A DNA stretch of 47,354 bases from Holosporaceae bacterium (GTDB lineage Bacteria; Pseudomonadota; Alphaproteobacteria; UBA3830), in NCBI GenBank assembly GCA_031257475.1, contig JAIROP010000016.1, positions 1 through 47,354 of the forward strand, read 5' to 3'. Shown here piece after piece: positions 1 to 47,354 of the stretch. Below the pieces are notes generated by a model, which had not been told where the DNA came from, did not search any database, and saw only the letters and a list, made by a program, of their open reading frames with translations. Position 1 is the first letter of the stretch, and every line of letters begins with the position of its first letter. Made by a program: the position numbers and the translations under genes.

Positions 1-1623
1 TGTCCTTTTCACAACGAAAAAACTGGTTCTCTAAAGATTGATTCAGACAAAGGATATTATTATTGTTTCGGGTGCGGAGCCCACGGGGACGTAATAACCT
101 TCGTGCAAAACTTTGATAAAATCAGTTTTGGTGAAGCTGTGGAATATCTTGCCAATTTCTATGGAGTTCCCTTACCTCATCATAAGGAAAAAGCTTTTAC
201 GGATCCCAGTAGACCTGTCTACGATGCAATGGTCGTGATAAAAAATTGGTTTATTAGGCAGCTAAATGGGCCGGCTGGAGAGGATGCTAGGCAATACATA
301 AAATCTCGTGGAATTTCCCCGAAATCCATCGAGATGTTTCAACTGGGATTTGCTCCCAATGACCTGGATCTGTTGAAACATCTCAGGAGTAGAGAGATTT
401 CTGTAGATGTGCTATTAAAGACTGGAGTTTTTTACCGCTCCAAATACCACGGTGAAATTATAAATCGTTACAGTGGTCGTCTGATATTTCCAATTTTAGA
501 CAGCATTGGTAAATGTGTGGGATTTGGCGGAAGGATCATTGGCAAAGATGAGAAGACAGCCAAATATATTAATTCTCCAGAAAGTGCAATTTTCGTCAAA
601 AGCGACCATCTCTACGGATATTTTTTGGCCAAGCGAGGTGAAACCCGGGAACTAATTTTGGTGGAGGGATACCTGGATGTAATATCTCTGCATCAAGCAG
701 GATTTGACGGAGCAGTGGCTCCGTTGGGAACGTCCATCAGTGAAACCCAAATAAACATGTGCTGGAATGTGAGTGATAATCCCATCGTATCCCTGGATGG
801 AGACGGTGCAGGAATCAAAGCGTCCTACAGATGGGTGGATAAGATGCTGCTGTCGCTTAGGGCGGGTCAGTCCTTCAGATTTGCGAAATTGCCACAGGGA
901 GCTGATCCCAATCAGTTGGTGTCCGCTAATCAGCTTGATGTGGTCCGAAGCGCTATCTCCAATGCTGTTCCCCTATCCGATTGGATCTGGGATGGTGCTT
1001 TCCTGCTTTACCCATCTGAAACTCCAGAACAGAAAGCCGCAATAGTAAAAATGCTTATTTCCAAGGCCTACACCATTCCTGACGTCTCAGTTAGAAAATT
1101 GTATATACAAGCCATAAGGGAAAAAGAAAGGGATCTCTACCGCAGCAAAGTTAAAATTATTGCGAAAAAAGGGAATATTCGTCCCGTGATTCCAGTGAAG
1201 GAAAAACTGGAAAAAATTTTTATTGTAACTATCCTTAATCACCCCCATATTATTAGTATGGTTATAGAGAATTTGGCAAGATTAGAGCCAGGCGATTTCC
1301 AGATTAGGAAATTAAAAGAACGTATATTGGACTGCTATGAGCAGGGATGGGAAACCTATGTTGCAACCATGGCGTTACTGAAAAAAGAGCACGAAGCAGA
1401 TTTCTTGGACGTAGAACTGCATGCTAAGTTTGCCTGCGCAGATGCAACCGACGAAGAAGCTGCGCATGGATGGTTAGAGTTAGTAGACAAATACTTGGCG
1501 GATCCCCTCATGATAGCGGATTTACAAACAGCGACTTCTAATTTAAAATCAACTTTCTCAGAAGATGATTGGCAAAGATTCAGAGCTTTAAAACAGGAGC
1601 TTATTTCGCGAACCCAGAGATAG
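1..1623 (+). CDS. dnaG: DNA primase DnaG (5' end missing)
   Basis: Synthesises RNA primers for replication at the fork together with DnaB helicase. The frame is open from the first base. It begins inside the CHC2 zinc finger: CPFHNEKTGS, then CFGCGAHGDV, so the zinc-binding Cys/His residues are visible. About 40 N-terminal residues lie outside the window. The TOPRIM catalytic core follows, with the glutamate motif EGYLDVI (near base 665) and the acidic motif SLDGDGAG (near base 795). The C-terminal part is helical, as expected for the DnaB-interacting region. The visible 540 codons plus the missing part fit the usual length of about 580 residues. rpoD starts 9 bases after the stop, the classical dnaG-rpoD macromolecular synthesis pair without an adjacent rpsU. 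An internal GTG at 103 is not the start, because the zinc finger continues upstream. Confidence 0.97.
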   Translation, partial: CPFHNEKTGSLKIDSDKGYYYCFGCGAHGDVITFVQNFDKISFGEAVEYLANFYGVPLPHHKEKAFTDPSRPVYDAMVVIKNWFIRQLNGPAGEDARQYIKSRGISPKSIEMFQLGFAPNDLDLLKHLRSREISVDVLLKTGVFYRSKYHGEIINRYSGRLIFPILDSIGKCVGFGGRIIGKDEKTAKYINSPESAIFVKSDHLYGYFLAKRGETRELILVEGYLDVISLHQAGFDGAVAPLGTSISETQINMCWNVSDNPIVSLDGDGAGIKASYRWVDKMLLSLRAGQSFRFAKLPQGADPNQLVSANQLDVVRSAISNAVPLSDWIWDGAFLLYPSETPEQKAAIVKMLISKAYTIPDVSVRKLYIQAIREKERDLYRSKVKIIAKKGNIRPVIPVKEKLEKIFIVTILNHPHIISMVIENLARLEPGDFQIRKLKERILDCYEQGWETYVATMALLKKEHEADFLDVELHAKFACADATDEEAAHGWLELVDKYLADPLMIADLQTATSNLKSTFSEDDWQRFRALKQELISRTQR

Positions 1624-1632
1624 GAGGCGTGC

Positions 1633-3465
1633 ATGGCGGCAGATTTTAAAACGCAGTTTCCACAGGATACGGAGATATCCCACGAAAGCATAGTAGATGA
1701 CTCTGAGCAGGAGTTCAAGAAGCTGTTAATAACCGGTAAGGAGCGGGGATACATCACCTACGACGAGTTGAACGATGCCCTGCCCAGGGAAAAGTTTTCC
1801 ACCGAAAAAATAGATATGGCGATTTCTAGCATTACAGACATGGGGATACAGATCGTGGAAGCCGAGGATGCGGAGACAATGTCCAACGTAGAAGCGTCAC
1901 CACCGGCAGATTCCGCGGACTCCAGCGACGATCTTCTCAGGACGGATGATCCCGTACGTCTGTATCTGCGGGAGATGGGAAGTGTGGAGCTGCTATCGAG
2001 GGATGGGGAGGTGGAGCTCGCTAAAAGGATCGAGCACGGGTATCTTGAGGTTCTTAGCGGTCTGAGTGAAAGCCCTAAAACATTCGATAAATTTGAACAA
2101 TGGATTTTTGATCTAATGGATCGAAAAATTATGCTACGGGACATAGTTCAAATAGACAGCGGAAGTGGTGGTGGTGATGTTGAGTACGAAGAAAATGTTC
2201 CCAGTGAAGACGAAGACATTTCGGATAGCGACGAGTCGCTGGTAGAGAATGCCGTGGATGGCGAAAGTGTTGTTGATGAAGAGAAAATGCTGCCGGAAGT
2301 ATTGTCTCTTCTGGAGCGAGCTGTGAATCTGCACAACTTTATGAAAAAGGAAGGAATCGCTCCAGGACAGAAGGAAGAGTTGGTCTCCATAGTCCAGGCC
2401 CTAAACATTAATCAGAAGTCTGTGACCACTTTCTGTGAAGATCTATACAGACTAAATCGTAGACTTATCAAAGGGGAGACGACTCTGCTGAAATTAGCTC
2501 TGGAGAATGGCATCGGTCGGGAGGCGTTTTTCAAACATTACTATGGAAATGAGACAAATAATGCCTGGCAGGCTTCTATGCTGCGTTTTCCAACCTGGAG
2601 AAAATTTTTCGAAGTTGCCATTGATGAAATTGAAAATCACAGAGAGTTAGTAAAGGCCATAGAGAGGGAAGCCAAGTTGCTCATAGGTTCTTTCAGGAAG
2701 ATAGTATCTGATATTCAGAGGGGTGAGCGGGAAACTACCCGGGCGAAAAAGGAGATGATCGAAGCAAATCTGCGGTTGGTCATATCCATCGCAAAAAAAT
2801 ATACCAACAGGGGATTGCAATTTTTGGATCTGATCCAGGAGGGGAATATTGGATTGATGAAAGCCGTAGATAAGTTCGAATATCAGCGTGGTTACAAATT
2901 TTCAACCTATGCAACCTGGTGGATAAGACAGGCAATAACGCGTTCCATTGCCGATCAGGCCCGTACCATCCGTATTCCTGTACACATGATTGAAACCATC
3001 AACAAAATTGTGAGATCCTCTCGCCAAATGCTGAATGAAATTGGACGTGAGCCGACGCCGGAGGAACTGGCCGAATGCCTGCATATGCCCATTGAGAAGA
3101 TTCGCAAAGTCCTGAAAATAGCCAAGGAACCGATCAGTCTGGAATCTCCCATAGGTGGAGATGAAGAGGATACACATCTTGGAGATTTTATTGAGGATAA
3201 AAGTATTGCCCTGCCGGTTGAGTCTGCAGTCAATGCCAATCTGCGGGAAACCACCACGTTGGTGCTGGCGAGCCTGACGCCCAGAGAGGAGCGGGTGCTG
3301 CGAATGCGCTTTGGCATAGGCATGAACACGGATCATACCCTCGAAGAGGTTGGGCAGCAGTTTTCGGTTACCAGGGAAAGGATTCGCCAAATAGAAGCCA
3401 AGGCACTTAGGAAGCTTAAGCATCCAAGCAGATCCCGCAAGCTCAAAAGTTTCTTGGATCTATGA
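1633..3465 (+). CDS. rpoD: RNA polymerase primary sigma factor RpoD (sigma-70)
   Basis: Housekeeping sigma factor that directs RNA polymerase to -35/-10 promoters. A strong Shine-Dalgarno (AGGAGG at 1622-1627) precedes the ATG. Domains in order are region 1.1 ([11 protein letters not shown]), region 1.2 ([19 protein letters not shown]), an acidic non-conserved segment rich in Asp, Glu and Ser around residues 180-220, region 2 ([38 protein letters not shown]), region 3 ([17 protein letters not shown]) and region 4 with its helix-turn-helix ([20 protein letters not shown]). At 610 residues it has the normal length for a group 1 sigma factor with the long spacer. The promoters proposed elsewhere in this window (TTGACA / TATAAT-like) match what this sigma factor should read. 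It is co-transcribed with dnaG, and the next ORF overlaps its stop by four bases. Confidence 0.98.
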
Positions 3466-3905
3466 TAGCAGCCATGACTATCCAGGAAAATCTACAGATT
3501 AAAGCTGAAAATTTTGCGGAATGTGATCTAATCTCATCTCTGCTGCAGGATTCGCTGGTGTATTTTTCATTTTATTCATTCCATGAAGAAAAAAAATGCT
3601 TTCGCCTTCTGCTAAATAGATTTTGCTGGGAATTTGTGGACAAATTTGAGGAAAATCAATGTCATTTTCGTGTTCATTCGGGTCTGTACATTTACAATGT
3701 GCGTTTCATCAGCATCGATGGCAATCTAAAAGGGGAGCGATACCTGAATCTGCTGTCGCTTCACGCGTCTCCTGCTGAGGTTAATCTGATTTTTTCCGGA
3801 AGTAGAGGGATATGCCTGAGGGTGGAACAGCCGTTGATCTACCTGAAGGATTTACATGACAAATATCCAACTCCGTCTCTTCCAATCCATTCTGATTTGT
3901 ATTAG
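3462..3905 (+). CDS. DUF2948 family protein
   Basis: Small cytoplasmic protein of unknown function whose family is essentially restricted to alphaproteobacteria. Family-like features seen are an N-terminal [21 protein letters not shown], then [18 protein letters not shown], then [15 protein letters not shown], and a C-terminal [15 protein letters not shown] followed by [19 protein letters not shown]. Length (147) is usual. The ATG at 3462 overlaps the rpoD stop (ATGA), and a second ATG at 3474 is an equally possible start. In many alphaproteobacteria the family sits near murA and hisD, so its place directly behind rpoD may be lineage-specific. No catalytic motif is recognised. The family call is from memory of the pattern and is fairly secure; the function is unknown. 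Confidence 0.8.
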
Positions 3906-3975
3906 AAATATTAGTGTGATTTTAACTTTTTTGCGATAAATATGTGGGTGTTTTCAGAAGATGGAGGAAGAAATG

Positions 3976-4623
3976 ATGTCATATAGGATAGGAATGTTGA
4001 GTGCTTCTGTGTGTTTGTCTCTGTTGGCTGGTCAGGCTGTTAAGGGATATCGGGATAAGCAGGATCCTGGGGAGCAGCGAGTGGAACAGTCTTGGCACTG
4101 TGACATTGGAAAAGATGGGCGCGGGACCTGGAAGAGCACGCGAGTCCGATGGGATGGTCAGAAAGAAGTAAGGGACGAGCGGGAAGGAACCGCTGTGCTG
4201 GGGAATGATGGAAAAATCCAGTACCTGGACGGTTCTGAGAATCAACCAGGAATCCTCGATGCTACTGAGAATACCGCACGACAGTCGGCACCCTCCGCAG
4301 CGGAACATCTGAGTCGGGCTTTACCGTCAGACCGGGCTTCTCGGGACTCTCACGATAACTGGGAAACTGAGGCGCAGAACCTTCTCCGCGCCATTGACTC
4401 CGAGTGGGCTGCTATACGAGTTCTTTTGGAAAAGGACTCAGAACATGCCGTCATTGCCCACCGTCGATTGAAGAAACTCAAGAAATTAGTTAAAGCCGTA
4501 GCCCAGCTTCGTGAGTCAAAAACTCAACAGGAGGCATCACCAAGACATTCAAACTCACGACATTGTTTCCATCAGTCTCGCCATCCTAGGGGCAACTTTT
4601 GGGATCATTTTTGGCTTTTCTAA
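3976..4623 (+). CDS. hypothetical exported protein
   Basis: Not recognised. A Shine-Dalgarno (GGAGGAAG, 3963-3970) points to the ATG at 3976; the ATGs at 3961 and 3973 lie within or too close to it. The N-terminus (MSYRIGMLSASVCLSLLAGQ) resembles a signal peptide. A charged, low-complexity middle follows, then a Lys/Arg-rich helical or coiled-coil stretch (VIAHRRLKKLKKLVKAVAQL). The last 30 or so residues (HSNSRHCFHQSRHPRGN and on) look unlike a real protein end. The overlapping +1 frame there encodes a clean membrane segment, so either the gene is frameshifted or a separate small gene overlaps its tail. It starts an accessory stretch that separates the rpoD block from the ffh block. Confidence 0.45.
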   Translation: MSYRIGMLSASVCLSLLAGQAVKGYRDKQDPGEQRVEQSWHCDIGKDGRGTWKSTRVRWDGQKEVRDEREGTAVLGNDGKIQYLDGSENQPGILDATENTARQSAPSAAEHLSRALPSDRASRDSHDNWETEAQNLLRAIDSEWAAIRVLLEKDSEHAVIAHRRLKKLKKLVKAVAQLRESKTQQEASPRHSNSRHCFHQSRHPRGNFWDHFWLF

Positions 4624-4669
4624 TCTGGTGAAAAACTGGCCCGTGAACCGAACGCTCAATCGGGACTGA
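4511..4669 (+). CDS. small membrane ORF overlapping the hypothetical protein, or its frameshifted C-terminus
   Basis: Read in the +1 frame relative to the preceding ORF. From a GTG at 4511 it gives 52 residues, with one convincing hydrophobic helix (IVSISLAILGATFGIIFGF) followed by a basic tail ending VNRTLNRD. This is far more protein-like than the overlapping tail of the upstream ORF. No good Shine-Dalgarno precedes the GTG. The likeliest readings are the true C-terminus of the upstream protein after a one-base change, or a small translationally coupled membrane protein of phage or mobile type. A GGGGAGGG ribosome-binding sequence immediately follows its stop and serves the next short frame. 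Confidence 0.35.
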   Translation: MSQKLNRRHHQDIQTHDIVSISLAILGATFGIIFGFSNLVKNWPVNRTLNRD

Positions 4670-4682
4670 GGGGAGGGTCATA

Positions 4683-4918
4683 ATGACTTATGAACCACTC
4701 TGGTCATTTATGCTGCGCGGCCGGCTGTACCAGTCCCTCCCTCTGGTGCTGTTCTCACAGGACCTCTGCTGTTCTTGATACAAACCATGTTCGGAGATCC
4801 TACTTTGCCAATTTTTCCTCTCTCTTTTGATATGCGGCAAGATGCGAAACTTATTGTCTATCCTTCTTATAGCCGACGTGCTTTATATTTTCTTCTTTTT
4901 ACTCCATTGGAACCCTGA
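4683..4918 (+). pseudogene. probable broken small gene in two frames
   Basis: An ATG at 4683 is preceded by a strong Shine-Dalgarno (GGGGAGGG, 4669-4676). Its frame encodes 31 residues (MTYEPLWSFMLRGRLYQSLP and on) and stops at 4778. The -1 frame is open from 4694 to a TGA at 4916-4918 and reads like protein: PLLFLIQTMFGDPTLPIF, then RQDAKLIVYPSYSRRALY. A single frame change between 4694 and 4775 would join them into a protein of about 78 residues. No homology is recognised. This may be decay of an acquired gene; a sequencing error is the alternative. Confidence 0.25.
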
Positions 4919-4985
4919 ATATCCCGTGCCCGTCTTCGGTAGATGTTGCCTAATGGGCTATGCGGGTTAGTACGCTAGGCTTTAT

Positions 4986-5286
4986 TTAGCCACCAATGTG
5001 TTCCTTTCTCATCTGCTCTGGGGAACGTGTGAGTGGTGAACTTAAATTGATCTCAGCTACTTTATTCATCCTCCCTGGTAGGATGCTCTCCCAGGTCACC
5101 CCCAGCGTAGTTCTGACGCCAGGGGGCAAAATGTTCCTTGCCACGCGCTTCGCCTCGGGGGGATCAATTGGTCGTCCAACATCTGACCTGTTAGAACTTA
5201 CTTGGGATCAACATATCCATAAAGAGCATACACCAACAATCGCCACATTGCATGGTAGCTGGATCCTCTTATGGCAACTCCATTAG
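4986..5286. other. unexplained segment with open frames on both strands and hairpins
   Basis: This DNA lies just downstream of, and partly overlaps, the end of the minus-strand secreted-protein gene. On the minus strand a frame is open from 5207 to a TAA at 4986-4988 and includes DPPEAKRVARNILPPGVRTT and TWESILPGRMNKVAEINLSS. On the plus strand a frame runs from an ATG at 4996 to 5286 and includes FILPGRMLSQVTPSVVLTPG. Neither has a good ribosome-binding site. Two inverted repeats are present: 5066-5084 (CATCCT / AGGATG, 6 bp) and 5099-5126 (CCCCC..GCGT / ACGC..GGGGG with a small internal loop). The structure suggests a conserved structured element or the remnant of a mobile element; the identity is unknown. 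Confidence 0.3.
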
Positions 5287-6181
5287 CTGCTCCGGCACCT
5301 GCTCTCACTCCCATCCCAGCAGTCGTTATTGCCTGCCCCGCCGTCCCGTTTAGATGTCTCGCGTACAAGTAAGTAAAAAGAGCAATAGCATTGTTCCTTT
5401 CTGTTTGGGCAGTAACAATATTGGAGTGTGATTTAAATTGGGCGGACGTTATCGTGGCGTGCGCTACACCGAAGAATTTCGAGAGATCGTTTGTGGCGTT
5501 TATGTCTGTTGTCAATGCCGTAAAATTAGCCGTCCAGTTGCCCCCGGCTACTAATACGGCGTCCAATGTACCTGCATATGCATCCCAGTTGTTCAACGCA
5601 TCTGCATCCCCCATGTGGGATCCTTCCAAGTTTACCGAATCCAGTGCTCCGGCGGCTATGATGGCACGAATCGCGTCGTCATGCAGAGTTCCTCTTGTTG
5701 CTGATGTCAGCTGCCCCGCTGACATCACTTCAGTTCCAGCAGACGCTCCTCCGGTGGAGAGATCGCTCATTGCACTAAAATACGCATTTGCCGCTGTCAC
5801 ATACTCTGTGCCAATTCCTTTGAATGCCTGTACCATGGGTGCAATAATAGTCGCCCCGAACGCTGCACGAACATGACCCACTCCCCAGCCCTGGGTTGTG
5901 TCCCCTAGCGGCGCTAGTGGGAGTACGTTTGACAATATAGCTGCCGCGCTGGATAGCCCCTCACGTACTTGATCTACCGCATTGTCATAAAGTCTTTGAG
6001 GAGGGGTTTTGTCCTCGATCGGCACCGCCTGACCTCTTACGCTGGTCGGGGCCAAATACCCCTCGGGAACCCTGGGTGCAACCGATCTAGCATGTCTTGC
6101 TCCTTGTGCCGAGTACACCTGCAAAGACAAGCCAGGTAATAATACCACCATCACCCCCCTCCTCAAGTTTTTCCTCATCAT
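5198..6181 (-). CDS. secreted protein of unknown function, paralogue 1
   Basis: Not recognised as a named family. An N-terminal signal-peptide-like stretch (MMRKNLRRGVMVVLLPGLSL) is followed by a Pro-rich linker (VAPRVPEGYLAPTS) and a long Ala/Gly/Thr-rich, probably helical body. There are no cysteines, as suits an exported protein. It is clearly similar over its whole length to the next upstream gene: GWGxGxxRAAxGA, FKGxGTEY, ALDSV, FKSHSN, LYARHLNG and YHAMWRLxVYAxYG are shared or nearly shared. The Shine-Dalgarno (AAAGGAGAG) and a TTGACA promoter lie immediately upstream, so it is transcribed independently of its neighbour. It is probably exported to the periplasm or surface; role unknown. 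Confidence 0.75.
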   Translation of the reverse strand: MMRKNLRRGVMVVLLPGLSLQVYSAQGARHARSVAPRVPEGYLAPTSVRGQAVPIEDKTPPQRLYDNAVDQVREGLSSAAAILSNVLPLAPLGDTTQGWGVGHVRAAFGATIIAPMVQAFKGIGTEYVTAANAYFSAMSDLSTGGASAGTEVMSAGQLTSATRGTLHDDAIRAIIAAGALDSVNLEGSHMGDADALNNWDAYAGTLDAVLVAGGNWTANFTALTTDINATNDLSKFFGVAHATITSAQFKSHSNIVTAQTERNNAIALFTYLYARHLNGTAGQAITTAGMGVRAGAGAANGVAIRGSSYHAMWRLLVYALYGYVDPK

Positions 6182-6210
6182 TTTCCGCTCTCCTTTTATT
6201 TCTTGTATTT

Positions 6211-6240
6211 ATAGTATTCTTATTCCCGTTCTGTTGTCAA
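6211..6240 (-). promoter_or_regulatory. sigma-70 promoter of secreted paralogue 1
   Basis: Read on the minus strand: -35 TTGACA (6235-6240), 18-base spacer, -10 TACTAT (6211-6216). It lies about 30 bases upstream of the ATG. Its near-consensus -35 box resembles that of the promoter of the second paralogue. Confidence 0.65.
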
Positions 6241-6650
6241 TATATCTTTCGTGTCACCTGGTCTTAACCACGTATGTGCCTCTGATTGGAATCCCTATTG
6301 TTGACTTGCTCCAGCTCGTTTTTAAGACTTAATTTGTATTGTATATTCCGGGGTTTGTCAGCCGTTGCTGGCACGCTGCTTCGGTGTTGTTCAAATAGCG
6401 AGGCGCCCCGCTTTGAAACCGGTAACTTTAACGTCAAACCTTCGCCAAGTCTGCGCCTCCTTTTTTGTTGTGTCAGGGCATTACACGGGTGGAAAGAATT
6501 TGGAAAGTGAAATAAGATGGGTCATAGGGAGGGGGCACAGAGGGGCGGCGAAGTCTGTCGGTATTGTGGGCCGCCTACCCGATTCTTGCTCTAACATCCC
6601 CATGTCCCCTGGCTGTTTTCTCAGCCCTGGCAGCACGGTCTCGAACGTTA
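6241..6650. other. long intergenic region, no gene recognised
   Basis: Non-coding stretch between the two secreted-protein paralogues. Short frames on the plus strand have no ribosome-binding site or protein-like composition. A small hairpin (GGCTG-tttttct-type loop-CAGCC, 6611-6626) lies just downstream of the minus-strand paralogue 2 but has no T-run, so it is only a weak terminator candidate. Nothing else was identified. Confidence 0.4.
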
Positions 6651-7631
6651 TTACGGATTCTTATGGCCGTACGTAGCGTACACTATCAACCTCCACATGG
6701 CATAGTATGTTTCCCCTGTTAAGGCGACACCATCCCCAGGGCCCTGGGCACCAACATTCCCCAGACTTCCGATGTGCACATTCGCAACCGCTACCCCATT
6801 TAGGTGTCTCGCGAATAGGTACAGGAAGAGGGACAGTGCTGTGTTTCTGCCCTGTTGGGCCGCTAGTACGTTCGAGTGGGACTTGAAGTTAGCTGTCGTT
6901 ATCGTAGCCACCGTTCCATTGAAAAACGTGGAGAGGTCGTTCGTATTATTTATGGCCCCGACAAGAGTTTGCAAATTTGCACTCCAGGCTCCCGCATTAA
7001 TCAAGGCGCCGTCCAATGTGTCGACATAATTGTCCCAAGCATTCAGGGCGTCTCCATTTCCTGCCGTCGAACCGTCTTGCGCCACGGAGTCCAAGGCATT
7101 GGCGAGCACAATTGTTCTTAATGCGTTGTCAAATACACGGGGTCTTGCTGCAGCCCCGAGCACTCCCGCAGGTACTATGTCGTCGTTAGCCTTAGCTCCT
7201 CCGGTTTTCAAGGTGTCCATAACGGTGATAAAAGCCCCTGTCGTTGACGCGTATTCTGTTCCAAACCCTTTAAAAACCTGAAGTATTGGGGACAGGAGAT
7301 TCGCCCCGTTGGCGGCTCTCGCGTTGCCGATGCCCCAACCCTTTGTGTTGTCCGCTTGAGGGCCTATTGCCAGCGTGTTTGCCAACATCATAGTTGGATG
7401 TCCTAGGATTTCGCATGTCACTTCCAGGGCCGATTCGTAATTCCGCTGCTCTTCGGGTCTGGCGTCCACGGGGGGCGCGACGTTCCTTATTGTCACTGGC
7501 TGTAAGAAGCCCGCGGGGGCTTTCGGTGGTGCTCCCCTGTTTCTTCCCGCTGCCTGTGATGAGGAAGGCACGCTGCACATCGCCATCAATAGCAGTGTTC
7601 CAACCCCATAGTTTAGTTTTTCTATCGTCAT
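6651..7631 (-). CDS. secreted protein of unknown function, paralogue 2
   Basis: Tandem paralogue of the 5198-6181 gene and almost the same size (326 against 327 residues). It has a signal peptide (GVGTLLLMAMCSVPSSSQAA), a Pro-rich linker (APPKAPAGFLQPVTI) and the same Ala/Gly/Asn/Thr-rich body. Conserved blocks include GWGIGNARAANGANLLSP, FKGFGTEY, ALNAWDNYVDTLDGALI, NFKSHSNVLAAQ and LFARHLNG, with an aromatic C-terminus (YYAMWRLIVYATYG). Divergence is highest in the signal region and in the segment before the C-terminal block. It has its own TTGACA promoter just downstream of the barrel-protein gene. No enzyme motif is seen. The arrangement suggests duplication of a surface or secreted antigen-like protein. 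Confidence 0.75.
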   Translation of the reverse strand: MTIEKLNYGVGTLLLMAMCSVPSSSQAAGRNRGAPPKAPAGFLQPVTIRNVAPPVDARPEEQRNYESALEVTCEILGHPTMMLANTLAIGPQADNTKGWGIGNARAANGANLLSPILQVFKGFGTEYASTTGAFITVMDTLKTGGAKANDDIVPAGVLGAAARPRVFDNALRTIVLANALDSVAQDGSTAGNGDALNAWDNYVDTLDGALINAGAWSANLQTLVGAINNTNDLSTFFNGTVATITTANFKSHSNVLAAQQGRNTALSLFLYLFARHLNGVAVANVHIGSLGNVGAQGPGDGVALTGETYYAMWRLIVYATYGHKNP

Positions 7632-7659
7632 TCTGTCTTCTCCTTTGTCTTGTTATCCT

Positions 7660-7688
7660 ACAGTAGCCTAACCGACCCCGTTTGTCAA
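7660..7688 (-). promoter_or_regulatory. sigma-70 promoter of secreted paralogue 2
   Basis: On the minus strand: -35 TTGACA (7683-7688), 17-base spacer, -10 TACTGT (7660-7665). It is followed by a Shine-Dalgarno (AAAGGAGA) before the ATG at 7631. It starts only a few bases beyond the stop of the upstream barrel-protein gene, so the two genes need not be co-transcribed. Confidence 0.65.
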
Positions 7689-7694
7689 TAGTCA

Positions 7695-8612
7695 TCACAA
7701 TATATTTTTGGTTATGGACAGGGTTATTCGGCAACTTTGTCGACTCCCAGCCAGTCTGTGCCATATACCGATTTCCGTCGGTGTGTCCGCGCCCCAGCGG
7801 TCTGGTGGTGCCCAGGATATGTCGTAATCCCCCAGCTGTACTTTTTTCCCCAAAACATAATCGCAGTCCAGTTCAATCCGGCAATATCCCAGGTTTTTTT
7901 CGCAGGACAGGCCGAACAAATTCCTGGCCATTCTCTTTTTCTGGTTTACCCCAGCCCAAGAAACATTCAATTGGTCCCACATCACCCCACAACGAAGGCC
8001 AACGATGTATCCGCAACCAACGTGCGTACCAATGCTTGCCACAATCGCTGGTGTTACTAGGTTTGACCCAGTCTGCGCCTCCCCTAGTAGATTGTTCATT
8101 TCTTTCCCCTGATACGCCGACAACCCTCCCCCTGTTTTTCTGGACCCTATTTCCACTTCCACACCTAGTTTTGCGAAATGCCCTCCGGCAAATGTATACC
8201 GGTATCCTCCACTGAGGACAAAACCAGGTTGAACGCGTTTCCCCTTGCAGAAAGGTGTTGCCGTCACATCCCGAACACTTGCGCTTGACACATTTCCTGC
8301 GTCGTCTATATCCAGTGCTACAATTCTTCCTCCAATCCCTGCTGTAGCTAACCCCCCAATAATTGTGCGAGAGATATCCCCTATGTCGCCGCCCAGGTTT
8401 TGGGCAGGTGTCCAAAATAAGTCATAATACATTTCTTCAAGCCTGATATCAGTACGGTTAGATGACAACCGGACAGCACCTCCGACATAGAACGCGTGAC
8501 CCGTCTCAAAATCGCTTGATGCTTCCTGGGGTGCTGCTTCATCATCCTCGGCAAATACTCCGGTGCATGGCAATATCAACGATAATACTCCTGCCACAAT
8601 CTTTTTTTTCAT
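7695..8612 (-). CDS. outer-membrane beta-barrel-like protein
   Basis: A classical signal peptide (MKKKIVAGVLSLILPCTGVF, cleavage probably after VFA) precedes an acidic start of the mature protein. Alternating hydrophobic and polar strands follow: HAFYVGGAVRLSSNRTDIRL, VLSGGYRYTFAGGHFAKLGV and VEIGSRKTGGG. The final stretch CRITLSITKNI could be a closing strand, although it does not end in the usual aromatic residue. The mature part has several cysteines (FCKGKR, GCGYIVGLRCG, LSCEKNLGYCRIELDC), which may form disulphides; this is unusual for small porins. The composition recalls the surface antigen or opacity-protein type of barrel of intracellular alphaproteobacteria. Its Shine-Dalgarno is GGAAAGGAG. 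A -10-like GATAAT lies at 8645-8650, without a clear -35. Confidence 0.6.
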   Translation of the reverse strand: MKKKIVAGVLSLILPCTGVFAEDDEAAPQEASSDFETGHAFYVGGAVRLSSNRTDIRLEEMYYDLFWTPAQNLGGDIGDISRTIIGGLATAGIGGRIVALDIDDAGNVSSASVRDVTATPFCKGKRVQPGFVLSGGYRYTFAGGHFAKLGVEVEIGSRKTGGGLSAYQGKEMNNLLGEAQTGSNLVTPAIVASIGTHVGCGYIVGLRCGVMWDQLNVSWAGVNQKKRMARNLFGLSCEKNLGYCRIELDCDYVLGKKVQLGDYDISWAPPDRWGADTPTEIGIWHRLAGSRQSCRITLSITKNIL

Positions 8613-8750
8613 TACTATAGTCTCCTTTCCAAAACCCGAGGCATATTATCACTCATACGAGCTAACAAAAATAATTGTTTCTTGAATTTTGATCAAAAAT
8701 TACGTTATGTGAGACTATTGTGCAACACCATGACCGAATCTGCCGTGGGT

Positions 8751-9467
8751 TTAGATCTCCTTTGCGGCGATGATATCTTCAAGATAGGAGATTTTTTCTG
8801 CTAGTTCTTCGCCCTCCAGATCCTGGGCATAGACAGCCTTGGCTTTATCAATGTTCCCGGATAACCCGTAGACCAGGGCCAGATTGCTCCGGTTTGCCGC
8901 GGTGGATCCTGGCAGCGCGCAGGCACTCTCCATATAAAATATGGCTTCCTGGTATTTATTGCACAGCATGAGGGACAATCCCATGTTGTTGTAGGCGTCA
9001 ACGTAGTTGGGGCTTTTGGCGATGACCTGTTTATATAGCTCCTGGGCCCGATGGTGCTCACCACGGGAGTCGTGGACCGCTCCCAGGGCGTTCAGTGAGT
9101 CGGCTGAGTCATCTTTGCGAAATTCCTTTTCGGCTCCGGATATGTTCCCGGACAGCAGGCAGATTTTACCCCGCAGGTAGGCTGCTTTTTTTGGATTACA
9201 GCCTTTTTTCTCGGCTTTTTTTACGTACTCTTTCGCGGCATCAATGAGATTCATATCTATGTATGTGACAGCCAACCCGAGGAGGGCCTCGGCATTGTCT
9301 TGATCTCGTTCAAGAGCCTTGTTGTAAAAACTTATTGCCGCTTCCTGATTGCCACTGTCACGGGCCTTCTTTGCTATGCGAAGCATAGGCTCCGTTGTGT
9401 CTTTTTCTGGACCCGTGCACCCAAACAGGAGGAATCCCCAAAAAAACAGATTCAATGGCCGCAGCAT
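8751..9467 (-). CDS. TPR-repeat lipoprotein (TadD-like)
   Basis: The N-terminus ends in a lipobox (FLLFGC, Cys17), so it is probably a lipoprotein anchored in the envelope. The rest is tetratricopeptide repeats, for example AISFYNKALERDQDNAEALL, YKQVIAKSPNYVDAYNNMGL and NLALVYGLSGNIDKAKAVYA. The last repeat resembles TadD, the pilotin-like TPR protein of Flp/Tad pilus systems, but no tad genes are nearby, so the specific assignment is weak. A generic envelope scaffold is the safer call. It is the last gene of an ffh-acyltransferase-TPR run, 15 bases after the acyltransferase stop, with a GGGAGG ribosome-binding site. Confidence 0.75.
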   Translation of the reverse strand: MLRPLNLFFWGFLLFGCTGPEKDTTEPMLRIAKKARDSGNQEAAISFYNKALERDQDNAEALLGLAVTYIDMNLIDAAKEYVKKAEKKGCNPKKAAYLRGKICLLSGNISGAEKEFRKDDSADSLNALGAVHDSRGEHHRAQELYKQVIAKSPNYVDAYNNMGLSLMLCNKYQEAIFYMESACALPGSTAANRSNLALVYGLSGNIDKAKAVYAQDLEGEELAEKISYLEDIIAAKEI

Positions 9468-9482
9468 ACAGGCCTCCCTCGG

Positions 9483-10592
9483 CTATTTTCGGCCCATCTG
9501 TCGGAATGGTTTTTCAACAAATCGATGGGCCAATTCTGCCATTACAAACAGCAGGACGAGAAAAATCCAAAATTGATAGCGCAGCAAATCCTGTTCGTAG
9601 AACGAATCCTTGGGAAAGTACGCAGATTCTGTGAACCACACTACGACGTTGGCCAACACCAGGTGAACCGCGTAGATGGAGAAGGAGCGACTGCCCAGAT
9701 AGGCCAAAAAACGGTCCAGCAAGGGGATACGGCAGCTACCAGGCACAAACGCCGCGAGAAACACCAGTGAAACTGCCGATGCGCTTACCACAAGCCAGGA
9801 AAAAAATGATCTATTCAGGGAATTCGGGTAGAACCATACCAGCAGAGCAAAAATGACCACAACAAACCGGGCCCATTTTACGCTAATATTAAGGCGGGTT
9901 TTCTCACTGTACAGGTACGCTAGGAACGATCCCAAAAAAATTTCCGCAACGTTGTTGTGGAATAAATAGTATCTCAGATCACAGTAGGCTACAAAAAGTG
10001 GCTGAATAATGAATAAAAACACCGTTCCTAGGACCAGAGCCAGAATTATTCGTACGTTATTATTGGGGCATAGTATTAACACAAGGGGCCAGAGAATATA
10101 AAACTGGGCCTCGATTCCCAGGGTCCAAAAGGGACCAAGCCCAGCGTTGTAAATTGGATTTGTGTGCTCAAACAATTCCATGGAATTGTTGTACACTCCA
10201 AAAAATATTTCAGCTGGAGACCGCAGCAGAGGGGCTACCCAATCCAGGTTGTGCTCACGGATGCTCAAAAATATTCCCACCAGTAGACAGATAAACAATA
10301 CCATCGGAAAGATCCGGAAAAAACGCTTTTTGTAGAAAGACAGGAGGACATCCTTGGCGGCAAATAGGCGATCCTGGAATTCGCTACCCTTGAGTTCCGC
10401 TATTTTGTCCTTCAGAGACAGTGTCACCACAAAGCCGGAAATGGCAAAAAATATGCGCATACCGCCTCCTGCGTCGCCAAAATATGGGGAAATCAGTCCA
10501 CAGAAAAAACGCAGTGGACATATCCATAAAATGTGCTGCACAAGAGTTAGGATACATGCATAGCCTCGCAGTCTCTCTATACCTTCAATCAT
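9483..10592 (-). CDS. acyltransferase 3 family membrane protein (OafA/YrhL-like)
   Basis: Integral inner-membrane acyltransferase that probably adds acetyl or another acyl group to a surface glycan or lipid. The family signature is near the start: ERLRGYACILTLVQHILWI (with the catalytic-type His), then GGGMRIFFAISGFVVTLSL. About ten hydrophobic helices follow. The C-terminus (HRFVEKPFRQMGRK) carries the usual ExPFR-like end. At 369 residues it is a stand-alone transferase without an SGNH domain. It starts one base after the ffh stop, implying co-transcription with ffh, which is an odd functional pairing. The glycan substrate cannot be told from the sequence. Confidence 0.88.
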   Translation of the reverse strand: MIEGIERLRGYACILTLVQHILWICPLRFFCGLISPYFGDAGGGMRIFFAISGFVVTLSLKDKIAELKGSEFQDRLFAAKDVLLSFYKKRFFRIFPMVLFICLLVGIFLSIREHNLDWVAPLLRSPAEIFFGVYNNSMELFEHTNPIYNAGLGPFWTLGIEAQFYILWPLVLILCPNNNVRIILALVLGTVFLFIIQPLFVAYCDLRYYLFHNNVAEIFLGSFLAYLYSEKTRLNISVKWARFVVVIFALLVWFYPNSLNRSFFSWLVVSASAVSLVFLAAFVPGSCRIPLLDRFLAYLGSRSFSIYAVHLVLANVVVWFTESAYFPKDSFYEQDLLRYQFWIFLVLLFVMAELAHRFVEKPFRQMGRK

Positions 10593-10593
10593 T

Positions 10594-11916
10594 TTACCTT
10601 CCGCTCACTGACAAATTCTTTCCGAAGATATTCTTCCTCATTTTCTTAAACAAGTCAAGGCTTCCCTCATATTGTTTGATCAACCTATTCACGTCCTGGA
10701 CGGAGGTGCCTGATCCAGCAGCTATTCGCCGCCTCCTGGATCCATTCAACAATTTGTAGTTCTGTTTTTCCTTTTTAGTCATGGATCGTATAATGGCTAG
10801 ATTCCGCGTAATCATATTGTCGGATACGCCGTTGGCCTCAATCAGCTTATTTAGCTCCCTATTTTGGGGAAGCATCTTTAGGATGGTCTTCAGTCCGCCC
10901 ATCTGGGACATTTTTTCAATTTGTGCGGCCATATCATCGAAGGTGAATGTCCCAGATTGCATTTTTTGCACAGTTTTTTGTGCCTCCTCCTCTGAAAAAT
11001 GAGTCTGAGCCTTTTTTACAAAGGAAACAATATCCCCCTTTCCCAGAAGTCTATCAGCAATTCTTTCTGCATGGAAGAACTCGATGCTGTCCAGATGTTC
11101 CCCGGTGCATAGGAACTTTATTTCGCATCCAGTGATAGCACGCATGGATAGGGCAACGCCGCCCCTGGCGTCTCCGTCTACGCGAGTCAAGATTATGCCG
11201 GAGATTGGAAGATCGCCGGAAAATTTCTTCGCAATATTGAGCGCATCCTGGCCGGTCATTACATCAACCACAAGAAAAATTTCATCTGGCTGGATGATCT
11301 GCCGTATTTGTTGCAATTCATGCATCTTAACTTCGTCAATGTGCAGACGACCTGCAGTGTCCATGATCAACACATCCGCCCCCTCGTTTTCCAGCGTTTT
11401 CAACGCGGATTTGCATATTTCATCAACACGATCATGGGAAGGAGCAAAGACGGTCCCATCTACTTTGCTGGACAGTACGCGCAGCTGCTCAATGGCAGCT
11501 GGTCTATAAATATCTGTGGAAGAGGTCACAACTTTTTTATTTTGCCGAGAAAAGAGGCGAGCTAATTTACCCACGCTTGTCGTTTTTCCGGATCCTTGCA
11601 ATCCAACCACCATAATTTTGTATGATTTCGCAGCCACCACCAGGGGACGGGATTCTCCCAGCAAATCAATAAGGTGATCGTGAACTATTTTTGTTACCAT
11701 TTGCCCTGGAGAAACAGATTGAATTACGTTTCGGCCAACGGCTTTTTCTTTCACATCCACAATGAATTTCTTGGCGACTTCCAGGGAAACATCAGCCTCC
11801 AGCAATGCAATCCTGATTTCGCGCAACGCATTATCCACGTCAGACTCTTTCAGAATCCCGCTTCTACGCAATCTATCAAAAATATCTAAAATTCTACTGG
11901 AAAACGCATCAAACAT
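10594..11916 (-). CDS. ffh: signal recognition particle protein Ffh (SRP54)
   Basis: GTPase that binds 4.5S RNA and signal sequences of nascent membrane proteins and delivers ribosomes to FtsY. The N domain helices are at residues 1-90. In the G domain are the P-loop GLQGSGKTTSVGKLARL, DTAGRLHIDE, and TRVDGDARGGVALSM. The M domain holds IEKMSQMGGLKTILKMLPQ and the RNA-binding motif NGSRRRRIAAGSG. Its 440 residues are normal, with a shorter methionine-rich tail than in E. coli. It is first in its operon and divergent from the Por operon. The usual neighbours rpsP and rimM are absent. Confidence 0.97.
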   Translation of the reverse strand: MFDAFSSRILDIFDRLRRSGILKESDVDNALREIRIALLEADVSLEVAKKFIVDVKEKAVGRNVIQSVSPGQMVTKIVHDHLIDLLGESRPLVVAAKSYKIMVVGLQGSGKTTSVGKLARLFSRQNKKVVTSSTDIYRPAAIEQLRVLSSKVDGTVFAPSHDRVDEICKSALKTLENEGADVLIMDTAGRLHIDEVKMHELQQIRQIIQPDEIFLVVDVMTGQDALNIAKKFSGDLPISGIILTRVDGDARGGVALSMRAITGCEIKFLCTGEHLDSIEFFHAERIADRLLGKGDIVSFVKKAQTHFSEEEAQKTVQKMQSGTFTFDDMAAQIEKMSQMGGLKTILKMLPQNRELNKLIEANGVSDNMITRNLAIIRSMTKKEKQNYKLLNGSRRRRIAAGSGTSVQDVNRLIKQYEGSLDLFKKMRKNIFGKNLSVSGR

Positions 11917-12056
11917 ATTATTAAATCTTCAATAGTTTATATATCCCGCCGCTTTCATGACACAGCAAAATATCAAAAACCTACGAAAACATCCACCTTT
12001 ATTTATTCCATTGTCTTGAGTATTGTATACGAAAATTTCGTGTGGGGAATGGGGTA

Positions 12057-12596
12057 ATGTTTCAAGTGAGGATTCATGGCAGGGGAGGCCAGGGCGTAGT
12101 GACCGCAGCCGAGATGCTGTCGATAGCTGCTTTTTTGGAAAAGAAGTACTCTCAGGCATTTCCAAGCTTCGGATCGGAAAGGACTGGAGCTCCCGTAGTG
12201 GCTTTCTGTAGAATTTCGGATAGGGAAATTAGGTTGAGGGAACCTATTCTAGAGCCTAATGCATTGATAGTTCAAGATAAAACAGTGATAGAGTCCTCGC
12301 ATGCCCTGGATGGCATCCTGGAAGGTGGATACGTTCTGGTTAATTCGTCGATTCCCCTATCTTCCTGTCCCAAAAATGTTAGTCTGAGATGCATTGATGC
12401 TACTGGGATAGCCCTGGAATACGTAGGGCGCCCAATTCCCAATGCGGTTCTGCTGGGAGGCTTTGCAGCCCTGACCAGCGTCATCAAGATAGATTCTGTG
12501 ATTGACGCCATAAAAACCAAATTTTCCGGCGCCATCGCTGAGAAAAATATCAGCGCTGCCCAGGTTGCCTATGAAAAAATTTCGGGGGAGAACTAG
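12057..12596 (+). CDS. porC: 2-oxoacid:ferredoxin oxidoreductase, gamma subunit (PorC/VorC-like)
   Basis: Gamma subunit of a CoA-dependent 2-oxoacid:ferredoxin oxidoreductase, which with the alpha and beta subunits decarboxylates pyruvate or a related 2-oxoacid to acyl-CoA and reduces ferredoxin. Signature motifs are the N-terminal VRIHGRGGQGVVTAAEML and SFGSERTGAPVVAFCRIS. An ATG at 12057 is preferred over an in-frame GTG at 12042 because homologues begin directly with (F)QVRIHGRGGQG. The alpha gene follows after 3 bases. It is the first gene of a four-gene operon divergent from ffh. Whether the substrate is pyruvate or a branched-chain oxoacid cannot be decided by eye. Confidence 0.9.
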   Translation: MFQVRIHGRGGQGVVTAAEMLSIAAFLEKKYSQAFPSFGSERTGAPVVAFCRISDREIRLREPILEPNALIVQDKTVIESSHALDGILEGGYVLVNSSIPLSSCPKNVSLRCIDATGIALEYVGRPIPNAVLLGGFAALTSVIKIDSVIDAIKTKFSGAIAEKNISAAQVAYEKISGEN

Positions 12597-12599
12597 TTA

Positions 12600-13799
12600 A
12601 TGTTCCATCAGTTGGAAGGATCTCAGGCCATAGCTCGGGCTGTGGCGTTATGTCGACCTGGGGTCATATGCGCCTATCCAATTACTCCTCAGACCCATAT
12701 AGTCGAAGGAGTGGGTGAACTGGTGCGAGACGGTCACCTAGAACATTGTGAGTTTATAAATGTGGAGTCTGAGATGGCGGCACTGAGCGTGGCAATTGGA
12801 TCCCAGGCTGCAGGGGTTCGTAGCTACACGGCCACCTCTAGCCAGGGATTGCTTCACATGATCGAAGCCGTATATAACGCGTCAGGTCTGGAGCTTCCGC
12901 TGGTGATGACACTTGGCAATCGGGCGATAGGTGCTCCAATAAATATATGGAATGATCATTCCGATGCGATGTCTGTGAGGGATACTGGCTGGATTATGCT
13001 CTTCGCTGAAACTAATCAGGAAGCCGTTGATCTTCATCTTCAGGCTTTCCTAATCGCGGAAAAAGTTAGCTGCCCTGTCATGGTCTGCGTGGATGGTTTC
13101 ATTCTAACCCACGCCTATGAAAGAGTGGATATTCCATCCCAGGAGGAAGTGGATGAGTTTTTGCCTCCATACACTCCACGCGTCAGTCTAGATGTTGATG
13201 ATCCAGTTGCCATTGGAGCCATGGTTTCTCCGGATTATTTTTTTGAGGTGCGCTATCTTGCACACAGAAGGCAGATGGATTCACTGGAGATCATATGCTG
13301 TGTTGCTGAATCATTTTGGAAAAAATTCGGCAGAGATTCCGGTGGATTATTCCACGAATATCATACTGATGGCGCGGAAACCATCGTCGTTACCCTGGGA
13401 TCCGTGGCAGGCACTATCAAAGACGTTGTGGATGAGTTAAATGCCAGTGGAGAAAAATTTGGAGTTATCGCTTTGACCAGTTACAGACCATTTCCGGCTG
13501 ATTCTCTGAAAAATTCGCTCAAAAATGCTGCCAGGGCGATAGTCGTGGAAAAGGCGTTTGCCATCGGTATTGGCGGCATTTTGTTCCAGGAAATTGAACT
13601 TTTAATGAAAAATATCAATGTAAAGATTGTCTCGGTCGTCGCTGGCATCGGCGGCAGAAGTATCACCAAATCCATGCTCAGAGAATGTTTCCTGAATAAA
13701 AATTCCGGGGAAAATGTGTTTCTGGGGCTAAATGAAGATATTGTCGCAAAAGAATATGTTCCAATGAAGAGCCACAGCTGTGAAGGGAATGTCCCATGA
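12600..13799 (+). CDS. porA: 2-oxoacid:ferredoxin oxidoreductase, alpha subunit (PorA/VorA-like)
   Basis: Alpha subunit forming the active site together with the beta subunit. The family hallmark CAYPITPQTHIVEGVGELV is near residue 24, followed by FINVESEMAALSVAIGSQAA, TATSSQGLLHMIEAVYNASG and the PINIWNDHSDAMSVRDTGWI loop. The C-terminal domain II has VVTLGSVAGTIKDVVDEL and ends with the region that contacts the gamma subunit. At 399 residues it is the normal length of a separate alpha subunit of the four-subunit type, not the large fused homodimeric enzyme found in many bacteria. Its stop overlaps the next start as ATGA. Confidence 0.92.
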   Translation: MFHQLEGSQAIARAVALCRPGVICAYPITPQTHIVEGVGELVRDGHLEHCEFINVESEMAALSVAIGSQAAGVRSYTATSSQGLLHMIEAVYNASGLELPLVMTLGNRAIGAPINIWNDHSDAMSVRDTGWIMLFAETNQEAVDLHLQAFLIAEKVSCPVMVCVDGFILTHAYERVDIPSQEEVDEFLPPYTPRVSLDVDDPVAIGAMVSPDYFFEVRYLAHRRQMDSLEIICCVAESFWKKFGRDSGGLFHEYHTDGAETIVVTLGSVAGTIKDVVDELNASGEKFGVIALTSYRPFPADSLKNSLKNAARAIVVEKAFAIGIGGILFQEIELLMKNINVKIVSVVAGIGGRSITKSMLRECFLNKNSGENVFLGLNEDIVAKEYVPMKSHSCEGNVP

Positions 13800-14761
13800 G
13801 TAATTTTCCCCTCGGAAATATCGGAGGAACTCCAACGGTTCAATCAGATTTTGCCAGACCAAATTCACTTACCGGCGGTCATAGGGGATGTCAGGGATGC
13901 GGAGAAGCTCTTGGAGCTCGCTGTGCCATCGATGCTGCGCACCAAACGACTGGAGGGAAAATCCTGGTGGTAAACGCCACTGGATGTCTTGAGGTTTTTT
14001 CCTGCTGTTTTCCGGAAAATTCCTGGAGTGTTCCGTGGTTACATTCTCTGTTCGGCAACGCGCCAGCAGTGGCTACTGGAGTTGCAGCGGCGCTTCGCAG
14101 TCGTGGGCAAGATAGTATCCGTGTCATCGCCCAAGGGGGAGACGGCGCCACCTACGATATCGGCATGGGATGTCTATCCGGAATGTTCGACCGCAACGAT
14201 GATGTTTTGTATATTTGCTATGATAATCAGGCCTACATGAACACCGGTGTACAGAGATCTGGAGCGACGCCGCCTCTTGCCAGAACTGCCACCACCCTTC
14301 CCAATAAATCCTATCTGGGAAGTGATCCGCAGACTGGCAAAAACCTTCCGGAAATAGCCATGGCCCATGGAATTCCATACGTGGCCACAGCAAGCATAGG
14401 AAATATTCGGGATCTGGAGCAAAAGGTGTCGCGGGCAATAAATATTCGCGGATCTAGGTATATCCAGATCCATGTGCCCTGCCCGCTTGGCTGGGGATAT
14501 CCAACCGCTGAGACCATAAGGATCGCTCGTTTGGCTGTCCAATGCGGATTATACCCACTGTTTGAAGGAGAATATGGAAAATTAGTCGGCTCGACTCCGG
14601 TGGAAGAACCCATTCCCGTGGAAAGTTATTTGAGACCCCAGAGAAGGTTTGCACATTTGTTTGGAAAAAATGTTTCGGCGAACGCCGTGGGCGTTTTGCA
14701 GAATATTGCCAATGGCAACATGGAAAAATACAGACTGAACTGGGAGATTCTGGATGCCTAA
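13796..14761 (+). CDS. porB: 2-oxoacid:ferredoxin oxidoreductase, beta subunit (PorB/VorB-like)
   Basis: Thiamine-diphosphate and [4Fe-4S] binding subunit. The N-terminal GCQGCGEALGARC provides the CxxC of the cluster, and NATGCLEVFS adds the next cysteine. The ThDP motif is GGDGATYDIGMGCLSGMFDR followed by NQAYMNTGVQRSGATPP, the Mg/ThDP-binding part of the family. The C-terminal section has IQIHVPCPLGWGYPTAE with the last cluster cysteine. The start overlaps the alpha-subunit stop by four bases and its 3' end overlaps the next gene by eight, so the complex is made from one message. There is no stand-alone delta (ferredoxin) subunit; the next gene supplies that domain. Confidence 0.93.
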   Translation: MSNFPLGNIGGTPTVQSDFARPNSLTGGHRGCQGCGEALGARCAIDAAHQTTGGKILVVNATGCLEVFSCCFPENSWSVPWLHSLFGNAPAVATGVAAALRSRGQDSIRVIAQGGDGATYDIGMGCLSGMFDRNDDVLYICYDNQAYMNTGVQRSGATPPLARTATTLPNKSYLGSDPQTGKNLPEIAMAHGIPYVATASIGNIRDLEQKVSRAINIRGSRYIQIHVPCPLGWGYPTAETIRIARLAVQCGLYPLFEGEYGKLVGSTPVEEPIPVESYLRPQRRFAHLFGKNVSANAVGVLQNIANGNMEKYRLNWEILDA

Positions 14762-16370
14762 ACCGTTTGCCACGGTCCTAGAAACTGCGACGAGTCTTGG
14801 GAATAATACTGGATCCTGGAGAACCATGCGTCCAGAGTACGTAAATGAACTACCACCCTGCAATGCCACCTGTCCCGCCGGCGAGAACGTACAGCTGTGG
14901 CTATCTCTGGCCATGGCTGGGAAATTTCGAGAAGCCTGGGAGATAATAATGCGAGATAATCCGTTTCCAGCGATCATGGGCCGCGTCTGTTATCATTCCT
15001 GTGAAAAGACTTGCAATCGTGGACTGTTTGATGGGGCAGTCAACATCAATATGATTGAAAAATCCATTGGTGACATCGCTCTGGACAGTGGATGGATTCT
15101 TCCAAGGGTAACTTCCAGCAGTGGGAAAAAGGTCTGTGTTGTAGGAGGGGGCCCTGGGGGACTGGCTGCCGCATATTTTTTAGCGAAACTTGGACACCAT
15201 ATAACCGTCTATGAAGCTCATGCTAATCCCGGAGGAATGATGCGCTACGGCGTTCCCAGATATAGATTGCCGAGCAAAATCATTGACGCCGAAGTGAAAA
15301 GAATAAAGGATCTTGGGGTGAAGATCGTTTGTAATAAAAAGATTTCACATCTGAAAGATATTATCAATGATTTCGACGCTGTCTACATATCCATCGGGGC
15401 CCAGGTTGCGTCCAAGAGCGATACTGTTATCAAAAAAGGCTCCTGCGTAATTGATGCGATGGACCTATTCCAAAAACTGGAGGATAATCCAGCTGACCTT
15501 GCTCATTTCGGAAAAAAGGTCTTCGTATATGGCGGAGGAAATACAGCGATAGACGCTGCGAGAACTGCCCTACGACTCGGTGCGGAAAGTGTGAAAATAA
15601 TCTATCGGCGTACAATAAACAACATGCCCGCCCATGAAACGGAAATCAGCGATGCATTGATGGAGGGAATCGAAATTCTTTGCCTCCGTACCATCAACAC
15701 CGTGGACGGAGATCAGATTCTGCTTGATAAGATGAATTATGATGAGGAGTTCGGTATCCTATCCAAAACCGGAGAAACAGAAGTTTGGCAGGTGGATAAT
15801 ATAATTTTTGCCGTTGGTCAGACGCTGGATACAACTTTTTTCGATGGTATTTCTGATATTCTGATCTCCGAAAATGGAGCCATCGAGGTCGATAGAAACA
15901 TGATGACCGGAGCCACTGGAGTATTTGCCGGCGGAGATATCGTACCCGGTAAACGTTCTGTCACGAATGCCGTCGGGCATGCTAAAAAGGCGGCCAAAGG
16001 CATAGATGAATATCTAGGTGGCGCTTCAGAGGTTCCTATAGTGAAGAATGCTGTGGCCCATTTCAAAAAACTAAACACCATCTATTTTAAAAAGGACAAG
16101 CGGACGAACATCCTACGGCCACTCAATCTATCCTTCGAAGAGATTTTACCATCCTACACAAACGACGAAATCAGTCGGGAAGCTTCCCGCTGTTTTTCCT
16201 GCGGCAATTGCTTCCACTGCGATAATTGTTACGGGCACTGTCCCGACAATGCAATCCGCAAACAGCAAAATGGCTCATTGACTGTTAACTATGACCACTG
16301 CAAAGGTTGTGGCATATGCGCTGCGGAATGTCCTTGCGGCGCCATCCGCATGGTATCGGAAGAGAAGTAG
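14754..16370 (+). CDS. GltD-like FAD/NAD(P) oxidoreductase fused to a C-terminal 2[4Fe-4S] ferredoxin domain
   Basis: Likely shuttles electrons between the reduced ferredoxin site of the Por complex and NAD(P). The N-terminal part has the [4Fe-4S] cysteines of the glutamate synthase small chain family (PPCNATCPAGENVQLWL; CYHSCEKTCNRGLFDG). The FAD-binding site is VCVVGGGPGGLAAAYFLAKL, with GGMMRYGVPRYRLP after it. The NAD(P) site is VFVYGGGNTAIDAARTALRL. A second FAD contact is near GVFAGGDIV. The last 65 residues form a ferredoxin (CFSCGNCFHCDNCYGHCP and CKGCGICAAECPCGAI). No gltB large subunit is nearby, so glutamate synthesis is not implied. At 538 residues it exceeds GltD by roughly the ferredoxin domain. 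It is the last gene of the Por operon and ends 19 bases before the convergent tamB. Confidence 0.9.
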   Translation: MPKPFATVLETATSLGNNTGSWRTMRPEYVNELPPCNATCPAGENVQLWLSLAMAGKFREAWEIIMRDNPFPAIMGRVCYHSCEKTCNRGLFDGAVNINMIEKSIGDIALDSGWILPRVTSSSGKKVCVVGGGPGGLAAAYFLAKLGHHITVYEAHANPGGMMRYGVPRYRLPSKIIDAEVKRIKDLGVKIVCNKKISHLKDIINDFDAVYISIGAQVASKSDTVIKKGSCVIDAMDLFQKLEDNPADLAHFGKKVFVYGGGNTAIDAARTALRLGAESVKIIYRRTINNMPAHETEISDALMEGIEILCLRTINTVDGDQILLDKMNYDEEFGILSKTGETEVWQVDNIIFAVGQTLDTTFFDGISDILISENGAIEVDRNMMTGATGVFAGGDIVPGKRSVTNAVGHAKKAAKGIDEYLGGASEVPIVKNAVAHFKKLNTIYFKKDKRTNILRPLNLSFEEILPSYTNDEISREASRCFSCGNCFHCDNCYGHCPDNAIRKQQNGSLTVNYDHCKGCGICAAECPCGAIRMVSEEK

Positions 16371-16389
16371 TACGTTTCTACGTGACAAA

Positions 16390-19300
16390 TTAGTACCGGT
16401 ATTTCCAACTGATACCGGCCTCTCCCTTGGTATTCGTCTTAAGGGATATGCTTGGAGTGAGGGAAAAATCCACATCAAATGAGGATTCGTTGCCTTTTTT
16501 GTTCACACTTATGTAGACATTATCGTGAATGTATTTGCCAGCGCTCATATTCATATTGTTCTGTGTCGAGGAACTTTGAGTATTGGAATATAGGGAGTTC
16601 GATTTATTTTCCGAACCTGCAAAGGATATACTGTCGACCACGCCAATCTTTTGAAAAGTATTTAACACGGAAAAAATGTAGCCTCCTCTATTCAGACTTG
16701 CAACGGCGTGAGCCAACTCTGCCGCCTCTCCCAGGGTTAGATACTTGGATTCCTTGCCGAACAGCATCTTCGACAGAATTATATCCTGGGTGTAGCTGGG
16801 ATTTGAGTATAGATTAAAGGATACACCACTAGTTGGGCTGTTATTTATGTCCAGCCCGACACTAACATCTCCGAAATTCCGCTGACACTTGAAGGCAGCT
16901 TCCGGGTTGTAGGGAAACTCACGGAGAAAGGATACCTTGCCATGAACCACTTTCATGCGTCGTCCAAACAAATCCACTCTGCCGCTGGACAGTAGTAAGT
17001 CTCCCACGAGTGTTCCTCTATCCTGATGGGTCAATAGCGACATATCCCCCAAAAGATGCATTTCAAAAATGTTCCCAACAAATTTAATATTCTGACAATG
17101 CATGGAAATTTCGTATTGGAAAAAATCTTTCCTTTCATCGTTTGACTTTTTTTTGCTGAAGTAGGGATCATTTTCAATTTTAATGTTAAGCCACTCATCC
17201 TCGGTTGTGAAATCCTCTATTTCGCAACGAGGAACAGTGACTTTTCCTCGGAGAATCATGTTGTTAATTGGACCACTCATAGTGCCTTCTCCCAGTATAT
17301 CAACCTTTAGGCCATCGGAATATAGCAGGGAGAAATCATCAAACTTCAGCTGAAGATTGGTGTTTATATTGGGAATAATTCCATCGAAAAATACACGACC
17401 ATTTCCCCGAACAATGGCTTTTTTCTTTTTATGATCAATGAATTCTCCTTTTAATACCTCCAGGCTGTTTCCACTTCCGATAAGAGAAATATCTCCATTG
17501 CACAGCAGGACAGATCCAATGGCAATGTAGGCGTTCTGCATGGCTCCCTTTCCTGAAATAACAGGATTGTCGAAGGTGCCATCCAGGTGGAAATCACAAA
17601 GGACATGGCCCCGCAGATCCGCGTTGTCTGGCAATTCCAACATCCTTTCCAGATGTGTATCAATCTTGACGAGACAATCTAAAAGATTATTTTTTATTTT
17701 CAATATTCTCATATCATTTTTAATTAGAATTGGTAGAAATGCTGTAATGTCTATGAAATCTTTGCCATTTTTTTGATTAGCACTGATTTTAGTTCCATTT
17801 CTATCTATTTTTACATGTACCTGCAAATTTCGGCCATGGGCAGTCAGATTCGCAAGAGACAGATCTCCATCTCCAACAAAAATATCATTTTCAGATTTCA
17901 GAGAAAGATTTCCATTTAAACGACAGGAGAAAAAGCGATGATTAAATAACAACAAAAAATTATCCAGAGGAAATGAAGAAAAATTACAAACTATTTTCCT
18001 ATTATCGCAGATTATTTTGGCTTCTCCGGGTTTTTTGCCGTCAAGAATTTCACAGCGGACCTGATAATCAGTATTGCCAATGTCCACGACACATTGACTA
18101 ACTTTTATTTTTCCTTTTGGAAGAGTTATCTGCCCTTCATCGAGCGATATTTTTTGTAAAGATTTATCGATTATTCCAGATGCTTTCAGCCGACCGTTCC
18201 CGTTTACCAGAGCGGTTAATTTCAACTGTCCGTTTGAACTTTTTGCATCAATATTTTTCAGACGTATGCCGAGTATTTTTGCTTTTTTAATTGTCGTAGA
18301 AAAATTATCTCCATCAACAGAAAAGTTCAGAGATTTAATCTCTTGATTGTTAAAAATCAACTGTGGAAAATTCCCACAGGCGACAATTTTTTTGTTTTTA
18401 TATTCAAGATTGCCGGAACCAGCTCCAGCTAGAGGAAGAATTTTCTGAAAAAAATCCAATTGGCTAAAATTAAATTCACAGCGCAGATCGTCCAAATTGG
18501 AAAACGGTTTCAGAGATCTCAAAAAACCTTTTGGACTTTTGAGTTCTAGTTTTTTCACCAAAAAGGAACCAGCCATGGCAATGGTTGATGCAATTTCGAA
18601 ACCTCGACCGAATAAAATGATGTTGGCGTGTTTATTTTCATCCACATCACAGTGAAAATTAGAAAAATCAAAACCGGCAACAGATACCCAGTCAATATTC
18701 CCATCAATGTGGGCTCTGCCTGATTCGTAGTGGCAGACGGCATCTCCGATATGTGCATCATCTCTTTTGAAAATTACATTGGCTCGTCCTTTCACTTCAT
18801 CGTCAAAATCACAAATTATACCTAGATTGGCCTGTACTCTCCTAAAATTTTTCACAACCATCTCAGATAGGGAATGGAAATACGGCAATCGTTCCAGAAT
18901 GACTTTAGTTTCAATAAATGCTTCTCTTTTGGTCAGGTACAAATGTCCAGAGCAGGTAATCTCTGTTGGTTGAGCCTTTGAATCGTCGGTGAAATTTTTG
19001 TAGATAAGCGTTGCCGTGGATATTTCTATGTCAAATAGAAAATTCTGATAATTACCGCTGGATAGGACACTAATCCGGTCATTTTGAAAGCCAAAAGAAT
19101 ATTTTGCAACCTGTCTTTCAGGATATTTTATTTTTAGACTTCCTCGACAGGGAAAGTTGTCCTGAACATATTCGACATCGCACCCCATGCATTCTTCATT
19201 TTTCCAATTCAGTAACACTCCCAAGCAATGTTTATCTCCAGATGAAAGACTGATTTTTGCCGAGCAAGAATCTCTATCCTTCCGTGAGTTGTAAATAAAA

Positions 19301-19728
19301 TCATCCAGAAGATAGGTTTTATCTCCCCTCCGAATAATTCCGCTCTGCAGAGACAAATCCTTCAAACAAAATCTAACATTTCGCATCCATGGGATGATGG
19401 CTTTGAGCTTGCTCCCATCGAAACCTCCGCTGGTCGGCACTTTGGCGGAAAGCTTACTGATGCGTATTGTTGCCCTATCCCAACATTCATCAAGGATCAA
19501 ATCCTGAAGCTGCAATTCCATGCCATCGAGCAGACGAATGGATATTTCACGAATTTGATTTCCATGCAATCCCTTGATTTTAACTGTTACTTCAGGCAGA
19601 AGATTGGAAATTCCGTTCAGCAATAAACTCCGCCCGAAATCCGTTGCCAACATTCCAACGGAAACTGCAGCAATTGTCATTACCACATATATTTTTCTGA
19701 AAAACCTTCCGCGGATGTGAGTTTTCAA
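16390..19728 (-). CDS. tamB: TamB-like translocation/assembly module protein (DUF490 domain)
   Basis: Large envelope-spanning protein that works with TamA in outer-membrane assembly and, by current models of AsmA-like proteins, lipid transfer. One N-terminal membrane helix (VVMTIAAVSVGMLATDFG) is followed by about 1000 residues of repetitive beta-strand-rich sequence. The C-terminal TamB domain begins near residue 790 and contains VGDLLLSSGRVDLFGRRMKV and ILSKMLFGKESKYLTLGEAA. The end ISWKYRY has the aromatic terminus of the family. Length (1112) is normal. The start overlaps the tamA stop by four bases. An inverted repeat (CCGGTAT / ATACCGG, about 16395-16417) lies in its last codons, at the convergence with the Por operon; it lacks a T-run, so a terminator role is uncertain. 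Confidence 0.9.
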   Translation of the reverse strand: MKTHIRGRFFRKIYVVMTIAAVSVGMLATDFGRSLLLNGISNLLPEVTVKIKGLHGNQIREISIRLLDGMELQLQDLILDECWDRATIRISKLSAKVPTSGGFDGSKLKAIIPWMRNVRFCLKDLSLQSGIIRRGDKTYLLDDFIYNSRKDRDSCSAKISLSSGDKHCLGVLLNWKNEECMGCDVEYVQDNFPCRGSLKIKYPERQVAKYSFGFQNDRISVLSSGNYQNFLFDIEISTATLIYKNFTDDSKAQPTEITCSGHLYLTKREAFIETKVILERLPYFHSLSEMVVKNFRRVQANLGIICDFDDEVKGRANVIFKRDDAHIGDAVCHYESGRAHIDGNIDWVSVAGFDFSNFHCDVDENKHANIILFGRGFEIASTIAMAGSFLVKKLELKSPKGFLRSLKPFSNLDDLRCEFNFSQLDFFQKILPLAGAGSGNLEYKNKKIVACGNFPQLIFNNQEIKSLNFSVDGDNFSTTIKKAKILGIRLKNIDAKSSNGQLKLTALVNGNGRLKASGIIDKSLQKISLDEGQITLPKGKIKVSQCVVDIGNTDYQVRCEILDGKKPGEAKIICDNRKIVCNFSSFPLDNFLLLFNHRFFSCRLNGNLSLKSENDIFVGDGDLSLANLTAHGRNLQVHVKIDRNGTKISANQKNGKDFIDITAFLPILIKNDMRILKIKNNLLDCLVKIDTHLERMLELPDNADLRGHVLCDFHLDGTFDNPVISGKGAMQNAYIAIGSVLLCNGDISLIGSGNSLEVLKGEFIDHKKKKAIVRGNGRVFFDGIIPNINTNLQLKFDDFSLLYSDGLKVDILGEGTMSGPINNMILRGKVTVPRCEIEDFTTEDEWLNIKIENDPYFSKKKSNDERKDFFQYEISMHCQNIKFVGNIFEMHLLGDMSLLTHQDRGTLVGDLLLSSGRVDLFGRRMKVVHGKVSFLREFPYNPEAAFKCQRNFGDVSVGLDINNSPTSGVSFNLYSNPSYTQDIILSKMLFGKESKYLTLGEAAELAHAVASLNRGGYIFSVLNTFQKIGVVDSISFAGSENKSNSLYSNTQSSSTQNNMNMSAGKYIHDNVYISVNKKGNESSFDVDFSLTPSISLKTNTKGEAGISWKYRY

Positions 19729-21632
19729 AATGCCTGTCCCAAACTCATTACAAATTGTACTCTGGAGTCCACTCCTCTTCTCCTTTTTATTGGAAAGGCC
19801 AAATCAGCCCTTATGGGACCGATGCTTGTAAAATACCTAACGCCGATTCCAACGGCATAAAACCAGCGTTTTTTTTCCGTCTGTAAATAGGCATGGCGAG
19901 AGCGATTTTGGAAAACCCTGGCACCATCGAAGAACAAAACACCGCCGAAATTTTCGGTAAATCGTCTTCGAATTTCTGAATTAAACTCCAATGAGGCTTT
20001 CCCTCCCATCGGAGTCTCTTCGCCGATGACCATCTCTGTGGCCATTTGATGTGCATATCCTCTTATGGAATTCATACCTCCAGCATAAATTCTTTGATCT
20101 ACAGGAATTACATCAATCTTTTGCCCAAAAACAGACCTTCTGATCAAATTAAAAGCCATAACCGTTCGTTTCAAATCATCCAGAGGATGATTATATGAAC
20201 AGCTGATATCGAGCGCTTTCAATGTGCCAATGGCGGAATGTTTAAAAAAGATTTCTGAAAATTTTGAAATGATACGATATCCGGATGTGGGATTTAGCCA
20301 ATCGTCAGTACGATCAACAAGGAGTTCCAGTGGAATCGAAAAAGTATCATACTTTTTCCCCATGTCGGTGTTGCGAAAAAATACTTCACAGGCGTCAACA
20401 TAGTCGGTCTCCACATTTCCCCCCATTCTAACAACACAATAATTGGCAACCGGGTAGGAAAATCTAGCAGATATTTGATCGTTTTTCCTAAAGAAGACAT
20501 TGGTCAGCTCCTGCCGACGGGCAATACTGTAGTCTGCCGTATTATTTTTCAAAAACACATCCGGCTGGAACAGCGCTGCTTCAAAGGCATAGTCTGTTCT
20601 CTTCTCCTTCACCCTAAGTGGAGTGCCCTCGACTGTGAACCGCAGCTTTTCACCTCCACCAAATGCGTTATTGTTGACCCAGGCGAATCTGGCAATGATG
20701 GATTTCAACTTTTTTTGCGTCTGTGATTTTTTGTCAAAATTCATACTGTTGGCGCTGGAGTAAAGAAGGCCAACATCTATGGTGTGCTTTTTATCCTCTT
20801 TCACCTCAATACTCATTGGAATTTGATCTCCACTGATGGCTTTTTCCTGTGGGGTTATTTTCGTCTCCGAGAAAATTTGACTACTCATCAGAACCTCTGT
20901 GGTGGATTCCACCTTGGATATGTCGAAAAGATCTCCATTTTGCCATGTAATTCTATTTTTAATAAAATCCTCGGTGATTCCCGGAAAAGCTTTTATCTCT
21001 ACGCTCGCAAAAAAAACCTTTCTGCCGGGATTAATTGTTAAATGAAGGGTTGCCTCGTTTGTCTCATGATTTAAAACGACTCGTTTTTCTATAATTTCTG
21101 GCTTAAAAAATCCATTTCTTTGTAAATCCTTAACGGCAAACCCTATAAAAGACTTGATTTCCTCGATGGACGCCTTAAATCTACGCAGATTTTTCTGTAA
21201 AAACTCTTCGTTACGTTGATTAAATTCATTATCCTGATTCATGTAGTGTACATCTAATTTCAGATTAAATTTATTCCCAAGATCCACATGGATTTTTACT
21301 TTGACTGGGTTGCGGTCAATGATGTCATAGCGAACACTGGCGTTATAGAATCCTAGAATATGTGCTTTCTTCTGGATAATTTCAACATCGTCACTGAGTC
21401 GTCCTTTCAGTGCTTTCATGCTGGTTACAGTTTTTTGCTGCTGGGAAAAGGTTCGCAATTCTTTAATTGCAACCATGATTTGTGATTCTGAAATCATGTC
21501 AGAAATGGTTTCCACGATATTTTGATCTTTCTTTAAAATTAATTCCACCCGGTAGTGAAAATCATGAAAATCCGGTTCATAGGCGAAAATATCCACCACC
21601 AGAAAAAAGAACGGTAAAATTCTTAACACCAT
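19725..21632 (-). CDS. tamA: TamA-like Omp85 family outer membrane protein
   Basis: Outer-membrane partner of TamB. A short signal peptide (MVLRILPFFFLVVDIFA) is followed by POTRA domains (about residues 20-250; for example FFASVEIKAFPGITEDFIKN and TWQNGDLFDISKVE). A 16-strand barrel follows, with the Omp85 surface-antigen features RIYAGGMNSIRGYAHQM and VFFDGARVFQ. The C-terminal strands are YAVGIGVRYFTSIGPIRADL and QFVMSLGQAF, ending in the expected aromatic Phe. Length (635) is slightly above E. coli TamA. It overlaps tgt upstream by ten bases and tamB downstream by four. BamA is the alternative, but BamA is longer with five POTRAs, and the adjacent tamB favours TamA. Confidence 0.92.
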   Translation of the reverse strand: MVLRILPFFFLVVDIFAYEPDFHDFHYRVELILKKDQNIVETISDMISESQIMVAIKELRTFSQQQKTVTSMKALKGRLSDDVEIIQKKAHILGFYNASVRYDIIDRNPVKVKIHVDLGNKFNLKLDVHYMNQDNEFNQRNEEFLQKNLRRFKASIEEIKSFIGFAVKDLQRNGFFKPEIIEKRVVLNHETNEATLHLTINPGRKVFFASVEIKAFPGITEDFIKNRITWQNGDLFDISKVESTTEVLMSSQIFSETKITPQEKAISGDQIPMSIEVKEDKKHTIDVGLLYSSANSMNFDKKSQTQKKLKSIIARFAWVNNNAFGGGEKLRFTVEGTPLRVKEKRTDYAFEAALFQPDVFLKNNTADYSIARRQELTNVFFRKNDQISARFSYPVANYCVVRMGGNVETDYVDACEVFFRNTDMGKKYDTFSIPLELLVDRTDDWLNPTSGYRIISKFSEIFFKHSAIGTLKALDISCSYNHPLDDLKRTVMAFNLIRRSVFGQKIDVIPVDQRIYAGGMNSIRGYAHQMATEMVIGEETPMGGKASLEFNSEIRRRFTENFGGVLFFDGARVFQNRSRHAYLQTEKKRWFYAVGIGVRYFTSIGPIRADLAFPIKRRRGVDSRVQFVMSLGQAF

Positions 21633-22798
21633 TTGTCCTTCACGTACTTTAGATTTTTGTTAATTATTCCACCACGAATTTCTTCCATTAATCTGTTCAT
21701 AAATCGCACATTATGTATGGTTATGGCAGATGGAGCCAGAAGTTCACGTGCCTTGAGTAAATAGTGCAAATAGGCGCGCGAAAAATTTTTGCAGGTAAAA
21801 CAGTCACAGTCCGGTTCGATGGGATCATCATCCACTGAGCAGCTGGCCGACCATAAATTGATATGTTCTCTGGAGGAGTCGCCAGTTCTGTGGCAAACTT
21901 TCACAAGGGCGTTTCCATGTCTCGCAATCCTGGTGGGATGCACGCAATCAAAGGTGTCTATTCCCAAAGCTACTCCCCTGAAAATGTCTGCAATTCCGCC
22001 TATGCCAAGCAGATGGATCGGCCGCACCGCATCGAGACCATCCATGGCCATTTCCACCACTTCATACATTTGTTCCTTGCTGGCTCCCAGGGTCCCTCCA
22101 ATAGCTGTCGCGAAAAACGGATTTTCGTTGACGAACTCTGCGCTGCGTTTTCGCAAATCAAGATATACTCCTCCCTGGACCACACCATAGATAGCCTGTG
22201 AAAAATCATTTCCACGAATAAATTCCTCCAAAGATCGCTTTTCCCAGCGATGTGATCTCTCCATAGCCGCAGCTGTGTAGTTTTTATCACTGTGATATGG
22301 GGTACATTCATCAAATGCGACAATCAGATCCGCACCGAGGTTTCTCTGCGTTTCCACAGATTTCTCCGGAGTTAGTAACTGTACGTTTCCATCCCAGTAA
22401 GATTTGAATACCGCTCCTTGCTCGTTTATTTCTATTAAATTGGATGTTCCAGAACGTCTACCTTTGATTTCGTCGGCAACTGATCCGTGGCCTAGACTAA
22501 ATATTTGGAATCCGCCCGAATCGGTTAGCAATGGTCCAGGCCATCCCATAAATTTGTGCAATCCACCTCTTTTTTTTATGCTGTCTGCCCCTGGATTGGA
22601 AAATAGGTGATAGGTGTTAGACAGCACAAGCTGTGTGCCAGCATCTATGAGTTGACAGGGGAAAAGTCCTTTGACAGTGGCCTTAGTTCCGCAAAAAATA
22701 AATGCTGGCGTCTCTATTTCTCCGTGGGGCGTCTTTAGTAGACCAGCTCGCGACTTTTCATAGCAATCTATTACGTCAAACCCAAAATTTCTGTACAT
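21623..22798 (-). CDS. tgt: queuine tRNA-ribosyltransferase (tRNA-guanine transglycosylase)
   Basis: Exchanges guanine 34 of GUN-anticodon tRNAs for a 7-deazaguanine base. Substrate residues are visible: the general Asp in LLTDSGGFQIF (Asp93), DEC at residues 163-165, GVVQGG, and the nucleophile in DTFDCVHPTR (Asp284). The zinc site is Cys331, Cys333, Cys336 and His362 (DCDCFTC, later TIHNVRF). The base-pocket loop reads IGGTLGAS. The residue usually valine in preQ1-specific enzymes is glycine here (Gly238), while the neighbouring DEC cysteine is kept. The upstream yhhQ gene overlaps it by 23 bases, indicating that imported precursor or queuine is the substrate. No queF, queC, queD or queE gene is in the window. 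Confidence 0.96.
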   Translation of the reverse strand: MYRNFGFDVIDCYEKSRAGLLKTPHGEIETPAFIFCGTKATVKGLFPCQLIDAGTQLVLSNTYHLFSNPGADSIKKRGGLHKFMGWPGPLLTDSGGFQIFSLGHGSVADEIKGRRSGTSNLIEINEQGAVFKSYWDGNVQLLTPEKSVETQRNLGADLIVAFDECTPYHSDKNYTAAAMERSHRWEKRSLEEFIRGNDFSQAIYGVVQGGVYLDLRKRSAEFVNENPFFATAIGGTLGASKEQMYEVVEMAMDGLDAVRPIHLLGIGGIADIFRGVALGIDTFDCVHPTRIARHGNALVKVCHRTGDSSREHINLWSASCSVDDDPIEPDCDCFTCKNFSRAYLHYLLKARELLAPSAITIHNVRFMNRLMEEIRGGIINKNLKYVKDKWC

Positions 22799-23501
22799 AC
22801 GGTTTTCCTGACACTACAAAACCGCATAATTTTACTAGAGGAACACATAAAACAGCAACGACTAATCTGATAATGTAAGCTGCTAATATATAGGTTTTCC
22901 AGAGAACAGAAAGACTGATGGGATGCTCGGCGAAAATTATCCAGACCAAAATTGAAAAAATTCCATTATCCAAAAATGTCGAAATAGACATGGAAATGAA
23001 TGATCTCAGAGAAATACGTTTACCTTTCATCAACCTTTTGAGCAGCGAAAATATAGATATATCAACTAGTTGACCAATGGCGTAGGCAATCAGACTTGAG
23101 ATGAATAGACTCAAACATGGGGAAAATATATTTTTCAACTCCATGTGCAAATTTAGGCATTCGCCTCCATCAACAGCTGGATGCCATATGGTGATTTTCA
23201 TAATCAGCGTAAAAAAGAGATAACAAAAAAAATTAATCGCTACGCTTCTTTTGGCTATCTGAGCTCCATAATACTCTGTGAGCACGTTATCCACAACAAA
23301 AATTGTGGAAAACAGAACGGTACCGAGCGCGACTGGATGCGAAGTCAATGAATATTGGGTAAGTTTCAGCACCTGTATATTGGCGGTCACTACCACCACA
23401 GCCGAGTAGGCGAACAGCCCATTTTTTCCAAAAAGTTTAACCATTCCTAAAATGGTGAAGCAACAAACGATGAACGTCAAAAGGCTCAACAACTCAGGCA
23501 T
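22776..23501 (-). CDS. yhhQ: queuosine precursor transporter (YhhQ/VUT family, DUF165)
   Basis: Inner-membrane importer of 7-deazaguanine precursors. About six hydrophobic helices are visible, with the family motifs VVVVTANIQVLKLTQ, FSTIFVVDNVLTEYYGA (the DxxTExYG signature), SSLIAYAIGQLVDISIFSLL and SISTFLDNGIFSILVWIIFA. Length (241) is typical. It overlaps the downstream tgt, a pairing known from queuosine salvage pathways. The transported molecule could be preQ0, preQ1 or queuine; the glycine in the TGT pocket makes queuine worth considering. Confidence 0.9.
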   Translation of the reverse strand: MPELLSLLTFIVCCFTILGMVKLFGKNGLFAYSAVVVVTANIQVLKLTQYSLTSHPVALGTVLFSTIFVVDNVLTEYYGAQIAKRSVAINFFCYLFFTLIMKITIWHPAVDGGECLNLHMELKNIFSPCLSLFISSLIAYAIGQLVDISIFSLLKRLMKGKRISLRSFISMSISTFLDNGIFSILVWIIFAEHPISLSVLWKTYILAAYIIRLVVAVLCVPLVKLCGFVVSGKPYVQKFWV

Positions 23502-23537
23502 GCGTCAATTTTTCTCCTGTGTGTACTGCCGAGTAAT

Positions 23538-24401
23538 CTATTTACCGACTCTGGATCCTACCGATGCAAGATCCAGCGTATTCTGCATAAGATAGGCAAC
23601 TGTCATTGGGCCAACACCATTGGGAACTGGAGTAATGGCTCCAGCAATCTCGCTCACCGCTTCGAAAATCACATCTCCAACCACTTTCCCCGATCCATCT
23701 TGGCGATTTACCCCCACGTCTATGAGCGTAGCACCGGGTTTCACAAATTCTTTACCCAGGAAACGGGGCCTCCCGACAGCGCTGACTAGGATATCCGCGG
23801 TGCGGCATATGTCAGATATATCACGGGAATGGGAATGCAGCGTGGTCACCGTACAGTTACTGTTCAGCAGCAGCAGTGTCAGTGGCCGTCCCACGATCAG
23901 AGAGCGCCCTAAAATCACTGCGTGCAGTCCCGTTAGATCTGGATAAACCGTGCCAAGCAAATGCCGCACAGCACGAGGCGTGCACGGAATCACTCCAGTA
24001 TCTCCAGAAAACAGCCGTCCCTGGTTGATGACCGTCAACCCATCAACATCCTTGTCAGGGTGAATCTCATTTACCAATCTCCGGAATTTCAGCGAACTAG
24101 GCAGAGGAGACTGCAGGAGAATAGCATGCATGGCGTTGTCTGCGTTCAATTTTTGGATCAACTGCACAACAGCTTGTTCTGTGGTACTCTCCGGTAACCG
24201 CTCCGTGACAGACTCTATTCCCAGAAAGCGAGCCAGCTTTTCCTTCTTCGCCAGATATATTGCACTGGCCGGATCACTTCCCACGCTTATAAGAACGATC
24301 CTCGGCTTAATCCCCTGTATTTTCAGACCTTCCACCCGTTGCCGAAGACCTACACACATACTCTCGGCAATTGCTTTTCCATCAATTACTCTGGCTGTCA
24401 T
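23538..24401 (-). CDS. folD: FolD bifunctional methylene-THF dehydrogenase/cyclohydrolase
   Basis: Interconverts 5,10-methylene-THF, methenyl-THF and 10-formyl-THF using NADP. It begins MTARVIDGKAIAES at an ATG (24401) that overlaps the yggT stop as TGATG; an upstream ATG at 24440 would add an unlikely 13-residue extension. Motifs include VGSDPASAIYLAKKEKLARF with the catalytic Lys (YxxxK type), ILLQSPLP, HPDKDVDGLT, VILGRSLIVGRPLTLLLL (the usual GRSxxVGxP) and the C-terminal PVPNGVGPMTVAYLMQNT. It is a middle gene of the xseB-yggT-folD-yhhQ-tgt-tamA-tamB run. Confidence 0.96.
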   Translation of the reverse strand: MTARVIDGKAIAESMCVGLRQRVEGLKIQGIKPRIVLISVGSDPASAIYLAKKEKLARFLGIESVTERLPESTTEQAVVQLIQKLNADNAMHAILLQSPLPSSLKFRRLVNEIHPDKDVDGLTVINQGRLFSGDTGVIPCTPRAVRHLLGTVYPDLTGLHAVILGRSLIVGRPLTLLLLNSNCTVTTLHSHSRDISDICRTADILVSAVGRPRFLGKEFVKPGATLIDVGVNRQDGSGKVVGDVIFEAVSEIAGAITPVPNGVGPMTVAYLMQNTLDLASVGSRVGK

Positions 24402-24706
24402 CACATTACAAACCGCAGAAGCACGCGATCCAACATCCATTCTAAAAACGATGCCAAAAGAATGAATGCCAGCGGCGATAGATCCAGGCCTCCCATGTTC
24501 GCGGGCATACGCTCACGCACCGGCTTCTGCAGAAGTCCAGATATCGTTGCCAAGGAAGCCACCACGGAACAAACAAATTGATTGTTTACATTGAGTATGT
24601 TGGCTGTCACAAGCCAACCTAGGATGACATCGGACACTACTATGACCATCGAAAAACCAAGGACCGATTTCAGCAACATCAACGACGGAACTACAATAAT
24701 ATCCAT
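24401..24706 (-). CDS. YggT family membrane protein
   Basis: Small integral membrane protein with two or three hydrophobic segments. The family signature between helices is seen: VRERMPANMGGLDLSPLAFILLAS, matching the P-x-R-x-x-P...GG-x-D-x-SP pattern. The role is not firmly known; homologues are linked to osmotic or division functions. It starts immediately after the xseB stop (24707) and its stop overlaps the folD start, so translation is probably coupled. Confidence 0.85.
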   Translation of the reverse strand: MDIIVVPSLMLLKSVLGFSMVIVVSDVILGWLVTANILNVNNQFVCSVVASLATISGLLQKPVRERMPANMGGLDLSPLAFILLASFLEWMLDRVLLRFVM

Positions 24707-24967
24707 CTACAACTCCACTTCTTTCTGTCCCATTTCCCCATTCTTATCGAAAGATATTTGATTAATTCTTAATTGGACAGACTCCAATATGCCATCGCAG
24801 TGTTTTTTCAGTAGAACACCACGTTCGTAGAGGTCAACTGACTCCTTCAACGACGACTTTCCCTCCTCGAGCACTTTTACAATATCCTCCAGTTCTTTCA
24901 GGGCTTGTTCAAACTCCATCTGACCAATGCTCTCCTGCGCCATCATGCCTTTTCCTCTTCCCATCAT
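24707..24967 (-). CDS. xseB: exodeoxyribonuclease VII small subunit
   Basis: Small helical subunit of the XseA/XseB nuclease that degrades single-stranded DNA. The family core is EFEQALKELEDIVKVLEEGK then SLKESVDLYERGVLLKKHCD, forming the two-helix hairpin. Length is 86 with a short extension before the core; the second in-frame ATG (MEFEQAL, residue 17) is an alternative start. It is the first gene of the run ending in tamB. xseA is not in the window. Confidence 0.9.
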   Translation of the reverse strand: MMGRGKGMMAQESIGQMEFEQALKELEDIVKVLEEGKSSLKESVDLYERGVLLKKHCDGILESVQLRINQISFDKNGEMGQKEVEL

Positions 24968-25054
24968 TTATACACAGACTAAGGATACTCAAATCCGGGG
25001 TGTCAAAACAATAGGGTTATTTGAAAAAAATAATTTTGATTAAAAACCATGCAA

Positions 25055-26353
25055 CTATTCCCCAAAAACCTTTCCTATATAAACAATTTTTATTTTTTCG
25101 AAAAGCCTCCTTGCCACCTGCAGAAACAATTCGTCTGGCAGCTGAGTAAATGGTAATTGATGGTTTTTTATTTGTTCCTCGATATTTCTTATACTGATAA
25201 ATCCCTTTTGGGATGTTTCCGAAAAATATTCTCTGGTTCTTTTTAGATGCTTTATGTTCAACTTGTATTGATAGGAAGAAATTTTCTCTTCCACATACTT
25301 TTTATACTCAGCCAAATCGTTTTCTCTAATATAAACGGAAAAATAAAAAATGCTAGACAAACTTCGATGCAAGATCTTGGCTTCCACTGCGTAGGCCAGC
25401 TGTTTTTTCCTAAGTCCCTCACAAAAATCTCCTGTCGTATCATCAAATAATGTTGTAATTATTATTTGTAATGCAGCCTTTTCTCTCGCATTTAGTTTAT
25501 CAAGCCTCATTCCACACATCACTCCCAGGACATTGCCAAGATGTTCTCTTGGAATAATCAAATCCTTTTGCTCAGCGACGGGGTATTTTGTGAGATCTTC
25601 TGGAAAAAGATTTGGCATATCCTCTCCCACAGGAAGCTGGGAAAACAACGCTTTCAAAAAACTTTCTGTTTCAAAAACTGACAAATCACCACAAAATAAA
25701 ACGGTCAATTTCTTTTTGGTAAAATTTTCCCGTACGAATTGGTACACGTCGCTCTCAGTCACACTGGACAACGCCTCAGCAGTCCCTGTGCGATTCAGTC
25801 CATAGTTATGATTGGGGTACAGTAACTGCAGCAATTTATCGAACATTAACTGTTCTGGATCAGCTGTTTTCGGATCTAATATTGTCGGATACTTATTCTT
25901 CACAAATTCCAAATCGTTTCGCGTGAATTTCGGCTGAGTAAACACCGGAGCCAAAAAATTTAGTGCATCCACAGCTTTATCCTTCAATACGTAAAACGAC
26001 AGAGACAGATGATCTCCCAGGGCATGAATTGATAATTCCTCGATTCCCTGGTTTTTCAATTTCTCTGTGGTCTCCTCCGGAGATAGCTCTCCGATTTTTC
26101 TACATAGCAACTCCGCAACCACAGCCGAAATCCCGTGCTTTTCAGCTGGGTTATGAAATACACCGGCATATTTAAAACGACATTTTACGTACACCACGTT
26201 GCCGTTTTTTATCCGTACCAGATTTGTTTTTATCCCAAAACTGTTCGAAATCTCTGTAATTTTTAGGAAGGATTTTTCTTTACTGAAAAATATTGGCGTG
26301 GACACAAGGATAATCAGTATCAAAGCAATCGTAATTTTTCTTGATAGCCTCAT
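25055..26353 (-). CDS. M16 peptidase-like protein, non-catalytic (copy 4 in transcription order)
   Basis: Related to zinc-dependent M16 peptidases of the pitrilysin/processing peptidase type but lacking zinc ligands. Where HxxEH is expected, it reads GISAVVAELLC. An N-terminal hydrophobic helix (ITIALILIILVSTPIFF) anchors or exports it. The two-domain M16 architecture is intact: the N-terminal half has DALNFLAPVFTQPKFTRNDL and LYPNHNYG, and the C-terminal half has CEGLRKKQLAYAVEAKIL. In that last motif the conserved Tyr of the R/Y substrate-binding pair is kept but the Arg position is changed. It overlaps the preceding gene by four bases. It is probably a pseudo-protease partner, derived from the same ancestor as the 27579-28895 gene. 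Confidence 0.75.
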   Translation of the reverse strand: MRLSRKITIALILIILVSTPIFFSKEKSFLKITEISNSFGIKTNLVRIKNGNVVYVKCRFKYAGVFHNPAEKHGISAVVAELLCRKIGELSPEETTEKLKNQGIEELSIHALGDHLSLSFYVLKDKAVDALNFLAPVFTQPKFTRNDLEFVKNKYPTILDPKTADPEQLMFDKLLQLLYPNHNYGLNRTGTAEALSSVTESDVYQFVRENFTKKKLTVLFCGDLSVFETESFLKALFSQLPVGEDMPNLFPEDLTKYPVAEQKDLIIPREHLGNVLGVMCGMRLDKLNAREKAALQIIITTLFDDTTGDFCEGLRKKQLAYAVEAKILHRSLSSIFYFSVYIRENDLAEYKKYVEEKISSYQYKLNIKHLKRTREYFSETSQKGFISIRNIEEQIKNHQLPFTQLPDELFLQVARRLFEKIKIVYIGKVFGE

Positions 26354-27582
26354 CTATCCATCCTATTCTGAACATCGATTTTTAAAATCATGCTGTTTTT
26401 CAAAATCTTCTCTCCTAATGAATTAAATTGCTTGGAACTGTTTATTTCTACTTCCGTTTCTATTCTGTTGAGCAAATTATATTTTATCTTTTGATATATC
26501 AACCACCAGTCTGTGTACATGATCTGCTGAGAATTTCTTTTCCACTGTTGGCCAGTTTCGAAAAATTCCGAATTCATCTCCTGTCTACTGACTCGATCAA
26601 TGAGTATTTCCCATTTTTGCTGTAGCTCATCCATGGAAACGTCGGATTTGGGACGAAGTATCACCTGATATATACAGTCTCCGTTGGAAATAACATTTAG
26701 GCTAGCATAGGAGGCAACGACTGGATATGCTTTTTGGAGGTATCTGAATACCTGAAGGTCCAAGAGATCAAAAAACGCGTCTGCCTGGGGCAGATCGTCC
26801 CAGGGTATCTTGTAAAGGTACAACAATGTTCTTCCAACATACTTGCTGCGAATTTTTATTTCTCTGGTTATTGTGTTGGTACAGAGGTCTCCTAACGGAG
26901 ACTCACCAGAAGACCAGCTGCACACAGTTGATTGTAACACCTTGATAAGATTTTTATAGCCGATGGCACCCACAACAACCAGAGATATGCGGCTTGTTTT
27001 GTAATGCTGATCAAAATATTCTCTCAAATCCTTTTCAGATATTGTTGAAAATATTTTTTCATTGAATATGCCGTCAACATTGGCCGTCTTGTATCCTATG
27101 TTTGCCGTAATTTCATTGGAAATGGCGTCCAGGAAACAGGAATGTATCAGTTTTTTCTTGGTAATTATGTGTTTCTTCAATATGTCCAAATTACGGGGTG
27201 CAAACTCATTTCCCTCAATGATTTGGAAAAAATTCTTAAGATGTTTTGGATTCATGATGGCAAAAATTTCAGTATAACTTCCATCAACATGGACTGTGCA
27301 GGATATTCCAAGTTCCTGCAGCTGAAGATGGGTGATTGGACTAATGAAATTTTCTTCAATTAAATCGGTTATTCCCTGCTTGCTTCGTGGAGTATTGAAA
27401 TATCCTGTGTGCAAAATCATTCCCACAATCACCACGGGCATGCGAAAATTTTCGTGCAAAACCATATTTACACCGTTACTTAGTACACATTTTTTCACCC
27501 TAGTTTCCGCCGATTTTCTGCTTGGTTCTCCAAAGGATATTTGGAAAAACAACAGCAGGACGATTACCAAAGCTCTTATCAT
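26350..27582 (-). CDS. M16 peptidase-like protein with degraded zinc motif (copy 3)
   Basis: M16 fold with a signal peptide (ALVIVLLLFFQISFGEPS) followed by VLSNGVNMVLHENFRMPVV, the standard first strand of the family. The zinc motif position reads QGITDLIEENF, in which HxxEH has become DxxEE, so both His ligands are lost. A family-typical downstream strand (ISLVVVGAIGYKNLIKVL) remains. The C-terminal half shows no clear R/Y pair. At 410 residues it is slightly short. It overlaps both neighbours by four bases. It is probably a degenerate duplicate of the catalytic copy at 28882-30246. An alternative zinc-free role such as a scaffold or chaperone is possible. Confidence 0.75.
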   Translation of the reverse strand: MIRALVIVLLLFFQISFGEPSRKSAETRVKKCVLSNGVNMVLHENFRMPVVIVGMILHTGYFNTPRSKQGITDLIEENFISPITHLQLQELGISCTVHVDGSYTEIFAIMNPKHLKNFFQIIEGNEFAPRNLDILKKHIITKKKLIHSCFLDAISNEITANIGYKTANVDGIFNEKIFSTISEKDLREYFDQHYKTSRISLVVVGAIGYKNLIKVLQSTVCSWSSGESPLGDLCTNTITREIKIRSKYVGRTLLYLYKIPWDDLPQADAFFDLLDLQVFRYLQKAYPVVASYASLNVISNGDCIYQVILRPKSDVSMDELQQKWEILIDRVSRQEMNSEFFETGQQWKRNSQQIMYTDWWLIYQKIKYNLLNRIETEVEINSSKQFNSLGEKILKNSMILKIDVQNRMDR

Positions 27583-28895
27583 TCCTTAGCTCCTCCCATG
27601 ACGATAAAACACATATCCTCATTCAGCTCCTTGGCAAGGGCATTGACTTCGGGCAATTTCACCCGATCTATCTGAGCAATCGTATCTTCTAGAATCGTTG
27701 GACCAAATCCCTGTCGTTTTTTATGAAAGAAAAAATTACATAGGGACTCGGAATTTCTTAGAGAAATTAGCAAGCTCCCCTTCAGGTTTCTTTTGGCAAA
27801 TATTAACTCCTCTTCGGTTATGCCATTTTCCCTAAGATCCCTAATAATGTCTTTCAGCAGCTCAATGACTCTTTGCACATTGGAATTATCCGTTTGCAAA
27901 AATCCAAGTAAATAACTGCTATGCACGTAATCAACAGGATAAACCGTTCCACTGTATATTAATCCTCTCTGCGTTCGAAGTTCGTGGAGAATTCTTCCCT
28001 TAAAAACGTTCCCCTTTCCCAGAATTTTATGGAGAATCTCTGCAATCCATCTGGACTTAGATCGTGGAGGTTCCGACTTTAGAGCAAAAAACATGGAACT
28101 CTGCGGTCCTTCCACATAATATCGTTTTACCTGGGGTGTCAGCAATGGACCAACATCCTTCACTGAATCAATCGTTGGAGTTCCAGATTTTACTCTGGCA
28201 AACACTTTATCCACCAGATCTCGAGCTTCATTTTCTGTAATATTTCCGCATACACACACGTCTGCATCTGTAATTGACAAGCTCTCTTTATATTTCCGTA
28301 AATCCTCTATGGTCAGCGCCATGAAATCCTGGGGAGATCCAAATTGTCCATTCCCATATGGATGCAATTTGAAAATTATTGCCGGAATGATTGAGAAAAA
28401 AGCTGTTTCAAAAGAGTTTGCTGCATAATTAAACATTGAATAAACAATACCATTTTGAATAATTTTCACCTTATCTTCTTCAAAATTTGGCTGAGTAATC
28501 AATGTATTAAAAAGCGGGATTGCTTTGTTTAGAACTATTTTAGGAGCGCAAAGGGCGAAACGAAGATAATCAAATTCTGCTCTACAAGACATTGTGGAGG
28601 ATATTTGGGAACATTTCTGAGCAAACTTACTTTTTGAATACTTTCCGGAGCCACAAAAAATAGCGTGGGAAAAAAACTCTGGAATACCCGTCTTTCCCTT
28701 TTCTTGATGTGCCGTTCCGACATTTTTAAAACTCACCATCACCTGCACCAGCGGAGTATCCTCGTCTTCCACCAACCAAAATTTTATGCCACGATTGGAA
28801 ACCAGGACTTTTATTTTGTAGCAACGCACTTCTCCGAACAACAGAACCAGACCCAAACCCAATGGAAGAATTATCCTCAATTTATTCACGATCAT
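27579..28895 (-). CDS. M16 peptidase-like protein, R/Y partner subunit (copy 2)
   Basis: M16 protein with a signal peptide (LRIILPLGLGLVLLFGEVRC). The zinc motif is missing (GIPEFFSHAIF in place of GxxHxxEH). The C-terminal domain keeps ILHELRTQRGLIYSGTVYP, the Arg and Tyr that in heterodimeric bacterial M16 enzymes bind the substrate next to the zinc site on the partner. SPQDFMALTIEDLRKYKESL and ADVCVCGNITENEARDLVD match the family core. It starts inside the last codons of the catalytic gene (14-base overlap), so the two probably form a heterodimer. Confidence 0.85.
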   Translation of the reverse strand: MIVNKLRIILPLGLGLVLLFGEVRCYKIKVLVSNRGIKFWLVEDEDTPLVQVMVSFKNVGTAHQEKGKTGIPEFFSHAIFCGSGKYSKSKFAQKCSQISSTMSCRAEFDYLRFALCAPKIVLNKAIPLFNTLITQPNFEEDKVKIIQNGIVYSMFNYAANSFETAFFSIIPAIIFKLHPYGNGQFGSPQDFMALTIEDLRKYKESLSITDADVCVCGNITENEARDLVDKVFARVKSGTPTIDSVKDVGPLLTPQVKRYYVEGPQSSMFFALKSEPPRSKSRWIAEILHKILGKGNVFKGRILHELRTQRGLIYSGTVYPVDYVHSSYLLGFLQTDNSNVQRVIELLKDIIRDLRENGITEEELIFAKRNLKGSLLISLRNSESLCNFFFHKKRQGFGPTILEDTIAQIDRVKLPEVNALAKELNEDMCFIVMGGAKE

Positions 28896-30246
28896 ACCCC
28901 TTTGGTAGAGTCCGTGCGATTGCGTGTGGCTCCGTGGAAAATATCTCCCTTAGCAGGTCATTGCATTCTTCAACCGAAAGATCCTGCACAATATTATCAA
29001 TGGATTGAATCTCTTCCAAAGAATATCCTCGTGTGAGCAGCCATCCAATGTAATTTGACATACTCTCGATATCGTCATCTCTGTGGGCCAAAGAAAGCCG
29101 ATATTGCTGTTTTGCTATGTCCAAATCTTCCCTAGTGATCCCGACCTGTAGCAATCTCTGTCTGAGATATTTCCAGGCTGCTTCAGCTTCGTTGAGATGG
29201 TCAATGGAGTGAGCCGTAATATGGACACAGACAATATCCGAGGCGAATTCCCCACGTACATATTGAAAAGAAACGCCAGAAGCGCAATTTAAAATATCTT
29301 TCAATGTCTTCTTTATGAAGAACTCCGATTGATTTAGGATCCCAATTAACATGTAGAGGGAAATTGTCTTTCGCAGACCACCCTTGATCATGGATGGGGC
29401 GTGATATATCTCCTCCATCGCTGCTCCAAAACCATTTTTTGGGGATCCATAGTGTATTTCTTTTTGACAATTCGACTGGTGTCCTCGAGTTCCTAGGGGA
29501 AATTGTGGAATATCCTTCGGGGGATTTATTCCAAAATGTCTTTCCAAACATTCCTTTAGGGATGCTAGATTAAAATCTCCGGATATGACTATTACGGCAT
29601 TATTGGGCGCAAACCATTTGCCATGAAAATCCAGCAGATCCCTCGGGGAAATTGCTTCTATTTCATGTTTCCATCCCAGGATTGCAATTCCTCCATTTCT
29701 TCGATTGAAGATAGTAGCCAGGACCGCCTCCGTCTGCGCTCCATCCGGATCATTATCTACGTTTTGGCCCCGCTCTTCTTGAATGACACGCTTTTCTGCC
29801 ATAAAAACTTCATCGTCAATTTGCATACCTGTCTGGCGGTTCGCTTCGTGTAAGCAGACAGTTTCTATACATTCTTTTGGAAATATTTCATAAAAACAGA
29901 TCGTTTTTCTGGATGTGAAAGCATTTTTCTGGGCTCCATTATCTTCTAAAAAATGATCAAACGTCATTTTGTCGGTGTTAAACGCCATATGTTCCAGGAA
30001 ATGTGCCACTCCGGACCTGGATATGGCGTCGCAAATTGATCCACATCTGTACCAGATGGAAAAGAACAGTATTGGCGCCGTTTTCTTCTCTATGCACACA
30101 ACCATAAGCCCATTTTTCAGCACAAAGCTCCCTATTTTATATTTGGCAAACCCACTTGAATGGTACAAAATGAAAAAAATGGCGACGCAGCTCCTAAAAA
30201 ACTGCGAAAAAGTTTTATTCCCCCGAATTCTTTTTGCGTAAATCAC
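28882..30246 (-). CDS. M16 family zinc metallopeptidase, catalytic subunit (copy 1)
   Basis: Zinc peptidase of the processing-peptidase type, probably periplasmic. Signal-like segment CVAIFFILYHSSGFA. Catalytic motif GVAHFLEHMAFNT gives His82, Glu85 and His86; the third zinc ligand is the Glu in EKRVIQEERG (about residue 158), at the expected spacing. Further M16 landmarks are LEDNGAQKNAFTSRKTICFY, YYxxWF-like DFHGKWFAPNNAVIVISGDF, and GTRGHQ. A GTG at 30246 with GGAGG nine bases upstream is the likely start, overlapping the end of the popZ-like gene by 32 bases. It is first of four consecutive M16 genes and the only one with an intact zinc site. Confidence 0.93.
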   Translation of the reverse strand: MIYAKRIRGNKTFSQFFRSCVAIFFILYHSSGFAKYKIGSFVLKNGLMVVCIEKKTAPILFFSIWYRCGSICDAISRSGVAHFLEHMAFNTDKMTFDHFLEDNGAQKNAFTSRKTICFYEIFPKECIETVCLHEANRQTGMQIDDEVFMAEKRVIQEERGQNVDNDPDGAQTEAVLATIFNRRNGGIAILGWKHEIEAISPRDLLDFHGKWFAPNNAVIVISGDFNLASLKECLERHFGINPPKDIPQFPLGTRGHQSNCQKEIHYGSPKNGFGAAMEEIYHAPSMIKGGLRKTISLYMLIGILNQSEFFIKKTLKDILNCASGVSFQYVRGEFASDIVCVHITAHSIDHLNEAEAAWKYLRQRLLQVGITREDLDIAKQQYRLSLAHRDDDIESMSNYIGWLLTRGYSLEEIQSIDNIVQDLSVEECNDLLREIFSTEPHAIARTLPKGYDRE

Positions 30247-30703
30247 AAATTATTTCCTCCATCACTTTTTTGGCAATATCCGGAAGATTACTGTTTATCC
30301 ATTTATTAATGAGGGGAATTGATATCTCTTTGAGTAGCTCTAGAGCAATCTCGCTTTTGGGGACTTTGTTGTTTTCCGCCGCCCGTTTACAAATTTCACT
30401 AACATCTTGCGAATCTACTATGATATAGGGCCCTTGCTGGCGAGAATTGTCCTCTTTCAGCTGCAGAGGGTTGCTCCCGGAACCATCATCGTAGTCCACA
30501 TTCTCTTGGACCAGCTTTAAAAACGCTCCCATATCTCTCTTTTCCACCTCTGGAGTTTTCACTTTCACAATACTTCCGTCCGGCTTTATCATGTCCGTTA
30601 GATCCAAGACAGGCGGTTCTTCGCCAACTACCATCTGCTTTATCGAAGACAGCACGTCATCCAAGGACATTTCAGATGTTTTATCTGTCATTTTTTCGAC
30701 CAT
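30215..30703 (-). CDS. PopZ-like DUF2497 protein
   Basis: Alphaproteobacterial pole-organising protein family. The N-terminal region has the short conserved helix SLDDVLSSIKQMVVGEEPP, which in PopZ recruits clients. A variable acidic and proline-bearing linker follows. The C-terminal part has the oligomerisation helices ELLKEISIPLINKWINSNLP and DIAKKVMEEIICDLRKK. Length (162) fits PopZ. It is 4 bases after tolC, an order common in alphaproteobacteria (tolC-DUF2497-valS), except that valS is not next here. Expected role: forming a polar hub that anchors the chromosome origin and division regulators. Confidence 0.85.
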   Translation of the reverse strand: MVEKMTDKTSEMSLDDVLSSIKQMVVGEEPPVLDLTDMIKPDGSIVKVKTPEVEKRDMGAFLKLVQENVDYDDGSGSNPLQLKEDNSRQQGPYIIVDSQDVSEICKRAAENNKVPKSEIALELLKEISIPLINKWINSNLPDIAKKVMEEIICDLRKKNSGE

Positions 30704-30707
30704 CTCA

Positions 30708-32165
30708 CTAGACTTTGCTCTGTCTTAATACAAATTGTAGATCAAGAACGCCAGACAGCATAAGGATTTGCATAGCAGCAAGTACCCGCTGCCGTTTCGC
30801 TTCTGCCAGGCCTATTCTAGCATCCAACAGCTGGTTCTCTTGGACAAGGATATCGGTATTGGATTTCACTCCCATATCGTTTTCCGCGGAGCCCCCCCTG
30901 GAAGCAACCTCTGCGCTTTCTACAGCTGCTTTACTGGCTTTTATCATGGCGGTAGCAGCCACATACTTGTTCCAGTTTACGATACATTCTTTTTTCACCT
31001 CAAGTCTGGTGTCTTCTGCAGTAAACTGGGCCTTCTGCGCCTGTTGACTGGCTATCGCGATCGCGGAATAGGTGTTTCCTGACTGAGGATTGTTTGAAAA
31101 AATCGGTATGGTTATACTCAGAGACGCATTGTAGTTATTCGAACGATTTTTACCCTGTTGTTGAAGATCCAGATAGTCCTCAGGCCTGCTCCAATTCCTG
31201 TTCAGCGACTTCCTTGTCTGCAACGACAAATCGCAGGAAGGGGCCAGCGCGCCCCTGGTCGCTTTCAAATTACTTATAGCAGCCCGCGCATCCTGATGTG
31301 TGGACAGAATACTCTGATTGTTGGCCATGGCAAGAGCAATCAATTTATCCAGGTCGTCCGGAAGTCCTGACTTCAACTCCGGTAGTTCTATATTTTCACT
31401 GGCCTTGCGGCAGGTTAATCTCTCTACTTCTGATTTAGCTGCAAAAAGATCTGTTTCCGCAGAAATTCTCTCATAGCGCGCCCTCTGACAGTTGGCAATA
31501 GCCTGCGCAACTTCCGTCGGTGTCCCAGCACCAGCGTCTAGGCTTGCCTGTTGTGAATCTGCGGTTTTTTTAAGATTTTCCTCCTTTTTTTTCAGAGCTA
31601 TCACTTTTTGTCCATTCATCCAAGTGCTTGTGTAGGCGTCCAGCACCCTAATAATCAGACGTTGCTCTTCAAATTTCAATTTGTGATAAGCTGCTGCTGA
31701 GGCACTTTCATTGCCTTTCATTCTATTCCATGTTGCTCCACCATTGAACAGATTTTGCGTGATGGTTAGACCCATCACCGTATTTGTGCTTTTTGTCGCA
31801 CTTTTGTTGTCTTTCTCGATAGATCCGGTTTTTTCCCTTCTATCCATTCGATCTCTCTCAAGGGATAAACTCCCGCGGACATCGGGTAAAAATGCCATCT
31901 TGGATTGCCCAAGTGATTCATCTGCGATCTTTTTGTCCGTTTGACTTGCAAACCATCCCTTGTTATTTTCACAAGCAGCCGTAATGGCTTCTTCGAAAGT
32001 CGACACTTCCTTACCTTTTGATGAAACCAAATTTGGACTTCCAGGAACTTTTTTATGTTTTTTGCTCGGAACAACATTTTCCGAAGCTTCCGCTTTGTCT
32101 GGAATTGCACAGATATCTCCACACATCCCACATAGCATCAAAAACGCCAAGCAAGTCCTTATCAT
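30708..32165 (-). CDS. tolC: TolC family outer membrane efflux/secretion protein
   Basis: Outer-membrane channel that exits type I secretion or multidrug pumps. Signal peptide CLAFLMLCGMCGDICA is followed by a charged linker. The OEP repeats are visible: FEEAITAACENNKGWFASQ, FLPDVRGSLSLERDR, GLTITQNLFNGGATWNRMKG, and after a mirrored half, SLSITIPIFSNNPQSGNTYS. The C-terminal coiled helices include VQENQLLDARIGLAEAKRQ. Length 485 is normal. It is preceded by gltX (27-base gap) and followed by the popZ-like gene. No inner-membrane pump gene is adjacent, so its exporter partner must be elsewhere. Confidence 0.93.
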   Translation of the reverse strand: MIRTCLAFLMLCGMCGDICAIPDKAEASENVVPSKKHKKVPGSPNLVSSKGKEVSTFEEAITAACENNKGWFASQTDKKIADESLGQSKMAFLPDVRGSLSLERDRMDRREKTGSIEKDNKSATKSTNTVMGLTITQNLFNGGATWNRMKGNESASAAAYHKLKFEEQRLIIRVLDAYTSTWMNGQKVIALKKKEENLKKTADSQQASLDAGAGTPTEVAQAIANCQRARYERISAETDLFAAKSEVERLTCRKASENIELPELKSGLPDDLDKLIALAMANNQSILSTHQDARAAISNLKATRGALAPSCDLSLQTRKSLNRNWSRPEDYLDLQQQGKNRSNNYNASLSITIPIFSNNPQSGNTYSAIAIASQQAQKAQFTAEDTRLEVKKECIVNWNKYVAATAMIKASKAAVESAEVASRGGSAENDMGVKSNTDILVQENQLLDARIGLAEAKRQRVLAAMQILMLSGVLDLQFVLRQSKV

Positions 32166-32192
32166 ACCACCCCCGACAATTGATTAATTTTA

Positions 32193-33566
32193 CTACAGAG
32201 TTAAACCAATTCTACGCAAACTTTCCTCCTTCCCAAAAGCCACTAACATATCAAATATGCCAGGAGTAATTTCCCTTCCCGTAAGGGCATTTCTCAGTGC
32301 ACAAGCGATTTTTCCAAATGGAATCGCTACCTCTGAAGAAAAGATCCGCAGTTGCCTTTCCAGGTTCTCCTCCATCCAATCCTCGATGGATTCTAGCCTG
32401 GAAAACGTTTCCCGTAAAATACTTTGATCCTTCTGTAGTAATTTTTCCGGAACAATGTCGTCCACATATATGGAAGCAAGATCGCGTAACTCCAGCAAGG
32501 TTTTCGCACGCTGCTTTAGGCCAGTCATTCCACGCAACAGCCGACGCCGTTTTTCCTCGGAAACACAATTTCCCATGATTTCCATCAGATTTTCCAGCAA
32601 TCGCACATTATCAGCAGCACGCAGGTAGTGACCATTCAAATTATTTAACCTCGAGAAATCCAACCGCGCGGCGGATTTACCCAAATTCTCCAGGGTAAAC
32701 CATCCCACAGCCTGTTCCCGAGAAATGATTTCGTCGTTTTTGTGAGACCAGCCAAGGCGCAGCAGGCAGTTGCAAATCGCCTCCGGCAAATATCCCATCC
32801 GACGGTAGGCATCTATACCAAGAGCTCCATGTCGCTTGGACAGCTTTGCTCCGTCTGTTCCATGAATTAGCGGGATATGACCATAGTACGGAAGATTCCA
32901 GCCAAAGGCATTGAAGATTTGTATATGCCTAAACGTGTTCGTTAGATGATCATCTCCACGAATCACATGCGTTACTCCCATGTCATGGTCATCCACCACG
33001 ACCGATAGCATAAATGTGGGGGAACCATCGCTGCGCACCAAAATCATATCGTCTAGTTGATCGTTTGAAACCGTCACCTGCCCCTGGACAATATCGTGCA
33101 GTATTGTTTCTCCATGGATCGGAACTTTCAGGCGAATCACTGGACTTATGCCGACTGGAGCCTCGCTTGGATCTCTGTCACGCCACATTCGGTTATATTT
33201 GGGTGTCTCTCCGCGAGATTTTGCCTCATTCCGCATGGTTTCCAGCTCTTCCTCGGAGCAGTAACAGTAATAGGCTCTTCCGCTCTCTACCAAACCTTTG
33301 GCCAGTTCTACATGATGTTGCAACCTAGATGACTGGAAGACTGGATCTCCATCCCAATTTATTCCCAACCACTCTAACCCGTCTAGAATGGCGTCGACGG
33401 CTTCCTGGGTGGATCTTCCTCGATCCGTGTCTTCTATGCGCAGAAGAAACTTTCCAGCATGGTGTCGTGCCAGCAGCCAATTAAACAGCGCCGTCCGCGC
33501 TCCGCCTATGTGCAAAAACCCAGTGGGAGAAGGAGCAAAACGCGTAACCATGGGGCTAATATTCAC
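32193..33566 (-). CDS. gltX: glutamate-tRNA ligase
   Basis: Charges tRNA with glutamate. Class I signatures: RFAPSPTGFLHIGGARTALF (HIGH variant HIGG) and GAKLSKRHGALG (KMSKS variant KLSKR). Conserved RIEDTDRGRS, YYCYCSEEELE and VIRGDDHLTNT are seen. Length of 457 residues fits the bacterial enzyme. The frame opens at a GTG (33566), and an ATG five codons in (33551) is an equally likely start because homologues begin close to VTRFAPSPTG. Discriminating and non-discriminating types cannot be told apart here. It is the first gene of the gltX-tolC-popZ-M16 run and divergent from comEC. Confidence 0.97.
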   Translation of the reverse strand: MNISPMVTRFAPSPTGFLHIGGARTALFNWLLARHHAGKFLLRIEDTDRGRSTQEAVDAILDGLEWLGINWDGDPVFQSSRLQHHVELAKGLVESGRAYYCYCSEEELETMRNEAKSRGETPKYNRMWRDRDPSEAPVGISPVIRLKVPIHGETILHDIVQGQVTVSNDQLDDMILVRSDGSPTFMLSVVVDDHDMGVTHVIRGDDHLTNTFRHIQIFNAFGWNLPYYGHIPLIHGTDGAKLSKRHGALGIDAYRRMGYLPEAICNCLLRLGWSHKNDEIISREQAVGWFTLENLGKSAARLDFSRLNNLNGHYLRAADNVRLLENLMEIMGNCVSEEKRRRLLRGMTGLKQRAKTLLELRDLASIYVDDIVPEKLLQKDQSILRETFSRLESIEDWMEENLERQLRIFSSEVAIPFGKIACALRNALTGREITPGIFDMLVAFGKEESLRRIGLTL

Positions 33567-33623
33567 CTTTTACACTTCATAAAACAATCGCGGCTATTCT
33601 ATCCATGGAATATCTGTGAGTAA

Positions 33624-35579
33624 ATGTTTAACGATAAATTTCATAATTTCATCGATGATTTTTGGGAAAATGAAAAACGCAGAATACCAAATTTTATACC
33701 AGTGGGAATAGGTCTTGGGATATGTCTTTACTTCTCCCTTGACAAAGAACCGAATTTTTTATTAAACGCTTCCACCATTCTTTTGATACTGGTTCTCTGC
33801 ATTTTCTTCAAAAAAACTATTTTCTATGTTTTACTAACCATATGTCTAGGGTTCTTTACAGCACAGCTACGAACAAAAATGCTGAACACATTCATGATGT
33901 CCGACAAAAACGACGATCTTGTTTCGCTGGTTGCAACGGTGGAATCCTGTGAAAAAACAGAGAAAGGATTGACGTTCATCGTTAATGATATTTGCAGCAG
34001 AAGACAGGCGTACCTCACAAATTTCAACAAATTACATTTAACCTGGCGTGGGAAAAAGGCGATGGTTTCCAGAGAAGACTATGTTCCAGGATCTCGCGTG
34101 CTGTTTCGCGTAATTTTGTCCCCAATATATCCACAGGCATTTCCAGGAGCCTATGATTTCCGAAAACAGCAATATTTTAGAGGCGTAGGCGCGCGTGGAT
34201 TCATCACAATTCCCCCTAAAATATTAGATAAACCAAAATCCACCACTCTGTATATATTCATGCAGCAGTTGCGCCATACCCTGGATAATAGGATAGAAAA
34301 TTGTCTTCCGACGGATACTGCTTCCGTCGCCAAAGCTCTTATTACTGGAAACAAATCCGGAGTCTCCCAGGTCATTCGCCAACACTTTGCCAATTCTGGT
34401 ACGGCCCACTTACTTGCGATTTCCGGCTTACACATGAGCATAATTGGTTTTTTCATTTTTTGTTTTTTCCGCATTTTTTTATGTTTTTTTCCCCCGATAT
34501 GCCAGTTTTATGATACGAAAAAGATCGCTGCAGTGATTTCATGGTTGGCAGCACTATTCTACCTAAACATTTCCGGACGCTCCGTACCCTCTCTACGGGC
34601 ATTTATCATGCATACACTTATAATATGCGCGATTCTTCTGGAAAGACGTGCCCTGACCATGAGATCGGTGGCCATTGCTGCAACGATCATTATGCTGTTT
34701 TCTCCGGAGGTTATACAATTCCCAAGCTTCCAAATGTCCTTTGGAGCTGTGATAGTGATCGTCGCATTTTTCGAACGCACCTGGAATGTCCGCGGATTTT
34801 TCCGGACTCTGTTCGACGCAATGGCCACCACAGTGGTTGCATCCATACCTACGGCGCTGTTCTCAATGCATACATTCAACCAATTGACTCTCAACAGCAT
34901 TCCTGCCAATCTGGTATCCATCCCACTGATGTCATTTTTCATTATGCCCATCGCAGTTATTGCGCTGTTTTTGACACCGTTTGGCTGGGAGCAACCATTC
35001 ATTTTGCTAATGGGACATGGAGTAAATCTGCTGATAAAAATTTCCGAGTTGTCAGCTCAGCTGCCTGGCTCTCACTTTGTCATGCCAACTCCGACTGCAA
35101 CAACCATGGAGGTCTTTATTTTTTCCGGACTAATCCTGACGTTAATTCATCATAGAATACGCCTTCTTGGAGTCCTTGGATTGGTCATTGGAGTGGTCCA
35201 CTATTGCTATTCTCCGGTGGCGGATATTTTCATCTCCCCAGAAGCAAAGGTCGTTGGTGTAAGAACGAGCGACGCAGTTTGCTTCAGTCATCTGGGATAC
35301 TTCCGATCCATAACTTCCTCCTGGGCCAGATCTGTGGGATTTGAAAAACGGGAACAGTTCAGCTCACCAGGGTGCCGTAAATATATCTCAAAAATCTCGG
35401 ACGACACCTATGATGTGCAGCTAGGAAATCAGCGGGCCATCCTTACTTACAACGAGGACTATCCAGTGGATTCACGGAATACCATTTTTTTAGACAGAGA
35501 TGCCGACTTTGCAAAAGTAATATATCTACGTAGCTGTGAGTGTTTGAGTAGTGAATGTAAATTGCGTCCATGGAATTGA
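33624..35579 (+). CDS. comEC: ComEC/Rec2-type DNA uptake channel
   Basis: Inner-membrane channel for single-stranded DNA during transformation. It opens with membrane helices and a DUF4131-like segment (residues about 1-180, with PQAFPGAYDFRKQQYFRGVG typical). The Competence domain follows with GNKSGVSQVIRQHFANSGTA and HLLAISGLHMSIIGFF. About eight hydrophobic helices continue, including SGRSVPSLRAFIMHTLIICA. After the last helix a short tail (about 110 residues) with Cys and Asp/Gly features stands where other ComEC proteins have a metallo-beta-lactamase-like domain. No full metal-binding motif (HxHxDH) is present. At 651 residues it is the alphaproteobacterial size. The ribosome-binding site is weak. 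Confidence 0.92.
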   Translation: MFNDKFHNFIDDFWENEKRRIPNFIPVGIGLGICLYFSLDKEPNFLLNASTILLILVLCIFFKKTIFYVLLTICLGFFTAQLRTKMLNTFMMSDKNDDLVSLVATVESCEKTEKGLTFIVNDICSRRQAYLTNFNKLHLTWRGKKAMVSREDYVPGSRVLFRVILSPIYPQAFPGAYDFRKQQYFRGVGARGFITIPPKILDKPKSTTLYIFMQQLRHTLDNRIENCLPTDTASVAKALITGNKSGVSQVIRQHFANSGTAHLLAISGLHMSIIGFFIFCFFRIFLCFFPPICQFYDTKKIAAVISWLAALFYLNISGRSVPSLRAFIMHTLIICAILLERRALTMRSVAIAATIIMLFSPEVIQFPSFQMSFGAVIVIVAFFERTWNVRGFFRTLFDAMATTVVASIPTALFSMHTFNQLTLNSIPANLVSIPLMSFFIMPIAVIALFLTPFGWEQPFILLMGHGVNLLIKISELSAQLPGSHFVMPTPTATTMEVFIFSGLILTLIHHRIRLLGVLGLVIGVVHYCYSPVADIFISPEAKVVGVRTSDAVCFSHLGYFRSITSSWARSVGFEKREQFSSPGCRKYISKISDDTYDVQLGNQRAILTYNEDYPVDSRNTIFLDRDADFAKVIYLRSCECLSSECKLRPWN

Positions 35580-35797
35580 TTCGCTCATTCGAAAAACAGC
35601 ATAGATACTTGAACCTTACCAAAGTGGAATTATGATATGGTGTGTACTAGATGTGTGGTAGGAACATGATTAGACTTCTTACAAAACGGAGATATTTCGA
35701 GGATTTTTTAGGAGCATACGACGCGCAGGACCGCAGTGTGCATGTGGTACATGAGGATCCGAGCATCGGAGCAACGCAGGAATTACCGGAAGAGCGA

Positions 35798-36871
35798 ATG
35801 TCTCGAAAGAAGTCTATTGAAAATAGGTATAACGTTGCCATAGTTGGCGCCACTGGTAATGCAGGAGCAGCGACTATGAGAATTTTGGAGGAGAGAAATT
35901 TCCCAATCGGTAACATAATTGCGGTCGCATCGGAAAGATCCGTGAACCGAACCATCTCCTTTGGAACTAGGAGTGTGAAGGTGCAGAGTATCGCAGGCGT
36001 GAACTGGCAAGATGTGGATTTGGCATTCTTCTGTGTCGGTGGAGCCGTATCCCGAAGATATGCAGAAACAGTGACAAACGATGGATGCGTCGTCATAGAT
36101 AAGTCATCCTATTTCCGATTGAATGCCAAAGTTCCGTTGATAATTCCAGAAGTAAATGGAAATTTATTGCAAGGCGGGGCTCCGCTGGGCATTATATCGA
36201 CTCCCAATTGCATCGCAGTACCTTTGATCATGACTTTAAAGGCTCTCTCAGCGCTGGCGACACTGAAAAAAATTGTGGTTTCTACTTATCAATCGGTTTC
36301 CGGAGCTGGTCGTCTAGCCATCAATGAACTGTATCGGCAAAGCCGGGAATCAATAATGGCTATTGCAACACATCATGAGGTCTTCCCTAAACAGATCGCC
36401 TTCAATGTCATTCCTCTGATAGGATACCTCGACGAATCCGGTGTTAGTGAAGAGGAGGACAAAATCTCCTCTGAAGTTTGCAAAATTTTAAAGAAAAATC
36501 TGCTCGTCTCCGTAACATGCGTCCGGGTACCTGTTTTCATCGGTCACTCTATGTCCGTTGTCTGTGAATTTTCTTCGCCTGTTGCCATTGATGCCATCTT
36601 CGAGTCTTTCGAAAATGCCTCCGGGATTGTTGTAATAGACCGCAGGGGAGAACATTCTTCCTTTGCCACTCCGCTGGATACCGCAGGCGAAGACTCTGTC
36701 TTTGTCAGTCGAATACGTACTCATCCCTCGAGCCAAAACCTCCTACTGTATTGGATCTCTTGTGACAATCTACGGAAAGGAGCAGCCCTAAACAGTGTTC
36801 AGATTGCCGAATCTCTTCTTTCCATTGATCCGTCTTTAAATGGATTCAAAAAATCAGCATCTATTCCATAA
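35798..36871 (+). CDS. asd: aspartate-semialdehyde dehydrogenase
   Basis: Reduces aspartyl-phosphate to the semialdehyde, the branch point to lysine/diaminopimelate, threonine and methionine. NADP-binding VAIVGATGNAGAATMRILEE lies at the N-terminus; the active-site cysteine is in ISTPNCIAVPLIMTL; the substrate-binding QSVSGAGRLAINEL follows, and FIGHSMSVVCEF gives the late catalytic His. The ATG at 35798 is chosen because GGAAGAG sits five bases upstream and homologues begin just before YxVAIVGATG. The frame is open back to 35651 with possible earlier ATGs, giving a 49-residue leader unlike other Asd proteins. It ends directly against the convergent MFS gene. Confidence 0.93.
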   Translation: MSRKKSIENRYNVAIVGATGNAGAATMRILEERNFPIGNIIAVASERSVNRTISFGTRSVKVQSIAGVNWQDVDLAFFCVGGAVSRRYAETVTNDGCVVIDKSSYFRLNAKVPLIIPEVNGNLLQGGAPLGIISTPNCIAVPLIMTLKALSALATLKKIVVSTYQSVSGAGRLAINELYRQSRESIMAIATHHEVFPKQIAFNVIPLIGYLDESGVSEEEDKISSEVCKILKKNLLVSVTCVRVPVFIGHSMSVVCEFSSPVAIDAIFESFENASGIVVIDRRGEHSSFATPLDTAGEDSVFVSRIRTHPSSQNLLLYWISCDNLRKGAALNSVQIAESLLSIDPSLNGFKKSASIP

Positions 36872-38098
36872 TCACACGTCGTGTTTCTCTGCTATAATAT
36901 TCCTCACAGCATAGATTGCTACAATTGCGACTATTGTGGCAGGGATTACAGCCAAGCTCGGAGACAATTTGTTCAGATGGTCCATAACGAGTGGTGTGAG
37001 CCCTCCAAATATCGCCTGAGAACAACTTAGAGACACTGATACAGCAGTACAGCGAACAGTGGAAGGGAAAGACTGAGCCAAAAATGCCGCTCGGCTAGAA
37101 AAGTAGAGTCCGATAAAGAATCCGTAGAGCAGCTGCAGTGTTAGCCATTGTTCATAGGATGTATTTTTCAGCAAAAACATCATATATACGATGACTGAGA
37201 CACCCACTATCCCTGAAATCATAAACCCCTTCTTGCTGTATGAATCAGCCAGATATCCTCCGACCAGAATTACTATGGTAATCAACAAAGAGGACAACAC
37301 ACTACAGCTGGTCGCTTCCTTGAGGGTCAACAGATGTCTATTTACAAGATAATATGGCAGAAAAGTCAGAAGAGTGTAAAATCCCACAGCACTGAACGAT
37401 GTAATCGCCATGGTGCAGCCTACTTCTCTTTTATACTTAATCAGAGAAATCAAAAGAGTCTCCCGTTTCTTCTGTGGAATATCATCTGTTTTGGGCATAC
37501 AAAAGATAAATGGAATCTGAAGTACACCAAACAGAAACGGGATACGCCAGGTGAAAAAATATATTTCTTCCAGGGAGAAAAAACTGTACAGACAAATCAG
37601 CGCCTGTCCACCAAGCAGAACTCCCACTTGGCAACCAACATCGGACAAACAACCAAAGAATGCTCTCCTGTGGGCAGGAGCTTTTTCAACCAAATGTACC
37701 ATGGCTGCTGTGTATTCTCCTCCTAGAGATATCCCCTGAATAGCTCGCAGGAAAAGCAGAGAAATCGGTGCATAAATACCGATCTGACTGTAGTTGGGGA
37801 GCAATCCTATGAGGATTGTAGGTATAGCCATCAGCAGGCCCGCGCAGGCAATGGCTCGGGGGCGACCGAATTTGTCTCCAACTGGTCCTAGAATGGCCGC
37901 CCCGAAAGGGCGCATGAATAGTCCAACAGACATCGCAAGAAAACTAAGCACATCCCTCTGAACCGTATCTTCACACGGGAAAAATTCTTTGGATAGAACA
38001 TGCAGGAACGGCATAAACAAGGCAAAGTTGTACCACTCCATAATATTCCCCATCGCCGCAATCAGCGATTCATACTTTTTTGTATGCGTCTTTGACAT
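36872..38098 (-). CDS. MFS transporter, metabolite:H+ symporter (MHS) type
   Basis: Twelve-helix secondary transporter. MHS features are the start KKYESLIAAMGNIMEWYNFA, the loop motif GPVGDKFGRPRAIA (GxxxDxxGR), and RAIQGISLGGEYTAAMVHLV with the charged HRRAFFG loop. Relatives (ProP, KgtP, ShiA) import proline/betaine, 2-oxoglutarate or other organic acids with protons. The substrate cannot be inferred; a nutrient-import role would suit a host-dependent cell. Ribosome-binding site AAGGAG precedes the ATG. It lies 13 bases after accA. Confidence 0.92.
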   Translation of the reverse strand: MSKTHTKKYESLIAAMGNIMEWYNFALFMPFLHVLSKEFFPCEDTVQRDVLSFLAMSVGLFMRPFGAAILGPVGDKFGRPRAIACAGLLMAIPTILIGLLPNYSQIGIYAPISLLFLRAIQGISLGGEYTAAMVHLVEKAPAHRRAFFGCLSDVGCQVGVLLGGQALICLYSFFSLEEIYFFTWRIPFLFGVLQIPFIFCMPKTDDIPQKKRETLLISLIKYKREVGCTMAITSFSAVGFYTLLTFLPYYLVNRHLLTLKEATSCSVLSSLLITIVILVGGYLADSYSKKGFMISGIVGVSVIVYMMFLLKNTSYEQWLTLQLLYGFFIGLYFSSRAAFLAQSFPSTVRCTAVSVSLSCSQAIFGGLTPLVMDHLNKLSPSLAVIPATIVAIVAIYAVRNIIAEKHDV

Positions 38099-38111
38099 TG
38101 TAATCTCCTTG

Positions 38112-39050
38112 CTAACAATTTCTGGACATATTTAGAAATTTTTCATGACGATGCGAGACGAGATTGTCCATGTTGGACAGTTTAAACAGTGCAACTCTCA
38201 ATTTCTCTCCAATGGATTTTATTGTAGACTCCGGATCTCGATGTGCTCCGCCAGTTGGTTCCTCGATCACCTCATCGATCATTTTAAACTTTATCAAATC
38301 CTGTGCAGTGAGACGAAGCGCATTGGCAGCTTCGGAGGCCTTTTCAGGATCTCTGTACAGAATGGAAGCGCATCCCTCCGGAGTAATTACCGAGTAGATG
38401 GAATGTTCCAACATCAACACAACATTAGCTGTGGCAAGGGCAAGAGCTCCCCCAGATCCTCCCTCCCCTATTATTGTAGCAACAATTGGATTCTGAAATC
38501 GAAGAGCTTTGTCTATGCATTTTGCAATCGCTTCCGCCTGCCCTCGTTCCTCTGCTCCTACACCTGGATAAGCTCCAGCAGTATCGACAAAAGTCAGCAG
38601 AGGCAGCTTAAACTTGTCCGCGAGATCCATGACCCGACAAGCCTTGCGATATCCTTCCGGGTGTGGCATGCCGAAATTGTGTTTTATGCGATCCTCTGTG
38701 TCACGACCCTTTTCATGTCCTAAAATGGCTACGGAGATTCCTCTGAACTTTCCTATGCCAGCCGTGACCGCCACATCATCTCTGAAAAGCCTATCTCCAG
38801 CAAGTGGGATAAAATCGTCCAGTAGGCCCTTTATGTAATCTGCAGTATGCGGGCGCTCCTGGTGTCTTGCCACCTGCACTTTCTGCCATGGAGTCAATTC
38901 CGAATATATTTTCCTTAGCAGTTTCTTTTTCTTATTGCCTAGACGTTTTATGTCCTCTATTAGGCTCAGGTCTCCAGTGTTAAGGTTTTTCAACTCCTGT
39001 ATTTTAGAATCAAGTTCATAGACAGACCGCTCAAAATCTAGTACTATCAT
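38112..39050 (-). CDS. accA: acetyl-CoA carboxylase carboxyltransferase subunit alpha
   Basis: With AccD transfers the carboxyl group from biotin to acetyl-CoA, the first step of fatty-acid synthesis. The family pattern is complete: N-terminal ERSVYELDSKIQELKNL, PWQKVQVARHQERPHTADYI, LAGDRLFRDDVAVTAGIGKF, HNFGMPHPEGYRKACRVMDL, FVDTAGAYPGVGAEERGQAE, and IGEGGSGGALALATANVVLM. Length is 312. It has its own promoter just upstream (39069-39097). accD and the biotin subunits are not in the window. Confidence 0.97.
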   Translation of the reverse strand: MIVLDFERSVYELDSKIQELKNLNTGDLSLIEDIKRLGNKKKKLLRKIYSELTPWQKVQVARHQERPHTADYIKGLLDDFIPLAGDRLFRDDVAVTAGIGKFRGISVAILGHEKGRDTEDRIKHNFGMPHPEGYRKACRVMDLADKFKLPLLTFVDTAGAYPGVGAEERGQAEAIAKCIDKALRFQNPIVATIIGEGGSGGALALATANVVLMLEHSIYSVITPEGCASILYRDPEKASEAANALRLTAQDLIKFKMIDEVIEEPTGGAHRDPESTIKSIGEKLRVALFKLSNMDNLVSHRHEKFLNMSRNC

Positions 39051-39068
39051 ACCATCCTACCTTTCAGG

Positions 39069-39097
39069 ACTATACATTAAGATCGGTGGTACGCCAA
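39069..39097 (-). promoter_or_regulatory. sigma-70 promoter of accA
   Basis: Minus-strand -35 TTGGCG (39092-39097), 17-base spacer, -10 TATAGT (39069-39074). It is about 20 bases from the ATG at 39050, whose ribosome-binding site is TAGGATGG. Confidence 0.55.
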
Positions 39098-39129
39098 TAG
39101 TTTATTCTTCCTCTGTCAAATAGATAGAA

Positions 39130-40059
39130 TTAGTAGTGTTCGCTCTGCAAGTAGTGTAGTTTTTTGATTTCAAGACGTGCCCGACTGGTGCTATCCAGTA
39201 TTATTCCACAGGTCAGACATAAAAACGAAAGAAGCATAATCCCCATCGCAAGAACCGCTGTGGGTAATCGTGAAACCAGTCCGGTCTGCAAGAACATTGT
39301 TAACACCGGGTAGGCTATTCCAACTGAAATTGCGCAGAGCATCAAGAAAATCACAAAAAAGAAAAGAAACGGCTTTGTTTCTTTCAACAGTCTTATGATA
39401 CTCATGAGAATTTTGCATCCGTCCCTTAATGTGTGTAGTTTACTGTGAGAATTAATCGGCCTTTCGAGGTACTCAGAATCAATCTCCGCAAATGGAATAT
39501 CCAATGATAGAGCATGAATTGACAATTCCGCTTCCACGTCAAATCCATTACTCACCATTGGGAAAGTCTTTACAAATCTTCTGGAAAAAACCCTGTATCC
39601 AGAAAAAATGTCCCGGAAAGGACTGTTGAATAATAGCCTTACGATAAAGTTGAATAGGGAATTGCCGAATTTATGACCACTTCTGTAGGCAGTTGCAGAT
39701 TTTCCGCGGCGAACTGCTACGATCATATCGACATCTTTCTCGATGAGCTCGTCGATCATCTTGGGAGCATCCGCAGCGGTATAGGTTGAATCACCATCCA
39801 CCATAATATACACGTCGGCATCGATGGCATAGAACATTCGGCGAACGACGTTCCCTTTTCCTCGGGTTTTAACTGTAGAAACAACGGCCCCTGCCTTTCT
39901 TGCCCGTAGGGCCGTGCCGTCATCGGAATTATTGTCGTAGACGTATATTTTTGCTGCTGGGAGTAGTTTCCTGAATTCTCTTACCACATTTGCTACGGTA
40001 CTTGCTTCGTTGCAACATGGTATGAGTACCGCTATGCGTCTAGCTCTGTCCTTTTCCAT
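39130..40059 (-). CDS. family 2 glycosyltransferase (GtrB/DPM-like)
   Basis: Transfers a sugar from a nucleotide donor, probably to a polyprenyl phosphate for surface glycan assembly. The GT-A fold starts IAVLIPCCNEASTVANVV, then YVYDNNSDDGTALRARKAGA and the metal-binding VDGDSTYTA (DxD-like). FSGYRVFSRRFVKTFPM and a C-terminal pair of membrane helices (FFVIFLMLCAISVGIAYPVL and TAVLAMGIMLLSFLCLTCGI) match the GtrB/dolichol-phosphate-mannose-synthase type. It is between accA and the phasin gene but has its own upstream space. The donor sugar is unknown. Confidence 0.9.
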   Translation of the reverse strand: MEKDRARRIAVLIPCCNEASTVANVVREFRKLLPAAKIYVYDNNSDDGTALRARKAGAVVSTVKTRGKGNVVRRMFYAIDADVYIMVDGDSTYTAADAPKMIDELIEKDVDMIVAVRRGKSATAYRSGHKFGNSLFNFIVRLLFNSPFRDIFSGYRVFSRRFVKTFPMVSNGFDVEAELSIHALSLDIPFAEIDSEYLERPINSHSKLHTLRDGCKILMSIIRLLKETKPFLFFFVIFLMLCAISVGIAYPVLTMFLQTGLVSRLPTAVLAMGIMLLSFLCLTCGIILDSTSRARLEIKKLHYLQSEHY

Positions 40060-40139
40060 GACAGCATAAGAGCACGCAAACTCTTAAAAAATTGATAATC
40101 TTAACGAGTTATCCCAAAAATTATCGAAGGGACACAATG

Positions 40140-40175
40140 AAAAACCCGGGACCGCGCAACATGGTGGCCCGGGTT
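40140..40175 (-). terminator. Rho-independent terminator of the phasin gene
   Basis: Read on the minus strand, an 8-bp perfect stem AACCCGGG / CCCGGGTT, possibly extended by GGT/ACC inside, is followed by TTTTT. It lies 37 bases downstream of the phasin stop and isolates that gene from the glycosyltransferase. Confidence 0.8.
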
Positions 40176-40211
40176 CTGGGAACATCTCTGCCCAGCTGAT
40201 AACAAAAAGAT

Positions 40212-40625
40212 TCAAGCTTTCTGCGCTGTCGCTTTGAAGTTATCAAAGGAATCTTTCAACCCCTTAGAAAATGTACCAAAAATCTCATTGCTATTGGCCA
40301 TGATGATATCAGACAGTTGTTTGCTATTATTCACGGCTGATATTGTACAATCACGGAGTGCCCTGGAGATACGCTGTGATATTTCCGACGGTTTGCCGCC
40401 TTGTCCAATTGCACTCGCCATATCCTTGGTTGTTTCCTGCCACAGAGCTGACTGAAGCTTGACTATTCCGTTAAAAACCTCCATGGACATTTTATTAATT
40501 AATCCCCAAATTTCCAGATTCTTTTTGTACGAACTTGCAAGGGCATCCGGATCAAACTTTGGGCCATGAAAACCAGAAAAACCGCCTGTCGTCTTCGCAT
40601 CATTTGTACTTGTCGCTGTAGCCAT
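40212..40625 (-). CDS. phasin family protein
   Basis: Small helical protein of the type that coats polyhydroxyalkanoate granules. Phasin_2-type features are LEIWGLINKMSMEVFNGIVK, LQSALWQETTKDMA, and a helical C-terminus ending SFDNFKATAQKA. Length 137. No phaC, phaA or phaB gene is in the window, so granule formation is unproven; some phasins act as stress-related chaperones. A strong Shine-Dalgarno (GAGGAGGT) and a dedicated terminator suggest high, independent expression. Confidence 0.85.
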   Translation of the reverse strand: MATATSTNDAKTTGGFSGFHGPKFDPDALASSYKKNLEIWGLINKMSMEVFNGIVKLQSALWQETTKDMASAIGQGGKPSEISQRISRALRDCTISAVNNSKQLSDIIMANSNEIFGTFSKGLKDSFDNFKATAQKA

Positions 40626-40821
40626 AGTTACCTCCTCACAATAAACATGGGTGGATGATATATTATCCCAAAAAAATATTCAACCTTTATTTAAATAAAA
40701 GATAATTCAGAGAAGACAAAAAGAGAAAACCGTTAAAATTTGGTTGAGGAGAATTTTACTGTGCTGCCAAAACTTTGTCGTTCTATGTTAATGGTTCGTT
40801 CATAGGCCACAGGAGGGGGTA

Positions 40822-40849
40822 TTGCATTAATAGTAATGTGTGCTATATT
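40822..40849 (+). promoter_or_regulatory. sigma-70 promoter of groES-groEL
   Basis: -35 TTGCAT (40822-40827), 16-base spacer, -10 TATATT (40844-40849), about 54 bases before the groES ATG. No CIRCE operator (TTAGCACTC-N9-GAGTGCTAA) is visible in the 40626-40902 intergenic region. Confidence 0.5.
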
Positions 40850-40902
40850 ATGCCCGCTCTGTGAGGAGTGTATATGTTTGTAAATTTAAGGTGGAGTTAA
40901 GC

Positions 40903-41202
40903 ATGATGAAGACAATAAATTTTACGCCTTTGAAAGACAGGGTGCTGGTAAAGAGAGTAGACCAGGAAGAAAAGACCCCGGGAGGGATTATTATCCCGGA
41001 TACGGCCAAAGAGAAGCCTATGATTGGGGAAGTGTTGGCAGTGGGAGCAGGCGTCCGCAACGACAATGGTGTTCTTCAGCCTTTGGATGTGAAGGTTGGG
41101 GATCGTATATATTTCGCAAAGTGGGGAGGTAACGAAATTAAATTGAATGGAGATGAGTATACCATACTCAAAGAGTCGGATATTTTGGGAATTCTTAGGT
41201 AA
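40903..41202 (+). CDS. groES: co-chaperonin GroES
   Basis: Caps the GroEL cavity. The ATG at 40903 is preferred over the upstream in-frame start at 40840 because GGTGGAG lies seven bases before it and homologues begin (M)[16 protein letters not shown]. The mobile loop region is [18 protein letters not shown], and the end is [15 protein letters not shown]. Length is 99, as expected. It is followed by groEL after 15 bases. Confidence 0.97.
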
Positions 41203-41217
41203 AAGGGAGGTATAGTG

Positions 41218-42855
41218 ATGTCGACAAAAGAAGTAAGATTTTCTGTTGATGCCCGAAGCAAAATGTTGCAGGGGGTAGATATTCTGGCGAGTGCCGTGAG
41301 GATTACTCTTGGACCCAAGGGACGCAACGTGGTGATCCAGAAAAGTTTTGGCGCCCCAAAAGTGACCAAGGATGGAGTTACTGTAGCCAAGGAGATAGAA
41401 CTGTCAGACAAGTTCGAAAACATGGGTGCCCAGATGGTCAAGGAGGCCGCGAGCAAGGCTAATGATTTGGCTGGTGATGGGACCACCACAGCCACAGTTC
41501 TTACGCAGGGCATTGTGAAGGAAGCGGTAAAAGTCGTTGCGTCTGGCGTAAATCCGATTGATCTGAAGCGAGGAATAGATGCTGGCGTAGCCGTCGTTGT
41601 GGATATGTTAAGGACAGTTTCCAAGAAAATATCCACAAACGAGGAAATCAGACAGATTGGGACTATTTCAGCCAATGGTGATGATTCTGTTGGAGAAATG
41701 CTTGCCAAGGCGTTTGAGAAGGTGGGAAAGGAAGGTGTTATTACCGTTGAAGAAGCAAAATCACTGGAAACAGAATTGGATGTGGTAGAGGGCATGCAGT
41801 TCGATCGAGGTTATTGTTCTCCGTACTTTGTAACCAATACAGAAAAGATGACTTGTGAGCTAGAGAATCCCTTGATTCTCATCTACGAAAAAAAGTTGTC
41901 TGTTCTACAGCCATTGCTGCCAATTTTGGAAAAAGTAGTACAGATGGGCAGGACACTGTTGATCATCGCTGAAGATGTGGAAGGAGAGGCTCTTGCCACA
42001 TTGGTGGTAAACAAATTGCGTGGAGGTCTAAAGGTTGCTGCTGTGAAAGCTCCTGGCTTTGGAGATCGCAGGAAAGCCATGCTAGAGGATATTGCAGTCC
42101 TTAGCGGCGGCCAGGTAATAAGTGAAGATCTTGGTATCAAGCTAGATAACATCGACGTGAGTATGCTTGGGAAAGCCAAGCGAGTCTTTATCGACAAGGA
42201 TAACACCACGCTGGTTGATGGGGGAGGGGCAAAGCAGGATATTGACGCACGCTGTGGGCAACTCAAACGACAAATTCAGGACACCACATCGGACTATGAT
42301 AGAGAAAAACTCCAGGAACGGCTAGCTAAGCTGTCAGGAGGCGTCGCTGTAATCAGGATAGGGGGAGCCACAGAGATAGAGGTCAAGGAGCGCAAGGATC
42401 GTGTGGAAGATTCGATCAATGCAACTCGGGCGGCGGTAGCCGAGGGGATTGTGCCTGGGGGAGGAGTTGCTCTTCTGAGGGCCACCAAGGTTCTGGCAAA
42501 TATGCAGGCAAGATCAGAGGATGAACGACTGGGGGTAGAAATTTTGCGTAGAGCACTGCAGGTTCCAGCAAAGCAGATCATAGAAAATGCAGGATTAGAT
42601 GCTTCGCAAATTGTTGGCAAGATCATGGAAAACGACAGTTTCAACTACGGTTTTGACTCTAGGAAGGGCGTGTACGTGGATATGTTGAAGGAAGGCATAA
42701 TAGATCCTGTGAAGGTTGTGCGAATAGCCCTCACCAGTGCAGCTTCAGTGGCAAGCATGATGGCAACAACAGAGTGTATGATAGCCGAAAAACCAGAAAA
42801 GAAACCCGATACTCCACCAATGCCAGGTGGAGGAATGGGGGGCTATGATTTCTAG
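41218..42855 (+). CDS. groEL: chaperonin GroEL
   Basis: Fourteen-subunit protein-folding chamber. The ATG at 41218 is chosen over GTG at 41215 because GGGAGG sits seven bases upstream. Conserved regions: [40 protein letters not shown], the ATP site [14 protein letters not shown], the signature [16 protein letters not shown], and the Gly/Met tail ending [10 protein letters not shown]. Length (about 545) is normal. In the same transcript as groES. A long-loop inverted repeat follows it. Confidence 0.98.
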
Positions 42856-42888
42856 GATCCGCAGAACAGATTGTTATTAACTAGCTTG

Positions 42889-42938
42889 GGCCAACCGAAA
42901 GAGCCAATGCAACGGGTGTATAGGTTTTAGGGTTGGCC
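42889..42938. repeat. inverted repeat downstream of groEL
   Basis: Perfect 8-bp arms GGCCAACC (42889-42896) and GGTTGGCC (42931-42938) separated by 34 bases. No T-run follows directly; one starts only at 42963. It could be an RNA structure that protects or terminates the groEL message, but it is not a canonical terminator. Confidence 0.4.
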
Positions 42939-43058
42939 TGATTCTCGCCCGATTATAAAGTCTTTTTTTTTCGTTGAACAATTGGCATTTCCCAAGCTAT
43001 TTTCCTCAATGAGGTTTTATGGTATGGTATCCAAGCATTTATTAGGAAGGTGCGCGAG

Positions 43059-43298
43059 ATGAGAGAGGATATAGCAGTTAAGACCAAGGCGATTATTGCA
43101 GAGAAGCTAGGAGTACCAGTATCGAAGGTAGTGGAAAATGCTCGTTTTATTGATGACCTAGGAGCCGATAGCCTGGATACAGTAGAGATTGTTATGGCAC
43201 TGGAGGAAGAGTTTGACATAGTAATATCAAATACGGAAGGCCAGGATATACAGTCAGTAAAAGATGCCATTATGTTTATCCAGAACAAGTGCAAATAG
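43059..43298 (+). CDS. acpP: acyl carrier protein
   Basis: Carries the growing fatty acid on 4'-phosphopantetheine. The attachment Ser is in [20 protein letters not shown]. The ATG at 43059 is chosen over the in-frame GTG at 43050 because AGGAAGG (43044-43050) is eight bases upstream. Length 79 and acidic composition fit. First gene of acpP-fabF-mltG. Confidence 0.97.
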
Positions 43299-43318
43299 GA
43301 AAATGAGTATGTACTAAC

Positions 43319-44587
43319 ATGAGAAGGATTGTGATTACAGGACTCGGGATGGTGTCGCCGTTGGCAGCTGGAGTTGAGGAGTCCTGGCGTCGTTTGTTGA
43401 ATTGTGAATCAGGAATTCGGAGGGTTGTTTCATTTGATGTTGAGGATATAGCATCCCAGATAGCTGGACAGATTCAGTATAAAAAGGAGGACCAGGAGAC
43501 ATCGGAGAGATTCAATCCGCTGGATTATGTTAGTGAAAAGGAATTAAATCGTATAGACACGTTTATACTTTACGCAATTGCCGCCGCCACCCAGGCGGTG
43601 GAGGATGCGGGTATTGGGGCTCTACGAGAAGATGATCTGGAAAACACAGGTGTTATGATAGGCTCCGGGATAGGGGGTTTGCCAATAATCAACAACACGG
43701 CGGCACATTTGGAAAAGAACGGACCAAGGCGTGTGTCGCCGTTTTTTATTCCTGCCTGTCTGATAAATCTTGCATCTGGACATGTGTCAATGAAATTTGG
43801 GTTTCGGGGACCGAATCATTCTGTGGTTACCGCCTGTGCCACAGGAACCCATGCAGTAGGAGATGCCGCGCGGATGATTCAGGTGGGGGCAGCGGATATT
43901 ATGGTATGCGGTGGAGCGGAGGCAGCAGTCTGTCGACTTGGAATGGCAGGATTCGCGGCAGCCCGAGCCTTGTCAACCCAGAGAAATGACTCTCCGGAGG
44001 AGGCATCCAGGCCCTGGGATCGTTCCCGGGATGGCTTTGTAATATCGGAAGGCGCAGGTATTCTGGTACTGGAGGAATTGGAACATGCAAAACGAAGAGG
44101 CGCGCGGATCTATGGAGAAATCATCGGGTATGGAATGTCCAGCGATGCTTACCATGTGACGGCGCCATGCCCAAATGGTAATGGAGCCTACAGATCAATG
44201 ATGCAGGCACTGCGCTTCGCAAATATTTCAGCGAACCAGCTAGACTACATAAATGCCCATGGAACATCGACTCCAGCCGGAGACGTGGCTGAACTGCGAG
44301 CAGTGGAGCAAGTTTTGGATGGAGCATGGCATATATCCATGTCATCAACGAAGTCTTCCATTGGACATCTGCTGGGCGCAGCTGGGGCTGTGGAGGCGAT
44401 ATTTACGCTGTTAGCTCTGAGGGATCAGATCGTGCCTCCAACACTAAATCTACATGATCCGGAAGAGACCTTCATTGATCTCGTGCCTCTGCAGCCGAAG
44501 GAACGTCAGGTATTCTATGCGATGACCAACTCGTTTGGTTTTGGAGGAACCAATGCTACCATAATTTTTAGAAAATGGGAGGAATAG
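43319..44587 (+). CDS. fabF: beta-ketoacyl-ACP synthase II
   Basis: Condenses acyl-ACP with malonyl-ACP during fatty-acid elongation. The catalytic triad is seen as Cys in VVTACATGTHAVGDAARM, His in INAHGTSTPAGD, and His in SSTKSSIGHLLGAAGAVE. The start RRIVITGLGMVSPLAAGVEE and the end TNSFGFGGTNATIIFRKW are typical. Length 422. It follows acpP by 20 bases and abuts mltG. Confidence 0.97.
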   Translation: MRRIVITGLGMVSPLAAGVEESWRRLLNCESGIRRVVSFDVEDIASQIAGQIQYKKEDQETSERFNPLDYVSEKELNRIDTFILYAIAAATQAVEDAGIGALREDDLENTGVMIGSGIGGLPIINNTAAHLEKNGPRRVSPFFIPACLINLASGHVSMKFGFRGPNHSVVTACATGTHAVGDAARMIQVGAADIMVCGGAEAAVCRLGMAGFAAARALSTQRNDSPEEASRPWDRSRDGFVISEGAGILVLEELEHAKRRGARIYGEIIGYGMSSDAYHVTAPCPNGNGAYRSMMQALRFANISANQLDYINAHGTSTPAGDVAELRAVEQVLDGAWHISMSSTKSSIGHLLGAAGAVEAIFTLLALRDQIVPPTLNLHDPEETFIDLVPLQPKERQVFYAMTNSFGFGGTNATIIFRKWEE

Positions 44588-45580
44588 GTGAAAGCGTGCA
44601 GCAGTGAACGCTGCAGCAGGGGAAGAATTGTTAATTTTTTGCTAGGCTTCTTCGGACTACTCGCGCTGGTGGTTCTATTTTTCGTTTATTATATGCATAA
44701 AAGTTCTCTCTATGTTCCAGAGCGCGGTCTTATTGTGGATCAGCCAACGGATGATGCCTTCTCGAGATTGCTCGTGGAGAACAAGATAGCGGATTGCTAT
44801 GTGATGAATAAAATTTGTGTTAAAATAATGAAAAAATTCCGATACGAGATAAAATTCGGAGAATACGCGCTTCCACATCACGTATCCTTGTACGATACAA
44901 TAAAAATCATTAGCTCTGGCCAGGTGATTATCCACAAAATTACATTTCCAGAGGGCTTTTCCGTGGTGCAGACATTGAGAAGGTTGGAAAAAGATGAAAA
45001 TTTACGTGGGAAAATAGAAAAAATTCCACCGGAAGGATCTTTGATGCCAGATACCTATTGTTTTAAATATCCCACAACCAGACAGGAGATAATTTCCTGG
45101 GCACAGCAAGCCATGAGGAATTTTTTATGGCAGGAATGGCCCAAACGATCTCCAAAGTGTACTCTTCAAAGCCCCCGTGAAGCATTAATTCTTGCATCAA
45201 TCGTTGAAAAAGAAACAAATTTGGAAAAAGAAAGAATCGCAGGAGTTTATCTTCGTAGACTGGCCATTGGCATGAAGCTTCAGTCGTGTCCTACGGTGAT
45301 ATATGGACTGCAAAAGGGGGAAAGATTATACAGGCCCTTGAACAGAGCAGATCTTATCAAAGATATGTCCCATAATACCTATGTATATCCAGGACTGCCG
45401 CCAACACCCATAACCAATCCGGGACGGACCAGCATTATCGCCGTACTCCATCCAAAAGAGACAGATGAGATTTTTTTTGTATACGAAGGGGCTGGCAGAC
45501 ATGCCTTTGCAAAAACCTACGATGAACATAAAAGAAACATCGCCAGAATTCAGAAGAAAGACATATCCCAGGTACGCTGA
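44588..45580 (+). CDS. mltG: endolytic murein transglycosylase MltG
   Basis: Inner-membrane enzyme that cuts nascent peptidoglycan strands. A GTG start at 44588 directly follows the fabF stop, with GAGGAA as ribosome-binding site. One N-terminal membrane helix (NFLLGFFGLLALVVLFFVYY) precedes a LysM-like region and the YceG catalytic domain: ILASIVEKETNLEKERIAGV with the catalytic Glu, SCPTVIYGL, and YPGLPPTPITNPGRTSIIAV. Length 330 is usual. The stop is five bases upstream of a group II intron, which separates it from whatever followed originally (often yicC-gmk in this class). Confidence 0.95.
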   Translation: MKACSSERCSRGRIVNFLLGFFGLLALVVLFFVYYMHKSSLYVPERGLIVDQPTDDAFSRLLVENKIADCYVMNKICVKIMKKFRYEIKFGEYALPHHVSLYDTIKIISSGQVIIHKITFPEGFSVVQTLRRLEKDENLRGKIEKIPPEGSLMPDTYCFKYPTTRQEIISWAQQAMRNFLWQEWPKRSPKCTLQSPREALILASIVEKETNLEKERIAGVYLRRLAIGMKLQSCPTVIYGLQKGERLYRPLNRADLIKDMSHNTYVYPGLPPTPITNPGRTSIIAVLHPKETDEIFFVYEGAGRHAFAKTYDEHKRNIARIQKKDISQVR

Positions 45581-45585
45581 TGACC

Positions 45586-47354
45586 GTGCGCCAACGAGCG
45601 CAAGGGAGGTTTATATGAAGCCATAATGTAGATTGAGATTGTGTGTAACTGTGTAAGAGATGGAAGTAGGTCTTCCGGAATCGCTTTGCAGGAAGAGGTT
45701 TCAAACCACTCTGAGCTGCGTCGTGGAAAAAAAAAGGCCGATGTGGTGAGCGTCAGAGAAAAGGCGTCCCCAAGGCGTCAGGTGAGGATCAAGGAGATGA
45801 AGAGATGAACCACCGCTTAAGTGTCGAAAAGGGAAATGATGAGATCGAAACCGAGTATGTATTCTAACTCGAGATAAATTTGGAGGGAACCTGTTTACTG
45901 TCCAAGTGGTCTCCGGCAGAGAGGTGGCATGAACTTGATTCGGGCTTTTACACGGAACGTGGGAACCTGTGTCTTGATGACAAGGGAGCGATTCAAGCGC
46001 CGAAACGCGAGAATCTGAGTACCAAGGCGAGATACAGGGACGGATTCTTGTAGTAGTGATGAAATCTGGTAATTCAGATGGAGCGAAGGGGCTAAGTTAT
46101 CCGTTTTATTAGTTAGTCAACTGAGGAATTGGGAGGAACTGAATTGAATAAAACAAAATCGTTTTGTATTTCCAAAAAGAGCGTAATGGCAGCTTGGGAG
46201 AGAGTGAAAGCGAACAAGGGAACCTATGGAATTGATGAGGAATCGATTAAAGATTTTGAATCGAATCTGAAGGACAACCTTTACAAACTATGGAACCGAA
46301 TGTCGTCGGGAACGTATTTTCCTCCGCCTGTGAGGGCGGTTGAGATACCGAAATCAGACGGCAGTAAAAGGCTGTTAGGCATTCCGACTGTGTCGGACAG
46401 AGTGGCTCAGGCAGTGGTCAAAGATTACCTTGAGCCAATAGTTGACCCGAAATTTCATGAAGATTCGTACGGGTATCGCCCGAATAAATCTGCATTGGAA
46501 GCAGTTGGAGTGGCAAGACAGCGATGCTGGAAGCAGAATTGGGTCATAGATCTTGATATCAAAGGATTTTTCGATAATTTGGATCATGAACTGATGATGA
46601 AAGCAGTAAAGCATCACACGTCGGAGAAGTGGATTCATCTTTATGTCAAGAGATGGCTCGAAGCACCGATGCAACTTGAAAACGGAGAAATAGTTGAAAG
46701 GAAACGAGGCACGCCGCAGGGCGGAGTCATAAGTCCGTTGCTGGCGAATCTTTTCATGCATCATGCATTTGATGATTGGATGAAAAGACACTGGCCGGCA
46801 GTGAAGTTTGAGAGGTTCGCAGATGATATTGTAGCGCACTGCTGTTCGAAAAAGCTGGCTGAGAAAGTGCTGGAGAAGATCGGGAACAGACTGAAAAAGT
46901 GTGGTCTTGAGCTTCATCCATTAAAGACAAAGATAGTGTATTGCAAAGATGAAGATCGCAGAGACTCTCATGAAAATGAAAGTTTCGATTTTCTGGGCTA
47001 TACATTTAGGCCACGATTATCGAAAAGCAAAAGCGGCAAAATGTTTGTCAATTTTTCTCCAGCGATGAGTGATAAGGCAGGAAAGAAGATCCGAAAGGAA
47101 ATTCGAAGCTGGAAAATACACCTGAGAGGCGACAAAACTCTCACAGACCTGGCGAAAATGTTCAATTCGAAAGTTCAAGGATGGGTGAATTATTACGGAA
47201 AATATTATAAATCCGCAATGTATCCATTTCTTAGGAATATGGAAAGATATTTGGTGCGCTGGGCAATGAGGAAATACAAGAAACTCCGAGGTCATAAACA
47301 TAGAGTAAGAAATTGGTTGGGAAGCGTAAGAAAACGAGAACCAATCCTGTTTGT
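45586..47354 (+). mobile_element. group II intron (3' end beyond window)
   Basis: Self-splicing retroelement. The 5' boundary is proposed at GTGCG (45586), the consensus start of bacterial group II introns. About 560 bases of highly structured, untranslated RNA (domains I to IV) follow, with typical sequence near 45950 (ACACGGAACGTGGGAACCTG) and near 46085 (AAGGGGCTAAGTTATCCG). The maturase ORF sits in domain IV from 46144. Domains V and VI and the 3' splice site are outside the window. The insertion is just downstream of the mltG stop and so breaks no visible gene. No terminator hairpin directly precedes it, which argues against the terminator-targeting class IIC. Confidence 0.85.
46144..47354 (+). 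CDS. ltrA: group II intron reverse transcriptase/maturase (3' end missing)
   Basis: Encodes the intron's reverse transcriptase and splicing cofactor. A TTG start at 46144 has GGGAGG (46131-46136) seven bases upstream. The frame is open to the last base (403 codons). RT blocks in order: ERVKANKGTYGID, AVEIPKSDGSKRLLGIPTVS, FHEDSYGYRPNKSALEAV, VIDLDIKGFFDNLDHELMM, RKRGTPQGGVISPLLANLFM, the catalytic FERFADDIVAHC (FADD variant of YADD) and LELHPLKTKIVYCKD. The maturase domain X is around FNSKVQGWVNYYGKYYKS. The end visible, WLGSVRKREPILF, is near the usual C-terminus, so only about 10-20 residues are missing. No HNH endonuclease domain is seen. Confidence 0.95.
   Translation, partial: MNKTKSFCISKKSVMAAWERVKANKGTYGIDEESIKDFESNLKDNLYKLWNRMSSGTYFPPPVRAVEIPKSDGSKRLLGIPTVSDRVAQAVVKDYLEPIVDPKFHEDSYGYRPNKSALEAVGVARQRCWKQNWVIDLDIKGFFDNLDHELMMKAVKHHTSEKWIHLYVKRWLEAPMQLENGEIVERKRGTPQGGVISPLLANLFMHHAFDDWMKRHWPAVKFERFADDIVAHCCSKKLAEKVLEKIGNRLKKCGLELHPLKTKIVYCKDEDRRDSHENESFDFLGYTFRPRLSKSKSGKMFVNFSPAMSDKAGKKIRKEIRSWKIHLRGDKTLTDLAKMFNSKVQGWVNYYGKYYKSAMYPFLRNMERYLVRWAMRKYKKLRGHKHRVRNWLGSVRKREPILF

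Follow-up and report, generated by a model that had tools for sequence, protein, structure and literature searches.

Why would a bacterium keep, directly behind an intact pair of M16 peptidase genes, a second pair of the same kind that carries no zinc site? This question is raised by a 47,354-nucleotide stretch of DNA from a Holosporaceae bacterium (contig JAIROP010000016.1 of assembly GCA_031257475.1; hereafter the window), in which a first-pass annotation, made from the letters alone, had described four consecutive M16 genes as one catalytic pair and an apparently degenerate copy of that pair. The genome is a 0.92 Mb assembly of 42 contigs, and the block sits on the one labeled C31. To answer the question, we combined analyses of motifs, subunit type, predicted structure, phylogeny, conservation and evolutionary rate for the four genes, which we call A, B, A' and B' in order of transcription.

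The genes are all encoded on the minus strand, from position 30246 to position 25055, and our check of the open reading frames agrees with the earlier description in their coordinates, strand, order and overlaps. Gene A (28882..30246) starts with GTG and encodes the catalytic M16B subunit, a protein of 454 amino acids with an N-terminal hydrophobic export segment. It overlaps by 14 bases (28882-28895) with gene B (27579..28895), which encodes the normal non-catalytic partner (438 amino acids). Gene B shares 4 bases (27579-27582) with gene A' (26350..27582), whose 410 amino acid product is a zinc-less M16 subunit leaning toward the A type, and a further 4 bases (26350-26353) are shared by A' and gene B' (25055..26353), which encodes a zinc-less B-type subunit of 432 amino acids with a signal-anchor-like N-terminal segment. 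Both M16 domains were found above the Pfam cut-off in A, B and B'; in A', the match was weak, with M16_C staying just below the cut-off (E = 1.4e-4; 22.2 bits vs. 23). A hydrophobic stretch opens all four proteins and is kept in nearly all relatives, suggesting that the four are likely exported to the periplasm. The sequence, read together with what is established for M16 proteins, also suggests that they are co-translated.

In the alignment, the zinc-motif positions read HFLEH in A (residues 82-86), EFFSH in B, DLIEE in A' (with D73, E76 and E77 at the HxxEH positions) and AVVAE in B', just as had been read from the unaligned sequence. Residues H82, E85, H86, E157 and E158 of A are invariant among the aligned family members, so that this subunit has both the HxxEH motif and the downstream glutamate of an active M16 peptidase. 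In B, the HxxEH motif is absent and R307 and Y314, which form the R/Y substrate clamp, are invariant, as in the zinc-less partner of an M16B heterodimer. We searched for HxxEH in every aligned A' and B' of the family and found it in none. The position of the catalytic glutamate in A' is mostly occupied by alanine or glycine among relatives, and the E that DLIEE shows there is thus accidental. As for B', its R315 aligns with the arginine of the R/Y motif, and the spacing from this arginine to the tyrosine is one residue shorter. Of 16 relatives, 14 retain the arginine and 10 the tyrosine, so the statement that the fourth gene keeps only the tyrosine was wrong. It had also been proposed that the block encodes three pseudo-protease subunits. 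While B, A' and B' do lack the zinc site, B is the ordinary non-catalytic half of the enzyme, and the novelty therefore lies in two extra dead subunits, not three.

The type of each zinc-less subunit was examined by profile and structure comparison. In profile-profile comparisons, A' scored 126 against A vs. 44 against B, and B' scored 158 against B vs. 54 against A. With other alphaproteobacterial pairs added, B' scored 286 against the B type vs. 120 against the A type, and the scores of A' (177 for the A type vs. 157 for the B type) showed a slight lean only; within the family alone, A' scored 153 for the A type vs. 53 for the B type. The PDB matches of an A' profile included the active chain 3amj_C and core 1/MPP-beta chains of mitochondria, but not the inactive chain 3amj_B. 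The best PDB sequence matches of A and B themselves were the active subunit (3amj_C/3ami_A) and the "inactive subunit" (3gwb and 3amj_B), respectively. The AlphaFold models of A' and B' (mean pLDDT of 84.1 and 87.6) show the two-domain M16 fold and align over the whole chain (382-385 residues) with solved M16B subunits, with VIA-align Z scores of 31.0 and 35.1, respectively, and both proteins are thus predicted to be complete two-domain M16 subunits. The top three structures for the A' model (5euf, 4nnz, and 3ami) are of the catalytic type, at Z scores of 30-31 tied with those of others, and the top two for the B' model (3gwb and 3amj_B) are of the inactive type, at Z scores of 34-35 with many entries tied. 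B' is firmly B-type. A' leans to the A type by profile and structure comparison, while the tree gives it no firm place. Motifs and typing together uphold the picture of a catalytic pair, A/B, with an A-type and a B-type gene behind it that both lack a zinc site.

In the phylogenetic tree, A, B, A' and B' each form one clade with a support of 100. B' falls in with B and the B genes of other Alphaproteobacteria (100/97), and the long branch of A' emerges between the two sides, A and B. We ran AU tests on a set of 43 rows. The arrangement of A and A' as sisters, with A' on its long branch, was marginally rejected (p-AU = 0.036), and that of B and B' as sisters gave a p-AU of 0.111. Neither the grouping of A' with A and other alphaproteobacterial A genes (p-AU = 0.119) nor that of A' with a single M16 gene linked to lspA (p-AU = 0.115) was rejected. 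The arrangement of A' and B' as sisters, that is, as copies of a single gene, was rejected (p-AU = 0.019), as was that of A and B' (p-AU = 1e-44). Of the sister pairs that the first-pass annotation had anticipated, genes two and four fall into one B-type clade and may be sisters, and genes one and three are marginally rejected as sisters. The second pair does match the first in kind, but the tree does not support a recent duplication of this very A-B pair, and tree and AU tests fix neither the date nor the exact source of the duplication.

The genome encodes six M16 genes, two of which have the HxxEH motif: gene A of the quartet and an MPP-like gene on contig C18 (L001:706-1983). The latter combines HFLEH and REKRGLAY in one chain, is present in 38 of the 41 family genomes and is probably an MPP-like housekeeping enzyme. 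The lspA-linked gene (L073:3293-4600, contig C33) is a single zinc-less M16 gene encoding 435 amino acids between lspA and pgi, and it occurs in 40 of the 41 family genomes, including most of those that lack the quartet. Other Alphaproteobacteria have a live pair at that spot, in the order ileS-lspA-M16-M16-pgi (complete in L059 and L061, partial in L064, L062, L065, and L057). In this family, therefore, a dead A-type gene seems to be all that is present at the ancestral pair locus, the live pair being elsewhere.

The named relatives that have B' are all Holosporaceae metagenome-assembled genomes, with sample codes that appear to resemble those of a termite gut survey. Genes B and A' are present in 34 of the 41 family genomes and A in 33, the thirty-fourth being cut by a contig end, and A, B and A' are all missing from the remaining family genomes. 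B' was found in 30 of the 34 genomes, plus one fragment at a contig end. Three genomes with A-B-A' yielded no B' (G014, G018, and G024; 80-92% complete assemblies); the gene lies on a different contig from the rest of the block in G013, and it stands alone at a contig end in G017. Since it is missing from three genomes and located elsewhere in G013, B' is separable from the block, with the absences being tentative because all named genomes are metagenome assemblies. A second A-B-A' set is present in one genome (G047, contig C69), either as a true second copy or as contamination. Searches beyond the family returned no strong match to B' in other genomes of the order, no strong match to A' or B' among 385 genomes sampled across the class, and no relatives of B' in viral contigs. 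Frameshifts in relatives had been named beforehand as the sign that the third and fourth genes are just decaying; neither frameshifts nor internal stops were found in the full-length copies of the family. Among close pairs, the dN/dS (NG86) values of A' (0.08-0.28) and B' (0.07-0.34) are near those of A and B. These values, well below 1, imply purifying selection on all four genes of a block that is kept in relatives.

The surroundings of the block are far more variable, with at least six different neighborhoods within the family. In the window, a small PopZ-like gene (30215..30703, minus strand; a weak match of 20.7 bits vs. a cut-off of 125) lies directly upstream of A with a 32-base overlap, and a gene for a TolC-family outer membrane protein (30708..32165, minus strand) follows further upstream as context only. 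Both adjoin the block in the window and in several congeners; as the PopZ-like gene stands next to the block in some members of the genus only, it is considered context and not part of the module. The other neighbors of the block include SpoU/Tim44, RecA, PgsA/Hsp20, H-pyrophosphatase/MutS, H-pyrophosphatase/BacA, and Xer recombinase/XseA. A functional link to TolC, PopZ or GltX as a general rule was rejected, since neighbors vary while the quartet persists: the conserved thing is the module, not its surroundings. Elsewhere in the window (16390-21632), TamB-like and Omp85/TamA-like genes adjoin each other, with tgt and a gene for a queuosine-precursor transporter behind them, and positions 12042-16370 encode subunits of the pyruvate:ferredoxin-oxidoreductase type and an Fe-S flavoprotein, a gene set that suggests anaerobic metabolism. 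The same four genes of 12042-16370 adjoin the quartet in G021 (L050).

Which subunit pairs with which was addressed mainly through covariation of evolutionary rates. Branch lengths were estimated gene by gene on a single fixed 23-genome tree, and rates were correlated pairwise with the contribution of the remaining genes taken out; two M16 genes located outside the quartet served as controls (fifteen gene pairs in all). Only two of these pairs stand out, A-B (partial correlation of 0.79, p = 5e-10) and A'-B' (0.71, p = 7e-8), and both persist when the longest branch is removed (0.77 and 0.62, respectively). An earlier four-gene run with 25 genomes gave an agreeing result, and no significant correlation was found between the quartet genes and the two control genes. 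The correlation is -0.18 for B-A', although these genes are adjacent, and -0.16 for A-B'; adjacency as the source of the covariation was rejected, as the neighbors B and A' show none. These results point to two separate heterodimers, A-B active and A'-B' dead, and shared relaxation of the two degenerate genes could partly underlie the covariation of A' with B'. The correlations of B-B' (0.35) and A-A' (0.29) are weak and lend thin support to an action of A'-B' on A-B.

Our preferred explanation, which we hold with moderate confidence, is that the A and B proteins assemble into an active M16B clam-shell heterodimer in the periplasm and that A' and B' form a zinc-less one kept for a non-proteolytic role, most likely accessory to A-B. 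In the active heterodimer, A would provide the zinc site and B the R/Y substrate clamp; the second would have the same fold and, having no zinc site, would be unable to hydrolyze peptides. Two forms of accessory role can be envisaged: A'-B' would either bind A-B as a stable partner dimer, the two making up a tetramer, or act on the substrates of A-B as a regulator or a peptide-binding cage. We infer heterodimer formation and the accessory role from sequence and established knowledge of M16 proteins. That the dead pair is kept intact across the family makes some task other than cutting very probable for A'-B', such as peptide holding or control of A-B. More tentatively, the quartet may form an M16 assembly of four different subunits, with the active clam-shell heterodimer docked to an obligately dead paralogous one that captures, feeds or protects peptides, as a bacterial counterpart of the split between MPP and core I/II; we consider this possible but doubtful.

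The main rival is that A' and B' are independent neofunctionalised proteins, such as periplasmic peptide-binding proteins or an envelope scaffold, which share the operon and never touch A-B. We consider this rather unlikely, since A' never occurs without A-B in the 34 genomes, the three genes are absent jointly, and the 4-base overlaps and gene order are kept despite varying neighborhoods; nevertheless, the covariation of A' and B' with each other and only weakly with A-B, together with the off-block position of B' in G013 and its absence from three genomes, would fit such independence. Mixed subunits, in which A would work with B' and/or A' with B as alternative catalytic and non-catalytic dimers with differing substrate ranges, could be accommodated by the fold common to all four proteins, the arginine that B' retains in most relatives and the weak covariation of B-B' and A-A', but the negative values for A-B' and B-A' contrast with those of the native pairs and make this arrangement improbable. 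Finally, that A' and B' are decaying pseudogenes of reduced symbiont genomes, in line with the small size of most of these genomes (about 0.7-1.5 Mb) and with A' being the fastest-evolving of the four (tree length of 15.3 vs. 9.8 for A), is very improbable, being contradicted by ORFs that are full-length and free of internal stops throughout the family, by dN/dS well below 1 and by a confident predicted fold.

Pseudo-proteases are usually a single dead subunit beside a live one, and the open-access papers searched contained no account of an M16 block of four genes that includes a dead pair. The Bacillus YmfF/YmfH (NCBIfam YfmF/YfmH) and AlbE/AlbF proteins resemble the quartet in being encoded by paired M16B genes, one of them catalytic, but to our knowledge no degenerate second pair accompanies pairs of these types. 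A and B gave weak hits to the NCBIfam models for YfmF/YfmH, far below the cut-offs (53.6 vs. 250 and 51.5 vs. 285 bits), and are not equivalogs of these proteins. A-B fits SPH2681/SPH2682 of Sphingomonas sp. A1, reportedly described as an M16B heterodimer by Maruyama et al. in 2011 (PDB 3AMJ), which carries HxxEH in one of its subunits and R/Y in the partner and whose active and inactive chains are matched by A and B. Unlike the quartet, it consists of one pair only, without a second zinc-less pair. SPH2681/SPH2682 forms a 2+2 tetramer, which is a precedent for a bacterial M16B tetramer (PMC12731061). The eukaryotic analogy is MPP vs. the inactive core I/II proteins of cytochrome bc1 (PMC11266112, PMC12731061). 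As in the quartet, an active M16B heterodimer (MPP alpha/beta) has a paralogous inactive or nearly inactive structural pair (core I/II), and the bc1 core 1 chains were matched by the model of A' as well as by its profile. Core I/II, however, belong to a eukaryotic respiratory complex, whereas the quartet is bacterial, encoded in one operon, likely periplasmic and without any observed connection to bc1. By this analogy, a bacterial parallel of MPP and the inactive core proteins would be the best reading of the quartet.

The retention of a whole dead heterodimer beside its live relative in a family with small genomes argues for a real non-catalytic job. The quartet thus offers a compact four-gene system for probing the function of a dead M16 clam shell, for which mitochondrial core proteins have otherwise been the main object of study, and it would allow the roles of core I/II and of the dead M16 half to be studied free of a respiratory complex.
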